From assembly GCF_002733955.1 (NCBI RefSeq), contig NZ_NVXQ01000021.1, positions 62,001 to 126,000 on the forward strand: DNA of 64,000 nt, in the 5' to 3' direction. Position 1 is the first letter of the stretch; the number at the start of each line of letters is the position of its first letter. Position numbers and translations under genes: made by a program. Under the pieces are notes generated by a model. It worked only from the letters and a program-made list of their open reading frames with translations, searched no databases and was not told where the DNA came from. Shown piece by piece: positions 1 through 64,000 of this stretch. Source of the DNA: Hoeflea sp. (GTDB lineage: Bacteria; Pseudomonadota; Alphaproteobacteria; Rhizobiales; Rhizobiaceae).

Positions 1-3000
1 CGACACCTTTGTCGCCCGGATGGCGCCAAAGGCGAAGCTGATCATTGTGCGGGCGCTCGGCGGGGCAAGTTATTTTGCCTATGCGCTCGAAAGCCTGCAT
101 GCGGCGGCGTCCACACATGCCATAAAGCTGGCGGCGCTGCCCGGCGATGACCGGCCGGATCCGGGGCTCGAACCGCTGTCGACGCTGGACCCGGCGGCAC
201 GTGACCAGCTCTGGGGCTATCTGATCGAAGGCGGGGCGGAGAATGCGCGCGGGCTGATCGAGTACGCCGAGGCGCTGCTTGATGGCGGCGAGAAACCCGC
301 ACCGGCGGCTCCCCTGCTCAAGGCCGGGCTGTGGCATCCGCAAGTGAGCAATCCGGCACTGGCGGATCTGAGCAGGGACTGGATTCCGGGCGCGCCGGTG
401 GCGGTGCTCTGTTTTTACCGGGCGCTGGTGCAAAGCGGACAGACTGCTCCGGTGGCGGCCCTGTGCGGCGGGCTGAAAGCACAAGGCGTTAACGCGCTGC
501 CGGTGTTTGTCTCGAGCCTCAAGGATCCGGTCTCGGTCGGCACCGTTGAGGCGATCTTCGCCGATGCACCGCCGGATGTGGTGGTCAATGCCACCGGCTT
601 TGCGGTGTCGTCTCCGGGCGGGGCGACCAAGGGCACGGTGCTGGAAACGACCGGTGCGCCGGTGTTGCAGGCGGTGTTTGCCGGAGGCGGTCGCGAGGCC
701 TGGGCAGGGTCGCAACAGGGTCTGACCTCGCGTGACCTCGCCATGCATGTGGTCTTGCCGGAGGTCGATGGCCGGGTGCTTTCCCGCGCGGTGTCGTTCA
801 AGTCTGCGGCGCGGTTTGATGAGACGGTTGAAGCCAATATCGTCACCCATGCGCCGGAGTCTGACCGGGTTCAATTCGTTGCCGAGCTTGCTGCGCGCTG
901 GGCCCGGTTGCGGCGGACGCCAGCGCCGGATCGCCGGGTGGCAATCATATTGGCCAATTATCCCAATCGTGACGGACGCATCGCCAATGGCGTCGGGCTC
1001 GATACGCCGGCGGGCACGATCGAGGTGCTGAAAGCCATGGCCGAGGCCGGATACCAGACCGGTGAGCTGCCCGAAGACGGCGATGGGCTGGTGACGGCGC
1101 TGAAGGCCGGGCCGACCAATGCGATCCGTGACGACCGCAGCGGTGGGGTTCCTCTTTCGCTTGAGGACTACCGGGCGTTTTTCAATACGCTTGATCCGAG
1201 CATTAAAGCGGCCGTGACCGAGCGCTGGGGCGCGCCGGAAGCCGATCCGTTCTACCGCGACGGGGTGTTTCATCTGGGGCTGTTGACCTTCGGCAATGTC
1301 GCGGTCGGCATCCAGCCGGCGCGCGGCTACAACATCGATCCGAAAGCCAGCTATCACGCGCCGGATCTGGTGCCGCCGCACGGCTATTTCGCGTTTTATG
1401 CCTGGCTGCGGCAGCAGTTTGATGTCCACGCGGTGGTGCATATGGGCAAGCACGGCAATCTTGAATGGCTGCCGGGCAAAGCGCTGGCGCTGTCGCGAGC
1501 CTGCTATCCCGAGGCGGTGCTTGGGGCCATGCCGCATGTCTATCCGTTCATCGTCAATGATCCGGGCGAGGGGACGCAGGCCAAGCGGCGGACATCGGCT
1601 GTGATCATCGACCATCTGACGCCGCCGCTGACCCGGGCGGAAAGCTACGGTCCGCTCAAGGATCTCGAGGCGCTGGTTGACGAGTTCTACGAAGCCTCCG
1701 GCCACGATCCGCGGCGGCTGAAATTGCTGAAAACCCAGATCCTCGATCTGGTGCGCGATATCGGTCTTGATAGCGACGCCGGCATTGCGCCGGGCGATGA
1801 TGACGATCTGGCGCTGGAAAAACTCGACGCCTGGCTGTGCGATCTCAAGGAAATGCAGATCCGCGACGGGCTGCACATCTTCGGCAAATCGCCTGAGGGT
1901 GGGTTGCTGACCGATCTCACCGTGGCGCTGGCGCGGATCAAGCGCGGTGAAGCGCCGGGTGACGACAGCCTGCAGCGGGCGATTGCGCGGGATGCGTTGA
2001 AAAACCCCTCCCCAACCCAGCCGGGGCGAGCCACGGGTCTCGCCCGTCCTTCGGACCCCCACAAGGGGGAGGGGCTCGGTTCAGCGGGTGACGCGCATTC
2101 GGAAACAACTATCGACAACGGAAAATCCGGATTTCCTTCTGTGAAGGCGCGACCGTCTAGCCCCTCCCACCTGTGGGGAGGGGTTGGGGAGGGGCCTTTC
2201 GCGGATACGCTTGAGAAGGGGCCTGTCTTCGACCCCCTCGATTGCCCGATGGGCGAGCCGTGGACAGGGCCAAAGCCGGACATTCTGCAATCCGTTTCCG
2301 ATGATCTGTGGCGCACAAATGGCGACACGGTGGAGCGGTTCGAGTTGCTGGCGATCGAGCTGGTTTCCGGCCGCGTTGCCCTGCCGGATGACTGGTCCGC
2401 GACGCGGGCGGTGATGGAGAGGATCGAGACCTCGATCAGGCCTTCGGTGGAAGCCTGCGGCGCGGCTGAAATCAACGGCCTGCTGACGGCCCTCGACGGG
2501 CGTTTCGTTGCGCCGGGGCCTTCGGGGGCACCGACGCGGGGGCGGCCGGATGTGTTGCCGACGGGGCGGAATTTCTATTCGGTCGACAGCCGCGCGGTGC
2601 CGACGCCGGCGGCCTGGGAGCTGGGGCAGAAATCGGCGGAACTGCTGGTCACCCGCCATGTGCAGGATCACGGCGAATGGCCGACCTCGATGGCGCTGAC
2701 GGCCTGGGGCACGTCCAACATGCGCACCGGCGGCGATGACATCGCCCAGGCGCTGGCGCTGATCGGCGCCAAACCGGTGTGGGATCCGGCCTCGCGGCGG
2801 GTCACCGGCTACGAGATCATTCCGCTGGCGATGATGAACCGGCCGCGGGTCGACGTCACCTTGCGGATATCCGGCTTTTTCCGCGATGCGTTTCCCGACC
2901 AGATCGCCCTGTTTGACCGGGCAGTGCGGGCCGTTGCCGCACTCGACGAGGATGAGGCTGACAATCCGCTTGCTGCGCGGGCCAGAGGCGAGAGTGCGCG

Positions 3001-3760
3001 GCTGGTCGAGACCGGTGTACCCGAGACCGAAGCGTTGCGCCGAGCTTCATTCCGTGTATTCGGCTCCAAGCCGGGGGCTTATGGCGCAGGCTTGCAGGCG
3101 CTGATGGACGAGGGCGGCTGGACCGATCGCGGCGATCTGGCCGAGGCCTTCGTCGTCTGGGGCGGCTATGCCTATGGCGCCGGCGAAGAGGGGCAGGCGG
3201 CGCATGAATTGTTCGAGCAGCGGCTCTCGACGGTGGAAGCCGTGGTGCAGAACCAGGACAACCGCGAGCATGATCTGCTCGATTCCGATGATTACTACCA
3301 GTTCGAGGGCGGCATGACGGCTGCGGTGGAAGCGGCGCGCGGCACGCGGCCGGCGATCTATCACAATGACCATTCCCGGCCCGAGCGTCCGGTGATCCGG
3401 TCGCTGGAAGAGGAAATCGCGCGGGTGGTGCGCGGGCGGGCGGTCAATCCGAAATGGATAGAGGGCGTCAAGCGGCACGGCTACAAGGGCGCCTTCGAGA
3501 TGGCGGCGACGGTCGACTATCTGTTTGCCTTTGCCGCCACCACCGGCGCGGTGCGTGACGCGCATTTCGACGCCGTCTACCAGGCCTATCTGATGGACGA
3601 GGAGACGCTCGCCTTCCTGCGCGAGAAGAACCCCGATGCGCTGAAGGAAATGGCCGAAAAATTCGAAGAGGCGATCGAGCGCGGGCTGTGGACGCCGAAG
3701 AGCAATTCGGCCAAGTTTGCGCTTGGCGAACTGGCGGGACACCCGCCCGGGCATGGATGA
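1..3760 (+). CDS. cobN: Aerobic cobaltochelatase large subunit CobN, 5' end outside the window
   Basis: CobN is the large subunit of the ATP-dependent CobNST chelatase, which inserts cobalt into hydrogenobyrinic acid a,c-diamide in the late-insertion B12 route. The reading frame is already open at base 2 (D-T-F-V-A-R before the first Met at base 20). That Met lies in a conserved stretch (KLIIVRALGGASYF), so the true start is upstream. About 1252 residues are visible. The family block HMGKHGNLEWLPGK lies near residue 474 (counted from base 20) and the conserved C-terminal block SRPERPVIRSLEEEIA near 1118. About 65 residues around 660-725, between ARDAL and FDPLDC, are not CobN-like and are encoded by a palindromic repeat at 2005-2194. 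The frame stays open through it. A GNAT gene and cobO follow. The family call is certain; whether the insertion affects activity is unknown. Confidence 0.97.
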   Translation, partial: DTFVARMAPKAKLIIVRALGGASYFAYALESLHAAASTHAIKLAALPGDDRPDPGLEPLSTLDPAARDQLWGYLIEGGAENARGLIEYAEALLDGGEKPAPAAPLLKAGLWHPQVSNPALADLSRDWIPGAPVAVLCFYRALVQSGQTAPVAALCGGLKAQGVNALPVFVSSLKDPVSVGTVEAIFADAPPDVVVNATGFAVSSPGGATKGTVLETTGAPVLQAVFAGGGREAWAGSQQGLTSRDLAMHVVLPEVDGRVLSRAVSFKSAARFDETVEANIVTHAPESDRVQFVAELAARWARLRRTPAPDRRVAIILANYPNRDGRIANGVGLDTPAGTIEVLKAMAEAGYQTGELPEDGDGLVTALKAGPTNAIRDDRSGGVPLSLEDYRAFFNTLDPSIKAAVTERWGAPEADPFYRDGVFHLGLLTFGNVAVGIQPARGYNIDPKASYHAPDLVPPHGYFAFYAWLRQQFDVHAVVHMGKHGNLEWLPGKALALSRACYPEAVLGAMPHVYPFIVNDPGEGTQAKRRTSAVIIDHLTPPLTRAESYGPLKDLEALVDEFYEASGHDPRRLKLLKTQILDLVRDIGLDSDAGIAPGDDDDLALEKLDAWLCDLKEMQIRDGLHIFGKSPEGGLLTDLTVALARIKRGEAPGDDSLQRAIARDALKNPSPTQPGRATGLARPSDPHKGEGLGSAGDAHSETTIDNGKSGFPSVKARPSSPSHLWGGVGEGPFADTLEKGPVFDPLDCPMGEPWTGPKPDILQSVSDDLWRTNGDTVERFELLAIELVSGRVALPDDWSATRAVMERIETSIRPSVEACGAAEINGLLTALDGRFVAPGPSGAPTRGRPDVLPTGRNFYSVDSRAVPTPAAWELGQKSAELLVTRHVQDHGEWPTSMALTAWGTSNMRTGGDDIAQALALIGAKPVWDPASRRVTGYEIIPLAMMNRPRVDVTLRISGFFRDAFPDQIALFDRAVRAVAALDEDEADNPLAARARGESARLVETGVPETEALRRASFRVFGSKPGAYGAGLQALMDEGGWTDRGDLAEAFVVWGGYAYGAGEEGQAAHELFEQRLSTVEAVVQNQDNREHDLLDSDDYYQFEGGMTAAVEAARGTRPAIYHNDHSRPERPVIRSLEEEIARVVRGRAVNPKWIEGVKRHGYKGAFEMAATVDYLFAFAATTGAVRDAHFDAVYQAYLMDEETLAFLREKNPDALKEMAEKFEEAIERGLWTPKSNSAKFALGELAGHPPGHG
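2005..2194. repeat. REPIN-like palindromic element inserted in frame in cobN
   Basis: A 190-bp block lies inside cobN. Its right arm (2161-2194) is identical over 34 bases to the right arm of the intergenic element at 39638-39671. Its left arm starts at 2005 and resumes at 2056-2075 after an interruption of about 37 bases that can itself fold. The left arm is an imperfect inverse complement of the right arm, so the whole block could form one long hairpin. It is read through without a stop and gives a Pro/Gly/Ser-rich segment containing HLWGGVGEGP. The layout resembles paired REP sequences (REPINs) and the protein-coding palindromic elements known from Rickettsia. The family name is my inference. 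Confidence 0.85.
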
Positions 3761-3800
3761 CGCTGCGCGGCGCGGCCGCGCGGTGGGAGAGGGATACTGC

Positions 3801-4247
3801 ATGACACTTGAAATCACGGTGGACGAAATCGGTGATCCCGAATTCGCTGCAGCGATCGAGGAAATTGTTGACGAACCGGCGGCCCGGCGGGGCCATCCGT
3901 TCGATCCGGTGCCGCTGCATCTCAAGGCGGTTGATGCCGATGGCCGGCTGGCCGGCGGATTGACGGCGCATTCGGTGCAACGCTGGTTGTTCGTCAAACT
4001 GCTCGGAGTCACCGAGGAGCAGCGCGGCAGCGGGCTTGGCCGAAGGCTGCTTGCCAGGGCGGAAGAGATCGCCCGCCAGCGGGGGCTTGTCGGGGTCTAT
4101 CTCGACACGTTCGAATTCCAGGCGCCACGGTTTTATGAAAGTCTCGGCTACGAGGAATGTGGCCGGTTGCCCGCCCATGACGGCGCGCCGCAGCGGATCT
4201 GGTTTGCCAAGACCTTTGACATTGCCGGGGTTGCTAAGACCCAATAG
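3801..4247 (+). CDS. GNAT family N-acetyltransferase
   Basis: This is a 148-residue acetyltransferase of the GNAT fold. The acetyl-CoA loop shows as GVTEEQRGSGLGRRLL near residues 72-87, followed by a helix and the strand VYLDTFEFQAPRFYESLGY typical of the C-terminal half. The start at 3801 is preferred because GAGAGGG precedes it. Earlier in-frame ATGs (3717, 3753) lie in or directly against the end of cobN and would add an atypical N-terminus. The gene sits 40 bases after cobN and 35 before cobO. The substrate cannot be read from the sequence, and a link to cobalamin is only positional. Confidence 0.88.
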   Translation: MTLEITVDEIGDPEFAAAIEEIVDEPAARRGHPFDPVPLHLKAVDADGRLAGGLTAHSVQRWLFVKLLGVTEEQRGSGLGRRLLARAEEIARQRGLVGVYLDTFEFQAPRFYESLGYEECGRLPAHDGAPQRIWFAKTFDIAGVAKTQ

Positions 4248-4282
4248 GGAAACGGCGGGCGGTTCTGGCGGATTGCCCGGCA

Positions 4283-4951
4283 ATGATGATGAACAGGATG
4301 GACGAGATGAGCGAACGCGGAAAAATCACCGACGGCATGAGCGAGGAAGAACTCAACGCCCGCCATGCGGAGAAAATGGCCAAGAAGAAGGTGGCGCGCG
4401 AGAAGATCATGGCCACCAAGACCGGCGAGAAAGGTCTGGTGATCGTCCATACCGGCAAGGGCAAGGGCAAGTCATCGGCCGCCTTCGGCATGATCTTCCG
4501 GCATATTGCCCATGGCAAGCCGTGCGCGGTGGTGCAGTTCATCAAGGGCGCGATGTCGACCGGCGAGCGGGACCTGATCCTCAAGAATTTCTCCGACCTG
4601 TGCCAGTTTCACACCATGGGCGAGGGGTTCACCTGGGATACCCAGGACAAGGCCCGCGACATCGAGATGGCGCAGGCCGCCTGGGAAAAGGCCAAGGAGA
4701 TGATCCGCGACGAGCGCAATTCGATGGTGCTGCTTGACGAGATCAACATTGCCATCCGCTATGACTACCTCGACGTCAACGAGGTGATCGCGTTTCTGGA
4801 AGCCGAGAAACCGGCGATGACCCATGTCGTGCTGACCGGCCGCAACGCCAAGGATGAGCTGATCGACTATGCCGACCTGGTCACCGAGATGGAAATGATC
4901 AAGCATCCGTTCCGCTCCGGCGTGAAGGCACAGATTGGCGTGGAGTTCTAA
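4283..4951 (+). CDS. cobO: Cob(I)yrinic acid a,c-diamide adenosyltransferase CobO
   Basis: CobO transfers the 5'-deoxyadenosyl group from ATP to cob(I)yrinic acid a,c-diamide, the step after cobalt insertion by CobNST. The P-loop reads HTGKGKGKSSAAFGM near residues 56-70. The CobA/CobO-type motif VLLDEINIAIRYDYLD lies near 152-167 and HVVLTGRNAKDELIDYADL near 182-200. Length (222 residues) is normal. Three tandem ATGs open the frame at 4283; the ATG at 4307 (MSERGK) is an equally plausible start and gives the usual N-terminus. It lies 35 bases after the GNAT gene and 13 before a small permease gene, probably all one cobN transcript. Confidence 0.95.
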   Translation: MMMNRMDEMSERGKITDGMSEEELNARHAEKMAKKKVAREKIMATKTGEKGLVIVHTGKGKGKSSAAFGMIFRHIAHGKPCAVVQFIKGAMSTGERDLILKNFSDLCQFHTMGEGFTWDTQDKARDIEMAQAAWEKAKEMIRDERNSMVLLDEINIAIRYDYLDVNEVIAFLEAEKPAMTHVVLTGRNAKDELIDYADLVTEMEMIKHPFRSGVKAQIGVEF

Positions 4952-4964
4952 CAAGGGGGTGGCC

Positions 4965-5396
4965 ATGAGCCTTTCGGCAAGCTGGCAGTTCTGGGCGCTG
5001 GTGGTGGCGATTTTTGCGGCGCTCACCGCGATCTTCGCCAAGGTCGGCATCAGTGACGTCGATAGCGATCTCGCCACCTTCATCCGCACCTGCGTGATCA
5101 TGCTGGTGCTGGCCGCTATGCTGACGGCAATGGGCAAGTGGCGCAATCCGCAAACCATCCCGCTCAAGACCTGGGTGTTTCTGGGATTGTCGGGGCTGGC
5201 GACCGGCGCGTCATGGCTCGCCTATTTCCGGGCGCTGAAACTGGGCGATGCGGCGCGGGTGGCGCCGCTCGCCAAACTCTCAATCGTGCTGGTGGCGATC
5301 TTCGGTGTGCTGTTTCTGGGCGAACACCTGTCAGTGATGAACTGGATAGGCGTGGCGCTGATCGCGGCCGGCGCGGTTTTTCTCGCCGTATTCTGA
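4965..5396 (+). CDS. Single-domain EamA/DMT membrane transporter
   Basis: A 143-residue, very hydrophobic protein with about five predicted membrane helices, matching one EamA repeat of the drug/metabolite transporter superfamily. The signature is GLATGASWLAYFRALKLGDA near residues 79-98, then LAKLSIVLVAIFGVLFLGE. Full DMT carriers have two such repeats, so this half-size protein should act as a dimer. The ATG at 4965 follows AAGGGGGTGG and starts 13 bases after cobO, suggesting cotranscription. The substrate is unknown; export of a corrinoid or its precursor is possible from position only. The stop at 5396 converges with the TSUP gene 6 bases away. Confidence 0.85.
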   Translation: MSLSASWQFWALVVAIFAALTAIFAKVGISDVDSDLATFIRTCVIMLVLAAMLTAMGKWRNPQTIPLKTWVFLGLSGLATGASWLAYFRALKLGDAARVAPLAKLSIVLVAIFGVLFLGEHLSVMNWIGVALIAAGAVFLAVF

Positions 5397-5402
5397 GACT
5401 GG

Positions 5403-6188
5403 TCAGAAACCGAACAAGACCCGCGCCGGGTTCGCGGGGTCGGCGATCAGCTTTGCCGCCAGCGCGACGCAGGTGATAACCAGAAGCGGCTTGATGATTT
5501 TGGCGCCGTTCTTCATCGCCAGGCGCGAGCCGACTTGAGCGCCCGCAAACTGAGCGAGGCCCATCATCAGGCCGACTTTCCACGAGATCACGCCGACAAT
5601 GGCGAAGACTGCAAAGCCGCCGAGATTGGAGGCGAAGTTCAAGAGCTTGGTATGGGCGGTGGCCTTGAGCAGGCCGTAGCCGGCGAGTGCGACAAAGGCC
5701 AGCATGAAGAAGGAACCCGCGCCGGGGCCGAAGACACCATCATAAAACCCGATGACCGGGACGATGATCAGGCCGAACAGGAACGGCGACAGGCGGCGGG
5801 CGCGATCGATATCGCCCATGTTCGGCTTGAAAGCGAAATAGAGCGCGATGGCGACCAGAAGGAACGGCAGGAAGGCGCGGAAGATGTCGCCGGGGATAAA
5901 AGTGGCGAGAAGCGCGCCGAGCGCCGACCCGGCAGCGGACAGGGCCGCGGACGGAAGCTGCGCCTTGAGATCGACATGGCCCTTTCGGGCATAGGCGAGT
6001 GTTGCCGAGCTGGAGCCGAACAGACCCTGCAGCTTGTTGGTGCCGAGTGCTTCGACCGGAGAGAGCCCGGCCAGAAGCAACGCCGGCACCGTGATCAGGC
6101 CACCGCCGCCGGCGATCGAATCGACGAACCCGGCCATGAATGCGGCGCCAAGCAACAGCAAGGTCAGCGTGAGCGTCAGATCTTCCAT
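5403..6188 (-). CDS. TSUP (TauE/SafE, DUF81) family membrane permease
   Basis: A 261-residue integral membrane protein of the TauE/SafE family, which moves sulfite, sulfonates or other small organic anions out of or into the cell. The N-terminal signature GFVDSIAGGGGLITVPALLL (residues 20-39) is diagnostic, and the second half repeats it as GFYDGVFGPGAGSFFMLAFV. About eight membrane spans are expected. It is convergent with the EamA gene, with 6 bases between the stops. The upstream gap (6189-6325) leads to the divergent TerB pair. No substrate can be assigned. Confidence 0.92.
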   Translation of the reverse strand: MEDLTLTLTLLLLGAAFMAGFVDSIAGGGGLITVPALLLAGLSPVEALGTNKLQGLFGSSSATLAYARKGHVDLKAQLPSAALSAAGSALGALLATFIPGDIFRAFLPFLLVAIALYFAFKPNMGDIDRARRLSPFLFGLIIVPVIGFYDGVFGPGAGSFFMLAFVALAGYGLLKATAHTKLLNFASNLGGFAVFAIVGVISWKVGLMMGLAQFAGAQVGSRLAMKNGAKIIKPLLVITCVALAAKLIADPANPARVLFGF

Positions 6189-6325
6189 GCGGCGGGCCTT
6201 GGGGGTGAGGGACTGTAAAACGCGCCGCGACCTATGGCACGGAGATTGAAGCTGGACAATCGGAAGTAGCGCGTTAAGTTTTTTCTAATGTTTGGAATCG
6301 CTCTGGCCTCTGGGGGGCTTTGCTC

Positions 6326-6802
6326 GTGAAAGTACTTTTGGCTTCGATCGCGCAGTTTTTCGAACCAGAGCGCCATTTGCCGGGGGCGCTTGGGCAGGTT
6401 GCGGAAGATCCGGTAGTGCTGGCGGAAATCCTCGTTCTTTTCCGGATCGTGCTTGCGGACGGCGTGGTTCAGCCATCCCAACTCACTGCCTTCGAACGCA
6501 TCTGCGAGCAGCATTTCGGCATTAACCGTCGTGACATGCCCGAGTTGCATGCGCTGCTTGATTCGCCGAAAGCGCGGTCTTGCGATGCCAAGGCCTTCAC
6601 GCTGCTTGGTCAGCTTGACATGGCGGCGCGAACCACCCTTCTTGAGCACATGGTGGAGATTGCGCGCGCAAGCTCCGACGGGGCCGAATGCGACAGCAGG
6701 CTGATCCTCAGGATGGCTGATCTGCTTGGGTTGGAACCGGTCTTGCCGGAGCTGCAGCGCGTCCCGGGTGCGGTCGAGGAGAAGAGGCAAGGTTATGAGT
6801 GA
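6326..6802 (+). CDS. TerB-like helical protein, first of a tandem pair
   Basis: A 158-residue soluble, helix-rich protein resembling the TerB/DUF533 fold (tellurite-resistance and co-chaperone-like helical bundle). The core DPVVLAEILVLFRIVLADG at about residues 32-50 is followed by a regularly spaced second helical block. The GTG at 6326 is chosen because GGGGGG (6312-6317) lies 8 bases upstream; the TTG at 6320 is too close to that site. It overlaps the next gene by 8 bases and shares its core pattern (DPVxxAExLxLxRxxxA), so the two are probably a local duplication. Function is unknown. Confidence 0.78.
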   Translation: MKVLLASIAQFFEPERHLPGALGQVAEDPVVLAEILVLFRIVLADGVVQPSQLTAFERICEQHFGINRRDMPELHALLDSPKARSCDAKAFTLLGQLDMAARTTLLEHMVEIARASSDGAECDSRLILRMADLLGLEPVLPELQRVPGAVEEKRQGYE

Positions 6803-7217
6803 GGCAGCAGGCAATTCCCCGAGTTTCGGCGAGCGGGTCCGGTCATTTCTCGATCAGAGCGGGTCATTGAGCAAGGTTGCCCATGACCCGGTGCTGACGG
6901 CGGAACTGCTGCTGCTCGTCAGAATGTCGTTCGCCAACAAGTCGGTAGAGCCGGCGGAAGCCGATGCCTTTGCAGCGATCTGCACACGGCTGTTGGGTCT
7001 TAATGGTGACGAACTGACCGATATTCTCAAATATCTCAATGATTTCGGTTACGAGACCACAGATGCGCAGGCGGCCGACATGCTTGCCGGTCTGAGCGTC
7101 GAGCGCAAACGCGAGATCCTGGGACATCTTGCGATGGTGGCCCAAGCGGATGGCGAGGTGGATGAGCGCGAGCGTCGCCTGTTCGAGGCCACGGCCAGGC
7201 GGCTGGGGTTCGACTAA
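6795..7217 (+). CDS. TerB-like helical protein, second of a tandem pair
   Basis: A 140-residue protein with the same plan as its upstream neighbour. It has an N-terminal helix, the core DPVLTAELLLLVRMSFANK (about residues 33-51), and a C-terminal block HLAMVAQADGEVDERERRLF typical of TerB, where acidic residues follow A-D-G. The ATG at 6795 lies inside the end of the preceding gene (8-base overlap), so the two are translationally coupled. The acidic D-G-E-V-D-E could bind a metal, as proposed for TerB, but this is inference. Its role beside cobalamin genes is unknown. Confidence 0.8.
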   Translation: MSEAAGNSPSFGERVRSFLDQSGSLSKVAHDPVLTAELLLLVRMSFANKSVEPAEADAFAAICTRLLGLNGDELTDILKYLNDFGYETTDAQAADMLAGLSVERKREILGHLAMVAQADGEVDERERRLFEATARRLGFD

Positions 7218-7487
7218 CGCGAGTCACTGAATGAATCCGTGGCTTGGCGCAGATCAGCACGCAGCTGGCGCAATCGGCGTTTGACCTCAAAATCCGGAAC
7301 GCCTATGACTCGGCTCATGTGCGACGGCGCCTGATGACAGGCTGAGAGATATTCCGGTGCGGCTGACTTAATTCAAGGGCCAACCCCGGGGCTGTCCGGT
7401 TCGGTAAGATGAGATGTGGTCCGCCAGGGCCCGTGTCTCTTCATCCGGCGTTTCGTGCTGTATTTGTCACGTTGTCCGGAGGCCCCG

Positions 7488-7727
7488 ATGCGCATTTTTG
7501 CTATTTCCGCTGTTTTCTCTGTTCTTGGCACTGGTGCCGCATTTGCCCATGGCGGGCATGTGGGCGATCTGGCCGGGCATTCGCATTGGGTCGGCTGGGC
7601 AGCAGCTGCTGCGGCAGGCGCGGTTGCGGCCTGGGCGATCAAGCGCGGCAACAAGGCCAAGGCTTCAGACAAGGAGACTTCGGACGAAGCCGACGGCGGC
7701 AAGCAACCCGAAGCCTCGGAGGCCTGA
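7488..7727 (+). CDS. Small His-containing membrane/periplasmic protein upstream of cbiX
   Basis: A 79-residue protein. It starts with a cleavable-looking signal (MRIFAISAVFSVLGTGAAFA), followed at once by HGGHVGDLAGHSH, a second hydrophobic Ala-rich stretch (about 40-56) and a charged Lys/Asp/Glu tail. The start at 7488 follows CCGGAGG. The stop is 3 bases before the GTG of cbiX, so the pair is cotranscribed. Small proteins of this shape occur near cbiX in other alphaproteobacteria (from memory, DUF6732; not verified). The exposed His cluster in the periplasm suggests cobalt or nickel contact, by inference. Confidence 0.75.
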   Translation: MRIFAISAVFSVLGTGAAFAHGGHVGDLAGHSHWVGWAAAAAAGAVAAWAIKRGNKAKASDKETSDEADGGKQPEASEA

Positions 7728-7730
7728 GCC

Positions 7731-8951
7731 GTGAGCAAGCCCCCGATCCCGGAGACGACGGGTATCATGGTGTGCGGCCATGGCAGCCGCAACCAGAATG
7801 CAGCCCGCGAATTCGCCACCGTGGCCGAGGGGCTGAAGGCAAGGTACCCGGACACGCATGTCGAATATGGCTACCTGGAATTCTGCAATCCGGTGATCTC
7901 GGAAGGTCTCGACCGGCTTCGCGCCAAGGGCATCACCCGGGTGCTGGCGGTGCCGGGCATGCTGTTTGCCGCAGGCCACGCCAAGAACGACATTCCCTCG
8001 GTGCTCAACACCTACCAGGCGCAAAACCCCGGAATGGTGATCAATTACGGCCGGGAACTGGGCATCGACCTGAAGATGATCCGCGCCGCCGGCGAACGGA
8101 TCCAGGCTGCGCTCGATACGGCGAACAAGGAGCATGGTGAGGTTGCGATCCATGACACGCTGCTGATGGTGGTCGGCCGCGGATCATCCGACCCCGACGC
8201 CAATTCCAACGCCTCGAAAGTGATGCGGATGCTGTGGGAAGGCTTTGGCTTCGGCTGGGCCGAGACCTGCTATTCCGGCGTCACCTTTCCGCTGGTCGGG
8301 CCGGGGCTGAGCCATGCGGCAAAGCTCGGCTACAAGCGCATCATCGTGTTTCCGTATTTCCTGTTTACCGGCGTTCTGGTCAAGCGGATCTATTCGGAAA
8401 CCGATGCGGTGGCGGCCAACCATCCCGAAATCCAGTTCATCAAGGCGTCCTACCTGAGCGACCATCCGCTGGTGCTCGACACCTTCCAGGACCGGGTGCA
8501 GGAGATCATGGACGGGCAGGCACTGATGAACTGCCAGATGTGCAAGTACCGCGAACAGGTGCTCGGCTTCGAGGCCGAAGTGGGGCTGCCGCAGGAAAGC
8601 CATCACCACCATGTCGAAGGCATTGGCGGCGGGCTCGAGGATTGTCCGTGCAAGGGCGATTGCGACGCCTCGTGCCGGGAAGAAGAATTCTGCAAAGAGC
8701 ACGGTCTGCCCTGGACGCCGGTGCACAGCCATGCGAGCCCGGCGCCGCTGGAGCCGGTGCATGATCATTCGCATGGACACGATCACTCACATGCGCAGGG
8801 GCATGGGCACGATCACAGCCATGACCATGGTCACGACCACTCTCACGATCATACCCATGATCAGGGCCATTCGCACGACCATCATCACCATCCCTATCCG
8901 CATGCCGACCATCCGCATGGGCCGCGTTCGATGGAAAAGAAGAAGGGCTGA
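7731..8951 (+). CDS. cbiX: Sirohydrochlorin cobaltochelatase CbiX with Cys-rich and His-rich C-terminus
   Basis: CbiX inserts cobalt into sirohydrochlorin, the early step of the cobalt-first route. The protein has 406 residues from a GTG start. It carries two chelatase half-domains: GIMVCGHGSRNQNAA near residue 11 with the metal-site His, and LLMVVGRGSSDPDANSNASK near residue 145. After residue 260 comes MNCQMCKYREQVLGFE and a C-P-C-K-G-D-C-D-A-S-C cluster, compatible with the Fe-S centre described for long CbiX proteins. The tail from about residue 343 to 400 alternates His with Asp, Ser or Gly, with about 25 His, and probably stores or buffers cobalt. It overlaps nothing; cobH follows after 2 bases. 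Its presence beside the late chelatase CobN is notable. Confidence 0.95.
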   Translation: MSKPPIPETTGIMVCGHGSRNQNAAREFATVAEGLKARYPDTHVEYGYLEFCNPVISEGLDRLRAKGITRVLAVPGMLFAAGHAKNDIPSVLNTYQAQNPGMVINYGRELGIDLKMIRAAGERIQAALDTANKEHGEVAIHDTLLMVVGRGSSDPDANSNASKVMRMLWEGFGFGWAETCYSGVTFPLVGPGLSHAAKLGYKRIIVFPYFLFTGVLVKRIYSETDAVAANHPEIQFIKASYLSDHPLVLDTFQDRVQEIMDGQALMNCQMCKYREQVLGFEAEVGLPQESHHHHVEGIGGGLEDCPCKGDCDASCREEEFCKEHGLPWTPVHSHASPAPLEPVHDHSHGHDHSHAQGHGHDHSHDHGHDHSHDHTHDQGHSHDHHHHPYPHADHPHGPRSMEKKKG

Positions 8952-8953
8952 GC

Positions 8954-9595
8954 ATGAGTGCCTCGGCCCCGATCCTAGACCCGGCGGAAATCTACCGGAA
9001 GTCCTTTGCCATCATTCAGGCAGAGGCCGATCTGGCGCGGTTCGGGGCCGATGCCCGCTCAATCGTGGTGCGGATGATCCATGCCTGCGGCATGGTCGAT
9101 CTGGCCGACGACATCGTGGTGTCGTCAGGTTTCGCGGGCGCTGCAAGGACGGCGCTTAAGGCGGGTGCGCCGGTGTTGTGCGATGCGGAGATGGTTCGGC
9201 ACGGGGTGATCACGCGGCTGATGCCTGCCTCAAACGAGGTGCTGTGCCTGCTCAACGATCCGCAGGTGCGGGAGATCGCGGCACGCAAACAGACAACGCG
9301 CTCGGCCGCGCAGGTGGATCTCTGGGCAGACCGCATGGGCGGCGCCGTGATTGCCATCGGCAATGCGCCGACAGCGCTGTTCCGTTTGCTCGATCTCATA
9401 GATGCTGGAGCACCGAAGCCCGCCGCAATCATCGGGGTGCCTGTCGGCTTTGTCGGGGCTGCGGAAAGCAAGGATGCGCTCGTGGCCGATCCGCGGGGAG
9501 TCGAGTTCCTGACGGTGACGGGGCGGCGAGGCGGCAGTGCGCTGGCCAGTTCCGCCGTCAATGCGCTGGCCGGGGGGCTTGAAGGGCATGGCTAG
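8954..9595 (+). CDS. cobH: Precorrin-8X methylmutase CobH
   Basis: CobH moves the methyl group from C11 to C12 of precorrin-8X to give hydrogenobyrinic acid. At 213 residues it has the normal family length. The conserved segment SIVVRMIHACGMVDLADD (about residues 35-53) contains the catalytic His, and GNAPTALFRLLDLI and IIGVPVGFVGAAESKD are family blocks near 136 and 156. It starts 2 bases after cbiX and overlaps cobL by 8 bases, so it sits within one operon running from 7488 to 14192. Confidence 0.96.
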   Translation: MSASAPILDPAEIYRKSFAIIQAEADLARFGADARSIVVRMIHACGMVDLADDIVVSSGFAGAARTALKAGAPVLCDAEMVRHGVITRLMPASNEVLCLLNDPQVREIAARKQTTRSAAQVDLWADRMGGAVIAIGNAPTALFRLLDLIDAGAPKPAAIIGVPVGFVGAAESKDALVADPRGVEFLTVTGRRGGSALASSAVNALAGGLEGHG

Positions 9596-10829
9596 CGGTT
9601 CGGGGACCAACGCACCCTGGCTCACCATCATCGGCATTGGCGACAACGGGCTCGAGAGCCTGACGCCACCGGCGCGCGCACTGTTTGACGCGGCTGAAAC
9701 GATCATTGCGCCAGAACGGGTGCTGGCGCGGATCGATTGCGGGAGGCGCGAAACCATTGCCTGGACCTTCGGCATCAAGGAAACCATTGCCCTGGTGATG
9801 GCGCGGCGCGGCACGCCGGTAACGATCCTGGCGACCGGGGACCCGATGTTTTTTGGCGTCGGCGCCACCTTGATGCGGCAGATGGAAGCGACCGAGATGC
9901 GGGTGATCCCGTCACCCTCTGCGTTTTCTCTTGCTGCCGCCAAGCTCGGCTGGGCGTTGCAGGATGTGGCGATGATCTCGCTGCATGGCCGTTCGGTGCA
10001 TGGGCTTGCCGCGCATGTGCAACCCGGCGCACGGATCATTGCGCTGACCTCAAGCGGGCAGACGGTGATCGAGGCGGCGCAGATCCTGAGCGCGCGCGGC
10101 TATGGCCGGTCCGAGATGCATGTGCTCGAGCATATGGGCGGTCCGGAAGAGCGCGTGCGGGTGATGCGGGCTGACCGGGTTGCCGCCGAGAAACCCGGCA
10201 TCGCCGGTTTCAACACGCTGGCGATTGCCTGCGAGGCGCAACCGGGAGCCGCGTTGCTGCCGTCGGTTCCGGGGCTGCCGGACGACGCCTTCGAGCATGA
10301 CGGGCAACTGACCAAGCGTGAGGTGCGGGCCGTCACCCTGTCCCGGCTCGGGCCGGTGCCGGGCGGCTTGATGTGGGATGTCGGCGCGGGCTGCGGTTCG
10401 ATCGGAATTGAATGGATACGTGCGGCGCGCGGGGCACGGGCGATTGCCATTGAGGCCAGCGAGGCGCGGCGGACGATGGCTGCACACAATGCGGTGACGC
10501 TCGGCGCACCCGCTCTCGTGATCGTGGCTGGAACCGCACCCGATGCGCTTGCCAATCTGGACACGCCAGACGCGGTTTTCATCGGTGGCGGGATTTCCAA
10601 TGACGGCGTGTTCGAAGCCTCGTGGGAGGCGCTCAAGCCGTTCGGCAGGATGGTTGCCAATGCCGTGACAGTAGAGGGCGAGGCGCGTCTGTTCGCTCTG
10701 CAATCGGTACATGGCGGCGAGCTGACACGCATGCAGGTGAGCCGCGCCGAACCTGTCGGCCGCTACCTCGGCTGGAAGCCGATGATGCCGGTGACGATCT
10801 GGTCGGTGACAAAGGGACTGGATCGATGA
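9588..10829 (+). CDS. cobL: Precorrin-6Y C5,15-methyltransferase (decarboxylating) CobL
   Basis: CobL methylates C5 and C15 of precorrin-6Y and removes the acetate carboxyl at C12. The 413-residue fusion has an N-terminal CbiE-type domain (WLTIIGIGDNGLESL near residue 10; ATGDPMFFGVGATL near 80) and a C-terminal CbiT-type Rossmann methyltransferase (MWDVGAGCGSIGIEW near residue 262). The ATG at 9588 was chosen over the upstream ATG at 9537 because it restores the family N-terminus and gives a short coupled overlap with cobH. It ends in an ATGA overlap with cobI. Confidence 0.96.
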   Translation: MASGSGTNAPWLTIIGIGDNGLESLTPPARALFDAAETIIAPERVLARIDCGRRETIAWTFGIKETIALVMARRGTPVTILATGDPMFFGVGATLMRQMEATEMRVIPSPSAFSLAAAKLGWALQDVAMISLHGRSVHGLAAHVQPGARIIALTSSGQTVIEAAQILSARGYGRSEMHVLEHMGGPEERVRVMRADRVAAEKPGIAGFNTLAIACEAQPGAALLPSVPGLPDDAFEHDGQLTKREVRAVTLSRLGPVPGGLMWDVGAGCGSIGIEWIRAARGARAIAIEASEARRTMAAHNAVTLGAPALVIVAGTAPDALANLDTPDAVFIGGGISNDGVFEASWEALKPFGRMVANAVTVEGEARLFALQSVHGGELTRMQVSRAEPVGRYLGWKPMMPVTIWSVTKGLDR

Positions 10830-11554
10830 GCGGAAGACTCTACGGGCTCGGGCTTGGTCCGGGTGATCCGGAACTGATTACGCTGAAGGCGCACCGGATC
10901 CTGCAGAGCGTGCCGGTGATCGCCTGGCCGGCGCCCGATACGGGACCGAGTTTTGCCCGCTCGATTGCGGCGCCTTATCTGCCGGACGGGCAGATCGAGG
11001 TGCCGATCGTGGTGCCGATGCGCACCGAGAGATTTCCGGCGCGTGATGTCTATGACAAGGCCTCGGTCGAGATCGCTGCGCATCTGGATGCGGGCCGGGA
11101 CGTGGCGGTGCTGTGCGAGGGCGATCCGTTCTTCTACGGCTCGTTCATGTATGTGTTCGAACGGCTGGCAGCGGATTACCCGACCGAAGTGGTTCCGGGG
11201 GTCTCATCGATGATGGCGGCGGCAAGTGCGGCGGGCCGTCCGCTGGCTGCGCGCAACGATGTGCTCAGCGTCGTGCCGGGTCCACTTAGCGATGAAGAGC
11301 TCACAAATCGATTCAACGGTGCAGATGCATTAGCGATCATTAAGATAGGCAGGCATTTCAATCGCTTGCGTGCGTTGATTGCGAAATTGAATCTGCTACC
11401 TCATGCAATTTATGTCGAACGGGTTTCGCTCGGCGCCGAGCGGTTGATGCCGCTTGCCGAGGTGGCTGAAGACACCGCCCCGTATTTTTCCATGATCCTG
11501 ATCTACAAGGGCGGCGAGGACTGGATCCAAGCCCTGCCCGGGAGCAAAACATGA
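10826..11554 (+). CDS. cobI: Precorrin-2 C20-methyltransferase CobI
   Basis: CobI uses S-adenosylmethionine to methylate C20 of precorrin-2, forming precorrin-3A. The 242-residue protein opens with the tetrapyrrole methylase SAM loop LYGLGLGPGDPELITLKA (about residues 5-22). CEGDPFFYGSFMYVFERL lies near 97 and VVPGVSSMMAAASAAGRPLA near 122. It is coupled to cobL and to the cbiG-cobJ gene by ATGA overlaps. Bases 11290-11420 within it are clearly richer in A+T than the rest of the operon although the frame is intact and the protein still looks normal there. Confidence 0.96.
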   Translation: MSGRLYGLGLGPGDPELITLKAHRILQSVPVIAWPAPDTGPSFARSIAAPYLPDGQIEVPIVVPMRTERFPARDVYDKASVEIAAHLDAGRDVAVLCEGDPFFYGSFMYVFERLAADYPTEVVPGVSSMMAAASAAGRPLAARNDVLSVVPGPLSDEELTNRFNGADALAIIKIGRHFNRLRALIAKLNLLPHAIYVERVSLGAERLMPLAEVAEDTAPYFSMILIYKGGEDWIQALPGSKT

Positions 11555-13410
11555 CCACATCTCCCGCCATTGTCATCCTGTCGGAGGCCGCTTTGCCGAT
11601 GGCCCGGCGCATTGCCGAGACCATCGGTGGCGAAGTGCATGGACATGATCGACGTATCACCGAAAGCGTTGACGCAACCTTTACGGACACAGGCCAACAT
11701 TTGGGGGGGCTGTTTCAAAACGGCCGGCCGATCGTCGCCTTGATGGCGGCTGGCGCGGTGATCCGCTTGCTGGCACCGCAGCTTCAGGACAAGCAGAATG
11801 AGCCGCCGGTTCTAGCGGCTGCGGAAGATGGTTCGGCCGTGGTTCCGCTTCTCGGCGGGCATCACGGAGCCAATGATCTGGCGCGCGAAATCGCCGGTGC
11901 TGTTGAGGGCTTTGCCGCGATCACCACAGCCGGAGATCTGAAATTCGGTGTCGCACTGGATCAGCCGCCGGAGGGCTGGGTGCTGGCCAATCCGGCAGAC
12001 GCGAAGCAGGTGATGGCGGATCTGGTGGCCGGCAAATCAGCACGACTTGAGGGTGAGGCAGACTGGCTTTCCGAAAGCGGGTTGCCGCTGTCGGTGGATG
12101 GCCAGGTACCGCTGAGCGTATCCAACCGTGCAGACGTGGACCCGGCAGGTGGTTTGCTTTACCGGCCGAAGAACCTTGTTCTTGGGATCGGCTGTGAACG
12201 CGGTGCAAGTGGCGACGAGGCGCTGGCGCTGACTTTGGAAAGCTTGGCCGAGGCCGGGTTTTGTGCTGCGTCAGTCGGGCTGGTGGCCTCGATTGACGTC
12301 AAGGCGGACGAGGCCGCAGTGCATCATCTGGCGCATCATTTTGGCTGTCCGGCGCGGTTCTTCGATGCAGCGACGCTGGAAGCCGAGACGCCGCGGCTCA
12401 AGAACCCGTCCGACATCGTCTTTGCCGAAGTCGGCTGTCACGGCGTCAGCGAAGGGGCGGCGCTTGCAGCGGTTGGCGCCGCGGGCGAACTGGTTGCGGA
12501 GAAACGCAAGAGCAAGCGGGCAACCTGCGCCATCGGGCAGGCCGTTGAGCCTTTCACAAATGCCAAGCTGCCGGGGAGGGCGCGGGGCAAGCTGATGGTG
12601 GTCGGCATCGGGCCGGGATCCGAAGGCTGGCGCTCGCCGGAAGTGTCGCAGATGGTTTCGGCTTCGACCGATCTGGTCGGCTACTCGCTCTATCTCGATT
12701 TGCTCGGGCCGCTGACCAAGGGCAAGGCGCGGCATGATTTCGATCTCGGCAAGGAAGAGGCGCGGGTGCGCCATGCCATGGAACTGGCGGGCGAGGGGAA
12801 ATCGGTGGCGCTGGTCTGTTCCGGTGACGCCGGAATCTACGCCATGGCGACGCTCGTGTTCGAACTGCTCGACAAGGCCGATGGGCCGGAGGGGCTGACG
12901 GCGGAGGCGCGGCGGATCGAGATCGCGGTGTCGCCCGGCATTTCGGCGCTGCAGGCAGCCGCTGCGCGGGCCGGTGCGCCGCTGGGCCATGATTTCTGCA
13001 CCATCTCGCTGTCGGATCTGCTGACGCCGTGGGAGGACATCAAGCGCCGGGTGACGGCGGCGGGCGAGGGTGATTTCGTCATCGCGTTCTACAATCCGGT
13101 GTCGAAGAAGCGGCGGACGCAACTGGCCTGGGCGCGCGACAGGTTGCTTGAGCATCGTCCGGCCTCAACGCCGGTGATCCTCGCCACCAATCTGGGCCGC
13201 GAGGGCGAGTTGATCCGCATCGTGCCGCTGGGCGCGCTCAATGTCGATGATGTCGACATGCTGACCGTGGTGGTGGTCGGTTCCTCAAATTCCTCAACGG
13301 TGAGTACCGGGGACGGCAAGACATGGGTCTACACGCCGCGGGGCTATGCGCGGAAAGAAGGCACGGCGATGACCCAGATTGGCACACAGATTTCAGGAGA
13401 CGCGGCATGA
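11551..13410 (+). CDS. cobJ: CbiG-CobJ fusion: cobalamin protein CbiG and precorrin-3B C17-methyltransferase
   Basis: A 619-residue two-domain protein. Residues 1 to about 335 are CbiG-like: an N-terminal part with GRPIVALMAAGAVIRLLAP near 60 and a CobE/CbiG C-terminal part with LVLGIGCERGASGDEALALT near 209. Residues from about 345 are CobJ, with the SAM loop LMVVGIGPGSEGWRSPEV, CSGDAGIYAMATLVFELL near 426 and AFYNPVSKKRRTQLAWARD near 512. CobJ methylates C17 with ring contraction; CbiG opens the ring-A lactone in the anaerobic route. A CbiG domain is unexpected for a purely CobG-dependent aerobic pathway. The gene is coupled to cobI and cobM by ATGA overlaps. The symbol refers to the methyltransferase half. 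Confidence 0.95.
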   Translation: MTTSPAIVILSEAALPMARRIAETIGGEVHGHDRRITESVDATFTDTGQHLGGLFQNGRPIVALMAAGAVIRLLAPQLQDKQNEPPVLAAAEDGSAVVPLLGGHHGANDLAREIAGAVEGFAAITTAGDLKFGVALDQPPEGWVLANPADAKQVMADLVAGKSARLEGEADWLSESGLPLSVDGQVPLSVSNRADVDPAGGLLYRPKNLVLGIGCERGASGDEALALTLESLAEAGFCAASVGLVASIDVKADEAAVHHLAHHFGCPARFFDAATLEAETPRLKNPSDIVFAEVGCHGVSEGAALAAVGAAGELVAEKRKSKRATCAIGQAVEPFTNAKLPGRARGKLMVVGIGPGSEGWRSPEVSQMVSASTDLVGYSLYLDLLGPLTKGKARHDFDLGKEEARVRHAMELAGEGKSVALVCSGDAGIYAMATLVFELLDKADGPEGLTAEARRIEIAVSPGISALQAAAARAGAPLGHDFCTISLSDLLTPWEDIKRRVTAAGEGDFVIAFYNPVSKKRRTQLAWARDRLLEHRPASTPVILATNLGREGELIRIVPLGALNVDDVDMLTVVVVGSSNSSTVSTGDGKTWVYTPRGYARKEGTAMTQIGTQISGDAA

Positions 13411-14192
13411 CCGTTTATTTCATCGGCGCCGGTCCCGGCGCGCCGGATCTCATCACCGTGCGCGGATTGAAGCTGATCGAGCGTTGCCCGGTGTGCCTGT
13501 ATGCCGGTTCGCTGGTGCCGGAAGAGATCGTGCATGCAGCGCCCACCGATGCGCTGGTCAAGGACACTGCGCCGATGCATCTCGACGAGATCATTGCCGA
13601 CATGAAAACCGCGCATGAGGCCGGGCAGGATGTGGCGCGGGTGCATTCGGGCGATCCGGCGATCTATGGCGCGGTGGCCGAACAGATGCGCCGGCTTGAT
13701 GCGCTCGGGATCAACTACGAAGTGGTGCCGGGTGTGCCGGCCTTCGCCGGAGCCGCGGCAAAGCTTGCTACCGAGCTGACGCTGCCGGAAATCGCCCAGA
13801 CGGTGATCATCACCCGCACGGGCATGAAGGCATCGTCGATGCCGGAATTCGAGCAGCTGGAGATCCTCGGCCAATCGCGGGCGACGCTCGCCATCCACCT
13901 GTCGATCCGCAATCTCGACTACGTGCGCCGGTCGCTGGAGCGCTATTACGGCGCCGATTGCCCGGTGGTGATCGCCTACCGCGCCACCTGGCCGGACGAG
14001 CTCTACATCCGCACCACGCTGGAAGGGATGAAGGAAGAGGTACGCAAGCACAAGATCACCCGCACGGCGCTCATTCTGGTGGGCAAGGTCTTCGGCGAGA
14101 ACAATTTCCGCGACAGCGATCTCTACAATGCCGAGTACTCGCATGTGCTCAGGAATGTCGGGAAAAAGAAAAAGGCGAAGGCGGCAGGCTGA
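13407..14192 (+). CDS. cobM: Precorrin-4 C11-methyltransferase CobM
   Basis: CobM adds a methyl group at C11 of precorrin-4 to give precorrin-5. The 261-residue protein begins with MTVYFIGAGPGAPDLITVRG, the SAM-binding loop of the tetrapyrrole methylases. RVHSGDPAIYGAVAEQMRRL lies near residue 74 and VVPGVPAFAGAAAKLA near 104. It starts inside the stop of cbiG-cobJ (ATGA) and is the last gene of the plus-strand operon; a minus-strand YjbR-like gene converges 3 bases later. The C-terminus is Lys-rich (GKKKKAKAAG). Confidence 0.96.
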   Translation: MTVYFIGAGPGAPDLITVRGLKLIERCPVCLYAGSLVPEEIVHAAPTDALVKDTAPMHLDEIIADMKTAHEAGQDVARVHSGDPAIYGAVAEQMRRLDALGINYEVVPGVPAFAGAAAKLATELTLPEIAQTVIITRTGMKASSMPEFEQLEILGQSRATLAIHLSIRNLDYVRRSLERYYGADCPVVIAYRATWPDELYIRTTLEGMKEEVRKHKITRTALILVGKVFGENNFRDSDLYNAEYSHVLRNVGKKKKAKAAG

Positions 14193-14195
14193 GCT

Positions 14196-14546
14196 TCACC
14201 CGGAGGGGAAATCCGGCAATTCGGCCTGGTGCTTCTTTGGCAGCCCCTGACGGACCAGACGGTAGGACTGGAGCAGCCGTTCGCGGAGCTCTCCGGGCTC
14301 CATGTCCCATGGCAGCAATATCCATGAGCGATGGAAATACGGCGCCTTCGTTCCGACGCCCATTTCGATGAGCATGGCCGAAGTTTCGACGCTGTCGGTT
14401 TTCACAGCCACTCCGGAGGTTGTCGCGCCAATTGAAGCGAACATCTTGCCGCCGATCTTCCATGCGTCGTGTCCGCCGCCCCACGGGTCGGAAACCTCGG
14501 CGCCGGGAAAGCTGGTGCATATGAAATTGATTGTCTCGCGGCTCAC
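14196..14546 (-). CDS. MmcQ/YjbR family protein
   Basis: A 116-residue protein of the MmcQ/YjbR (CyaY-like fold) family, often annotated as a DNA-binding protein. Family features are FICTSFPGAEVSDPWGGGHD near residue 7, WKIGGKMFASIG near 28 and a C-terminal WILLPWDMEPGELRERLLQSY near 74. The GTG start at 14546 is set by a strong AGGAGG site 6 bases upstream; the longer frame upstream has no ribosome site. It is convergent with cobM and precedes no operon partner. The molecular role of the family is poorly known. Confidence 0.82.
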   Translation of the reverse strand: MSRETINFICTSFPGAEVSDPWGGGHDAWKIGGKMFASIGATTSGVAVKTDSVETSAMLIEMGVGTKAPYFHRSWILLPWDMEPGELRERLLQSYRLVRQGLPKKHQAELPDFPSG

Positions 14547-14642
14547 CGGATCTCCTCCTGTATCGGAGCCATCCTGCCACCTCTTTCTGAGGCGATGCAA
14601 CGGCCGTGTTCGTTTGGGCGGGCAAGATGCCCGGCTTCGGCT

Positions 14643-15341
14643 TCAACCCTTCCGCCCAACCATGATCACCGGCAGCCCCAGCTCCCGTGCCGCCTCTATC
14701 TTGGCGTAGGCGGCGTTGCCGCCGGAGTCGCGGCAGACGATGTGGGTGATCGAGTGGGCGATCAGCACCATTGTTTCCACTGCCGGGGTGTCGCCGGGGC
14801 GGCCGAGCACGAGGGCGTGGTCGGGCAGGTCGAGCGGCTCTTCCGGCGGATCGATCATGCGGACGACGAAATGGACATCCTCGCGGCTGGCGAAGAGGCG
14901 GATGTGCTGTGAGCCGAGCGCCAGCAGCACGCGGGCGCGGGGCGGGATGGTATCACGGGCCTGCTCAAGCGTTTCGACTTCGATCCAGCTGTCGCCCGGC
15001 TGCTTTGCCCAGGGTTTTCGGGTGCGGATATCGAGCGGGACTCCCGCCTGTTTTGCAGCCTCGACCGCGTTGGCGCTGATCTGGCGGGCGAAGGGATGGG
15101 TGGCGTCGATCAGCTGGGTGACGCCGGTCTCGCGCAGGTATTGCATCAGTCCTTCGATGCCGCCGAAGCCGCCGGTGCGGACCTCGCCGGCGAGCGGGGC
15201 GGGTTCCTTCGTGCGGCCTGCCAGCGAGGTGATGATCCGGGCTTCGGGCTTTGATGCGACGAGTTCCTTGGCGAGATCCGCGGCCTCGCGGGTTCCGCCG
15301 AGGATCAGAATGGTTTCCTGTGCGGCGGCACTACCGGGCAT
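14643..15341 (-). CDS. cobK: Precorrin-6A reductase CobK
   Basis: CobK reduces precorrin-6A to precorrin-6Y (precorrin-6B) with NADPH. The 232-residue protein starts with a nucleotide-binding loop (ETILILGGTREAADLAKEL, about residues 9-27). DATHPFARQISANA lies near 80-93 and HIVCRDSGGNAAYAKIEAAR near 200, both family blocks. Its start overlaps the end of cbiD by 11 bases, so cbiD-cobK form a minus-strand pair divergent from cobA. The gap after its stop to the YjbR gene (14547-14642) shows no clear terminator. Confidence 0.95.
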   Translation of the reverse strand: MPGSAAAQETILILGGTREAADLAKELVASKPEARIITSLAGRTKEPAPLAGEVRTGGFGGIEGLMQYLRETGVTQLIDATHPFARQISANAVEAAKQAGVPLDIRTRKPWAKQPGDSWIEVETLEQARDTIPPRARVLLALGSQHIRLFASREDVHFVVRMIDPPEEPLDLPDHALVLGRPGDTPAVETMVLIAHSITHIVCRDSGGNAAYAKIEAARELGLPVIMVGRKG

Positions 15342-16440
15342 GGGCGAGCAGCTTTCCCGCGCGATTGGTGACCATCACATCGACCTCGACCGGTGCGCCG
15401 CGCAATGTTTCCAGCGCCGTGACGCGCGCTTGCGACGCGATCTTCATCGGCAGGTCAAGATCGTGATCCTGAGTCAATTCAAGCACTTCCATCGCGGTAT
15501 TGGCACTTAGAATCCGTTGCTTTAACTCGGCCTTCGCGCCCAGTGCCTCGGCCTGTGCGGCGAGCCATGTCATGTCGACCTGGCTGCGGCCGGAATGCAG
15601 GTCCAGCGCGCCTTGCGCCAGCTTGGTCAGCTTGGCAAAGCCGCCGGCGATGGTCAGGCGCGGTACCGGGTGGACGCGGAGATACTTGAGCAGGCCGCCG
15701 GCGAAATCGCCCATGTCGAGGCAGGCGATATCGGAGAGTTTATGAAAGTCCTGCGCCGTCTTCTCCGAGGTGGAGCCGGTGGCGCCGAGCACATGCGGGA
15801 AACCTTCTGCACGGGCGACATCGATGCCGCGGTGGATCGAGTGGATCCAGGCGGCGCAGGAATAGGGGTGGACGATGCCGGTGGTGCCGAGCACCGACAG
15901 TCCGCCGATGATGCCAAGCCGCGGGTTCCAGGTCTGCAAGGCGAGTTCGGCACCGTTCTCGATGGCGATCTCGATTTCGATATCGGGCGCGATGCCGTGC
16001 TCATCACACAGGGCGGTGACGACCTCCGTCATCATCCGGCGAGGGACGGGGTTGATGGCGGCTTCGCCCGGCGGGATCGGCAGCCCGGCCCTGGTGACGG
16101 TGCCGACGCCCGGGCCTGCCTTGAAGACGATACCTGCACCATCCACCAGGCGGCGCACGCTTGCCATTACCAGCGCCCCGTGGGTGACGTCGGGATCGTC
16201 GCCGGCATCCTTGATGATGCCTGCCATGGCGTGGTCCTTGGAGAGGGCTTCGCGGGCGAGGGGAAAGCTCGGTGTCTCGCCCTTGGGCAGCGTGATCTGG
16301 ACGGGGTCTGGGAAGTCGCCGGTGAGCAACGCGGTCAGGGCGGCTTTGGTTGCGGCGGTGGCGCAGGCGCCGGTGGTCCAGCCGCGGCGCAGGGCCGTGG
16401 CGGGTTTTTCCACCCGGATTTCGTTTTCGCCCGTGGCCAT
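15331..16440 (-). CDS. cbiD: Cobalt-precorrin-5B C1-methyltransferase CbiD
   Basis: CbiD methylates C1 after loss of the C2-unit, the step done by CobF in the classical aerobic route. The 369-residue protein contains RRGWTTGACATAATKAAL near residues 18-35, the PGVGTVTRAGLPIPPGEAAI block near 117 and LSVLGTTGIVHPYS near 183. HVLGATGSTSEKTAQDFHKL lies near 221. The ATG at 16440 is chosen; the frame runs on upstream but only as antisense of cobA. A CbiD with no CobF in the window suggests it serves the C1 methylation here, a point to be checked genome-wide. Confidence 0.95.
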   Translation of the reverse strand: MATGENEIRVEKPATALRRGWTTGACATAATKAALTALLTGDFPDPVQITLPKGETPSFPLAREALSKDHAMAGIIKDAGDDPDVTHGALVMASVRRLVDGAGIVFKAGPGVGTVTRAGLPIPPGEAAINPVPRRMMTEVVTALCDEHGIAPDIEIEIAIENGAELALQTWNPRLGIIGGLSVLGTTGIVHPYSCAAWIHSIHRGIDVARAEGFPHVLGATGSTSEKTAQDFHKLSDIACLDMGDFAGGLLKYLRVHPVPRLTIAGGFAKLTKLAQGALDLHSGRSQVDMTWLAAQAEALGAKAELKQRILSANTAMEVLELTQDHDLDLPMKIASQARVTALETLRGAPVEVDVMVTNRAGKLLAHAR

Positions 16441-16548
16441 GTCGCAGTTCTCTGTCGTGTCTTGCCTGTTGCCGTTATAGAATGTGATTGGTACGGGTGT
16501 AACCCATGGTGTTGTGCAGGAATCTCCTGCTCGCGTGAACGGAAAAAC

Positions 16549-17394
16549 ATGACTGACTGGCAACAAAATCTGCCGCAGATGAAACCGGGCGAAGTCTGGC
16601 TGGTTGGCGCCGGTCCGGGTGATCCGGGACTGTTGACGCTGCACGCCGCAAATGCGCTCTCGCAAGCCGATGTGATCGTGCATGACGCGCTGGTCAATGC
16701 CGATTGCCTGAAGTTGGCGCGGACCGGTGCGACGCTGGAATATGCCGGCAAGCGCGGCGGCAAGCCATCGGCCAAGCAGCGCGATATCTCGCTCAGGCTG
16801 GTGGAGCTGGCGCGTGAAGGGCACCGGGTGCTGCGGCTCAAGGGCGGCGACCCGTTTGTCTTCGGCCGTGGCGGGGAAGAAGCGCTGACGCTGGTCGAGC
16901 ACAAGGTTCCGTTCCGGGTTGTGCCCGGCATAACCGCAGGGATCGGCGGGCTGGCCTATGCCGGCATCCCCGCGACGCATCGCGACACCAATCATACGGT
17001 GACGTTCCTGACCGGACATGATTCGTCCGGCGTGGTGCCGGACCGGATCGACTGGGATGGCGTGGCGCGTGGCAGCCAGGTGATCATCATGTACATGGCG
17101 ATGAAGCATATCTCGGCAATCACCTCGAGCCTGATGGCCGCAGGCCGCGATCCGGATGAGCCGATGGCATTTGTCACCGATGCATCGACGGACGCGCAGC
17201 AGGTGCTGGAAACGACGCTTTCACGGGCGGCGGAGGATGTGGCTGCCTCCGGGTTGCAGCCGCCGGCGATCGTCGTGGTCGGGCAGGTGGTGCGGCTTCG
17301 CCCGGCACTGGACTGGATGGGGGCGGCAGCCGGCAGGGTGCTGACAGCAGATCCTCTGGGAAATCGCGCTGATGCGCAGAAAGATATTGCATGA
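16549..17394 (+). CDS. cobA: Uroporphyrinogen-III C-methyltransferase CobA
   Basis: CobA (SUMT) methylates uroporphyrinogen III at C2 and C7 to precorrin-2, the entry to cobalamin and siroheme. The 281-residue protein has VWLVGAGPGDPGLLTLHAA (about residues 16-34), VIVHDALVNADCL near 42 and LRLKGGDPFVFGRGGEEALT near 90. It lacks a CysG dehydrogenase half, so it is a single-function enzyme. The ATG at 16549 is preferred; the frame upstream is antisense to cbiD. It starts a plus-strand operon cobA-cobB-cobC-cobD and ends with ATGA over cobB. Confidence 0.97.
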   Translation: MTDWQQNLPQMKPGEVWLVGAGPGDPGLLTLHAANALSQADVIVHDALVNADCLKLARTGATLEYAGKRGGKPSAKQRDISLRLVELAREGHRVLRLKGGDPFVFGRGGEEALTLVEHKVPFRVVPGITAGIGGLAYAGIPATHRDTNHTVTFLTGHDSSGVVPDRIDWDGVARGSQVIIMYMAMKHISAITSSLMAAGRDPDEPMAFVTDASTDAQQVLETTLSRAAEDVAASGLQPPAIVVVGQVVRLRPALDWMGAAAGRVLTADPLGNRADAQKDIA

Positions 17395-18692
17395 CAGGTC
17401 TTATGATTGCTGCACCCCGGTCGGGGTCCGGCAAGACAACCGTGACCCTCGGGCTGCTCAGGGCGCTCAAGCGCCGCGGCGTGGCGCTGGCGCCTGGCAA
17501 GGCAGGACCGGATTACATCGACCCGGCGTTTCATGCCGCGGCCAGCGGCCAGGCCTGCCTGAATTACGATCCATGGGCGATGCGCAGCGACCTGCTGCTG
17601 GCCAATGCCTCGCTGCAATCGCAAGGCGGTCGGATGTTGTTCATCGAGGCGATGATGGGACTGTTCGACGGGGCCGCGGACGGCTCCGGTTCGGCAGGCG
17701 ACCTTGCCGGCCTGCTGGGGCTGCCGGTGATTCTGGTGATCGATTGCACCGGCATGTCGCACTCGGTGGCAGCCCTTGCGCGGGGCTTTGCGAATTTCCA
17801 TCCCGACGTGCTGGTGCCCGGGGTCATCCTCAACCATGTCGCAAGCGCGCGGCATGACGGCATGCTGCGTCAGGCGCTCGAGAAGGCCCGTGTGGAAGTG
17901 CTCGGATCGCTGCCGCAAAACGAGAAATTGGTTCTGCCGCAGCGCCATCTTGGTCTGGTCCAGGCGGGGGAAAACGAAAAACTCGCCGAACTGATCGACA
18001 ATGCGGCCGACCTGATGGAAAGCCGGATCGACCTGGATATGCTTTTGCAGCAGGCGAAGCGCGCCCCCGCCAAGCCGGCGCCGGCCAATATTCCCCGGCT
18101 TCCGCCGCCGGGACAGAAAGTTGCGGTGGCACGGGATGTGGCCTTTGCGTTTTTCTACGAGCACATGCTGCTCGGGTGGCAGCGCCGCGGTGCGGAGCTG
18201 TCGTTCTTCTCTCCGCTTGCGGATGAAGCCCCGGCGGCCGATTGCGATGCGGTGATCCTGCCCGGCGGCTATCCCGAACTCCATGCCGGCAGCCTGGCCG
18301 CGGCAAGTCAATTCAAGGCCGGCATGCAGGCGGCGATTGACCGCGGCGTTCCGGTGTATGGCGAGTGCGGCGGCTACATGGCACTCGGAGAAGGGCTCAT
18401 CGATGCACAGGGCGTGCGCCACGAGATGCTTGGCGCGCTGCCGCTGGTCACCAGTTTTGCCGAACCCAAGCGGCATCTGGGCTATCGGCGGCTGACACCG
18501 ACGCCGGGATTTTTCTGGGACATGGAACTGTCCGCGCACGAGTTTCACTATGCCCGCGTTGTCTCGGAAGGAGCTGCGGCCGGGCACCTGTTCAGTTCGC
18601 GCGATGCGCTGGGGGCAGATCTTGGCGCCGCCGGGCTTCGGCGCGGCAATGTCGCAGGCTCGTTCATGCATGTGATTGACCGGATAGACTAG
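17391..18692 (+). CDS. cobB: Cobyrinic acid a,c-diamide synthase CobB
   Basis: CobB amidates the a and c side chains (hydrogenobyrinic acid in the aerobic route) using glutamine and ATP. The 433-residue enzyme has a P-loop domain (MIAAPRSGSGKTTVTLGLL, residues 5-23) followed by KAGPDYIDPAFH. The C-terminal class I glutamine amidotransferase domain has ILPGGYPELHAGSL near 286 and the nucleophile in VYGECGGYMALGEGL near 322. The ending HEFHYARVV carries the conserved His. It is coupled to cobA and lies 4 bases before cobC. Confidence 0.96.
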   Translation: MTGLMIAAPRSGSGKTTVTLGLLRALKRRGVALAPGKAGPDYIDPAFHAAASGQACLNYDPWAMRSDLLLANASLQSQGGRMLFIEAMMGLFDGAADGSGSAGDLAGLLGLPVILVIDCTGMSHSVAALARGFANFHPDVLVPGVILNHVASARHDGMLRQALEKARVEVLGSLPQNEKLVLPQRHLGLVQAGENEKLAELIDNAADLMESRIDLDMLLQQAKRAPAKPAPANIPRLPPPGQKVAVARDVAFAFFYEHMLLGWQRRGAELSFFSPLADEAPAADCDAVILPGGYPELHAGSLAAASQFKAGMQAAIDRGVPVYGECGGYMALGEGLIDAQGVRHEMLGALPLVTSFAEPKRHLGYRRLTPTPGFFWDMELSAHEFHYARVVSEGAAAGHLFSSRDALGADLGAAGLRRGNVAGSFMHVIDRID

Positions 18693-18696
18693 AACC

Positions 18697-19719
18697 ATGA
18701 CACACCAGGCAGATGCACCGATTGCCCATGGCGGGGCGCTATCCGAAGCTATTGCGCGTCATGGCGGCAATGCGTCCGAATGGCTTGACCTGTCGACCGG
18801 CATCAGCCCCTTCACCTTGCCGCTGCCGGAGTTTTCAGCAGACACCTGGCGCCGGCTTCCCGAGCGGAGCGAGGTGCAACGGGTTTGCGAGCTGGCGATG
18901 CGGCACTATGGCGGATCGGTGGTTCCGGTCGCGGTGCCGGGCACCCAGTCTGCAATCCAGTTGCTGCCCCATCTGACGCCCGATGCGTCGGAGGTGGCGA
19001 TAGTCTCGCCGACCTATGGCGAATATCAGCGGGCCTATCAGCGCATGGATGTGACGATCGACCCGGTCGCCACGCTGGATGCGGCGGCGGCGACACGGGC
19101 CGGCGTGGCGGTGCTGGCAAACCCGAACAACCCGGATGGCCGCGAGACGACCCGCGATGACATTTTCGGCTTTGTCCGGGCGCAGCGTCACCGCCTGGTC
19201 GTTGTCGACGAGGCCTTTGCCGACATGCGCCAGGACCTGTCGATGGCAGGGGCTGCCGGAATGGAGCCCAATCTGATCGTCATGCGCTCGTTCGGGAAGT
19301 TCTTCGGACTTGCCGGATTGCGGCTGGGCTTTGTCTTCGCGGAAGCCAGGCTGGCCGGCATCCTGAGCGACCGGCTTGGCCCCTGGGCCGTCTCCGGACC
19401 GGCGCTGGCAGTGGCGGCGCATGCGTTTTCGCGGGGTGACCTCGTCAACGAGTTGCGCAACAAGATCGAGAAGGCGCACACGATGACCCGCTCGGCGCTG
19501 AGCATGGCGCGGGTGTCGATCGTAGGCGAGAGCGAATTGTTTTTCTGCTGCAATGTGGGTGATGGCGCAGCTGTTGCCGATCAGCTCGCAAGGCACAAAG
19601 TCCTGGTGCGCAGTTTCGACCACAGCCCGTCACTGATCCGGATCGGTCTTGTTCCGGACGAGTTGTCGGCAGTCAGGCTTCGCGAAACCTTGCGGCTTGT
19701 GAACCAGCAGACCTCCTGA
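18697..19719 (+). CDS. cobC: CobC, PLP-dependent threonine-phosphate decarboxylase-like protein
   Basis: CobC (CobD in Salmonella naming) supplies (R)-1-amino-2-propanol O-phosphate from L-threonine phosphate for the nucleotide-loop linker. The 340-residue fold-type I aminotransferase shows WLDLSTGISPFTLPLP near residue 29 and a PNNPDG substrate loop near 144. The PLP Lys lies in MRSFGKFFGLAGLRLGFV near 198. Its stop overlaps the ATG of cobD by one base, matching joint use by the cobinamide synthase. Family length is normal. Confidence 0.94.
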   Translation: MTHQADAPIAHGGALSEAIARHGGNASEWLDLSTGISPFTLPLPEFSADTWRRLPERSEVQRVCELAMRHYGGSVVPVAVPGTQSAIQLLPHLTPDASEVAIVSPTYGEYQRAYQRMDVTIDPVATLDAAAATRAGVAVLANPNNPDGRETTRDDIFGFVRAQRHRLVVVDEAFADMRQDLSMAGAAGMEPNLIVMRSFGKFFGLAGLRLGFVFAEARLAGILSDRLGPWAVSGPALAVAAHAFSRGDLVNELRNKIEKAHTMTRSALSMARVSIVGESELFFCCNVGDGAAVADQLARHKVLVRSFDHSPSLIRIGLVPDELSAVRLRETLRLVNQQTS

Positions 19720-20690
19720 TGAGCCATTTTGCGGTTCTGCTGGTCGCACTGATCCTGGATCGCGTCATCGGGGACCCTGACTGGCTGTGGCGGCGGCTCA
19801 GCCATCCGGTGGTGATTTTCGGTCATGCCATCAGCTTTGCCGAAAGGTGGTTGAACAGGCCCGCCGATGCTGCCGCCACCCGCCGCCTGAAGGGACAAGT
19901 CGCAATCGCAGGGCTGCTGTTGGCCGCAGCACTTTGCGGCTGGGCGCTTGCACGCCTGTTCGGCCGGATGGGCATGGTTGGCCTGGTGCTCGAGGTTGTC
20001 GTCGTTGCCATCTTGCTGGCGCAGAAAAGCCTTGCAGACCATGTCGCCGCGGTCGCAACCGGCTTGCGCGAAAACGGGCTCGAGGGCGGGCGCAAGGCGG
20101 TGTCGATGATTGTCGGGCGCGACCCGGAGGCGCTCGGTCAGTCAGCGGTGTGCAGGGCGTCGATCGAAAGTCTGGCGGAGAACTTTTCCGACGGCATCGT
20201 CGCGCCGGCGCTGTGGTACGCGGTGTTCGGGCTGCCGGGTCTGCTGGCCTACAAGATGCTCAACACCGCGGATTCGATGATCGGGCATCTCGATGAGCGC
20301 TACTCCGATTTCGGGCGTGCGGCAGCCAAGCTCGACGATCTGGCCAACTGGCCGGCGTCGCGGCTGTCGGCACTGCTGATTGCTGCCGGGGCTGGCCTGG
20401 TCAAGGGGAGGGACGCTATGCGGCAGGCGGCAGGCACAGCGTTGCGGGATTCCGGTCTGCATCGATCGCCCAATGCGGGGTGGCCGGAGGCGGCAATGGC
20501 CGGGGCTCTCGGCCTGGCACTGGCCGGTCCGCGACGGTATCACGGCGAGCTGGTGATGGAAGCCAGCCTGAACGCTTCAGGCAGCACGCAAGCCAGTGCG
20601 CAGCATATCCTCGAAGCGCTCTCGGTGTACCAGCGGGCACTGGACTGTCTTGCTATGCTGGTTGTGGCTGGGATTCTTGTTTCATTTTAA
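19719..20690 (+). CDS. cobD: Adenosylcobinamide-phosphate synthase CobD (CbiB)
   Basis: CobD attaches aminopropanol (phosphate) to adenosylcobyric acid in the inner membrane. The 323-residue protein has several membrane segments, the N-terminal LILDRVIGDPDWLWRRLSHP (about residues 10-29) and the conserved ESLAENFSDGIVAPALWYAV near 150-169. MLNTADSMIGHLDERYSDFG lies near 182. It is last in cobA-cobB-cobC-cobD. No hairpin terminator is obvious in the A+T-rich 131 bases before the next gene. CobQ, CobP/U and CobS/V needed to finish B12 are not in the window. Confidence 0.95.
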   Translation: MSHFAVLLVALILDRVIGDPDWLWRRLSHPVVIFGHAISFAERWLNRPADAAATRRLKGQVAIAGLLLAAALCGWALARLFGRMGMVGLVLEVVVVAILLAQKSLADHVAAVATGLRENGLEGGRKAVSMIVGRDPEALGQSAVCRASIESLAENFSDGIVAPALWYAVFGLPGLLAYKMLNTADSMIGHLDERYSDFGRAAAKLDDLANWPASRLSALLIAAGAGLVKGRDAMRQAAGTALRDSGLHRSPNAGWPEAAMAGALGLALAGPRRYHGELVMEASLNASGSTQASAQHILEALSVYQRALDCLAMLVVAGILVSF

Positions 20691-20821
20691 ATCAATAATA
20701 TCAATACTTTGGGGTGATGCATAGAATTCTATATTGCATTTTAACTTTAACTCGATAGTTCCTCTGTTTAGATTGGTTCCCGGCTAGTAAAGCCAGTAAC
20801 AGGGCAAATGGGGAAACAATC

Positions 20822-21253
20822 ATGCGAAATCTGGTATTGGCAGGGCTTTTCGCCCTCTCACTTCTTCCGTTCTCATCAGCTTCGGCGTTCGCAGCAAAGC
20901 TCATCGCCAAGGTGGATATTTCATCGCAGACCATGGTGGTCACCCACAATGGCAAGGTGAAATACAAATGGCCGGTCTCGACCGGTCGCAAGGGCTACTC
21001 GACGCCGACCGGGAGTTACTCGGCAAAATGGCTGTCGCGCCACCACAGGTCGCGCAAATACAACAATGCGCCGATGCCTTATGCGGTGTTCTATCATCGC
21101 GGTTACGCCGTCCACGCCACCTATGACACCAAGCGTCTGGGCCGTGTCGCCTCGCATGGCTGTGTTCGCCTTGCTCCGGAAAATGCCGCCAAGTTCTTTG
21201 CGCTGGTCCAGAAGACCGGCAACAAGAACACCCGGATCGTCATCAAGCACTAA
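20822..21253 (+). CDS. L,D-transpeptidase (YkuD domain), secreted
   Basis: A 143-residue exported enzyme with an N-terminal signal peptide ending near residue 24 (SSASAFA-A) and a single YkuD domain. The catalytic motif SHGCVRLAPENAAKFF holds the Cys near residue 119, and the upstream His is in YAVFYHRGYAVHATYD. YkuD enzymes make 3-3 cross-links in peptidoglycan or link outer-membrane proteins to it. It has its own A+T-rich upstream region (20691-20821). A perfect 25-base tandem duplication spans its stop codon without changing the C-terminus (IVIKH). Confidence 0.93.
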   Translation: MRNLVLAGLFALSLLPFSSASAFAAKLIAKVDISSQTMVVTHNGKVKYKWPVSTGRKGYSTPTGSYSAKWLSRHHRSRKYNNAPMPYAVFYHRGYAVHATYDTKRLGRVASHGCVRLAPENAAKFFALVQKTGNKNTRIVIKH

Positions 21254-21276
21254 CACCCGGATCGTCATCAAGCACT
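21227..21276. repeat. Perfect 25-bp tandem duplication over the stop codon of the L,D-transpeptidase
   Basis: Bases 21227-21251 and 21252-21276 are identical. The first copy supplies the last codons and the T of the TAA stop. The second copy lies just after and would have ended the gene in TGA before the duplication. The protein sequence is the same either way, so this looks like a recent neutral slippage event. Confidence 0.95.
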
Positions 21277-21321
21277 GAGCCGTTGCAGCGGGCAAGGCTG
21301 TTGCTGAAATCAAGATTGTTC

Positions 21322-21353
21322 AAGGCCCGGCTCGACGCCGGGCCTTTCTATTT
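21322..21353 (+). terminator. Rho-independent terminator between convergent genes
   Basis: A 10-bp perfect stem (21322-21331 with 21337-21346) with a 5-base loop is followed by a short T-rich run. It lies 68 bases after the L,D-transpeptidase stop. The lpxXL stop codon (21348-21350) falls in its T tract, so it probably serves the plus-strand gene and may also act on the convergent operon. Confidence 0.8.
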
Positions 21354-22292
21354 CACCAGGTGCTTGATTTCCCAGCGGTCATGGAACCATTGCCACTGGC
21401 CGGGATATTCACGCACCCAGCTTTCCACCTTGTCGTTTAGCACTTGCGCGGTGGCGGTGATGTCGACACTGCCGTCGGGCTTGCGCGGAATGGTGATGGC
21501 CGGCTCGACTTCCAGCCGGTGGCGGCCGCCGGGGAGGCGGATCGAGCGGGCCGGGTAGACCTCGCAATCATACTGGCGCACCAGCTTGGCCAGAAGCGGG
21601 TTGGTGTGGACCTCAAGCCCGAAGAACGAGGTTTCTGCGCCCTTGTGGAATTTCTGATCGACGAGCACGCCGACACCGCCGCCGGCCTCGAGCCTGCGTG
21701 CCAGAATGAAGGCCGCGCCCGCCCGCGAGGGCACCAGATGGCCCATCGAGGTGCGCCGGGCGGCCAGCACCTTTTCGGCGACGTAAGGATTGTTCGGCGG
21801 CCGGAACAGCGCCATCACATCGAGCCCGTAAGTGGCGGCGGCAATCGGCAGCAATTCGAAATTGCCGGTGTGGGCAGTGAAGACGATAAACGGCTTGTTG
21901 CTGTCGCGCAGCTTGAGAAATAGGTCCGCGCCGCCAACCTCGATGCGTCCGGGTTTGCTGGCCTCCGGATCGAAATCGAACAGCTTGTCGAGGAAAACAT
22001 ATTCCGCGGCCAGCCGTGACATGTTCCCCCACATGTCGCGGGCAACGGCTTCGTGCTCGGCCTTTGTCTTTTCCGGGTAGGCGCGCTCGAGATTTCTCAG
22101 CGCCAGCCGGTGGCGCTTGGTCAGAGGGCCGATGCGCCGCGCCATGGTGTCAACAAAGTTGATCGCCTTGTCAGCGGGGAACAGCGCAAGCAACCGCAGA
22201 AGCGTGAAGATCGCAGTGGCGATCAGCCAGTCGCGGGCGCGTCTTAGGGCTATGACGATGCGCGTCAGCACCATGCGGGTCGAGCTTGCCAT
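21348..22292 (-). CDS. lpxXL: Lipid A very-long-chain acyltransferase LpxXL (LpxL/HtrB family)
   Basis: A 314-residue lysophospholipid-type acyltransferase anchored by an N-terminal hydrophobic segment (about residues 20-40). The HX4E catalytic motif is H-T-G-N-F-E at residues 141-146. VGVLVDQKFHKGAETSFFG lies near 210 and WFHDRW near the end. LpxL enzymes add secondary acyl chains to Kdo2-lipid A. The location at the end of acpXL-fabZ-fabF-fabF-adh supports LpxXL, which transfers the C28-type hydroxy acid from AcpXL. It starts 12 bases after adh. Confidence 0.93.
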   Translation of the reverse strand: MASSTRMVLTRIVIALRRARDWLIATAIFTLLRLLALFPADKAINFVDTMARRIGPLTKRHRLALRNLERAYPEKTKAEHEAVARDMWGNMSRLAAEYVFLDKLFDFDPEASKPGRIEVGGADLFLKLRDSNKPFIVFTAHTGNFELLPIAAATYGLDVMALFRPPNNPYVAEKVLAARRTSMGHLVPSRAGAAFILARRLEAGGGVGVLVDQKFHKGAETSFFGLEVHTNPLLAKLVRQYDCEVYPARSIRLPGGRHRLEVEPAITIPRKPDGSVDITATAQVLNDKVESWVREYPGQWQWFHDRWEIKHLVK

Positions 22293-22304
22293 GATGTGCC
22301 GGCC

Positions 22305-23333
22305 TCAATCCATCCGCAGGATGATCTTGCCGAACACGTCGCGGCCTTCCATGCGGCTGAGTGCCTTGTCGATCTCATCGAAGCTGACTTCGGTGTCGAT
22401 GACCGGCTGGACGTGGCCGGCCGCCATCTTCTGCATCGCGTCGGCCATGTTTTCCATGCGGCAGCCAAACGAGCCTAGCAGTTTCAATTGCTGCTGGAAC
22501 AGCATCATCAGGTTCATCTGGATCGAGACGCCGGAGGTCGAGCCGCAGGTCACCAGGCGTCCGCCACGTTTGAGCGACAGCATCGAACCGGCCCAGGTGT
22601 CGGCCCCGACATGTTCAAACACCACATCGACGCCGCGTTTCTTTGTGATCTTGCGCACCACGCCCTCGAAGCGGTCCTCGCGGTAATTGATGACGTGATC
22701 GGCGCCCAGCGCCTTGGCAGGTTCGATCTTGGCGTCAGAGCCAACGGTGGTGATGACGGTACAGCCGATCTTCTTGGCAAGCTGGATGGCGGCAGAGCCG
22801 ATGCCGGAACCGCCGGCGTGGATCAGAATGGTTTCGCCCGGTTCGAGCCTGGCGTTGTCAAACAGCATGTGCTCGACGGTGCCGAATGTGACGGGGGCGA
22901 CAGCGGCGCCGATCGCAGTCACGCCGGGAGGCGCGGGAACCAGGAGGCGTGCCGGCAGGTTGACCTGTTCCTGGGCAAAGCCATCGAGGTGAAAGCCATG
23001 AACGCCACCGACATGCTCGCACAGATTGTCGCGGCCTTCGCGGCACGGGCGGCACAGGCCGCAGGTGCGGGCGCCGTAGATCGAGACCAGTTGGCCGGGA
23101 ACCAGGCCCGCTACACCATGCCCGATCGCATCGACCACACCCGAAGCTTCCGCGCCGATGACCAGCGGCATCTTGCGTTTGGCGAATGCCATGCCGCGCC
23201 AGCCCCAGACGTCGATGTGGTTGAGGGCAACGGCCTTGATCGAAACCGTGACTTCGCCAATGCCGGGCGGCGGGGGCGGCGGCAGATCAACCGTTTCAAG
23301 CTTGCGATCTTCGATCAGTTGGAGAGCCCGCAT
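22305..23333 (-). CDS. Medium-chain dehydrogenase of the acpXL operon
   Basis: A 342-residue MDR-superfamily oxidoreductase. It has an N-terminal GroES-like domain and a Rossmann domain with ILIHAGGSGIGSAAIQLAKK near residue 167. The structural zinc lobe is complete (Cys 91, 94, 97 and 105). The usual catalytic zinc ligands seem absent: N-H-I-D (38-41) replaces the C-G-T-D type motif, and G-A-E-A-S-G (60-65) replaces G-H-E. In rhizobia the gene at this place is annotated as an alcohol dehydrogenase of the very-long-chain acid pathway; an enoyl-reductase role is a reasonable alternative. A 161-base gap separates it from fabF upstream. Confidence 0.9.
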   Translation of the reverse strand: MRALQLIEDRKLETVDLPPPPPPGIGEVTVSIKAVALNHIDVWGWRGMAFAKRKMPLVIGAEASGVVDAIGHGVAGLVPGQLVSIYGARTCGLCRPCREGRDNLCEHVGGVHGFHLDGFAQEQVNLPARLLVPAPPGVTAIGAAVAPVTFGTVEHMLFDNARLEPGETILIHAGGSGIGSAAIQLAKKIGCTVITTVGSDAKIEPAKALGADHVINYREDRFEGVVRKITKKRGVDVVFEHVGADTWAGSMLSLKRGGRLVTCGSTSGVSIQMNLMMLFQQQLKLLGSFGCRMENMADAMQKMAAGHVQPVIDTEVSFDEIDKALSRMEGRDVFGKIILRMD

Positions 23334-23494
23334 GAATTTGTCCTTCGCCGCTTGGCGGGGCTCAGCCAGCCGCCAGTGTCTCTACAGGATTGCCTGTATG
23401 CCGGGCATCCCGTGAACCTCGTGTTTGCGCGTTCACGCTTGTCATGGATGCATGTTCAGTGTGGCTCCGGCGCATTTGCCGGAGCGGGGATGAC

Positions 23495-24781
23495 TTAAGC
23501 GGGATCAGCCGACATGACAAGGCATGCGTTCTGTCCGCCAAATCCAAATGAATTGGAAAGAACGTGCGTGACCGCAGCATCGCGTTTGACGTTGGGAACC
23601 ACATCGAGCGGAATGGCCGGATCCGGATTGTCATAATTGATGGTCGGCGGCAGAGTGCCGTTGCTGATGGTCAGCAGCGAAAACACTGCTTCGATCGCGC
23701 CGGCGGCGGTCAGCGTGTGGCCGATCATCGATTTGTTCGAGGAAACCGGAATGTCGGCCATCCGGTCGCCAAACACGGTCGACAGCGCCAGGTATTCCAT
23801 CTTGTCGTTTTCCGGTGTCGAGGTGCCATGGGCGTTGACATAGCCGATCTCGTCGGCTGACAGCCCGGCATCAGCAAGTGCTGCGCTAATCGTTGCGATT
23901 GCCGGCGCGCCGCCGGGCGAGGAGCGGGTGCGGTGGAAATCGTCGGCCTTCTCGCCGCAGCCGCTGATGATGCCCAGCACCTTGGCGCCGCGGGAGATCG
24001 CGGCCTCGAGCGATTCGAGCACAAGGGTCGCCGAGCCCTCGGCAATGACAAAGCCGTCACGATCCTTGGTGAAAGGACGCGAGGCCTTTTCCGGCGGATC
24101 ATTGTTCGTCGAAAGCGCCGAAAGCAGCGAGAACCGGATCAGCGCTTCGGCGCTGACGGACCCGTCGGTGGCCACGCTCAGGGCGCGCTCGGTGCGGCCC
24201 TGACGAATGGCCTCGACGCCGAGCTGGATGGCGGTGGCGCCGGAGGCACAGGCGGTCGACAGGGTGACGGGAAGGCCACGGGTTCCGAACAGGTCCGCGA
24301 GACGCTCCGAGATGGAGCCGAACAGGACGGCTTCATGGAATGCGGGGTCGGCCTTGTCGCGCAAGACGGCGAGGAACTGCTCATAGGCATTTCCGGTCAT
24401 CTGCTCGGGCTTCACGCGGTCGCCAAGTTCGAAGCGCGCGCTCCACTCGGGCTCGATCGGAGGGGCTGCGAGAAACAGCGGACCACCGAATTCACCGGTG
24501 ATGCCGGCCTGGGCCAGCGCCTCGATGGTGGTTTCGCGGGCAAAGGCAAAGGAGCGCTCGACGGCATTCGGGGCGGGAATGTCGATGAAATCAACCGTGC
24601 CGCAAATCCGGGTGGAAAGCCCTTCCGAAGGAAACCGGGTGATCGGGTGAATGCCGGATTTGCCGGAGGTCAGCGCTGACCAGTTGTCTGTCACGCCCTG
24701 GCCAAGCGAAGAGACAACGCCCATGCCGGTGACGGCGACAAGCGGACGGCCGAGATGGTCTGTGTAGGCGGCTTTGCTCAT
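23495..24781 (-). CDS. fabF1XL: Beta-ketoacyl-ACP synthase (FabF-type) of the acpXL operon, active
   Basis: A 428-residue condensing enzyme. The full catalytic set is visible: Cys178 in TLSTACASGATAIQLG, a His in YVNAHGTSTPENDKMEY near residue 320 and a His in SNKSMIGHTLTAAGAIE near 356. It should extend acyl chains carried by AcpXL toward the C26-C28 hydroxy acid of lipid A. Its ATG overlaps the end of the upstream paralogue by 4 bases, so the two proteins are probably made in equal amounts and may pair. The symbol follows rhizobial operon order. Confidence 0.92.
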   Translation of the reverse strand: MSKAAYTDHLGRPLVAVTGMGVVSSLGQGVTDNWSALTSGKSGIHPITRFPSEGLSTRICGTVDFIDIPAPNAVERSFAFARETTIEALAQAGITGEFGGPLFLAAPPIEPEWSARFELGDRVKPEQMTGNAYEQFLAVLRDKADPAFHEAVLFGSISERLADLFGTRGLPVTLSTACASGATAIQLGVEAIRQGRTERALSVATDGSVSAEALIRFSLLSALSTNNDPPEKASRPFTKDRDGFVIAEGSATLVLESLEAAISRGAKVLGIISGCGEKADDFHRTRSSPGGAPAIATISAALADAGLSADEIGYVNAHGTSTPENDKMEYLALSTVFGDRMADIPVSSNKSMIGHTLTAAGAIEAVFSLLTISNGTLPPTINYDNPDPAIPLDVVPNVKRDAAVTHVLSNSFGFGGQNACLVMSADPA

Positions 24782-25983
24782 GACATCCTCGTCAGGCGGG
24801 CAATGCCTTCACCGCGAACATGGCCAATGCTGGTCACGATCGCCGTGTTGGCTGCAGCAGATGTAACGGCGTCTTCACCGGGCGCAAACGGGCTGACCGG
24901 AGCGTCGTCGTCAAGAGCCAGACAGGCCAGGGCCACTGCGGTGGGGAAATGGGCTTCCAGCGAATGGCCGAACAGCGCGCCGACCGTGCGCCGCGGTGCT
25001 TCCGGAAAGCGGGACTGCAGGAAGGCTCGCTCGCGGGCGCTGAGCTCGGGGTAGCCGCTGGCGCCGGAGAACACCACTGTGTCTTCGCCGCCGCCCGACG
25101 CGCCGGTGTCATCGGCGAGACGGGTCAACCGCTGTTCCAGCCGGTCTGTTTCGCGCGAGCCGCGGTCGCCGAGCACGGCGTCGAGGCGGGCATAGATATG
25201 TGCGCCACGGGCCTGGGCATGTTCAAGCGATTCGAGCACCAGGAAAGCGCCTGCGGTGCCGAGATTCATGCCGCTTGCGTTGCCATCGGCGGACCAGAAC
25301 GGGGCGCTTGCATCCTTGCCGAGCCCCTGAATGGCTTCCATCACCATGAGCATGTCGACCCGTTCGGAGACAAAGGCTCCGCCGACGAGGCAATGGGTAG
25401 ACTGGCCGGCGGCGATCCTGGCAAAGCCGGTCTCGACGGCCGAGATGCCCGCACCTTCCTCGCCCATCAGGGTGCGCGACGAGCCGGTCACCTTGTGAAC
25501 GATGGAAATGTTGCCGGCGAGCAGGTTGGAAAGCTGCGCAAGAAACAGGGTCGGGCGCAGTTCGGTGGTGAGCTTTTCGATGAGCAGCTGTTCGCGGTCG
25601 TTGCGCTTGCGGCTTTCCTCGACAATCAGCGTGTCGACATCGATGTCGCGTTCGCCGCCACCGGCCGAAACGATCATGTCCATCGAGGCACAGGCGTCGA
25701 GATCGCCCTTCAGGCCGGCATCATCGAGCGCAAGGCCGGCCGCGTAGACGCCGAGCCGTTGCCAGTTTTCCATCTGACGCTGGTCGCCACGACGCGGGAT
25801 CTGCGCCGACCAGTCGATTTCAGGCAGGGGATGGACGGTGTAGGGGGCAAAGCTTTCGCTGTCGGTCACCCGGGCCGGGGCCGTGCCAGCCATCAATTGA
25901 TCGCGGTGGGCCTCGCGGCCAACACCGAGCGACGTCACCAGTCCGATGCCGGTCACCACCACCTGATGGCGTGTGTTTGTCAT
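24778..25983 (-). CDS. fabF2XL: Ketosynthase paralogue without active-site Cys (chain-length-factor-like)
   Basis: A 401-residue protein of the FabF fold (VVVTGIGLVTSLGVGREAH at the N-terminus). By hand alignment the nucleophile Cys is replaced, most likely by Glu176 in SSRTLMGEEGAG. The first catalytic His motif (NAHGTST in FabF) reads V-F-S-G-A-S-G. The second His is kept (GALFGHSLEAHF). This pattern is like the chain length factor of type II polyketide synthases, which pairs with an active ketosynthase. It overlaps fabZ and fabF1 by 4 bases each. It is described in rhizobia as FabF2XL; a structural or measuring role is inferred. Confidence 0.88.
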   Translation of the reverse strand: MTNTRHQVVVTGIGLVTSLGVGREAHRDQLMAGTAPARVTDSESFAPYTVHPLPEIDWSAQIPRRGDQRQMENWQRLGVYAAGLALDDAGLKGDLDACASMDMIVSAGGGERDIDVDTLIVEESRKRNDREQLLIEKLTTELRPTLFLAQLSNLLAGNISIVHKVTGSSRTLMGEEGAGISAVETGFARIAAGQSTHCLVGGAFVSERVDMLMVMEAIQGLGKDASAPFWSADGNASGMNLGTAGAFLVLESLEHAQARGAHIYARLDAVLGDRGSRETDRLEQRLTRLADDTGASGGGEDTVVFSGASGYPELSARERAFLQSRFPEAPRRTVGALFGHSLEAHFPTAVALACLALDDDAPVSPFAPGEDAVTSAAANTAIVTSIGHVRGEGIARLTRMS

Positions 25984-26465
25984 TGCCGGTCTCCTGCAGG
26001 TTTCGCCATGGCGTTCAACAGGCCCACATCCTCGGCCCGGCTTCGTACGATGTCGGCCAGCGGAACCTGGTCGAAGGCCACGGTCCTGAACTTGAGCTGG
26101 CTGTCAGCCACCTTCTTGCCACCACTGGTTATCTTCGCCCTGGTCACGGCGTAGCCAGATCCCTCATGCTCGAGAGTGGCCGAGATCTCCAGCGCGGTCT
26201 CGGGCTTGACGAAATCACGCATCTTGGCGCCATCGACCGACATCAGGAACGGCATCGCCGCAAATCCGGTCTTGGCCAGGATCAGAAATCCGCTGGCCTG
26301 AGCCATGGTTTCGATCAGCAAGACCCCGGGGACCAGCGGCATGCCGGGGAAATGGCCCTCGAACACCGTGCTGGAAACGGGGACTGTCGAGCTTGCGACC
26401 AGTGTAGCCGCATCAAGGTCAAGCGCCTCGATCCGGTCGATCATCTGGAAGTATTCAAGCTGCAT
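25980..26465 (-). CDS. fabZXL: 3-hydroxyacyl-ACP dehydratase FabZ of the acpXL operon
   Basis: A 161-residue hot-dog-fold dehydratase. The FabZ catalytic motif GHFPGMPLVPGVLLIE starts near residue 37 with His38, followed by ETMAQASGFL. It removes water from 3-hydroxyacyl-ACP during chain extension on AcpXL. It differs from the housekeeping FabZ by a C-terminal extension of about 15 residues (VGLLNAMAKPAGDRQ). It lies 24 bases after acpXL and overlaps the following ketosynthase by 4 bases. Confidence 0.93.
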   Translation of the reverse strand: MQLEYFQMIDRIEALDLDAATLVASSTVPVSSTVFEGHFPGMPLVPGVLLIETMAQASGFLILAKTGFAAMPFLMSVDGAKMRDFVKPETALEISATLEHEGSGYAVTRAKITSGGKKVADSQLKFRTVAFDQVPLADIVRSRAEDVGLLNAMAKPAGDRQ

Positions 26466-26489
26466 GAGATGCTCCGCAGGGCCTTGTCG

Positions 26490-26768
26490 TCAGGCCTTTG
26501 CGGCCCTCAGCTCGTCGATCTTGGCGCAAAGATTGCCCAGTACGAAGTATTCTTCGGTCGAGGCCTTGCCGTCGTTGACTTCCTGAGTCCACTGCTCGAG
26601 CGGGATCTTGATGCCGAATTCCTTGTCGACCGCAAAAACGATGTCGAGAAAATCGAGGCTGTCGATGCCCAGATCGTCGATGGTGTGGCTTTCGGTGGTG
26701 ATGGAATCGCGGTCAATCTCGCTGGTCTCGGCGATGATGTCAGCGACCTTGTCGAATGTTGCGGTCAC
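26490..26768 (-). CDS. acpXL: Acyl carrier protein AcpXL for very-long-chain fatty acids
   Basis: A 92-residue acyl carrier protein. The phosphopantetheine attachment site is Ser37 in [15 protein letters not shown]. The long acidic C-terminal half with [18 protein letters not shown] is typical of AcpXL and unlike housekeeping AcpP. The GTG start at 26768 gives the family length and follows GAGG by 8 bases; the frame upstream is open but lacks family character. It is the first gene of the lipid A operon, with the promoter in 26769-26894. Confidence 0.95.
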
Positions 26769-26894
26769 GCTTGGGTCCTCATTGGGTGAATGTTTTGCCG
26801 CAGCTATAGAAAAATCCGGCGCAAAAGCCAATGGCTTCTTTGCCCGGCTGTTTCCGGCCAAGCCTGTTCACCACACCAAATGGGGCCGGCTCGT

Positions 26895-28244
26895 TCAGAC
26901 TGCAAGCGAATGACGCGCAACACCGGTGCCGAAATAACCATCGAAGGCCGAGGCTACCGAGCGCACGAAGGGCCGGCCCTTCGCCGTGATCTGGAACAGG
27001 CCACCGCTGAATTCGATCATCCCGTCGGTGTCGCAGCTTGCCAGATATTCGGCTTCGTCGAGGATATTCTCGGCCTCTCCACCGAATTCATGCCGGATCG
27101 TGGCGAATGAAAACGCGAAATCGCACATCAGGAACTCGATAATGCGGGCGCGGATGCGGTCTTCGGTCGAGAGTTCGAAGCCGCGCACGACGGGCAACTC
27201 ACCCCGGTTGGCGCGGCGCTGGTATTCCCCCGTCGACGGCTGGTTCTGGATATAGCCCTGTGGCAATTGCCCGATCGAGGATGCGCCCATGCCGATCAGC
27301 GCGTCGGCCGTATCGCTGGTGTAGCCCTGGAAATTGCGCCGCATGGCGCCGGATGCGGCAGCGACAGCCAGACTGTCGCCAGGCAATGCGAAATGATCAA
27401 TGCCGATGGCGGTATAGCCTGCCGATGTCAGCGTCGAGGCGGCGCGGTTCATCTGCGCGAATCGCTCGGTGAGATCGGGCAGCGCCGTCTCGTCGATCAT
27501 TTTCTGGTGGGTTTTCATCCAGGGGACATGGGCGTATCCAAACAGGGCTATGCGGTCAGGCTCGAGCGAAAGAACCTGGTCGATGGTGTGTTCAACCGAC
27601 TGGCGGGTCTGATGCGGCAAGCCGTAGAGCACATCGCAATTGACGGAGCGGACGCCCCGGGCGCGCACCTGTTCGACGACATCGCGGGTCTGTTCGAAGG
27701 TCTGTTCGCGGTTGATTGCCTTTTGCACCACTTCATCGAAATCCTGCACGCCGATCGAGGCGCGGGTCATGCCGATTTCGGCCAAGGCATCGTATTTTTC
27801 CGACGTGAGGTCGTTGGGATCCATCTCAACGCTGATTTCCGCGTCGGGATCGAAACTGAACCGGCTGCGCAGCATGGTGTTCAGGGCAAGCATGTCTTCG
27901 GGCTGCAACATGGTGGGCGATCCGCCGCCCAGATGCAGGGCCGTGACCCGGCAGCCCGGGTCGATCAGGCCGGAGATTGTCTCCATCTCGTTTTCGAGCG
28001 CCGTGAGATAGGTTTTCAAGGGTTCGTATTTGAGGGTCTGCTTGGTGTTGCAGCCGCAGAACCAGCACAGACGGTCGCACCAGGGAATGTGGATGTACAG
28101 CGACAGCGTTTGTCCCGGGGTCAACTGCCCCAGCCAGCGCGCGTAGACGTTGCCGTCTATCCCGGAATGGAAATGCGGCGCGGTCGGGTAGCTGGTGTAA
28201 CGGGGCGCAGGGCCACCGTGTTTCTGGACAAATTCTTTTTGCAT
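26895..28244 (-). CDS. hemN: Oxygen-independent coproporphyrinogen III oxidase HemN
   Basis: A 449-residue radical-SAM enzyme that decarboxylates coproporphyrinogen III to protoporphyrinogen IX without oxygen. The [4Fe-4S] motif is Cys56-x3-Cys60-x2-Cys63 in YIHIPWCDRLCWFCGC. The glycine-rich SAM contact LHLGGGSPTMLQPEDM lies near residue 105. The N-terminal QKHGGPAPRYTSYPTAPHF is typical of true HemN rather than HemW. It is transcribed away from fnrN with an FNR box between them, so induction at low oxygen is expected. Confidence 0.96.
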   Translation of the reverse strand: MQKEFVQKHGGPAPRYTSYPTAPHFHSGIDGNVYARWLGQLTPGQTLSLYIHIPWCDRLCWFCGCNTKQTLKYEPLKTYLTALENEMETISGLIDPGCRVTALHLGGGSPTMLQPEDMLALNTMLRSRFSFDPDAEISVEMDPNDLTSEKYDALAEIGMTRASIGVQDFDEVVQKAINREQTFEQTRDVVEQVRARGVRSVNCDVLYGLPHQTRQSVEHTIDQVLSLEPDRIALFGYAHVPWMKTHQKMIDETALPDLTERFAQMNRAASTLTSAGYTAIGIDHFALPGDSLAVAAASGAMRRNFQGYTSDTADALIGMGASSIGQLPQGYIQNQPSTGEYQRRANRGELPVVRGFELSTEDRIRARIIEFLMCDFAFSFATIRHEFGGEAENILDEAEYLASCDTDGMIEFSGGLFQITAKGRPFVRSVASAFDGYFGTGVARHSLAV

Positions 28245-28297
28245 GTTTCTGCTCTCCAGTATCAGGCTCTACATTGCGCGCCGGGAGCTCGCGTGCC

Positions 28298-28311
28298 TTG
28301 ACTTTGATCAA
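28298..28311. promoter_or_regulatory. FNR/FnrN box between hemN and fnrN
   Basis: TTGACTTTGATCAA matches the FNR/Anr consensus TTGAT-N4-ATCAA with one mismatch. It lies 54 bases upstream of the hemN start and about 114 upstream of fnrN. It can explain oxygen control of hemN and possible autoregulation of fnrN. Confidence 0.85.
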
Positions 28312-28424
28312 ACCGCGCGGTTGTTTGAGCAGTATCCCCGGCAAGCCGCGGCGCTTCCGTGGCCGGGTGAGAGTGGAATGGCGCACGGGCTGGGCTGTGC
28401 CGCCTCTGCGCCCGAGAGGATTTG

Positions 28425-29156
28425 ATGAGCGTCAAGCGTCAGGATATCCACAATTCAGACATTCCCGTGCTTTGCCGGGCCTGCGAAGCGCGTCACAAGG
28501 GCGTGTGCGGCGCTCTGACGGCGGAACAGCTGATCGATCTGAACAAGCAGTCGGTCCTCAAGCGCGTCGAGCCCGGCGTGGAACTGTTGGGTGAGACGCG
28601 GCAGACGGAGAGCTATGCCAACATCATTTCCGGCGTGGTCAAGCTGACCAAGATGATGGCCGATGGCCGCCAGCAGATCGTCGGATTGCAGTTCGCGCCG
28701 GATTTTCTCGGCCGTCCGTTTCGCCCCGACAGCGGGATCACGGCGGATGCGGCGACCGAGGTGAATGTCTGCAGTTTCCCGAAGAAGATGCTTGACCGGA
28801 TGATCAAGGATACGCCGGAACTTGAACACAAGCTGCTGGAGCAGTCGCTGAAGGAGCTGGATGAAGCACGGGACTGGATGCTGACGCTGGGCCGCAAGAC
28901 CGCTTCGGAGAAGGTTGCGAGTTTTCTTTATCTGATAGCCACGCACATCAATCCGGACGCGGGGACGGTGGAAGGTTCGATGCGTTTTGATCTGCCGCTG
29001 ACCCGCTCAGATATCGCCGACTTTCTCGGGCTGACGATCGAAACGGTCAGCCGGCAGTTGACGAAGTTGCGGAAAGACGAGGTTATCCTGATCCACAACA
29101 ACCGCCATGTCGAAGTGCCGAGCTTGGCGCGCCTGGCTGAGTGTGCGTCCCGCTAA
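28425..29156 (+). CDS. fnrN: FnrN/FnrL-type oxygen-sensing transcription regulator
   Basis: A 243-residue Crp/Fnr-family regulator. The N-terminal cluster Cys17-x2-Cys20-x7-Cys28 plus Cys116 gives the four ligands expected for an oxygen-labile [4Fe-4S] cluster, as in E. coli Fnr. The C-terminal helix-turn-helix LTRSDIADFLGLTIETVSRQ has the E-x-x-S-R recognition pattern for TTGAT half-sites. The ATG at 28425 follows GAGAGGA. It should activate hemN and microaerobic genes. Confidence 0.95.
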   Translation: MSVKRQDIHNSDIPVLCRACEARHKGVCGALTAEQLIDLNKQSVLKRVEPGVELLGETRQTESYANIISGVVKLTKMMADGRQQIVGLQFAPDFLGRPFRPDSGITADAATEVNVCSFPKKMLDRMIKDTPELEHKLLEQSLKELDEARDWMLTLGRKTASEKVASFLYLIATHINPDAGTVEGSMRFDLPLTRSDIADFLGLTIETVSRQLTKLRKDEVILIHNNRHVEVPSLARLAECASR

Positions 29157-29688
29157 GCAGGTTGGATAAATCCTGGTCTGTTCGCTCGTGCCGGCGCCAT
29201 CTGTTTGCATATTGCCAGCTGGTCCCGTGTTGCAGGCCCTGCGGCCGCTTGCTTCGGAAAGTTTTCGGACTGGCCGTCAAAGTTTTCGACGCGCGCTGAT
29301 TCATCGATAGTCGGCAAAACCCTCGCTTCCTGAGCCTAGCGTTGGGCAAGCTTGCTAAATATATGATTTTTTTGGTTGACGCGTCGCTGCGGCTGAAATG
29401 CAGCCCGTCTGGCACCGAAGACGCAACGTGCGCCCCTTCCACGGTTGGTGGCTGATGAGCGAGATATGTAATTACATAATAAAAACAGCTATTTAAGCTG
29501 TCGTCTGGATAGTATTATGAATGTGGACAACGTTTATTTGCGGTGTCGACGCCGAGCGCGACGAACGACCAGTGCCAGACGAGTTGTTTCGGGTGAGAAA
29601 ACATAAAGCCGATCGACTTGCAGAAAACCGAGATTTATCTCTATACAGGAACCGCTAAAGTAGCCGGGGAACAAAAATAGAGGGCTCG
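29157..29688. other. 532-base intergenic region with two adjacent palindromes
   Basis: No gene with a ribosome site was found. The stretch 29340-29520 is A+T-rich. It contains a perfect 14-base palindrome, TATGTAATTACATA (29465-29478), and 6 bases later a 6-bp hairpin, ACAGCT-N5-AGCTGT (29485-29501). These could be a regulator operator and promoter for the PAS gene, whose ATG lies about 190 bases on. Confidence 0.5.
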
Positions 29689-30387
29689 ATGTTATCTGAT
29701 CTGATCAGAGAATTTGATCACCTTAGCGACGAATTGCTCGTTGCGGTGCGCCGTGGCGACGAAGGCGAGATCAATCAGATTGATATGCAGCTCCAGCCGC
29801 TGACACGTCGAATCTACGATTTCGATGCCGGCACTCACAGTGAAATCATGGCCCAGATCGGCTTCTTCAATCGCCTCGCGATGAGGAACTGTGAAGATGA
29901 TTTCAGTGTGAAGCGCTACACGACGATGATGTCGACCCTGTTCGCGCGTTACCTTGAGGCAAATGGCACACGGAAGCCCTTTCCGTCGCAGCTCGAGCAA
30001 ATGTCGGTTGCGGATGGCTATGACCCGTCGCTGCAGGAACTTGTTCTGGATTCGATACCGGAACGGGTGGCGGTTATCGGACTGGATTATCGCTACATCT
30101 ATTGCAACAGCAGAAATGCCGAGTTTCACAACAAGAAGCCGTCGGACTTTATCGGCAAGCATATGCTTGACGTGATTGACCAGAAGCGGTTTCAGACGCG
30201 GGCAAAGCCGCGCATCGACCAATGTTTCAGCGGTGCACGTATACGCTATACCTACGAAGTGTCGGACGCGTTTGGACGCCTGTTTGAAGTCCACTGCCGG
30301 ATGACCCCGCTGACCGGTCCGGACAAGGTTATCGCCGGGGCCGTCCTGGTGCTCACCATGCAGCCGATGTTTGCCCGAACAGCCTGA
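29689..30387 (+). CDS. Stand-alone PAS domain protein
   Basis: A 232-residue cytoplasmic protein. Residues 1-110 are helical and of unknown family. Residues about 120-228 form a PAS domain (LDSIPERVAVIGLDYRYIYC, then N-x-x-A-E-F-H and FIGKHMLDVI, ending in TPLTGPDKVIAGAVLVLTM). There is no kinase, cyclase or DNA-binding output domain, so it probably acts through a partner protein. The ATG follows AGAGGG. Both flanks are long non-coding gaps, so it is a single-gene unit. Ligand and partner are unknown. Confidence 0.8.
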   Translation: MLSDLIREFDHLSDELLVAVRRGDEGEINQIDMQLQPLTRRIYDFDAGTHSEIMAQIGFFNRLAMRNCEDDFSVKRYTTMMSTLFARYLEANGTRKPFPSQLEQMSVADGYDPSLQELVLDSIPERVAVIGLDYRYIYCNSRNAEFHNKKPSDFIGKHMLDVIDQKRFQTRAKPRIDQCFSGARIRYTYEVSDAFGRLFEVHCRMTPLTGPDKVIAGAVLVLTMQPMFARTA

Positions 30388-30746
30388 CGAGTCGCCCTCT
30401 GCTGGTGCTCCACGTTCTGGGCCAGCCTTTCTTCCATACCTGTCAATTTCACTTCGCGGAGCCCCGTAGCCGGTTCTCGCGATGGGAATGAGCAACAGTG
30501 TTGCGTATTATTGACGTTTACGTGCACGTCAGTTTTTGTTAGGAAACATTGCAAATCCTGGTGCATCCTGTCTCGACTTCGTGCGCGTCATTTGCCAAAC
30601 AGGACAGACCGGCCGCAAGGCCAGCCGGTGGTGAGGAGGATGGGCAGATGGTCCGGCTTCCCGGCTGTCACCAGGCTCGATATTGGAGTGATCTTGTGCG
30701 TCTGCCCCTTGAGGGCATTGCGGGATCAAAGAGGTAAGGACGTCCG
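30388..30746. other. 359-base intergenic region upstream of ETF-ubiquinone oxidoreductase
   Basis: No credible gene was found; short open frames here lack ribosome sites and coding character. The notable element is the inverted repeat at 30512-30531. The last 30 bases carry AGAGG before the ETF-QO start. Confidence 0.5.
30512..30531. promoter_or_regulatory. TGACGT-N8-ACGTCA inverted repeat, possible LiuR-type operator
   Basis: Perfect 6-base arms TGACGT and ACGTCA surround TTACGTGC, about 215 bases upstream of ETF-QO. The pattern resembles the ACGTTTACGT-type sites of MerR-family LiuR regulators that control branched-chain amino-acid and ETF genes. The assignment to LiuR is from memory of the motif and unproven. 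Confidence 0.5.
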
Positions 30747-32411
30747 ATGACTGATGTGAATGAGCTTCCCGAGCGCGAGAGCATGGAATTTGATGTGGTG
30801 ATTGTCGGTGCCGGCCCAGCCGGACTGTCGGCGGCAATCCGGCTCAAGCAGGTCAATCCCGAGCTGACGGTTGTCGTGCTGGAAAAGGGCGGCGAGGTTG
30901 GCGCCCACATTCTTTCAGGTGCCGTGGTCGATCCGGTTGGCATCGACAAGCTGATCCCCGACTGGCGCGACGATCCGGATCATCCGTTCAAGACACCGGT
31001 CAAGGCTGACCACTTCCTCGTCCTGGGGCCTGCAGGTTCAATCAGGTTGCCGAATTTCATGATGCCGCCACTGATGAACAATCATGGCAATTTCATCGTC
31101 TCGCTGTCCAACGTGACCAAGTGGCTGGGTGACCGGGCCGAGGCGCTGGGCGTCGAGATCTATCCCGGCTTTGCCGCGGACGAGGTGCTGACCAACGAAG
31201 AAGGCGCGGTGATCGGCGTGGCCACCGGCGACCTGGGTGTCGAGCGCAACGGCGAGCCGGGCCCGAATTATGCGCGCGGCATGGCGCTCCTGGGCAAATA
31301 TGTGCTGATCGGCGAGGGCGTTCGCGGCTCGCTGGCCAAGCGGCTGATTTCGAAGTTCAAGCTTGATGAAGACCGCGAACCGCAGAAATACGGTATCGGC
31401 CTGAAGGAACTTTGGCAGCTCAAGCCGGAGCATCACAAGCCGGGTCTGGTGCAGCATTCGTTCGGCTGGCCGCTGGATATGAAGACCGGCGGCGGATCGT
31501 TCCTGTATCACCTTGAAGACAACCAGGTGGCGGTCGGTTTCGTCGTTCACCTCAACTACAAGAATCCGTGGCTGTCGCCATTCGAGGAATTCCAGCGCTT
31601 CAAGACGCACCCGGCAATTGCGCCGGTGTTCGAGGGCGGCAAGCGGCTGGGCTATGGCGCCCGCGCGATTTCCGAAGGCGGCTGGCAGTCGGTGCCCAAG
31701 CTTGCCTTCCCGGGCGGCGCGCTGATCGGCTGTTCGGCCGGTTTCGTCAATGTGGCCCGGATCAAGGGCTCCCACAATGCGGTGCTTTCAGGAATGATGG
31801 CGGCGGAACACGCCGCGGAAGCCATTGCGGCGGGCAGGGCGCAGGATACGCTTGAGGGTTACGATGCGGCCTGGCAGGCCTCGGAGATCGGCTCGGATCT
31901 GAAAAAGGTGCGCAACGTCAAGCCGTTGTGGTCAAAGCTCGGCACCATCGGCGGCGTGGCGCTGGGCGGTCTCGACATGTGGCTCAACACGCTGTTCGGC
32001 ATCTCGCCCTTTGGCACGATGAAGCACGGAAAGCCGGATTACGCCGCACTTGAACCGGCCGCGCAGCACAAGAAGATCGACTATCCGAAGCCGGATGGCG
32101 TGCTGACATTCGACAAGCTGTCGTCGGTGTTCCTGTCCAACACCAACCACGAGGAAGACCAGCCGATTCACCTGCAGCTCAAGGATCCGGAGTTGCAGAA
32201 GACCTCGGAACTCGATGTCTATGGCGGACCTTCCAATCGCTACTGCCCGGCAGGCGTTTATGAATGGGTGGAAACCGACGGTGTGCCGACCTTCGTGATC
32301 AACGCGCAGAACTGCGTCCACTGCAAGACCTGCGATATCAAGGACCCGAACCAGAACATCAACTGGGTCCCGCCCCAGGGCGGCGAGGGGCCGGTCTATA
32401 CGAATATGTGA
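30747..32411 (+). CDS. etfD: Electron transfer flavoprotein-ubiquinone oxidoreductase
   Basis: A 554-residue membrane-associated flavo-iron-sulfur enzyme. It passes electrons from ETF (fed by acyl-CoA dehydrogenases) to ubiquinone. The FAD loop VVIVGAGPAGLSAAIRLKQ lies near residue 13 and the family block HILSGAVVDP near 53. The ubiquinone-side segment is GGGSFLYHLEDNQVAVGF. The C-terminal ferredoxin-like domain carries the cluster Cys residues in YCPAGVYEW and NCVHCKTCDIKDPNQNINW. Length is normal. A bidirectional hairpin terminator follows at 32466. Confidence 0.97.
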   Translation: MTDVNELPERESMEFDVVIVGAGPAGLSAAIRLKQVNPELTVVVLEKGGEVGAHILSGAVVDPVGIDKLIPDWRDDPDHPFKTPVKADHFLVLGPAGSIRLPNFMMPPLMNNHGNFIVSLSNVTKWLGDRAEALGVEIYPGFAADEVLTNEEGAVIGVATGDLGVERNGEPGPNYARGMALLGKYVLIGEGVRGSLAKRLISKFKLDEDREPQKYGIGLKELWQLKPEHHKPGLVQHSFGWPLDMKTGGGSFLYHLEDNQVAVGFVVHLNYKNPWLSPFEEFQRFKTHPAIAPVFEGGKRLGYGARAISEGGWQSVPKLAFPGGALIGCSAGFVNVARIKGSHNAVLSGMMAAEHAAEAIAAGRAQDTLEGYDAAWQASEIGSDLKKVRNVKPLWSKLGTIGGVALGGLDMWLNTLFGISPFGTMKHGKPDYAALEPAAQHKKIDYPKPDGVLTFDKLSSVFLSNTNHEEDQPIHLQLKDPELQKTSELDVYGGPSNRYCPAGVYEWVETDGVPTFVINAQNCVHCKTCDIKDPNQNINWVPPQGGEGPVYTNM

Positions 32412-32465
32412 GCTGGCTGGGGCCGGGGCGGTTCACTCGCAATCGCGCTCGTGCTGGCCAATATT

Positions 32466-32497
32466 AAAAAGGCGGGATCTTCGGATCCCGCCTTTTT
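32466..32497. terminator. Bidirectional Rho-independent terminator
   Basis: A strong G+C stem (GGCGGGATC / GATCCCGCC) with a short TTCG-type loop is flanked by AAAAA on the left and TTTTT on the right. It can end both the ETF-QO transcript and the convergent amn transcript, whose stop is at 32502. Confidence 0.92.
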
Positions 32498-32501
32498 GCT
32501 G

Positions 32502-34001
32502 TTACTGAAACGCCGTCTCGAAGAAGCTTCTGAGTTTGCGGGAATGCAGCCGTTCGGGTGGCATTGCGGCAAGTTTCTGCATCGCCAGCAGGCCGATCTG
32601 CAGGTGCTGGTTGACCTGGGTCTTGTAAAACGCCGAGGCCATGCCGGGGAGCTTAAGCTCGCCATGCAACGGTTTGTCTGAAACACACAGCAGAGTGCCG
32701 TAGGGAACGCGGAAGCGGAACCCGTTGGCGGCGATGGTGGCCGATTCCATGTCGAGCGCGATGGCGCGGGACTGCGACAGGCGCTGCACGGGGCCGCGCT
32801 GGTCCCTGAGTTCCCAGTTGCGGTTGTCGATGGTGGCCACCGTGCCGGTGCGCATGATGCGCTTGAGGTCATAGCCCTCGAGACCGGTGACTTCGGCGAC
32901 CGCGTCCTGAACTGCAACCTGAACCTCGGCCAGCGCCGGGATCGGCACCCAGGCCGGCAGGTCATCATCGAGCACGTGGTCTTCGCGGACATAGGCGTGG
33001 GCGAGGACGTAATCGCCCAGCGCCTGGCTGTTGCGCAAGCCCGCACAGTGTCCGAGCATCAGCCAGGCATGCGGGCGCAGCACGGCGATATGGTCGGTGA
33101 TGGTCTTGGCGTTGGACGGACCGACGCCGATATTGACCATGGTGATACCACCGTGATTTTTCCGCTTGAGGTGATAGGCCGGCATTTGCGGCAGACGCGG
33201 CGGCGCCACACCTTCAGTCGGGCTGCCGTGTCCGGAAGGCGTGATCAGGTTTCCCGGCTCGACGAAGAAGTCATATTCGCTGTTGCCCTCGGCCATCAGC
33301 GAACGGGCGTGGGCGCAGAATTCGTCGATGTAGAACTGGTAGTTGGTAAACAACACGAAATTCTGGAAATGATCGGGCGCCGTGGCGGTGTAATGCGACA
33401 GCCGGGCCAGCGAGTAGTCGATGCGCTGCGCCTTGAACGGGGCAAGTGGCAGCAATTCGCCGGGGCCGGGTTCATAAAGACCGTTGACGATCTCGTCATC
33501 GGTGGTGGCGAGATCGGGGGTATCAAACAGGTCGCGCAGCGGCATGTCGAGTTTCTCGGCCACGGCCGCTTCCACATAGGCGCCCTCGCCAAAGGCAAAA
33601 TGCAGCGGGATCGGCGTGTCCGATTCTGAAATCGTCAGCGGTGTGCCGTGATTGCGCAGCAGCAGCTCGAACTGGGTTGTCAGATAGGCGCGGAACAACG
33701 AAGGCCTGGTGATGGTTGCTGCGTAGCGGCCCGGCGAGACGACATGCCCGTAGGACAGACGCGAGTCGACCATGCCGAAGGACGTCGTCTCGAAGCTGAT
33801 CTGGGGATAGAAGGCGCGGTAGCGGCCTGCCGGTTTCGACGTTGCAAGGCCCTGGAAGGCCTCGCACAAAAAGCGGGTATTGCGATCATAAATGGCTTCA
33901 AGGGCTGCAACCGCACTTGCCGCATCGGAAAATTCCTGCGGTTCGATGGGGGTTGGCGAAACGAAGCCATTGGCGGTGTGGGAAGAGATTCTCTGGTTCA
34001 T
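32502..34001 (-). CDS. amn: AMP nucleosidase
   Basis: A 499-residue enzyme that hydrolyses AMP to adenine and ribose 5-phosphate. The N-terminal half has the AMP-nucleosidase-specific domain (RYRAFYPQISFETTSFGMVD near residue 60). The C-terminal half is a purine nucleoside phosphorylase fold with TMVNIGVGPSNAKTITDHIA near 285 and MESATIAANGFRFRVPYGTL near 424. The length fits the bacterial family. It is a single-gene unit ending at a shared terminator. Confidence 0.95.
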   Translation of the reverse strand: MNQRISSHTANGFVSPTPIEPQEFSDAASAVAALEAIYDRNTRFLCEAFQGLATSKPAGRYRAFYPQISFETTSFGMVDSRLSYGHVVSPGRYAATITRPSLFRAYLTTQFELLLRNHGTPLTISESDTPIPLHFAFGEGAYVEAAVAEKLDMPLRDLFDTPDLATTDDEIVNGLYEPGPGELLPLAPFKAQRIDYSLARLSHYTATAPDHFQNFVLFTNYQFYIDEFCAHARSLMAEGNSEYDFFVEPGNLITPSGHGSPTEGVAPPRLPQMPAYHLKRKNHGGITMVNIGVGPSNAKTITDHIAVLRPHAWLMLGHCAGLRNSQALGDYVLAHAYVREDHVLDDDLPAWVPIPALAEVQVAVQDAVAEVTGLEGYDLKRIMRTGTVATIDNRNWELRDQRGPVQRLSQSRAIALDMESATIAANGFRFRVPYGTLLCVSDKPLHGELKLPGMASAFYKTQVNQHLQIGLLAMQKLAAMPPERLHSRKLRSFFETAFQ

Positions 34002-34136
34002 GCACCGTTATAGACGAGAAATATTGACAAGGAAAAGACGAGCAACACCAAAAGGACTTTCAACTTGATTGCAAGGGCTGACCAGCTGTGGGCGCAATGG
34101 CCGAGGTAGCCCTTAGCTCGAGCCCGGTCAACCGGA

Positions 34137-34310
34137 TCAGCCGTTGTTGCGCTGGAGGGTGACGTAAAGAACGTAACCGGCACCGGAAAGGCCTGGTCCC
34201 TTGTCGCCGGTCTGGGCGTAAGCATAGGCGCCGACGGGGCCCACGAGAAAGCTTACCAGAGCCGTCATACGCAGCAGGGTGGTGATGGTGTTTTGAATGT
34301 TGGTACGCAT
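34137..34310 (-). CDS. Small secreted or membrane protein, 57 residues, second of a pair
   Basis: A short open frame with good gene signals: ATG at 34310 with GAGGA 8 bases upstream, and TGA at 34137-34139. The predicted protein has a positively charged start, a hydrophobic core (about residues 16-30, MTALVSFLVGPVGAYAYA) resembling a signal peptide, and a short mature part rich in Gly ending LYVTLQRNNG. It starts 24 bases after another small gene with the same plan, so they are likely cotranscribed. No family is recognised. Coding is supported only by signals and layout. Confidence 0.6.
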   Translation of the reverse strand: MRTNIQNTITTLLRMTALVSFLVGPVGAYAYAQTGDKGPGLSGAGYVLYVTLQRNNG

Positions 34311-34334
34311 ATGCTCAATCCTCGGGTGTCAGTG

Positions 34335-34505
34335 TCAGCGCGATGCCGTGCAATCCAGGTCTGGGTGAAACACGCAAGCTTCGATTGCGCCGTTGCGCCA
34401 GCCGTTCTGACGACGGCCGCCATTGGCGACAGCTGCAGCCATCAGCAAAGCGAAGATCACGAAGATCAGGCAGATGATGGTGAAGCGGCGTGCAATCGTG
34501 CTCAT
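34335..34505 (-). CDS. Small single-span membrane protein, 56 residues, first of a pair
   Basis: The ATG at 34505 follows AGGGGA by about 9 bases. The protein has a basic start (MSTIARR), one strong hydrophobic segment (FTIICLIFVIFALLMAAAVA, about residues 8-27), then a basic and polar tail with two Cys residues (ACVFHPDLDC). The Cys pair outside the membrane could form a disulfide. No family is recognised. The open frame extends 12 codons upstream but without a better start. It is the promoter-proximal gene of the pair. Confidence 0.6.
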   Translation of the reverse strand: MSTIARRFTIICLIFVIFALLMAAAVANGGRRQNGWRNGAIEACVFHPDLDCTASR

Positions 34506-34778
34506 GTCCAGTGTTCCCCTGTTGTGAGGAGACATTCGCACGCGGCGGCTGAACGGTAGCTGAGATGGCCGTTCATCTGGCGTTCAAGGTGTTTAACAGG
34601 ACAGCCATGGCTGGCTCTGCCGCACCGGGCAGTGCCGCGTCATGTGAACAAGGCAGCACAAGAAATTAACCGACTGCACATTGTAAAACATGATCGGCCG
34701 CTTCGGACGCGGCGTTTTATGACTATTTAAAGCCACGCCCCCGCATATTCGTATTTGCTAATCCAGAAGGCGCGAAAA

Positions 34779-35996
34779 ATGCGAATGCATTCGAACGACA
34801 GCGGAGCGGGACGGGTCTACCAGCCAACACTTGACTGGCTGCTCAGATTCGATCGCCAGACGGAAGAACGCTATGAAGCCGAACACGGTGCTGAGCGTGT
34901 GGAACAGCTCCGCAATGCGATCGTCTTCGGCGTGCTTCTGTATGTCCTGCACGGAATCTCGAAGGCCGCGCTGTTTCCTGGCAGCCTCGAGATCATATTG
35001 CTGGTCACAACATTCGTCGTCATCCCATTCGCAGTGAGCTATTACTGGCGTATGAGTTCCATGAGCCATGCATTGCGGGAAAACGTGATGCTGTTCGGCC
35101 TTTCGATCTCTACGGTCCTGCCGGTCTACATGATGTACAATCCCAGCTACGGCATTGGCGTGTATGCCAATGTGGATGTCCTGATCTGCATCATTTTCGG
35201 CAATGTGCTCGTGACGCTCAGGTTCAAGCACGCGTTCTTCTACACGCTGGCCACGCTTTGTTTTCCGGTCCTGGCGATCATGACAAATGCTGAAATCGAC
35301 CCAGGTTTGAGAAAGGCTCTCAGCTTTCAGTTCGCGACCGTATGCATTATTTGCCTGTATGCGAACTACCTGTTTGAGCGGCGGCGATGCATGGATTATT
35401 GCGCTTCGCTTGAGGCTCAGATGCGCGCTGAAGCGGCGGAATCCTCCGAGAAGCAGTTTCAGGTGATGTCGAAAACGGACTCTCTGACCGGCCTGCCAAA
35501 CCGGAGGTTCCTGGACGAACAACTTGACGAGTGGGCGAGCGGTGATCGGCCGGCTGCTGTAATGATGATCGATATCGACCATTTCAAGCTGTTCAATGAT
35601 ACGCTTGGCCATCCGGCGGGGGATGAGTGCCTTAAAACCATTGCGGACGCGTTCACAGAAAAATTTGATCAACCGGACCTGTTTTGTGCCCGGTTTGGTG
35701 GTGAGGAATTCACGCTTGCTGCGCGGGACGTGGACGAATTACAGGCGCGCAGGCTTGCAAGCGCCGTTGTCGCGGCAATCGAGGGGCTGGCGATTCCCCA
35801 TCCTGGCCGCAATGACGGGTTGGGTATCGTGACCATCAGCGTCGGTGTGGCGCTGAAGCCTGCAAATGTGGTAACCACCCGGGAAACAGTTCTTACCCAC
35901 GCCGATGAAGCGCTGTATCTTGCCAAGCGTCGCGGTCGAAACCGGTTCGTGTTCAGCGAAGAGGTGTCGGACAGCCCGCTGCTGGTGAACTCCTGA
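34779..35996 (+). CDS. Membrane diguanylate cyclase (GGDEF domain)
   Basis: A 405-residue protein. Residues about 45-205 contain five or six membrane helices with no recognised sensor name. A short linker helix (EAQMRAEAAESSEKQFQVMS) then leads to a GGDEF domain from about 230. SLTGLPNRRFLDEQL starts it, MIDIDHFKLFND binds Mg-GTP and RFGGEEF (G307-F311) is the active site, so it should make c-di-GMP. The inhibitory RxxD site is not seen (D-Q-P-D stands there), so product inhibition may be lost. The ATG at 34779 follows AGAAGG and is preferred to the TTG at 34755. Confidence 0.92.
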   Translation: MRMHSNDSGAGRVYQPTLDWLLRFDRQTEERYEAEHGAERVEQLRNAIVFGVLLYVLHGISKAALFPGSLEIILLVTTFVVIPFAVSYYWRMSSMSHALRENVMLFGLSISTVLPVYMMYNPSYGIGVYANVDVLICIIFGNVLVTLRFKHAFFYTLATLCFPVLAIMTNAEIDPGLRKALSFQFATVCIICLYANYLFERRRCMDYCASLEAQMRAEAAESSEKQFQVMSKTDSLTGLPNRRFLDEQLDEWASGDRPAAVMMIDIDHFKLFNDTLGHPAGDECLKTIADAFTEKFDQPDLFCARFGGEEFTLAARDVDELQARRLASAVVAAIEGLAIPHPGRNDGLGIVTISVGVALKPANVVTTRETVLTHADEALYLAKRRGRNRFVFSEEVSDSPLLVNS

Positions 35997-36206
35997 CCCG
36001 TATCAGCTCATGCGCTTCTTGCTCACGTGACAGCATTTCGCCTTCCTGATGCCGCTCGGGCCCGTCAGCAACAGGATATGGTGCTTGTCATGCTTGTGCA
36101 GCCTTTGGGGTGGCTGCCGGTTTGATCCCGTGGATATGCTGTTCGACAATGCTAGAGTGGCACGAACGCATGGCAGTGTGCGGCGACAGGAGAGGTGACA
36201 AGAGAC

Positions 36207-36914
36207 ATGGCGATGACCACCCAGACCAAAGCAATCGAACTCTATTACTGGCCGACCCCCAATGGCTGGAAAATCACGATCATGCTGGAGGAGCTGGGCG
36301 TTCCCTACGAGATCCGATATGTGAACATCGGCAAGGGCGAGCAGTTCGAGCCGTCGTTCCTGGCGATTGCGCCCAACAACAGGATGCCTGCGATCATTGA
36401 TCCCGAGGGACCGGACGGTGAGCCGATCTCGGTGTTTGAATCCGGCGCCATCCTGCAATATCTCGGCCGCAAGTTCGGGCGTTTTTATCCTGCGCAGGAG
36501 CGCGCGCGCACGGAAGTCGATCAATGGCTGTTCTGGCAGATGGGAGGGCTGGGGCCGATGGCGGGGCAGGCGCACCATTTCTGGCAATATGCACCCGAGC
36601 AGGTGCCTTACGCGATCGAACGCTACACCAGTGAGGTCAACCGGCTTTACGGCGTCATGGACCGGCGGCTGGCCGACCGGGAGTTTCTGGCAGGCGATTA
36701 TTCAATTGCGGACATGGCTTCGATCGGGTGGACCAGATCCTACGAGAGACAAGGCCAAGATCTCGCGGATTTTCCCAACCTCAAGCGCTGGTTCGAGACC
36801 CTGATGGCGCGTCCGGCTGTTGAAAAAGGCTGCAGCATCGGCATCGAGTACCGCAAGAACCTGGCCGACGACAAGGATGCGCAAAAGGTTCTGTTCGGCC
36901 AGAAGGCACGGTAG
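36207..36914 (+). CDS. Glutathione S-transferase family protein (YghU/YfcG-like)
   Basis: A 235-residue GST. The N-terminal thioredoxin-like domain has YYWPTPNGWKITIMLEELG (residues 13-31), where the Asn-Gly replaces the usual Cys or Ser. NNRMPAIIDPEGPDGEP and the conserved ESGAILQYLGRKFG lie near 63 and 83. The C-terminal domain has WQMGGLGPMAGQAHHFWQYA near 112. This combination is typical of the disulfide-bond oxidoreductases YghU/YfcG that bind two glutathiones. The ATG at 36207 follows AGGAGAGG. It is a single-gene unit. Confidence 0.92.
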   Translation: MAMTTQTKAIELYYWPTPNGWKITIMLEELGVPYEIRYVNIGKGEQFEPSFLAIAPNNRMPAIIDPEGPDGEPISVFESGAILQYLGRKFGRFYPAQERARTEVDQWLFWQMGGLGPMAGQAHHFWQYAPEQVPYAIERYTSEVNRLYGVMDRRLADREFLAGDYSIADMASIGWTRSYERQGQDLADFPNLKRWFETLMARPAVEKGCSIGIEYRKNLADDKDAQKVLFGQKAR

Positions 36915-36921
36915 TTCGCAT

Positions 36922-36955
36922 AAAAAGGCCCGCACCAGATCACATGGGCGGGCCT
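36922..36955 (-). terminator. Rho-independent terminator of the DUF2147 gene
   Basis: An 8-bp stem (36926-36933 with 36948-36955) has A residues on its left side, which read as a U run on the minus strand. It therefore ends the minus-strand DUF2147 transcript. It also lies just after the convergent GST stop. Confidence 0.7.
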
Positions 36956-36980
36956 GTCAGTCTGCAGGTTGCGGTCTGGA

Positions 36981-37319
36981 TTACAGTTTCGACCAGTTCT
37001 CCGAACGGCAAAGCACGGCCAGCACGCAGCCCTTCATCTTCATGGTCTTGCCGGAGATCGACGCGGACCCCTTGTAGGTCTTGTCGTTTGCTGGATCGGT
37101 GATGGTGCCGGAATAGCTTCCGTCGCTGCCCTTCATCTTGCCAATGCGTTTGCCTGAATGCTTGCCGGTCTTCAGGGTCACGCAGTAGGAGCCACCGCAG
37201 CTGGAGATCGCCGCGGTCTCGCCGCTCTTTGTCTTCCAGTTGCCCTCGATCGGATCGGCCAGTGCCGGTGCGGCCATGGCAACAACGAATGCGCCGGCGG
37301 TAATCAGTGTACGGATCAT
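36981..37319 (-). CDS. Secreted DUF2147 domain protein
   Basis: A 112-residue periplasmic protein. The signal peptide (MIRTLITAGAFVVAMAAPALA) is followed by a DUF2147 domain, a small beta-barrel-like fold: DPIEGNWKTKSGETAAI, then CGGSYCVTLKTGKHSG and GTITDPANDKTYKGSASISG. Four Cys residues suggest disulfides. The ATG at 37319 has GGGAGGA 7 bases upstream. The function of the family is unknown. Its own terminator lies at 36922-36955 and a long upstream region precedes it. Confidence 0.88.
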   Translation of the reverse strand: MIRTLITAGAFVVAMAAPALADPIEGNWKTKSGETAAISSCGGSYCVTLKTGKHSGKRIGKMKGSDGSYSGTITDPANDKTYKGSASISGKTMKMKGCVLAVLCRSENWSKL

Positions 37320-37784
37320 GATGTTCCTCCCAGGATATGAGCGCTTCCTCAAGCGCGTTTCTTACTTAACTCGACTTTACGTAAAGGTAAACTGGCATTT
37401 CTGAGGGATTTGATTGCTGCCGCATTGGGCTCTGTGTGGCGGCGAAGTGAGCAAGTTTTTGGCAGGCCGGATCAGATTTTCAGAAAATGCGATGTATCCT
37501 TGGTTAGCCGTTCGTAACTTTTTTGAGTGGCCTGAAATTGCCGATTTCAGCCGCTCCCGCCGGAACGCAACGGCTTCGATGTTTAACAAAATCCCAAATT
37601 TACCAAGCCTTTGGACTTTGTTCGCTTCCAGTTAAGCATGCAATTTAACGCGCTTTTTAATCGATAACGGCACACTTCAATCCAACAAGACAGCGCCGGA
37701 CCAAACCGGACGACCACATGCAACGACGGCTTCTCAGGAGCTGACAGGGACTACGAAACCAAACTTTTTACAGGGACTGAAAAA
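37320..37784. other. 465-base intergenic region between divergent genes
   Basis: Promoters for the DUF2147 gene (minus) and the Sel1-like gene (plus) must lie here. The part 37350-37700 is relatively A+T-rich. Two short open frames crossing it lack ribosome sites and coding character. No repeat or RNA structure was recognised. Confidence 0.45.
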
Positions 37785-38051
37785 ATGGCACGTTATGAAA
37801 TTCACGATCACGACCAGGCAATCATCGGCGGCGAAGCCAAGGCAGACGTTTTCTGCGAAATGGGCCTGATGTATGCGACTGGACGCGAATGCGAAGTCGA
37901 CTTCATCGCAGCGCACAAGTGGCTCAACATTGCGGCAATCAAGGGCTCCGACCGGGCGGCTACATTGCGCGCCGAACTGGCTGAAAGCATGAGCAAGGCC
38001 GAACTTGCCGCGGCGCTGCGCGCTGCACGCGAATGGATGACCATGCATTGA
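37785..38051 (+). CDS. Small Sel1/TPR-like helical protein
   Basis: An 88-residue cytoplasmic protein. The middle (ADVFCEMGLMYATGRECEVD, residues 20-39, then AAHKWLNIAAIKGSDRAATL) matches the helical hairpin of Sel1 repeats (A-x2-x-L-G-x-x-Y-x-x-G, then A-x-x-W-x-x-x-A-A). One complete repeat and a further helix pair are visible. Such proteins act as small adaptors. The ATG follows AGGG by about 9 bases. The gene has its own promoter region and is followed by the small-RNA candidate. The function is unknown. Confidence 0.8.
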   Translation: MARYEIHDHDQAIIGGEAKADVFCEMGLMYATGRECEVDFIAAHKWLNIAAIKGSDRAATLRAELAESMSKAELAAALRAAREWMTMH

Positions 38052-38140
38052 TCCGGGCTCTGGTCCCGACATTGCGCCGGCAAGGCGCTTGCAGGGCAGG
38101 GTGTCCAGACGGGCATTCCCAGGCCACGATACTCACGATC

Positions 38141-38240
38141 TTACCTCGAGGGGAACGAGGCGAGAGCCATAGCTCCGGACAAAACGGAGAGGCTTTCAGA
38201 TAGGCCGCGATTGACCGAATTGGTCGATCGCGGCCTTTTG
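38141..38240 (+). ncRNA. Candidate three-hairpin small RNA
   Basis: Three successive hairpins lie between the Sel1-like gene and the convergent hisC-like gene. Hairpin 1: CCTCG 38144-38148 with CGAGG 38156-38160, loop AGGGGAA. Hairpin 2: GAGAGCC 38162-38168 with GGCTTTC 38191-38197, enclosing CTCCG/CGGAG (38173-38189) with an A-rich loop. Hairpin 3: a long terminator stem at 38202-38236 followed by TTTTG. The next gene is on the other strand, so this is not a leader. It could equally be a structured 3' UTR of the Sel1-like gene. I do not recognise a named family. Confidence 0.6.
38202..38239 (+). terminator. Strong Rho-independent terminator
   Basis: A 10-bp stem (38202-38211 with 38227-38236), one mismatch and 4 more pairs close a 5-base loop; TTTT follows. 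It ends the small-RNA candidate or the Sel1-like gene transcript. Confidence 0.85.
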
Positions 38241-38261
38241 TTTGATAAGGGTGGTCCCGGG

Positions 38262-39374
38262 TCAGCCCAGTTCCGCCACGACCTCTGCGAGTGTTTTCTC
38301 GAACAGATCGATTTCGGGCCCGGGGCCTGTCGAAATGCGGATGCAGCGGTTGAGCGGCGCCACGCCGGGCATGCGGATGAAGACGCCGCGGCTGACCAGC
38401 CCATCAAGAATTGCCTTGGCGTAAGCGGCATCACGGCCGCAATCGACGGTGACGAAATTGGTGGCCGAGGCAATCGGCTTGAAACCGTGGCCTTCCGCAA
38501 TGGCCGCGATCCGGTCGCGGGATGCCGAGACCTGGGCCAGTACATGGGCGAGCCAGTCCTGGTCTTTCAACGCCGCCAGGGCTGCGGCCTGGCCCAGCCG
38601 GTTGACGCCGAAATGGTTGCGCACCCGGTGGAACATGGCCACGCTGTCCTCGGTGCCGAAGACATAGCCGACCCGCTGGCCGGCGAGGCCATAGGCCTTG
38701 GAGAAGGTTCGGAAGCGCAGCACGTTGGCCATGTCGGCAAGTGCTGAGTTTGCGGGCAGCGCGGCGGCCGGCGCGGTTTCGCCATAGGCTTCGTCGAGCA
38801 CCAGCATGGTGGTTTCGGGCAGGGCCCGGGCGAAGGCGGTCACGGCTTCGGCGGAATGCCAGGTGCCCATCGGGTTGTCGGGGTTGGAGAGATAGACCAG
38901 CGGCGCGTTCTCGCGGCGGACGGCGTCGAGCAGCGCATCGAGATCCTCGCGGTCATCGCGGTAGGGCACGGTGACAAGCTCTCCGCCAAAGCCTGCGACA
39001 TGAAAATTGAAGGTCGGATATGCGCCGAGCGAGGTGACAACCGGGGTGCCGGGCTCGACGATCAGCCGCACGATGAGCCCCAACAGCCCGTCGATGCCTT
39101 CGCCGACCACCACCCGCTCGGGCGCCAGGCCCAGATGCGCGCCAAGGCCCGCGCGCAGATCATGGTTTTCCGGATCCGCATAGCGCCAGCTCAGCTGAGC
39201 CTCACGCGTGATCGCCTCGATCACCGACGGCGCCGGACCAAACCCGTTCTCATTGGCGCCAAGCCGCGCCTCAAACTCCGCCCCGCGCGCCCGCTCCTGG
39301 GTCTCCGGCCCGACAAACGGCACGGTCGGTGGCAGCGATTGGGCAAGAGCGGTAAAGCGGGCAAAAGCGGGCAT
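38262..39374 (-). CDS. HisC-like pyridoxal phosphate aminotransferase
   Basis: A 370-residue fold-type I aminotransferase related to histidinol-phosphate aminotransferase. ARLGANENGFGPAPSVIEAI lies near residue 37, the PLP-binding LDEAYGE near 197 and the PLP Lys in FRTFSKAYGLAGQRVGY near 226. The Arg motif CIRISTG lies near the C-terminus. The ATG at 39374 is used; the frame upstream runs into a repeat element. There are no histidine genes nearby, so this may be a paralogue with another substrate (for example an aromatic amino acid). Confidence 0.88.
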   Translation of the reverse strand: MPAFARFTALAQSLPPTVPFVGPETQERARGAEFEARLGANENGFGPAPSVIEAITREAQLSWRYADPENHDLRAGLGAHLGLAPERVVVGEGIDGLLGLIVRLIVEPGTPVVTSLGAYPTFNFHVAGFGGELVTVPYRDDREDLDALLDAVRRENAPLVYLSNPDNPMGTWHSAEAVTAFARALPETTMLVLDEAYGETAPAAALPANSALADMANVLRFRTFSKAYGLAGQRVGYVFGTEDSVAMFHRVRNHFGVNRLGQAAALAALKDQDWLAHVLAQVSASRDRIAAIAEGHGFKPIASATNFVTVDCGRDAAYAKAILDGLVSRGVFIRMPGVAPLNRCIRISTGPGPEIDLFEKTLAEVVAELG

Positions 39375-39517
39375 GTCGGATCGGTCCTGTAACAATGGCC
39401 CGAAATCCCTAGCGGCAATGGGGGTTGGCTTCAAGCGGGGAAAAGGCGGTGGTGCCGTGGGGCAGGGGCGAAAGGCAACATCGCATCTCGAAGGAGTGCG
39501 TACAACGCCAATAAGTG

Positions 39518-39671
39518 CCCCTCCCCACCCCCTCCCCACAAGGGGGAGGGGCTAGTGTGCGGGTCGTTCCAGTTCCAGACAGGAAGTCCCGTGTCGTTGA
39601 AAGCGCCGGGATACGAAGACAGGCGCGGCCGGGTTAACCCCTCCCACCTGTGGGGAGGGGTTGGGGAGGGG
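39518..39671. repeat. REPIN-like intergenic palindromic element
   Basis: Two 34-base arms (39518-39551 and 39638-39671) are inverse complements at 31 of 34 positions and enclose 86 bases. Each arm can also fold on itself. The right arm is identical to that inside cobN (2161-2194). The element fills much of the gap between the hisC-like gene and the AEC transporter gene, which are transcribed divergently. Confidence 0.9.
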
Positions 39672-39786
39672 TCTTTTGGCCGCCGCTGGCACCAACCCCA
39701 CAGCAAGCCCACTCCCGCGTCTCCCGCATTAATCAAGCCCGGCGCTTTGCGTGCCCGGCCGCACGGTCTATGAACAGGGTCCCGCC

Positions 39787-40764
39787 ATGTATCCCGAGTC
39801 TCCCCTGATGCCTCCCTTTGCCGAAACCATTCTTGTTGTCTTCACGCTGATTGCCATTGGTTATGGAGCGGCGGCGCTCAGGGTGCTCAAGCCGGAAACC
39901 GGCGACGGGCTTTCGGATTTCGTGTTCACCATCGCGGTTCCGCTGTTGCTGTTTCGGATTATTGCCACGGCGAGTTTTGACCATGGTGCTCCCTGGGCGG
40001 TGTGGGCTGCCTATTTCACCTCCGTGCTGGTCACCTGGGTGTCGGCACATCTGATCATACGCGCCGGCTTCGGGCGCGATGCACGCTCCGGGGTTGTCGC
40101 TGGGGTGACAGCCGGATTCTCCAATCTGGTGCTGCTGGGACTGCCGTTCATCACCGGCGTCTATGGCGAGGATGGCCTGGCGATCCTGTCGCAGATCGTC
40201 ACCATTCACTTGCCGATCATGATGGCGGCCTCGGTCATCCTGTTCGAATGGGCGCTCAAACGCGACGGCGCCGGCACGGGTGGCAAGTCAATGATGGCGC
40301 TGCTGACGGGGTTTCTGCGTCAGCTTTTCTCCAATCCGTTGATCGTCGGAATCCTCTGCGGCTTCATCGTGCGGATGTCCGGCCTTGAGATCCCGCGGAT
40401 TGCCGACCGGGTGATCGGCAGCCTGGGCGGGGTCGCCGGCCCGGTGGCGCTATTTGCCATGGGCGTTTCGCTGCGCGGCTACGGCATTCGCGGGCAGGTG
40501 CCACAGGCGTTATCGCTGGTGACTTTGAAACTGATGCTGATGCCGGCGGTGGCGCTGGGCATGGCGCTGGTGCTCGGTCTTCCGGAGCTTCAGGCCAAGG
40601 TCGTCGTCGCCGCGGCATCCCTGCCTGCCGGCGTCAACAGCTGGCTGATCGCCAGCCGTCTTGGCACCGGGCAACGGCTGGCGTCGAGTTCGATGACGCT
40701 GGGCACGGCGCTGGCTGCGGCCACAACCGGGCTGTGGCTGCTGATCGCCGAGGCAGTACTGTGA
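39787..40764 (+). CDS. AEC (auxin efflux carrier) family transporter
   Basis: A 325-residue membrane protein with about ten hydrophobic spans arranged as two halves. The N-terminal half has ETILVVFTLIAIGYGAAALR and the C-terminal half has FSNPLIVGILCGFIVRMSGL and VALFAMGVSLRGYG, typical of bacterial AEC carriers such as malonate or malate permeases. The ATG at 39787 is preceded by ACAGGG; 39808 (MPPFAET) is a possible shorter start. The substrate is unknown. It lies just after the REPIN-like element and 112 bases before glpD. Confidence 0.9.
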   Translation: MYPESPLMPPFAETILVVFTLIAIGYGAAALRVLKPETGDGLSDFVFTIAVPLLLFRIIATASFDHGAPWAVWAAYFTSVLVTWVSAHLIIRAGFGRDARSGVVAGVTAGFSNLVLLGLPFITGVYGEDGLAILSQIVTIHLPIMMAASVILFEWALKRDGAGTGGKSMMALLTGFLRQLFSNPLIVGILCGFIVRMSGLEIPRIADRVIGSLGGVAGPVALFAMGVSLRGYGIRGQVPQALSLVTLKLMLMPAVALGMALVLGLPELQAKVVVAAASLPAGVNSWLIASRLGTGQRLASSSMTLGTALAAATTGLWLLIAEAVL

Positions 40765-40791
40765 AAGCCTGTGCACAGATGTGAGCGATTG

Positions 40792-40834
40792 TTTCGCTTT
40801 CGTTTGTTTTCTTTTGACATTCGCAATTGTTTCG
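40792..40834. promoter_or_regulatory. TTTCG-repeat region upstream of glpD, possible GlpR operator
   Basis: TTTCG occurs at 40792, 40798 and 40830 in the 112-base gap before glpD. The same word is repeated upstream of the glpR-like gene (56361-56374). DeoR-family repressors commonly bind such tandem pyrimidine-rich words. The link to GlpR is inference. Confidence 0.5.
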
Positions 40835-40876
40835 AATTACAAAAAACCTCAGCTTGTTGCATGAGCGGAGAGGCCA

Positions 40877-42382
40877 ATGGCGCAGGACAAAGTCTATGAT
40901 GTTTTCGTCATTGGCGGCGGCATCAACGGATGTGGCATTGCCCGTGACGCCATCGGCCGCGGCTATTCGGTGTTCCTGGCCGAGATGAATGACCTGGCCT
41001 CGGGCACATCGTCCTGGTCATCCAAGCTCATTCATGGCGGCTTTCGCTATCTTGAATATTATGAATTCCGGCTGGTGCGCGAAGCGCTGAGCGAGCGCGA
41101 AGTGCTGCTGTCGAATGCGCCGCACATCATCTGGCCGCTCAGATTCGTGTTGCCGCACCACAAGGACATGCGGCCGGCATGGCTGCTCAGGCTCGGCCTG
41201 TTCCTCTATGATCACATCGGCACCCGCAAGCTGTTGCCCGGCACCACGACGGTAGATCTCAAGTCCTCGCCGGTAGGAAAGCCGCTCAAGCCGCTGTTCT
41301 CAAAGGGATTCGAGTATTCCGACTGCTGGGTCAATGATGCACGGCTGGTGGTGCTCAATGCTCGCGACGCGGCCGACCGCGGCGCCGAGATCCGCACCCG
41401 GACCGAGGTGGTATCCGCCGAGCGCATGGACGGCCTCTGGGAGGTCCGGATCAGGGACCGGACGTCCGGCGTCAGTGAAACGGTGAAGGCGCGGCTGATC
41501 GTCAATGCCGGCGGCCCGTGGGTGGACCGGATCCTGTCGGGCGTTGTCGGACGCAATGACGCGCACAATGTGCGGCTGGTGCAGGGTAGCCACATTGTGG
41601 TGCCGAAACTGCATGATCATGACCGCGCCTATATCTTCCAGAACGGCGACGGACGGATCATCTTCGCGCTGCCCTATGAAGAGGATTTCACCCTGATCGG
41701 AACCACGGATCAGGATTACACCGGTGATCCGAAGGACGTGGTGATCACCGATAGCGAGATCGATTACCTGTGCGCGGCGGCAAGCGAGTATTTCGCCAAG
41801 CCGGTCGAGCGCGACAGCATCGTCTGGACCTATTCGGGGGTGCGGCCGCTCTATGATGACGGGGCGTCGGAAGCCCAGGAAGCGACGCGCGACTACGTGC
41901 TCAAGCCTGACCCCGCCGACGGCGCTCCGCTGATCAATATCTTTGGCGGCAAGATTACCACTGCGCGCAAGCTGGCGGAATCGATGCTCGAGCTGATCGA
42001 GGATCGCCTTGGCAAGAAGTCCGCGCCGTGGACTCACAGGGCCGCGCTGCCGGGAGGCGATTTTCCGCCCGACGGGTTTTACGACCAGGTGGCCCGGCTG
42101 CAGGCCGATTACCCGTTCCTCGACCCGCATCAGGCCCGCCGCTATGTCCGCCAATATGGCACCTGCGCGTGGAAGCTCCTGGGAGAAGCCAGGAGCCAAG
42201 AGGACCTGGGGCAGCATTTCGGTTACGGCCTCCATGCGCTGGAAGTGGATTACCTGATCTCTCATGAATGGGCGATGGAAGCGGCAGACGTGATCTGGCG
42301 GCGCACCAAGCGCGGGCTTCGTCTCGACGCGGCGCAGGTTTCGGCCCTTGAAGCCTATATGGCGGACGCCCGCGCAGGCTGA
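40877..42382 (+). CDS. glpD: Aerobic glycerol-3-phosphate dehydrogenase GlpD
   Basis: A 501-residue FAD enzyme at the inner membrane. It oxidises sn-glycerol 3-phosphate to dihydroxyacetone phosphate and feeds quinone. The FAD loop [20 protein letters not shown] lies at residues 9-28 and [19 protein letters not shown] near 46. The substrate-site block [20 protein letters not shown] lies near 257. Length matches GlpD. It is followed by glpK after 74 bases, so glycerol is phosphorylated and oxidised by one unit. TTTCG repeats upstream suggest control by the GlpR-type repressor at 56420. Confidence 0.97.
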
Positions 42383-42456
42383 AGGCCGGCTTTCGGGTGA
42401 GGGGCTTTTCGCCGGCAGCGAATCCGGGTCATATGGGCGCGGAATTGGAGGACAGA

Positions 42457-43944
42457 ATGAGCGGATATATTCTCGCGATCGACCAGGGAACCACCTCGAG
42501 CCGCGCCATCGTTTTTGATGGTGAGATGCGGATCGCCGGCGTCGGCCAGAAGGAATTCACCCAGTTCTATCCGCAGTCCGGCTGGGTCGAGCATGATCCG
42601 GAAGAAATCTGGAGCACCGTGGTCTGGTCGGTCAAGCAGGCGCTGAAGGAGGCCGGTGTCGAGGCCTCGGACATCGCCGGCATCGGCATCACCAACCAGC
42701 GCGAGACCGTGGTGGTGTGGGAGCGCGACAGCGGCAAACCGATCCATAACGCGATCGTCTGGCAGGACCGGCGCACATCCTCCTATTGCGACCAGCTCAA
42801 GCGTCAGGACCTGGAAAAGACCTTTACGGCCAAGACCGGACTGCTGCTTGATCCCTACTTCTCCGGCACCAAGCTGTCGTGGATGCTATCCAATGTGGAC
42901 GGTGCGCGGGAACGGGCGGCACGCGGCGAATTGTGCTTTGGTACCGTCGACAGTTTCCTGATCTGGCGGCTGACCGGCGGCAAGTCCTTTGTCACCGACG
43001 CGACCAATGCGTCGCGCACGCTGATGTTCAACATCGGCACGCAGGAGTGGGACGCGGAACTTTTGAAGATCCTCGAGATCCCGGCGGAGATGCTGCCGGA
43101 GGTCAAGGATTGCGCCGCCGATTTCGGCATCACCGACAAGAGCCTGTTCGGGGCGGAAATTCCGATCCTGGGTGTTGCCGGCGACCAGCAGGCAGCAACC
43201 ATCGGTCAGGCCTGTTTCGAGCCCGGCATGCTGAAATCGACCTATGGTACCGGCTGTTTTGCGCTGCTCAACACTGGCGAGGACCTGGTGCGGTCAAAGA
43301 ACCGGCTGTTGACCACCGTCGCCTACCGGCTTGACGGCAAGGTCACCTATGCGCTCGAAGGCTCGATCTTCATTGCGGGTGCAGCGGTGCAATGGCTGCG
43401 CGACGGCATCAAGGTGATCAAGAAGGCCGAACATTCAGGCGATCTGGCAGCGGAAGCCGACCCGACGCAAGATGTCTATCTGGTGCCGGCGTTTACCGGC
43501 CTTGGCGCGCCGCATTGGGATGCGGACGCGCGCGGTGCGATCTACGGCATGACCCGCAACACCGGCCCCGCGGAGTTTGCCCGCGCAGCACTTGAGGCGG
43601 TCTGCTACCAGACCCGCGACCTGCTCGACGCGATGCACAAGGACTGGAAGAGTTCGGACGCCGACACGGTGCTGCGCGTGGATGGCGGCATGGTCGCCTC
43701 GGACTGGACCATGCAGCGACTGGCCGACATTCTCGACGCACCGGTGGACCGCCCGACGATCCTTGAAACCACAGCGCTGGGCGCGGCCTGGCTTGCCGGG
43801 CAGCGCGCCGGTGTGTGGCCGAAGCAGAAAGAGTTCGCCAAGGCCTGGGCGCTCGACACCCAGTTCAAACCGCAGATGGACGACGAGACCCGCAATGCCA
43901 AGCTCGAAGGCTGGCGCGACGCGGTGCGGCGGACGCTGAGCTAG
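42457..43944 (+). CDS. glpK: Glycerol kinase GlpK
   Basis: A 495-residue FGGY-family kinase that makes sn-glycerol 3-phosphate from glycerol and ATP. The N-terminal [18 protein letters not shown] (residues 5-22), [20 protein letters not shown] near 76, and the active-site Asp block [13 protein letters not shown] near 243 are all normal. The C-terminal signature [20 protein letters not shown] lies near 407. The ATG at 42457 has TTGGAGGA upstream and is used in place of an earlier in-frame ATG. No glycerol facilitator or ABC transporter gene is adjacent. Confidence 0.97.
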
Positions 43945-44045
43945 GCAATTGGCCGGCACCGGTGCTGGATCCGCCAGGCAGATACGATGGACGGTCCAAC
44001 GCTCCTGAGCTGGATCATCCGCAAACGGCTTCGGGGAGGGGCTTG

Positions 44046-44939
44046 ATGGCTAACGCAACACACCGCACCGTCGAGCTGAACGGTCATTCCTTCCACTACC
44101 TCGAGTGGGGCAGTGCCGATGCTCCAACTTTGCTTTTCCTGCACGGCTTTCCCGAATATAGCGCGGCCTGGTCCGAGGTGGCGGAGAGGCTGGCTGATCG
44201 CTTCCGCTGTATCGCGCCCGATCAGCGCGGATTTGGCCAGAGCTGGGCGCCGGCCGAGGTCGAGGCCTATACTTTGCGCGCGCTGGTCGGCGACATGGTG
44301 GCGCTGATTGATCATCTGGGCGGACCGGTGACGGTGGTCGGCCATGACTGGGGTGCGGCGGTAGCCTATGGGCTGGCGATGTTCCAACCGGAATTGGTAT
44401 CGCAGCTCGTCATCATCAACGGGGTGCATCCGGCTCCGTTCCAGCGCGAGCTGGCTGACGGAGGCGCGCAGACCAGCGCCTCGCAATATATCCTCTATCT
44501 TCGCGCAGAGGGTTCGGAAGAAAAGCTTGCGGCGAATGATTTTGGCGGGTTGCTGAAACTGTTCTCGGCGAAGATGGATCTCAGCTGGATGACGCCCGAA
44601 AGGCAGAAACTCTACAAGGCGGAATGGTCACGGCCCGGCCGGATGCGGGGCATGATCAACTGGTACCGGGCCTCGCCGCTCAAGGTCGCGAAACCGGGTG
44701 TGGCTATGACAGATGTTCCCCTGCTTTCGAAGGACAGGTTGCAGGTGCGCCGTCCGCATCTGCTGATCTGGGGGGATGATGACACCGCTCTGCTGCCTGC
44801 CTGCATCGAAGGACTGGAGGACTATGCCGCCGATCTGACCGTGCGCCATGTTGCAGACGCAGACCACTGGATCTGCCACCAGAAACCGGATGAGGTTGCG
44901 GAACTGATTGCCTCCTTTGTCGAACCGCCCTCTGAGTGA
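44046..44939 (+). CDS. Alpha/beta hydrolase, epoxide hydrolase-like
   Basis: A 297-residue alpha/beta-fold hydrolase. The oxyanion block is FLHGFPEYSAAW (residues 32-43), the nucleophile Asp lies in VVGHDWGAAVAYGLAM near 99-114, and the C-terminal His lies in ADADHWICHQKPDEVAE. An Asp rather than Ser nucleophile with HGFPE is typical of epoxide hydrolases and haloalkane dehalogenases. The start follows GGGGAGGGG. It lies 101 bases after glpK. It is not PcaD-like in sequence pattern. The substrate is unknown. Confidence 0.88.
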   Translation: MANATHRTVELNGHSFHYLEWGSADAPTLLFLHGFPEYSAAWSEVAERLADRFRCIAPDQRGFGQSWAPAEVEAYTLRALVGDMVALIDHLGGPVTVVGHDWGAAVAYGLAMFQPELVSQLVIINGVHPAPFQRELADGGAQTSASQYILYLRAEGSEEKLAANDFGGLLKLFSAKMDLSWMTPERQKLYKAEWSRPGRMRGMINWYRASPLKVAKPGVAMTDVPLLSKDRLQVRRPHLLIWGDDDTALLPACIEGLEDYAADLTVRHVADADHWICHQKPDEVAELIASFVEPPSE

Positions 44940-45060
44940 TTTCCTCCAGAGCCGGACCTGGGCACTCCAGCTGTCTTTGAAGGCTGAAACCCAAGCCTCT
45001 GGCTCCATTCTCAAGATAAGCTAGTATGCGGTCCTTGGGTTGTTGCAGAGGAGCAATGCT

Positions 45061-45432
45061 ATGCAGCTTGGTGCGTTTTCACTCAGCCTGGCGGTCAAGG
45101 ATCTGGCCGCGTCACGTGCGTTTTACGAGAAGCTTGGTTTCACGGTGTTCGGCGGCGACGCGGAGCAGGGGTGGCAGATCCTGCACAATGGCGGCTGCGT
45201 CATCGGGTTGTTCCAGGGCATGTTCGAGAAGAACATGCTGACCTTCAATCCTGGCTGGAGCGAGAGCGCGACACCGCTCGAGCAGTTCACCGACGTGCGG
45301 GAGTTGCAAAAGCAGCTCAAGAGCAACGGCATTGCCTTCGAGGCCGAAGCCGACGAGGCTGCGACCGGCCCGGGGAGCTTCCTGATCAGGGACCCTGACG
45401 GCAACCCGATCCTGGTCGATCAGCACCGCTGA
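45061..45432 (+). CDS. VOC (glyoxalase/bleomycin resistance fold) protein
   Basis: A 123-residue protein with two beta-alpha-beta-beta-beta modules of the vicinal oxygen chelate fold. The first has [20 protein letters not shown] (residues 6-25) and the second ends in [17 protein letters not shown]. The usual glyoxalase I metal-ligand pattern is incomplete, so the substrate and even the metal are uncertain. The start at 45061 follows AGAGGAGCA. It may be cotranscribed with the hydrolase gene 121 bases upstream. Confidence 0.86.
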
Positions 45433-45566
45433 CAGCCTTCGCTTTTGTCTTGTCGGCGGTTGATGCGGTTTCTGAAGCTGTCTTTGGACGCTGATTCCGA
45501 AACGCGCTCTAGCTGGTTGTTTGGCAAGGCTTACAAGCATGCGCGCATGTGGCCTCCGCGCGGGCT

Positions 45567-46931
45567 CTAGTCGATGAAGCTCACGGTGACGCCGGGCTTC
45601 ACCATGCCGGCCAGTTCTGCTGCATCCCAATTGGTCAACCGTACGCAGCCATGGCTCTGGGTCTTGCCGATGGTGGACGGCTCCGGAGTGCCGTGGATGC
45701 CGTAGGTGGGCTTGGACAGCGCCATCCACATGCTGCCGACGGGACCGTTCGGCCCGGGCGGAACCTGCAGGATCTTGTCGTTGTTGCCCTGCTTGAAATT
45801 GATTTTGGGATTGTAGGTGTAGCCGGGATTGGGGGCCACACGCTCGATGGTGACCTCGCCGGAGGGGGACGGCGTGTCGGTCGAGCCGATGGTGGCTGGA
45901 TAAGCGGCGAGCAGCTTGCCGGCAGCATCATAGGCGCGAACCTGTTTCTTGCCCTTGTCGGCGACAATGCGGGCAACCTTTCCGGTCTTTTCGCTGCCGG
46001 TCGCAACAACCTTGATCTGAACGCCGGGCAGGCTGAAATCGACATCCGGATTGAGTTCCCTGAGATAGGCCTCATCCATGTGGAAGCGCTCCGCCAGCAT
46101 CTCCAGGGTGGAGGTATAGGACATGCGCTCGAGCTTTGCCTTTTCGGCGTAGTCAGACGGAATCGAGGCGACGAACGGGCCGGCGGCGTCTTCCGCGGTG
46201 ATGGTGTAGGTGGCGAATGCGAGGCCGCCATCGGCTGCCAGACGGCTGACGATCAGGTCGGCGTCGGCAGGGTCAATCCGCTCGCCTGTCGCCTCGAACC
46301 AGGCATCCAGCGCCTTTCTGACATTCGAGCCCATGCGGCCGTCGATCACGCCGGGGGATATACCGTTGCGGTCGAGATAGACCTGAAGTGCTGTGACCTG
46401 GGCCTTTGTCAGCTTTAGCGCTTTCGCCGCGGGTTGCACCTGCTGTTCCGGGACTGCCGGTTCCTCGGCAGCCGGAACTTCTATGATTTTCGGCCGGGTG
46501 GGCACTGTGCCGGTGGTCGGATTGAGGTCACGACGCTCGATGCGGGCGCGGGGCGCCTCGGGAAAGGGGTCGCGCGAGACCTGCTGACGCGGCGGCAAGG
46601 GCCGCTCCGGAAACCGGGACGCATCCATCCGGCTTTCGCCGCCGCGCTCGATGATGCTGCTTTGCCCCTGATATTGCCAAGCCGGGATCTCGAGACCGAT
46701 GACCTGGTCCCAATTGTCGACAAGCAGCCTGCGTCCCCGGTTGTCTAGGACAATGCGCACGGATCCGGCCTCGGGAATGTCGCGCATCAATTCGCCATTA
46801 ATGTCGACGACAACCAAGCGCTGGCCGCGATACTGGTCGGCAAGAGCGGGGGCAGCCGAGAACAAGCCTGCGGCTATCAGCGCCGCGGCGAGGGCGGCAG
46901 CCCGAGGGGCAAAGGAGACAGTGGTGTTCAT
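45567..46931 (-). CDS. Periplasmic L,D-transpeptidase with peptidoglycan-binding region
   Basis: A 454-residue exported protein with a signal peptide ending near residue 31 (SAAPALA-D). Residues about 30-160 are Pro- and Arg-rich. A peptidoglycan-binding-like helical domain follows (LTKAQVTALQVYLDRNG near 173, then GRMGSNVRKALDAWFEATG). The YkuD domain begins near 322 and has the catalytic SHGCVRLTNWDAAELAGM near 426 with IHGTPEPSTIG before it. It should remodel peptidoglycan cross-links. A short repeat-like segment near 290 (MLAERFHMDEAYLRELNPDV) resembles LysM. Confidence 0.93.
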   Translation of the reverse strand: MNTTVSFAPRAAALAAALIAAGLFSAAPALADQYRGQRLVVVDINGELMRDIPEAGSVRIVLDNRGRRLLVDNWDQVIGLEIPAWQYQGQSSIIERGGESRMDASRFPERPLPPRQQVSRDPFPEAPRARIERRDLNPTTGTVPTRPKIIEVPAAEEPAVPEQQVQPAAKALKLTKAQVTALQVYLDRNGISPGVIDGRMGSNVRKALDAWFEATGERIDPADADLIVSRLAADGGLAFATYTITAEDAAGPFVASIPSDYAEKAKLERMSYTSTLEMLAERFHMDEAYLRELNPDVDFSLPGVQIKVVATGSEKTGKVARIVADKGKKQVRAYDAAGKLLAAYPATIGSTDTPSPSGEVTIERVAPNPGYTYNPKINFKQGNNDKILQVPPGPNGPVGSMWMALSKPTYGIHGTPEPSTIGKTQSHGCVRLTNWDAAELAGMVKPGVTVSFID

Positions 46932-47021
46932 GGGGTCAACCTGCTGCTGGAACGACAATAGTGGCGACACCATTGCCAGAGTCTGCTGAATGCAAGCTGA
47001 ACAAACGTGCGAAAATCGGCT

Positions 47022-49258
<2,237 letters not shown>

Positions 49259-49259
49259 C

Positions 49260-50465
49260 TCAGACCCGCTCGAGTGCGATGGCGATGCCCTGGCCGACGC
49301 CAATGCACATGGTGGCAAGCGCGAGCTTCTCGTTGCGGACAGCCAATTCAAGCGCGGCCGTGCCGGTGATGCGGGCGCCGGACATGCCGAGCGGATGGCC
49401 GAGCGCGATGGCGCCGCCGTTCGGATTGATGTGATCGGCGTCTTCCTGCAAACCGAGCTGGCGCAGCACGGCGATGCCCTGGCTGGCGAAGGCTTCGTTG
49501 AGTTCGATCACGCCGAAATCGGATGGCTTGAGGCCAAGCCGTGCGCAGAGTTTCTGCGAGGCCGGCGCCGGCCCAATGCCCATGATGCGCGGATCGACGC
49601 CGGCGGTGGCGCCGCCGAGAATGCGGGCGATGGGGGTGAGGCCGTGCTTCTTTGCAGCCGCTTCGCTGGCAATGATCAGGGCCGCGGCACCATCATTGAC
49701 GCCGGAGGCGTTGCCGGCGGTGACGCTGCCGCCTGCCCGGAACGGGGCCTTGAGCTTGGCCAGCTGCTCGATCGTGGTCTGCGGGCGTGGATGCTCGTCG
49801 GTGTCGACAACAACCGGATCTCCCTTGCGCTGCGGGATGTTGACGGCGACGATTTCCTTGGCGAAACGGCCGGAGGACTGAGCCTTGCCGGCACGGGTCT
49901 GGCTGCGGAGGGCAAAGGCGTCCTGGTCTTCGCGGCTGATGTTGAAGTCTTCGGCGACGTTCTCGCCGGTTTCGGGCATGGAATCGACGCCGTACTGGGC
50001 CTTCAGCGCCGGGTTGACGAAGCGCCAGCCGATGGTGGTGTCGTAGATTTCGGCATTGCGCGAGAAGGCCGTGTCAGCCTTGGGCATGACGAAGGGTGCG
50101 CGCGACATGCTTTCGACGCCACCGGCGATGACCAGTTCGGCTTCGCCCGACTTGATGATGCGGGAGGCGGCCAGAACGGCGTCCATGCCCGAACCGCACA
50201 GGCGGTTGAGCGTGGTGCCCGGCACCGAGACCGGCAGGCCTGCGAGAAGGGTGGCCATGCGGGCGACATTGCGGTTGTCTTCACCGGCCTGGTTGGCGCA
50301 GCCGTAATAGACTTCCTCGATCACGTCCCAGTCGACAGACCCGTTGCGCTCCTTCAGCGCCCTGAGCGGGACCGCAGCCAGATCATCGGCGCGGACACTG
50401 GAAAGGGCGCCGCCAAAGCGGCCAATCGGGGTTCGGACATAGTCACAGATAAATGCGTCGGCCAT
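49260..50465 (-). CDS. pcaF: 3-oxoadipyl-CoA thiolase PcaF
   Basis: A 401-residue thiolase that splits beta-ketoadipyl-CoA to succinyl-CoA and acetyl-CoA. The acyl-enzyme Cys lies in TTLNRLCGSGMDAVLAASR near residue 90. The catalytic His is in NPNGGAIALGHPLGMSGAR near 352, and the second Cys is in ALATMCIGVGQGIAI near 385. YDTTIGWRFVNPALKAQYG near 140 is characteristic of beta-ketoadipyl thiolases. It shares one base with pcaJ and is followed by pcaB. Confidence 0.96.
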   Translation of the reverse strand: MADAFICDYVRTPIGRFGGALSSVRADDLAAVPLRALKERNGSVDWDVIEEVYYGCANQAGEDNRNVARMATLLAGLPVSVPGTTLNRLCGSGMDAVLAASRIIKSGEAELVIAGGVESMSRAPFVMPKADTAFSRNAEIYDTTIGWRFVNPALKAQYGVDSMPETGENVAEDFNISREDQDAFALRSQTRAGKAQSSGRFAKEIVAVNIPQRKGDPVVVDTDEHPRPQTTIEQLAKLKAPFRAGGSVTAGNASGVNDGAAALIIASEAAAKKHGLTPIARILGGATAGVDPRIMGIGPAPASQKLCARLGLKPSDFGVIELNEAFASQGIAVLRQLGLQEDADHINPNGGAIALGHPLGMSGARITGTAALELAVRNEKLALATMCIGVGQGIAIALERV

Positions 50466-51259
50466 CAGGCAGCTTCTCCAGATTTGCCGCCGGAATGGGC
50501 AGCTTTGGTGCGGGCATTGAGATCGCGCAGCGTTTTCAGCTCGATCCCGGTCGGGGCCGGGGTCTCTTCAAGCTGCTCGGCGAAGCGCACGGTCCAGCCG
50601 CATTCGGCCTGAACCATTTCGCGCGTGACGCCGGGGTGCATGGAGACCACGGTGAACTCACGTGTTACCGGGTCGGGCTTCCAGACCGCAAGGTCTGTAA
50701 CCATCAAGGTTGGTCCCTTGGTGGTAATCCCCAGGCGTTCGCGGTGATCTCCACCTTCGCCATGGCCAAAGCTGGTAAAGAAGTCGATCTTGTCGACCAT
50801 GGCGCGTCTGGACTGCTTCAGCGTGATGAAGATCTCGCCGCAGGAGGAGGCAATTTCGGGCGCACCGCCGCCGCCGGGCAAGCGGGTTTTCGGCGCGTCA
50901 TAGTCGCCGATGACGGTGGTGTTGATGTTGCCGAAGCGGTCGATCTGGGCGGCGCCGAGAAAGCCGACGGTAACGCGTCCGCCCTGCAGCCAGTAGCGGA
51001 ACATTTCGGGCACCGAGACGGTGGTGACCGCGGTGTCGCAAAGCTCGCCATCGCCGATGGAGAGCGGCAGCACGTTCGGCGCGGTGCCGATGGTGCCGCT
51101 TTCATAGATCAGGGTCACGTCGGGCGCATGGGTCAGGCGCGCGATGTTGCAGGCCGCCGAGGGCGCGCCGATGCCGACAAAGCAGACATCGGTGTTCTTC
51201 AAGGCGCGGGAGGCCGCAATGGTCATCATTTCATTGGAGGTGAAATCGTTGTCGCTCAT
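50465..51259 (-). CDS. pcaJ: 3-oxoadipate CoA-transferase subunit B PcaJ
   Basis: The 264-residue beta subunit of the class I CoA-transferase that activates beta-ketoadipate with succinyl-CoA. The catalytic Glu lies in DVTLIYESGTIGTAPNVLPL near residues 49-68. QIDRFGNINTTVIGDYDAPK near 105 and RLPGGGGAPEIASSCGEIFI follow, as in the family. The N-terminus overlaps the end of pcaI by 4 bases, consistent with a heteromer. Confidence 0.94.
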   Translation of the reverse strand: MSDNDFTSNEMMTIAASRALKNTDVCFVGIGAPSAACNIARLTHAPDVTLIYESGTIGTAPNVLPLSIGDGELCDTAVTTVSVPEMFRYWLQGGRVTVGFLGAAQIDRFGNINTTVIGDYDAPKTRLPGGGGAPEIASSCGEIFITLKQSRRAMVDKIDFFTSFGHGEGGDHRERLGITTKGPTLMVTDLAVWKPDPVTREFTVVSMHPGVTREMVQAECGWTVRFAEQLEETPAPTGIELKTLRDLNARTKAAHSGGKSGEAA

Positions 51260-52110
51260 GCCGCGCTCCTGAGATGTTTGATCCGGTCAGCGAAATCTTC
51301 CGGCTTGGCGTCGAGAACATTGTCCTTCATCCAGGCGAGGAAGGTGTCGCGATCTGCCGCGATCTTGTCCCAGGCGATGTAGCTGGCGTTGTCGCGGGAA
51401 TAATAGCCGTGCGCATAGGAGGGGTGGGCGCCGCCGGGCACGAGGCTGATGGCGGTCACGGCCCAGCCGGGCAGAACACAGGCATTGGGATGGGCGTCGA
51501 GCTCGTCGACGATTTCCTCGACGGTGACGACAGAGCGCTTGGCTGCGAGCACTGCTTCCTTCTGCACGCCGACAATGCCCTCGATCAGCACATTGCCCTT
51601 GCGATCGGCTTTCTGGGCGTGAATGAAGCTGACGTCGGGGCGGATCGCTGGAACAGCTGCCAGTTCCTCGCCGGTGAAGGGGCAAGTCACTGAGCGGATG
51701 TTCGGGTTGACGCTCGGAAGGCCCGCGCCCTTGTAGCCGCGCAAGACGGCAAACGGCAGACCGGCAGCGCCGGCCTCATAGGCATTGGCCATGGCGGCGT
51801 GGGAATGTTCCTCGATCTCGATCTTGTGCGGCCAGCCGTTTTCGACGGAATCGCGCAGCCGCCGCAGCAGGCCGACGCCGGGATTGCCGGCATAGGAGAA
51901 GATCAGCTTGCGCACGGCGCCAACGCCGATCAGCTGGTCGTAGACGACGTCTGGCGTCATGCGCACCAGCGTCAGGTCCTTGATGCCTTGCCGGATCGCC
52001 TCATGCGCGCTGGCATGCGGGATGAGGTGGGTGAAGCCTTCAAAGGCGGCGGTGTCGCCGGATTTCAGATTCTGCGCCACCGCGTCGGGCAGCGTCATGA
52101 ATTGCGCCAT
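51256..52110 (-). CDS. pcaI: 3-oxoadipate CoA-transferase subunit A PcaI
   Basis: The 284-residue alpha subunit of 3-oxoadipate CoA-transferase. The N-terminal GDTAAFEGFTHLIPHASAHE (residues 18-37) and the CoA-binding region IFSYAGNPGVGLLRRLRDSV near 70 are typical, as is KADRKGNVLIEGIVGVQKEA near 168. It lies 14 bases after pcaG. Placement of IJF inside the protocatechuate operon gives a complete lower pathway in one transcript. Confidence 0.94.
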   Translation of the reverse strand: MAQFMTLPDAVAQNLKSGDTAAFEGFTHLIPHASAHEAIRQGIKDLTLVRMTPDVVYDQLIGVGAVRKLIFSYAGNPGVGLLRRLRDSVENGWPHKIEIEEHSHAAMANAYEAGAAGLPFAVLRGYKGAGLPSVNPNIRSVTCPFTGEELAAVPAIRPDVSFIHAQKADRKGNVLIEGIVGVQKEAVLAAKRSVVTVEEIVDELDAHPNACVLPGWAVTAISLVPGGAHPSYAHGYYSRDNASYIAWDKIAADRDTFLAWMKDNVLDAKPEDFADRIKHLRSAA

Positions 52111-52124
52111 GATGGATTTCTCTC

Positions 52125-52751
52125 TCAGATGTCGAAGAAGACGGTTTCCTGCGGGCCCTGCAGGTGGATGTCGTGGCTGTATGTGCCATTGCCGCCCTTG
52201 GCGAGCAGTGTCGTCACACGGTCCTGATGCTCGAAGCGTTCGAAGACCGGGTCGGTGGCGTTGGCCTCGGCCTCGTCCTCGAAGTAGATCCGGGTGTTGA
52301 GACCGAGATTGATGCCGCGCGCGACGATCCAGATACTGATGTGAGGCGCCTGCAGCCGCCCGTCGGAAAAGGGAACGCGGCCCGGCTTGATCGTCTCGAA
52401 ACGGAAATGCCCGGTGGTCTGATCTGCAGCGCAGCGTCCCCAGCCGGTGAAGGCAGGATCGGCAGTTCCGCGAGGCTCGGCGGGGCTGTTGTAGAGACCA
52501 TCGGCATCCGCCTGCCAGATTTCCACAAGCACATCCTTGAGCGGTGTTCCCGAGCCGTCGAAGACCCGGCCTTCGACGGTAATGCGCTCGCCCCTGGTCT
52601 TGTCGGTGACCATGGCGATGCCGAGATCCTGGTCGTAGACGCCTTCGATGCCGCAGAAATTTGGCGTCAGGCCGATATGGACATAGGGGCCAGCAGTTTG
52701 CGACGGGGATTCCTTGAAGGGATAGAGCGGTGTCGGTGTAACATTGGTCAT
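52125..52751 (-). CDS. pcaG: Protocatechuate 3,4-dioxygenase alpha subunit PcaG
   Basis: A 208-residue intradiol dioxygenase subunit. ESPSQTAGPYVHIGLTPNFC (residues 14-33) and VLVEIWQADADGLYNSPAEP near 74 are family features. The alpha subunit lacks the complete non-haem iron site that PcaH carries, but lines the active-site pocket. The ATG at 52751 has TTGGAGGG upstream and lies 1 base after pcaH. Length matches PcaG. Confidence 0.95.
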   Translation of the reverse strand: MTNVTPTPLYPFKESPSQTAGPYVHIGLTPNFCGIEGVYDQDLGIAMVTDKTRGERITVEGRVFDGSGTPLKDVLVEIWQADADGLYNSPAEPRGTADPAFTGWGRCAADQTTGHFRFETIKPGRVPFSDGRLQAPHISIWIVARGINLGLNTRIYFEDEAEANATDPVFERFEHQDRVTTLLAKGGNGTYSHDIHLQGPQETVFFDI

Positions 52752-52752
52752 G

Positions 52753-53493
52753 TCAGTTGCCCTCCAAGCGGTTTTCGAACAGGGTCGAGCGGCTGCCGCG
52801 CAAGATGATGTCAAAACGATAGGTCAGCGAGTCCATCGGCGCCGAGGATTCCATGTCGAGCCGTGCGACCAGCTTGTCGATGGCAGCCGGATCATTGATC
52901 GTCTTGACGATCGGACAGCGCGGGATCAGCGGGTCACCTTCGAAATACATCTGCGTGATCAGGCGCTGGGCAAAGGCCTGACCGAAGACGGAGATGTGGA
53001 TGTGCGCCGGACGCCAGTCGTTGGGACCGTTCGGCCAGGGGTAGGGACCGGGACGCACCGTGCGGAAGGCGTAGGCGCCGTCATCACCGGTCACCGTCCG
53101 CCCGCAGCCGCCGAAGTTCGGATCGAGCGGCGCCAGGTAAATGTCCTTCTTGTGGCGGTAGCGGCCGCCGGCGTTGGCCTGCCAGAATTCGAGCAGGACG
53201 TTGGGAACGGGCTGTCCGCGTTCATCCATCACCCGGCCCTGAACTACAATGCGCTCGCCGATGGCGCTCATGCCGGGCTGGGCGAAGTTGAGTGTCAGGT
53301 CATTGTCGAGCTGTCCGATCATGTCGTGCCCGAAGGCAGGGCCGGTGGTTTCAGACAGCGTGTTGGCGAAGGCGATCAGCGGCCTCTGGGGCGCGCGCAG
53401 GACCGAGGACTTGTAGCCCGGTGCGTAGGCCTGGGGATGCCATGCACGGTCTCTGGGGAAATAATTCGCGGCTTGAGGTCTGCTGTTTTTCAT
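52753..53493 (-). CDS. pcaH: Protocatechuate 3,4-dioxygenase beta subunit PcaH
   Basis: The 246-residue catalytic subunit that opens the protocatechuate ring between C3 and C4 using Fe(III). Iron ligands are visible: a Tyr in GGRYRHKKD near residue 112, a Tyr in [12 protein letters not shown] near 150 and two His in [11 protein letters not shown] near 165. The N-terminal [20 protein letters not shown] is typical. It overlaps pcaC by 4 bases and its start follows GAGGGAGG. Confidence 0.96.
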
Positions 53494-53882
53494 GGCTTCG
53501 ATCCTCCCTCAGCGGCCTTCATCTCGGCCAGGGTTCGTTTGGCAATGCGGAAGGCGGTGTTGGCTGCGGGCACACCGGCATAGATCGCCACATGCATCAG
53601 CGCTTCGCGGATGTCGTCTTCGGTGGCGCCGGTGTTGGCTGTGGCGCGAACGTGCATGGCGACTTCCTCCTCATGACCGAGGGCTGCCAGCAGGGCAATG
53701 GTGACGATCGAGCGGTCGCGCTTGCTCCAGTTCGGGCGGGACCAGAGGCCTTCCCAGGCGCTTGTTGTGATCAAATCCTGAAAAGGTTCGTCAAAGGGCG
53801 TCTTCGCCGCAATCGCCCGGTCCACATGGGCGTCACCCAAGACCGAACGGCGTGTCTGTTCGCCTTTGGATTTTGCTTCCAC
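53490..53882 (-). CDS. pcaC: 4-carboxymuconolactone decarboxylase PcaC
   Basis: A 130-residue helical AhpD/CMD-fold enzyme that decarboxylates gamma-carboxymuconolactone to beta-ketoadipate enol-lactone. [20 protein letters not shown] near residue 14 and [20 protein letters not shown] near 57 are characteristic. The GTG at 53882 is preferred because AGGGAGG lies 7 bases upstream and the length then equals the family norm; a GTG at 53915 would add 11 residues. It is first in the operon, facing pcaQ. Confidence 0.93.
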
Positions 53883-53977
53883 CCCGAGAACCTCCCTGTT
53901 TGTCTCAGCCTTCACTTTACATATTGGAATGGAAATGAATAATGATTTTTTGACGCAGTTATGATCGCGAAACTGAT

Positions 53978-54895
53978 ATGGATATATCCCGGCGCATCAA
54001 GATCCGGCATCTCGAAGCCTTTGTCGAAGTGGCGCGCCAGAAAAGCGTCGGCCGCGCGGCAATCACGCTGTCGTTGACCCAGCCGGCAGTGACGCGGACG
54101 ATACGCGAGCTCGAGCAGATCGTCGGCGCGGCGCTGATCGAGCGCGATGGCCGGGGCATCAAGCTGTCGCACCAGGGCGAGGTCTTCCTTTCGCATGCCG
54201 GCTCGGGGCTGGCGGCGGTGCGCGGCGGCATTGCGGCACTGGCCAATGTCGCCACCGTGGCGGGGCCTCCGGTGCGCATCGGGGCGCTGCCGACGGTATC
54301 CGTCACCATCATGCCTGGCGCCGTGGACGATTTCCTGGATTCGGGGCTGAAAAGCCCGCTCAGAGTGACGACCGGTGAAAACCGGGTGCTGCTCGACCAG
54401 TTGCGCAAGGGCGATCTCGATCTGGTGATGGGACGGATGCCGGCGCCCGAGAACATGACAAGCCTGCGCTTCGAGCCGCTTTACCGCGACCGGGTGGTGT
54501 TTATCGTTCACAACACGCATCCGCTTTCGGGCCAGAGGCAGGTGGCGGCGGACATCCTTTCCCGCTACCCGGTTCTGGTGCCGCCGGCGGGGTCGATCAT
54601 CCATCCATTTGTCGAGCGGGTGATGCTGGAGCAGGGCATGGCGCCGCCGGTGCAGGCGGTGGAGACAGTGTCGGACAGTTTCGGCCGCGCCTTCCTGCGC
54701 TCCACCAATGCGATCTGGATCATTTCGCGCGGTGTGGTGGCGGCGGAACTTGCGTCGGGCGAATTTATCGAACTGCCGATCGATACCGGCTCGACCATGG
54801 GGGCGGTGGGCCTGATCACGCGCGACATCGACCGGCCACATGATGCCGCCCTGTTCTTCGCCGACATACTGCGGCGGCGCTCGTCACAGAGCTGA
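53978..54895 (+). CDS. pcaQ: LysR-type regulator PcaQ
   Basis: A 305-residue LysR-family activator. The N-terminal winged helix reads IRHLEAFVEVARQKSVGRAA (residues 9-28), then LSLTQPAVTRTIRELEQIVG. The C-terminal periplasmic-binding-like domain includes LRVTTGENRVLLDQLRKGDL near 129. It lies divergent from pcaC with 95 bases between the chosen starts, the standard pcaQ-pca layout in rhizobia, where beta-carboxymuconate acts as the inducer. I could not point to a clear PcaQ site in the gap. Confidence 0.94.
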   Translation: MDISRRIKIRHLEAFVEVARQKSVGRAAITLSLTQPAVTRTIRELEQIVGAALIERDGRGIKLSHQGEVFLSHAGSGLAAVRGGIAALANVATVAGPPVRIGALPTVSVTIMPGAVDDFLDSGLKSPLRVTTGENRVLLDQLRKGDLDLVMGRMPAPENMTSLRFEPLYRDRVVFIVHNTHPLSGQRQVAADILSRYPVLVPPAGSIIHPFVERVMLEQGMAPPVQAVETVSDSFGRAFLRSTNAIWIISRGVVAAELASGEFIELPIDTGSTMGAVGLITRDIDRPHDAALFFADILRRRSSQS

Positions 54896-54993
54896 ACGGT
54901 TTCGATCAAGTTCTTGCCGGCATTGACTGGTGCGAGACGGCTGTGCGCCCTACATGCACCTCGGATTACGTGGGCAAGGGGCATTGGCATTTC

Positions 54994-55989
54994 ATGCAAG
55001 ATATTCTGGCGCTGGCAAGCGCGAACCTTCTGTCGCCGGCGGTGCTGTTTTTCGCGCTTGGCTTCCTGGGGACGATCGCCGGCGCGCATCTGACATTGCC
55101 GGAGGCTGTAGCCAAGACCCTGTCGATCTACCTGATGCTGGCGATCGGCTTCAAGGGCGGGGTTGCTGTCGCCGAGCATGGCCTTGGGATCGACATCGTG
55201 CTGGCGCTGGTCGCAGGAATGGTGCTTTCGGCGCTCATTCCGCTGGTGGCTTTTGGCCTGCTCACGGTGATGGCGCGGCTGGACCGGGTCGACCGCGCGG
55301 CGGTTGCCGCCCATTACGGTTCGATCTCGATTGTAACCTTTGTTGCTGCAGGCGAGGCCCTGCGGGTCGCCGGTCTGAGTTTTGAAGGCTACCTGGTTGC
55401 TGTTGCAGCGGTGATGGAAACGCCTGCCATCCTGGTTGCGCTCTATTTGGCGCATGCCGGCAAACCTGCATCCGAAGCTGCTGCCAAGCCCGGCGGGCGT
55501 CAGGAAAGGTTGTTGACCGAAGTCATGCTCAACTCGTCTGTCGTGGTTCTGGTCGGTTCGTTCGTGATCGGATTTCTGGCCGGACCGAAGGGGCTCGCCG
55601 ATATTGCTCCCTTCATCGTCGATCCGTTCAAGGGCGTGCTGTGTCTGTTTCTGCTCGACATGGGCGCCGTGGCCGGACGCGGCATCCGCTCGGGGTGGAA
55701 GCACATGAGCCCGGGGCTGGTGCTGTTCGGCCTGATCATGCCTTACATAGGCGCCGTCTTCGCGCTTGGTGCCGGGCTTGCGATCGGGCTTTCGACCGGC
55801 GGCGTGGCGCTGTTGATGGTGCTTGGTGCTTCCGCCTCCTACATTGCCGTGCCCGCCGCGCTACGGCTGGCGCTTCCCGAGGCGAGGCCGTCCATCTATC
55901 TGACCCTGTCGCTCGGCATTACCTTTCCGATGAACCTGACCATCGGCATTCCCGCCTATATCGCATTGGCGCAGATGGCGTCGGGCTAA
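54994..55989 (+). CDS. sbtA: SbtA-family (DUF897) sodium-dependent bicarbonate permease
   Basis: A 331-residue membrane protein with about ten spans in two halves. SPAVLFFALGFLGTIAGAHL (about residues 14-33), LMLAIGFKGGVAVAEHGLG near 47 and AHYGSISIVTFVAAGEALR near 107 match the SbtA/DUF897 family. So do the second-half repeat CLFLLDMGAVAGRGI and the end LSLGITFPMNLTIGIPAYI. In cyanobacteria SbtA takes up bicarbonate with sodium. The ATG at 54994 is the family-like start; ribosome-site support is weak. It precedes an SbtB-like gene by 14 bases, which supports the call. Confidence 0.88.
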   Translation: MQDILALASANLLSPAVLFFALGFLGTIAGAHLTLPEAVAKTLSIYLMLAIGFKGGVAVAEHGLGIDIVLALVAGMVLSALIPLVAFGLLTVMARLDRVDRAAVAAHYGSISIVTFVAAGEALRVAGLSFEGYLVAVAAVMETPAILVALYLAHAGKPASEAAAKPGGRQERLLTEVMLNSSVVVLVGSFVIGFLAGPKGLADIAPFIVDPFKGVLCLFLLDMGAVAGRGIRSGWKHMSPGLVLFGLIMPYIGAVFALGAGLAIGLSTGGVALLMVLGASASYIAVPAALRLALPEARPSIYLTLSLGITFPMNLTIGIPAYIALAQMASG

Positions 55990-56003
55990 CCGAGGAGATC
56001 ACC

Positions 56004-56315
56004 ATGCATACATTTGCAAAGAAGCAGATCCAGATCATTTGCGAACGGCCGATCCTCAAGCGTGTCCAGCGGCATCTGACCGAGGCCGGGGTCAAGGGCT
56101 TTACGGTGTTTCCGGCGCTGTCCGGATCGGGGTCTGAGGGGGAATGGGACCGCGAGGGGATGATCGGCGATGCCGGTCAGATGGTTATGGTGCTGGTGGT
56201 GCTTGACCCCGAAGATCTGGATCGGGTTCTCACCGACATCTTCGATGTGGTCAGCCCGCAAATGGGCGTGATCACCATCAGCGATGTGGAAGTGGTGCGG
56301 CCCGATCGGTTCTGA
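56004..56315 (+). CDS. sbtB: SbtB-like PII-type signalling protein
   Basis: A 103-residue PII-like protein. QIQIICERPILKRVQRHLTE (residues 8-27) and VKGFTVFPALSGSGSEGEWD near 30 are the N-terminal half and the T-loop region. MVMVLVVLDPEDLDRVLTDI near 60 is the second ferredoxin-like half. The uridylylated Tyr of GlnB is absent, as in SbtB. SbtB trimers bind cyclic nucleotides or adenylates and control SbtA. The start follows GAGGAG by 6 bases, and the gene is coupled closely to sbtA. Confidence 0.87.
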   Translation: MHTFAKKQIQIICERPILKRVQRHLTEAGVKGFTVFPALSGSGSEGEWDREGMIGDAGQMVMVLVVLDPEDLDRVLTDIFDVVSPQMGVITISDVEVVRPDRF

Positions 56316-56360
56316 ACGATCAAAGCGAAGCTGCGCCGAAACAGGCAAGCGTATTGTGGT

Positions 56361-56378
56361 TTTCGTTTCTTTCGTTTT
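56361..56378. promoter_or_regulatory. Tandem TTTCG words upstream of glpR, possible autoregulatory operator
   Basis: TTTCG at 56361-56365 and 56370-56374 form a 9-base direct repeat 42-59 bases before the glpR ATG. The same word recurs before glpD (40792-40834). Binding by the encoded DeoR-type repressor is plausible but unproven. Confidence 0.45.
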
Positions 56379-56419
56379 AGACTGGTTGCGAAACCTGCAA
56401 CCTTCGGAAGACGATCCAG

Positions 56420-57190
56420 ATGTATCTTGCGCCGCGCCACTCCGAAATAATCGAACTTGCGAAGACAGAGGGCAGGGTTCTGGTTGACGAGTTGGCGACC
56501 CGCTTCGATGTGACGCCGCAGACCATCCGCAAGGACCTCAACGATCTGTGCGAACGGCAATTGCTGATGCGCATCCATGGCGGGGCGGTGATCCCGTCGA
56601 GCACGCAAAACATGGAATATGCCCAGCGCGGCAAGATTGCCGCAGATGAAAAGCAGACCATCGGCGAGGCGGCCGCGAAACTGATCGGCGACAATGCCTC
56701 GCTGTTCATCAATATCGGGACAACAACCGAGGCAGTGAGCCAGGCGCTGTTGCGGCACGGGCCATTGATGATCATCACCAACAACATCAATGTTGCCAAC
56801 CGGATGCGGCCCTTTACCCAGTTCGAGGTGGTGATTGCCGGTGGCGTGGTGCGCGCCTCCGACGGCGGCATTGTCGGCGAGGCGGCGGTGGATTTTATCC
56901 GCCAGTTCAAGGTGGATTACGCGGTGATCGGCACCTCGGCGATTGATCCGGACGGGGCGCTGCTCGACTATGATTTCCGCGAAGTGAAGGTGGCGCAAGC
57001 CATCATTGCCAATGCGCGCCACGTGATCCTGGTGGCCGATTCAACGAAGTTCGAACGCACGGCGCCGGTGCGCATCGGGCATCTCGAGCAGGTCGACACG
57101 TTCGTCACCGATCAGTGTCCGGACGAAAGGGTGCGCAAGATCTGCCGCGAATTCGATGTTGAACTGATCGAGACTATGCGTCATCCCTAA
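56420..57190 (+). CDS. glpR: DeoR-family repressor, GlpR-like
   Basis: A 256-residue DeoR-family regulator. The N-terminal helix-turn-helix reads LVDELATRFDVTPQTIRKDL (residues 21-40), followed by the family block LMRIHGGAVIP. The sugar-phosphate-binding domain has INIGTTTEAVSQAL near 97, VIAGGVVRASDGGIVGEAA near 139 and ILVADSTKFERTAPVRIG near 203. These match GlpR repressors that respond to glycerol 3-phosphate. The glp genes lie 14 kb away at 40877-43944 rather than adjacent. It is 104 bases after sbtB. Confidence 0.88.
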   Translation: MYLAPRHSEIIELAKTEGRVLVDELATRFDVTPQTIRKDLNDLCERQLLMRIHGGAVIPSSTQNMEYAQRGKIAADEKQTIGEAAAKLIGDNASLFINIGTTTEAVSQALLRHGPLMIITNNINVANRMRPFTQFEVVIAGGVVRASDGGIVGEAAVDFIRQFKVDYAVIGTSAIDPDGALLDYDFREVKVAQAIIANARHVILVADSTKFERTAPVRIGHLEQVDTFVTDQCPDERVRKICREFDVELIETMRHP

Positions 57191-57463
57191 TATTTCGAAG
57201 GGCTGAAGTTCAGCTTGGTCACGGGGCGGTTCTACTGCAAACATTGGCTCTGTGCTATCTGTTGCCACGATGCCACTGAGGTAAAACATTGGCTTTCAGG
57301 CGGCAGTTTCTTGACTGCTGTCCTTTTTTGACCGGACGTCTGTCACTATATATCCGAAAATACGGAAATCCGTTTGCGGCAAACCGCCGGTCAACGTGGA
57401 TGTTGCATTTAGCCTGGCTTCACATGAGCCGTTGCGCATTATTAAATTGAGAGCAGGTTCATC

Positions 57464-58606
57464 ATGGCATTGCCAAGGTTTCACACCGTCGCAGCTTTCG
57501 TCGTGCTGGCTGTTTCTGCAGCCTGGGTGCTGACCGGCGAGTTCTCGTCGATCGGCAGCGCTGCGCAGGAGTCAGGTGACGAGCCAAAGGCCGAGCAGGC
57601 CGCTCCGGCCACCGAAAAGGCCCTGCGCACGGTCGCCGTGATCGAGCCCGACTTCATCCAGCACAACCGCATTATCCGGATTTCCGGGGTGACGGCGCCG
57701 GACAAGCGGACGACGCTTGCCACCCGCAGCGCCGGAATTCTTGGTGAGCTGAAGGTGGAAAAGGGCGACCGGGTGCAGGCGGGCGACGTCATCCTGGTGC
57801 TCGATGGCGCCGAGAAACAGGCGATGGTGGACACGGCAAAGGCGCTGCTGGATCAGCGGCGCAAGGAAGCCGACAATGTCGAGCGGCTGGTCAAGACCGG
57901 CATCGCGCCAACAACACAGATGGACAATGCCCGTTCGGCCCTGGCCTCGGCGCGCTCGCAGCTTGAAACGGCCCAGGCCGAAATCGACCGCTTGACGGTC
58001 GTCGCGCCGTTTTCCGGCGTCATCGACCAGGTCAAGGTCGAAGAGGGCAGCTGGCTTCCCTCGGGAGAGGCTGCCGCGGTTCTGCTGCAGCTTGATCCGG
58101 TGGTGGCGCTTGGCGAGGTGAGCGAGCGTGAGATCTCCCATGTCAACGTCGGCCGCGAGGCCGATGTGCGGTTGATCAGCGGCGAGATTGTCTCTGGAAC
58201 TGTCCGGCATGTCAGTCTTGAAGCGACGGCCGGGACACGGACATTCCCGATCGAGGTTGCCATTCCAAATCCCGACAACAAGGTGCCCTCGGGCATGACG
58301 GCCGAGATCATGGTCAAGTCCGAAGCCGTGCGGGCGGTCAAGCTGCCGCGTTCGGTGGTGACGCTGGATCCGGCGGGGAATCTCGGGCTCAGGATCCTGA
58401 AAGGTGATGGAACGGTCGGGTTCGTGCCGATCGACCTGATCGACGACACGCCCGAAGGTCTGATCCTGAGCGGTGTGCCGGAAGACGCCAAGATCATCGT
58501 TGCCGGCCAGGACCTGGTCAGTGATGGTGAGGCCGTCAATGCGGTGCCTGCTGACTCGAGCATGATCACCGGAGCGACCGCCAGGGTGGCGGAGCAGGAG
58601 CAATGA
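57464..58606 (+). CDS. RND efflux periplasmic adaptor (membrane fusion protein)
   Basis: A 380-residue periplasmic protein with an N-terminal hydrophobic anchor (residues 8-24). The biotinyl-lipoyl half reads GILGELKVEKGDRVQAGDVI near 89. A short alpha-hairpin coiled coil follows (about 115-175), then the second lipoyl half FSGVIDQVKVEEGSWLPSGE and beta-barrel segments. It bridges the RND pump to an outer-membrane channel. The stop overlaps the pump gene by ATGA. The upstream 273 bases (57191-57463) are A+T-rich near the start, without a recognised operator; no TetR-type regulator is adjacent. Confidence 0.94.
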   Translation: MALPRFHTVAAFVVLAVSAAWVLTGEFSSIGSAAQESGDEPKAEQAAPATEKALRTVAVIEPDFIQHNRIIRISGVTAPDKRTTLATRSAGILGELKVEKGDRVQAGDVILVLDGAEKQAMVDTAKALLDQRRKEADNVERLVKTGIAPTTQMDNARSALASARSQLETAQAEIDRLTVVAPFSGVIDQVKVEEGSWLPSGEAAAVLLQLDPVVALGEVSEREISHVNVGREADVRLISGEIVSGTVRHVSLEATAGTRTFPIEVAIPNPDNKVPSGMTAEIMVKSEAVRAVKLPRSVVTLDPAGNLGLRILKGDGTVGFVPIDLIDDTPEGLILSGVPEDAKIIVAGQDLVSDGEAVNAVPADSSMITGATARVAEQEQ

Positions 58607-61600
58607 ACTTCGTCGATGTCGCGATCCGCAACGCGCGGCTGACCATCGCGGTTCTGCTGTTTCTCGTCGTCGCCGGGACGATGGCCTATATCTCGATCCC
58701 GAAGGAAGCCGAGCCCGACATCCAGATCCCGGTGATCTATGTCAGCATGGGCTATCAGGGTATCTCGCCCGAGGATTCCGAGCGCTTGCTGCTTCGCCCG
58801 ATGGAGACGAAGCTCAAGAACATTACCGGCATCAAGAAGATGACGTCGACCGCCTACCAGGGCGGCGGCAACGTGCTGATCGAATTCAACGCCGGCGCCG
58901 ATCTGGCCAAGGCGCTCGATGATGTGCGCACGAAGGTGTCCGACGCCAAGCCGGACCTGCCGCAAGGCGCGGATGAGCCGACCGTCAACGAGGTCAATAT
59001 TTCCGAGTTCCCGGTTCTGGTGGTCACACTGGCTGGCGATGTTCCCGAACGCGCGCTGACGACTGCGGCGCGTGAACTCAGGGACCGGCTCGAAGAGGTC
59101 AGCGGCGTTCTGGAAGCAAATTTGCAAGGCGCGCGCGACGATCTCGTCGAGGTGATCATCGATCCGGTCAAACTGTCGTCCTATGGCATGCAGCTTGACC
59201 AGTTGATCGGCGCCGTCAATGCGTCCAACTCGGTGGTTGCCGCCGGCGCGCTGGAAGGCGATGAAGGCCGTTACTCGATCAAGGTTCCACTGCTGATCGA
59301 AACCATCGAGGATGTGGCGAACCTGCCGATCATCGCAGGCTCGAACGCCGTGGTGCGGGCCCGCGACCTTGCCTCCATCCGCGCCTCGTTCAAGGATGCC
59401 GAGACCATCACCCGGCTCAATGGCCAGCCGGCGATTGCAATCGAGGTTTCCAAGCGTGTCGGCGCAAACCTGATCGAGACCGTTGACGCGGTCAAAGAGG
59501 TTGCCACCGCTTACAAGGACTTGCTGCCCGAAGGTGCGGTGATCAGCTTCAGCCAGGACAAGTCGACCTCGATCCGGCAGTTGCTGGGAGATCTGCAGAA
59601 CTCGGTTCTCACAGCCGTGATCCTGGTCTTCATCGTCATTCTCTATGCCCTGTCGGGCCGGGCGTCGCTGCTGATCGGCTTTGCCATTCCGGCCTCGTTC
59701 CTGATGGGCATCCTGGGGCTGTCGCTGGCCGGGCTGACGGTCAATATCGTGGTGCTGTTCAGCCTGATCCTGGCCGTGGGCATGCTGGTGGATGATGCCA
59801 TAATCGTCACGGAGTTTGCCGAACGCCGGATGAGCGAGGGCATGGAGCGGAAAGAGGCATTCTCGCTGGCTGCGAAACGGATGGCGGGACCGGTGGTGGC
59901 GGCGACGCTGACACGCGTGGCCGCGTTCTCGCCGCTGCTGTTCTGGCCGGGCACGGTCGGCGAGTTCATGAAGTACATGCCGATCACGCTGATTGCGACC
60001 CTGTCCGCATCGCTGCTTTATGCGCTCGTCTTCACACCGACACTGGGCGCTCTGTTTGCCAAGCCAATGGTCGAGGACGGGCCGAAGCGTGACGGGCTTT
60101 ACATGAAGTTTGTCGCCCGCGCCGTGCGGCATCCCTTCATTGTCGTGTTCCTGACGCTGGCCGCGCTTGTGGTGGTGCCGGTCGCCTATGGCAAATATGG
60201 CAACGGCGTCGAGTTTTTCCCCAATGTCGAGCCGGACTATGGTCTGCTTTATGTGCATGCGCGCGGCAATCTTTCGCTTGAGGAGAAAGACGATGCGGTG
60301 CGCATGGTCGAGGAGCGGATCATCGGCTGGCCTGGCCTGACCAGCGTCTATACACGTGTTGGCAATGTCGCCGGAGGCGGCAACAACGTGGCTGAAGATG
60401 TGGTCGGCGTCATCCAATATGAATTCGTCGACTGGCGCGAGCGCAAGCCTGCCGGTGAAATCCTCGAGGATTTCCGCCGCGAGCTCACCGGCTTTCCGGG
60501 GATCGATATCGAAGTGCAGGTGCCTGAAGGTGGACCTCCAACGGGCAAGGCGATCCAGATTGAGCTGTCTGCCGCCAACCCGGCCGGACTGTCCGAGGTT
60601 GCGCGCAGGGTTGCAGCACAGCTGGAAGCCACGCCGAATGTGATCGATGTCTCCGATGGCCTGCCACCGCCCGGCGTGGACTGGGAGATCCGGGTCGACC
60701 GCTCGGTCGCCGCCCGCTACGGGATCGGTCCGTCATCGGTGGGCACGGTGGTGCAGCTGGTGACCACCGGCCTGAAGTTGACCGACTACCGGCCGGCGGG
60801 CGTCGATGACGCGGTTGATATCCGGCTCAGGCTGCCGGAGGAACGGCGTACCCTGTCGACGCTGGATGATCTGCGTATCGAAACTGCCCAGGGCTCGGTG
60901 CCGATCTCCAATTTCGTGACCCGTGTCGCGGCCCCGAGCGTCGGTACGCTGACCCGCATTGACGGTGTGCGCACGGTGACGGTGGAAGCGGGCATCAGCG
61001 AGGGTGTTCAGGCCGACGCGTTGCGGCAGGGCATTGTCGCCGAGCTGGAAAAAGCCAATCTGGAAGAGCAGGGCATCCGCTGGAAACTGGCGGGTGAGGA
61101 CGAAGAGCAGAAGGCCGCGGGCGAGTTCCTGTCCAAGGCGGCAGGTGCCGCTGTGTTCCTGATTTTTGTCGTGCTTTTGGCGCAGTTCAACAAGTTCCTC
61201 TCGGTGGCGCTGGTGCTGTCGGCGGTGGTGATGTCGACCATCGGCGTGTTCCTGGGGCTGCTGATTACCGGGCAGCCGTTTGGCGTGGTGATGACCGGGA
61301 TCGGCATCATCGCGCTTGCCGGCGTGGTGGTGAACAACAATATCGTGCTGATCGACACCTATGACCATCTGCGGCGCGAGGGGATGGACAAGCTCGATGC
61401 AATCCTCGAGACCTGCCGCGAGCGTGTGCGGCCGGTGATGCTGACCGCCGTGACCGCAATCCTGGGCGTGTTGCCGATTGCTTTCGGGGTCAATCTCGAG
61501 CTGATGGCGCATGAGACCACCTATGGGGCACCCTCGACACAGTGGTGGATCTCGCTCTCAAGCGCGATCGTGTTCGGCCTCGCGTTCTCGACCATTCTGA

Positions 61601-61746
61601 CCCTGGTGGTGACACCGTCGCTGCTGATGATCGTGACACGGTCGCAGGACAGCAAGGTGATTAATTGGTGGAACCGGATGAAGGCTCGGATCGGGCTTGG
61701 GAAAAAGCCGGCGGTTGCCAGCGCCCACGGCGAGCCTGCGGAATAG
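58603..61746 (+). CDS. RND family efflux pump, inner-membrane permease
   Basis: A 1047-residue transporter of the AcrB/HAE type. The first membrane helix (about residues 11-31) leads into the porter domain. LILAVGMLVDDAIIVTEFAE near 388-407 is the proton-relay helix with paired Asp residues, and the second half repeats it as GIIALAGVVVNNNIVLIDTY. The sequence resembles the subgroup that opens with NARLTIAVLLFLVVAGTMAY. It is coupled to its adaptor, but no outer-membrane factor gene follows, so a shared TolC is expected. The substrate is unknown. Confidence 0.95.
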   Translation: MNFVDVAIRNARLTIAVLLFLVVAGTMAYISIPKEAEPDIQIPVIYVSMGYQGISPEDSERLLLRPMETKLKNITGIKKMTSTAYQGGGNVLIEFNAGADLAKALDDVRTKVSDAKPDLPQGADEPTVNEVNISEFPVLVVTLAGDVPERALTTAARELRDRLEEVSGVLEANLQGARDDLVEVIIDPVKLSSYGMQLDQLIGAVNASNSVVAAGALEGDEGRYSIKVPLLIETIEDVANLPIIAGSNAVVRARDLASIRASFKDAETITRLNGQPAIAIEVSKRVGANLIETVDAVKEVATAYKDLLPEGAVISFSQDKSTSIRQLLGDLQNSVLTAVILVFIVILYALSGRASLLIGFAIPASFLMGILGLSLAGLTVNIVVLFSLILAVGMLVDDAIIVTEFAERRMSEGMERKEAFSLAAKRMAGPVVAATLTRVAAFSPLLFWPGTVGEFMKYMPITLIATLSASLLYALVFTPTLGALFAKPMVEDGPKRDGLYMKFVARAVRHPFIVVFLTLAALVVVPVAYGKYGNGVEFFPNVEPDYGLLYVHARGNLSLEEKDDAVRMVEERIIGWPGLTSVYTRVGNVAGGGNNVAEDVVGVIQYEFVDWRERKPAGEILEDFRRELTGFPGIDIEVQVPEGGPPTGKAIQIELSAANPAGLSEVARRVAAQLEATPNVIDVSDGLPPPGVDWEIRVDRSVAARYGIGPSSVGTVVQLVTTGLKLTDYRPAGVDDAVDIRLRLPEERRTLSTLDDLRIETAQGSVPISNFVTRVAAPSVGTLTRIDGVRTVTVEAGISEGVQADALRQGIVAELEKANLEEQGIRWKLAGEDEEQKAAGEFLSKAAGAAVFLIFVVLLAQFNKFLSVALVLSAVVMSTIGVFLGLLITGQPFGVVMTGIGIIALAGVVVNNNIVLIDTYDHLRREGMDKLDAILETCRERVRPVMLTAVTAILGVLPIAFGVNLELMAHETTYGAPSTQWWISLSSAIVFGLAFSTILTLVVTPSLLMIVTRSQDSKVINWWNRMKARIGLGKKPAVASAHGEPAE

Positions 61747-61775
61747 CCGGTTTTCCTGATTTGACTGACTTGAAT

Positions 61776-61810
61776 GGGCGCTCGGGCTATCGGCCGGAGC
61801 GCCCTTTCTC
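61776..61810 (+). terminator. Rho-independent terminator after the RND operon
   Basis: An 8-bp stem (61776-61783 with 61797-61804) is followed by TTTCTCTT. It lies 30 bases after the pump stop and before the convergent TRAP operon. Confidence 0.75.
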
Positions 61811-61945
61811 TTGGCGAAGATGATCTAAGCTAACGGTCGCTGTTACCTGGAGGCTGCATGCCACTCTTAGGCCCTCCACAGGAGCATACCGTTTTATCGG
61901 TCTGCACACCGCTGCGAGTTTTCGGAAGCTGGAAACGCTGACCCG

Positions 61946-63259
61946 TTACATCTGCGAGGGCAGGAACAGCACCAGCCAGGGGAACAGCAACAGGATCACC
62001 AGACGGACAATGTCCATCATCCAGAACGGTGTCACGCCCCTGAAGATGGTGCCGACGGAGATGTCGCCGACCACGCTTTTGAGGATGAAGACATTGAGGC
62101 CGACGGGGGGCGTGATCAGGCTGATTTCGGTGACCACGACGACAATGATGCCGAACCAGACCGGGTCGAATCCGAGGCCAATGACGATCGGAAAGAAGAT
62201 CGGCACGGTCAGAAGCAGCATCGAGAGGCTTTCGAAGACACAACCGAGCGCCACATAGATCAGGATGATCACCGTCATCACCAGCCAGGGCGAAAGCTCG
62301 GCGGTCGTGATCATGTCCTTCAGGCCCTCGGGCAGGCCGGCATAATTGACGAAGTTGGAGAAGATCCAGGCGCCGATCAGCACGCTGAACAGCTGCGCGG
62401 TGGTGGTCGCGGTTTCCTTGAGCACGGTGATGGTTTCACCAACCGTCAGCGAGCCGCGGAACAGGGCAATCAGGAACGCGCCCATGGCGCCCATGCCGGC
62501 GGCTTCGGTGGGCGAGAAGGTGAGGTTGATCGGCCAGAAATCCAGCGCGCCGTAAAGGCCGCCGATGACCAGGAAAAACAGCAGCAGTACCGACCAGACA
62601 CCGCGCAGGGCCTGGAGTTTTTCGGACAGGCTGAAGCGCCTGCCGGCCGGACCGGCCGCGGGATTACGGAACACCGAGATCTGGACCGCGACCAGATAGA
62701 ACACAATGCCGAGGATGCCCGGGATGATGCCGGCGATGAACAGCTTGCCGATCGAGGTTTCGGTCAGCAGCCCGTAGATCACCAGGATCACCGAGGGCGG
62801 AATAAGGATGCCGAGCGTGCCGCCGGCAGCGATCGAGGCGGAGGAGAGTTCGTCGGAATAGCCGAGCTTGCGCATTTCCGGCATCACCACCTTGGACATG
62901 GTGGCAGCGGTTGCCAGCGACGAACCGCAGATGGCGGCAAAGCCGCCGCAGGCGGCGATGGTGGCCATGGCCAGCCCGCCGCGGAAATGACCGAGAAAAG
63001 CGTTGGAGACCTGATAGAGTTCGCGGCTGATGCCGCCCTTGTTGACGAACAGGCCCATGAGAATGAACAGCGGCACCACCGACAGGCCGTAATCCTGGCT
63101 GGTGTCGATGATCAGCCGCGAGACCAGCGAGATCGCCGCCCTGAAGTTTGTCTCGTAGGTCATGCCGGCCATGCCGACAATGGCCATGGCAAAGGCAATC
63201 GGCATGCGCAGCAGCACCAGCAGCAGCACCGCGGCAAAACCAATCAGGGATTCAATCAT
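61946..63259 (-). CDS. dctM: TRAP transporter large permease DctM
   Basis: A 437-residue membrane protein with about twelve spans, the large subunit of a tripartite ATP-independent periplasmic transporter. VVPLFILMGLFVNKGGISRE near residue 60, AAICGSSLATAATMSKVVMP near 109 and IAAGGTLGILIPPSVILVIYG near 144 are family hallmarks, and TEISLITPPVGLNVFIL lies near 390. It uses a sodium gradient to import carboxylates or sulfonates. Its ATG overlaps the dctQ stop by 8 bases. The ligand cannot be read from this subunit. Confidence 0.95.
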   Translation of the reverse strand: MIESLIGFAAVLLLVLLRMPIAFAMAIVGMAGMTYETNFRAAISLVSRLIIDTSQDYGLSVVPLFILMGLFVNKGGISRELYQVSNAFLGHFRGGLAMATIAACGGFAAICGSSLATAATMSKVVMPEMRKLGYSDELSSASIAAGGTLGILIPPSVILVIYGLLTETSIGKLFIAGIIPGILGIVFYLVAVQISVFRNPAAGPAGRRFSLSEKLQALRGVWSVLLLFFLVIGGLYGALDFWPINLTFSPTEAAGMGAMGAFLIALFRGSLTVGETITVLKETATTTAQLFSVLIGAWIFSNFVNYAGLPEGLKDMITTAELSPWLVMTVIILIYVALGCVFESLSMLLLTVPIFFPIVIGLGFDPVWFGIIVVVVTEISLITPPVGLNVFILKSVVGDISVGTIFRGVTPFWMMDIVRLVILLLFPWLVLFLPSQM

Positions 63260-63758
63260 GTGTGCCTCGGAGCAGGTCTGGCTTGAAGAGAATGACAGCT
63301 CCGCGCAGCGCCATTGCGATCGCGGTGACAAGGGTCATGAAAGCAATGAACCAGGTGATGTAGAACACCGGAATTGCCAGGTATTCGGTCAGGTCGCCAT
63401 AGCTTCTGGCGCGTGCTGCGAGATCGAAGGAGCGCATGGCGGGCCAGTAGAGCAGGACGCCGCAGACCAGCGTGACCAGGCCTTCGAGCACGCGTTCGAT
63501 GCCCAGGCGGTGAAACAGCGGATCGAGCAGGTCGACGACAATGTGGTTGGCCCGGCCGGAGACGACGGGGAGGGCCGAGAACACGATCACCGCCATGGCG
63601 ATACGAGTAAGTTCGGTGGCGGCCTCGATCGGCGCTGAGAAGGTGGAGCGCATGATGACATCGGCAAATGTCAGCACCATGAGAATGAACAGCGTCGCCG
63701 CCGCGAGCAGCATCGGCAGCTCCGCCAAACGGTTCAACATTCTGGCGATCGGTTTCAC
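63252..63758 (-). CDS. dctQ: TRAP transporter small permease DctQ
   Basis: A 168-residue protein with four membrane helices, the small subunit of the same TRAP system. LAAATLFILMVLTFADVIMR (about residues 18-37) is the typical first helix with the conserved D-V-x-x-R, followed by AATELTRIAMAVIVF. The GTG at 63758 has GGGAGGAG 6 bases upstream; the longer frame reaches into a hairpin and was rejected. It is translationally coupled to dctM. Confidence 0.93.
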   Translation of the reverse strand: MKPIARMLNRLAELPMLLAAATLFILMVLTFADVIMRSTFSAPIEAATELTRIAMAVIVFSALPVVSGRANHIVVDLLDPLFHRLGIERVLEGLVTLVCGVLLYWPAMRSFDLAARARSYGDLTEYLAIPVFYITWFIAFMTLVTAIAMALRGAVILFKPDLLRGTHD

Positions 63759-63780
63759 GGCTGCTCCTCCCAGGCAGAAT

Positions 63781-63809
63781 TGCGGGGGCACCACGGAGGT
63801 GCCCCCGCA
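63781..63809 (-). promoter_or_regulatory. 12-bp perfect hairpin between dctP and dctQ
   Basis: TGCGGGGGCACC (63781-63792) pairs fully with 63798-63809 around a 5-base loop. No T-run follows on the minus strand. Such hairpins in TRAP operons can protect the abundant dctP message or reduce readthrough into the permease genes. Confidence 0.7.
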
Positions 63810-63815
63810 GCGATA

Positions 63816-64000
63816 TTATTTGCCGTAGGATGCCATGGTCGACGACACCATTTCCGCTGCCGCGTCAGCGTCGATCCCGAGCTCCGAGATTTCGGCCAGG
63901 ACCTTGGTCCGGACGCGGGCGGCCATTTCGGCAAACTTGGCCTGATCTTCGGCGCTGGCGGTGACGATGTTGTTGTCGCCGGCAGCCATCGTGGCTTCGC
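63816..64000 (-). CDS. dctP: TRAP transporter substrate-binding protein DctP, 3' end only
   Basis: Only the last 61 codons lie in the window, ending at TAA (63816-63818). The visible C-terminus is helical and acidic, with AEDQAKFAEMAARVRTKVLA and the ending AEMVSSTMASYGK, as in DctP-type periplasmic receptors. Position upstream of dctQ and dctM on the same strand supports the call. The ligand-binding part is outside the window. Confidence 0.75.
   Translation of the reverse strand, partial: EATMAAGDNNIVTASAEDQAKFAEMAARVRTKVLAEISELGIDADAAAEMVSSTMASYGK

Follow-up and report, generated by a model that had tools for sequence, protein, structure and literature searches.

Palindromic elements recurrently occupy the same CobN loops in Rhizobiaceae and are probably tolerated as translated, disordered extensions

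Introduction

How does a conserved enzyme gene accommodate a palindromic repeat within its own reading frame? The question is raised by a Hoeflea cobN gene lying at the start of the stretch of DNA analysed here, which is 64,000 nucleotides long and is hereafter called the window. The arms of the palindrome resemble those of REPINs, which consist of two REP arms in inverted orientation and occur with RAYT transposases. Here we describe the cobN insert, follow its site through related genomes and weigh the explanations for its presence. Our comparisons suggest that palindromic elements are probably translated and tolerated as disordered extensions of CobN loops.

Results

The cobN gene encodes the cobaltochelatase subunit CobN and lies on the plus strand at 20-3760. 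Its 1246 codons in the window contain no stop codon up to 3760, and the frame, which is open past the left edge, encodes 1326 aa in the genome. The window protein scores 1616.7 bits against TIGR02257 (cut-off 822.05) and also matches PF02514, identifying it as CobN. The entire insert spans 1994-2227 on the plus strand and forms 78 codons (residues 659-736) between D658 and F737, with neither a stop nor a change of frame. The window sequence thus confirms the in-frame, stop-free block that a preliminary description had placed at 2005-2194; the block is present there, but the unit is larger and includes a 3' tail at 2196-2227. The insert measures 234 nt versus 15 nt (5 codons) in the empty relatives G010 and G014, a net gain of 219 nt or 73 residues, and this comparison corrects the earlier figure of about 65 added residues.

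The insert is built around an inverted pair of arms, and all its parts are given on the plus strand. The left arm (2005-2076; CCCCTCCCCAACCC ... CACAAGGGGGAGGGGCT) is interrupted by a nested segment of 41 nt at 2019-2059, which has a small hairpin of its own at 2023-2045. This segment stands where the G017 arm has 5 nt, and G007 and G015 have similar segments within their own cobN inserts. An inter-arm spacer of about 82 nt (2077-2158) is followed by the right arm (2159-2195) and by the 3' tail, which is longer than the tails of G017 and G004. As described earlier, 2161-2194 of the right arm is identical to 39638-39671 (34/34); when extended, the match covers 42 nt at 95%. Positions 2175-2194 read GGGGAGGGGTTGGGGAGGGG, a putative G-quadruplex-like motif on the mRNA strand. 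No target-site duplication was seen at the insert by eye.

Where the window protein has 78 residues, the solved structure of CobN chain 9uk9 has six (741-746). AlphaFold2 modelled residues 663-734 as unstructured coil (pLDDT below 50); a helix (pLDDT ~88) precedes the insert, and a stretch at 75-90 follows from about residue 741. The model is mediocre overall (mean pLDDT 69.5, pTM 0.57) and aligns to CobN and ChlH structures at low global TM-scores, none above 0.44. If translated in place, the insert would lengthen CobN by about 73 residues, most of them disordered. The proposal that CobN tolerates it as an exposed loop is backed both by the predicted coil and by the purifying selection on the core described below.

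We searched the 4.86-Mb genome for the arm, whose absence elsewhere had been named as grounds for rejecting a repeat element. The arm is present elsewhere: its 22-nt core has seven mismatch-free copies, and the arm copies form four inverted pairs, one of them inside cobN, where the left arm is a variant. A control with the reversed pattern also gave seven copies and is uninformative, because the arm is nearly symmetric when read backwards. The spacers of the four pairs are mutually unrelated by eye, and the window's genome gave no further match to the spacer in cobN. The second inverted pair of the family in the window lies at 39518-39671, has no defined strand and carries a spacer unrelated to that of cobN. 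It is located at the start of a minus-strand ORF (38262-39539) that looks by eye like a histidinol-phosphate aminotransferase gene and whose true start is probably further in; a plus-strand ORF for a membrane-like protein (39751-40764) comes after the pair. The repeat table of the window also lists two identical tandem copies of a 25-bp unit (AACACCCGGATCGTCATCAAGCACT) at 21227-21276.

The Y1 transposase family PF01797 was found in 5 of 18 Hoeflea genomes. At the four of these loci that were inspected, the 9-nt arm core, CCCCTCCCC or GGGGAGGGG, is absent beside PF01797. The window genome's single PF01797 frame (L245) is 138 aa long with no cobN-type arm core adjoining, at a locus bounded by the contig start 160 nt before the match. 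With no arm core at the PF01797 loci inspected, mobilisation of these arms by a RAYT is unsupported.

The interval from ARD to FDPLDC that holds the insert is hereafter called site B. A CobN search matched 330 of 394 Rhizobiaceae genomes, and our counts use the 219 matches at E <= 1e-50, the 111 weaker ones being left out. By a hand count from the table, which was recounted, 77 of the 219 matches are split or half-matched at site B. Coordinates were obtained for 72 split genomes, and 120 fetched regions plus the earlier Hoeflea loci gave 127 readable site-B intervals, G324 being unreadable there. The frequencies among these 127 are set by genome choice, because 72 genomes were picked as split at B and 40 as unsplit. 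The intervals range from 12 to 549 bp, with the shortest comprising only 4-6 codons; 84 reach a length of 60 bp and 75 a length of 81 bp. None of the unsplit-chosen genomes reaches 81 bp (0/40). Among the 72 non-Hoeflea genomes chosen as split, 71 were readable, each with at least 66 bp and 64 with at least 81 bp. An assembly artefact, which we considered, is unlikely because the insert recurs in these 71 of 72 genomes and, at 81 bp or more, in 11 of the 16 readable Hoeflea genomes. In genomes outside the family but of the same order, 125 of 132 matches run uninterrupted through the site, and at most four seem to be interrupted nearby. The site is empty or nearly so in the listed Thalassospira records, most Aureimonas and some Rhizobium, and other repeat-like inserts occupy the same point in Aureimonas Leaf427, Rhizobium C1, C4 and RYN_488, Oceaniradius and Roseitalea.

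Most long site-B intervals resemble sequence elsewhere. With all of cobN, site A (the second loop described below) included, left out of the counts, matches outside cobN (E <= 1e-4, in the regions compared) were found for 70 of the 84 intervals that reach 60 bp and for 69 of the 75 that reach 81 bp; 21 of the 84 matched a copy within their own 20-kb region. The 14 of 84 with no match outside cobN comprise eight of at most 72 bp and six of at least 81 bp. It had been suggested that a homologous segment of the same length in CobN orthologues would speak against insertion. Segments of similar length do exist, but the long ones are mostly other dispersed repeats, as the 69 of 75 matches indicate.

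At least six peptide classes, delimited by our own peptide patterns rather than by clustering, occur at site B: NPSPTPPHKGEGL/LWGGVGEG (in the window), DISPTRGE/SPLVGEMSGRTEGG, TSPPQGGR, GHLLPAGEK, RGEGARRADEG and TSPLRGGRR. TSPPQGGR is the DISPTRGE/SPLVGEMSGRTEGG DNA read one base on. Translated in its own frame, the insert of G087 gives PPSVLPDISPTRGEI; a shift by one base, into the frame that other genomes use, yields PPLSYRTSPPQGGR. Such use of one family in two frames suggests separate arrivals. Taken with the fact that an identical short interval has been struck in many genera, this could point to a preferred DNA target, where palindrome-moving machinery would recognise the local sequence so that unrelated families land there. 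We consider such targeting unlikely: no motif common to site B, site A and the third loop described below is obvious by eye, the repeat families differ, and the genome's single Y1 transposase match has no adjoining arm core (the contig starting, as noted, just before it).

Site A is a second cobN loop, extending from KAGIWWPG to CFYRALVQSG, and is empty in the window. Of 126 genomes (G103 was unreadable there), 54 have 120 bp or more at this loop, including 9 of the 40 chosen as unsplit at B and 45 of 70 split at B. A third cobN loop, about 1.15-1.25 kb upstream of site B, is occupied in three genomes, at L163 (G229), L167 (G168) and L176 (G282). Its repeats are confined to one genus (code g69) and are in frame in G229 and G282. 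In terms of placement, 75 repeats were counted at B, 71 at A, three in the third loop, 27 just upstream of cobN, where a gene was provisionally labelled 'cobW', and 64 elsewhere; these counts include the queries themselves, and gene limits are approximate. Minus-strand 'in-gene' matches just upstream of cobN were judged antisense or intergenic and were not counted.

To follow turnover, we mapped the inserts on a CobN tree (FastTree, 126 rows, inserts left out). Presence must change at least 36 times at B and at least 30 times at A, and the motif class at B at least 50 times; these counts are estimates, because 33 of 123 inner branches have support below 80, which can inflate them. On visual inspection, several genera have 60-72 bp intervals that resemble in-frame remnants, as in G230 and G169 next to G325. 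Since relatives hold unrelated palindromic repeats at the identical place, the sequences compared suggest that such elements have entered and left one CobN loop many times.

Within Hoeflea, the site was readable in 16 of 18 genomes; G009 and G012 were too incomplete, G015 is partial and G003 is frameshifted near the site. This arm family is present in nine of the 16 and an interval of only 14-15 nt in five, while G006 holds another palindrome and G005 an 81-bp interval of another kind. The close relatives G010, G014, G001 and G016 are empty. An 82-nt spacer can be aligned free of gaps in seven Hoeflea cobN inserts. Searching the 18 genomes with the window spacer gave five matches, every one at cobN; the search missed the two most diverged cobN spacers, so diverged copies elsewhere are possible.

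The histories of spacer and gene disagree. The spacers of G000, G004 and G017 differ at only 4-6 of 82 positions versus 0.20-0.46 at third codon positions up to 300 nt away from it, which counts against simple neutral tolerance. G008 and G011 differ at 24 of 82 spacer positions with a core third-position divergence (d3) of 0.17, while G011 and G013 differ at 5 of 82 with a d3 of 0.26. A tree uniting the insert-bearing G000, G004 and G017 was rejected (AU p 0.003), with the empty G010 and G014 nested among them. The discordant divergences and the AU rejection argue that the history of the insert is not simply that of the gene. We infer that the Hoeflea pattern may stem from the swapping of cobN alleles between strains or from break repair at the palindrome; the location of all five spacer matches at cobN fits such spread in place of plain descent. 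However, an ancient insertion with separate losses in G010, G014 and G001, combined with constraint, fits the pattern of presence too. In addition, a weak correlation between the divergence of gene and insert persists (Spearman 0.32, p 0.054, 36 pairs), and the AU-tested group, though set by insert presence, was chosen after the CobN tree had been seen. We therefore regard exchange or break repair as a real possibility in Hoeflea but lean slightly away from it.

The inserts keep the reading frame. Of the 75 site-B inserts that reach 81 bp, 74 have a length divisible by three and 73 lack stops as well; at site A, both properties hold for 53 of the 54 inserts of 120 bp or more. When the 73 site-B inserts are read in the other two forward frames, just 37 and 7 are free of stops. 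Except in two site-A pairs that align poorly, gap lengths among related inserts are multiples of three. Strong purifying selection acts on the core that separates the two sites: G000 and G017 show 26 nonsynonymous and 154 synonymous differences, and N/S ratios are 0.12-0.33 over 13 pairs.

These results bear on whether the insert is removed, through ribosome bypass or an intron-like splicing step, or else inactivates the gene; the preliminary description had envisaged splicing and inactivation. A large hairpin within a conserved gene could suggest as much, and cobN is indeed broken at inserts in two genomes: G233 is out of frame at B, and in G367 the B insert contains stops while the A insert breaks the frame. 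In G321 and G003, the stop or shift lies in the cobN core, away from the inserts. However, removal at the RNA level or ribosome hopping would not need frame keeping, and 73 of 75 inserts keep the frame without a stop; inactivation as a rule is disfavoured because the core is constrained in insert-bearing genomes. An Rfam scan of the whole window gave no family at gathering score. Removal and inactivation are thus very improbable.

Selection on the inserts themselves is much weaker. Over 11 site-B pairs at 80% identity or more, with two less similar pairs left out, N is 65 and S is 53, versus the core ratios above, and the differences fall 66, 57 and 88 on the three codon positions (chi-square p 0.027). 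At site A the corresponding differences are 40, 37 and 53 (p 0.19; four of 12 pairs, at 80% identity or more). The residues A, G, R, Q, S, E, K and P make up 0.70 of the inserts versus 0.52 of the core. No preference for a hydrophilic frame was seen: the frame in use exceeds the other two forward frames in hydrophilicity in just 25 and 18 of 73 cases at B and in just 17 and 19 of 53 at A.

Could the inserts be kept for a function? An mRNA hairpin or G-quadruplex might slow ribosomes at a domain boundary, or a disordered linker might tune the docking of the partner subunits. The insert RNA folds at -122 kcal/mol, better than 200 of 200 shuffles (z -4.3), but good folding is expected of any palindrome. 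The spacers of G000, G017 and G004 are unusually alike, site-B differences lean mildly to third positions and the same two cobN loops are reused repeatedly; yet several close relatives (the four empty ones named above) do without the insert, insert sequences vary widely among genera, constraint at the protein level is weak, and the site-A pairs lack a significant codon-position bias. Retention for function is, on balance, distinctly unlikely, and tolerance rather than benefit is the reading that we infer.

In-frame inserts are found in other genes too, so the insertion process is, judging from these sequences, general in the genomes compared. A CbiG-CobJ-like frame about 9 kb downstream of cobN carries one in five genomes, two of which were domain-scanned; at L133:18060-19499 and L137:17922-19499, a palindromic insert lies in frame between the CbiG N- and C-terminal domains, and the start of a CobJ-like domain follows. 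A threonine-phosphate decarboxylase-like frame holds an insert in G157 (domain-scanned) and G317, with a GEGKGEG-type repeat in frame at L124:516-1673 (minus strand). In-frame DISPTRGE/SPLVGEM repeats occur in a penicillin-binding protein 1C gene (L277:233-2554, minus strand) and a class IV aminotransferase-like gene (L291:1495-3264, minus strand). Four of 19 longer frames were Pfam-scanned, two of which matched families (PBP1C-like and class IV aminotransferase-like), and the in-gene count is accordingly partial and not genome-wide. In G157, two frame-specific peptide queries gave at least 143 and at least 150 scored matches; that cobN ranked first with one of them means nothing, because that query resembles the G157 cobN insert. 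Within regions picked for cobN, cobN appears to be the strongest case seen.

The presence of inserts in further cob-cluster genes invites a bolder proposal. The two CobN loops might serve as docking bays, in which palindromes are taken in, translated, enlarged and swapped because the hairpin or peptide modulates cobaltochelatase synthesis or assembly, with the CbiG-CobJ-like and threonine-phosphate decarboxylase-like genes included. We hold this to be improbable; if it were true, B12 synthesis would be a preferred arena for REP domestication.

Discussion

We propose a model for the recurrent inserts in CobN, with translation and tolerance as the preferred reading. A small palindromic element, made of two inverted REP-like arms and a spacer, would come to lie in the coding sequence of a CobN loop. 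Both loops would tolerate added residues, and unrelated palindromes arriving there would survive if they are in frame and stop-free. The inserts would later be enlarged by more repeats, trimmed in frame, swapped or lost. Landing itself may be untargeted, the hotspot arising as selection purges insertions elsewhere. The palindrome itself may also promote local breakage and repair, which would account for exchange and loss at the site. The model builds on features read directly from the compared sequences, namely the frame and stop-free state of the inserts, their similarity to dispersed repeats, their recurrence and turnover, the constrained core and the alignable Hoeflea spacer.

The site offers a natural replicate experiment, in partly culturable bacteria, on selfish DNA turning into protein sequence. 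Its many gains, replacements and losses are traceable and may inform on loop tolerance, insert lifetime and possible gain of function. It also gives a caution to annotators and structure predictors, as much of the length variation of Rhizobiaceae CobN is repeat insertion.

The cobN element is like REPINs in being an inverted pair of REP-like arms, with four such pairs in the genome. Unlike REPINs, it has a low copy number (the other repeat family, in G157, provides the contrast), its copies have unrelated spacers and no RAYT was seen beside an arm. GTAG/CGTC REPs are described as inverted-pair palindromes that are mostly intergenic, with some in genes and at times two per gene, as in uvrA (PMC3733652, 2013); a GTAG or CGTC stem foot is found in none of the eight arms of the window genome. 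The main text of that article contains neither 'cobalt' nor 'chelatase', and the portions consulted describe no recurrence in one loop across genera. CIR repeats of Caulobacter and Brucella are, in the part of the source consulted, alphaproteobacterial palindromes with two arms, a linker and a conserved GANTC (PMC2229807). The cobN element shares the arms and linker, but GANTC is absent from 1994-2227. Among titles and abstract openings, in a coverage that leaves out most subscription journals, no literature on palindromic inserts at this cobN site was found.

The closest parallels are the palindromic elements of Rickettsia and Wolbachia. In the portions of the literature consulted, Rickettsia palindromic elements (RPE) of 105-146 bp are inserted in frame in conserved genes and tolerated, the one tested product, a guanylate kinase, being translated and active, and Wolbachia addA, addB and priA each carry two or three in-frame WPE-like regions (PMC2229807, PMC10969869, PMC4224334). 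The comparison with the Rickettsia elements made in the preliminary description holds as an analogy of how the element may work: the window palindrome is likewise read in frame inside a conserved gene, here at the level of sequence. The known elements reside in intracellular bacteria and RPE, as far as the sources describe, in many unrelated genes, whereas here several unrelated families occupy two loops of one gene in mostly free-living genera. In-frame palindromes in Rickettsia and Wolbachia and intragenic REPs of several species are thus already known; what is new, as far as these genomes can be compared, is the recurrent occupation of the same cobN loops by several unrelated families in free-living bacteria.
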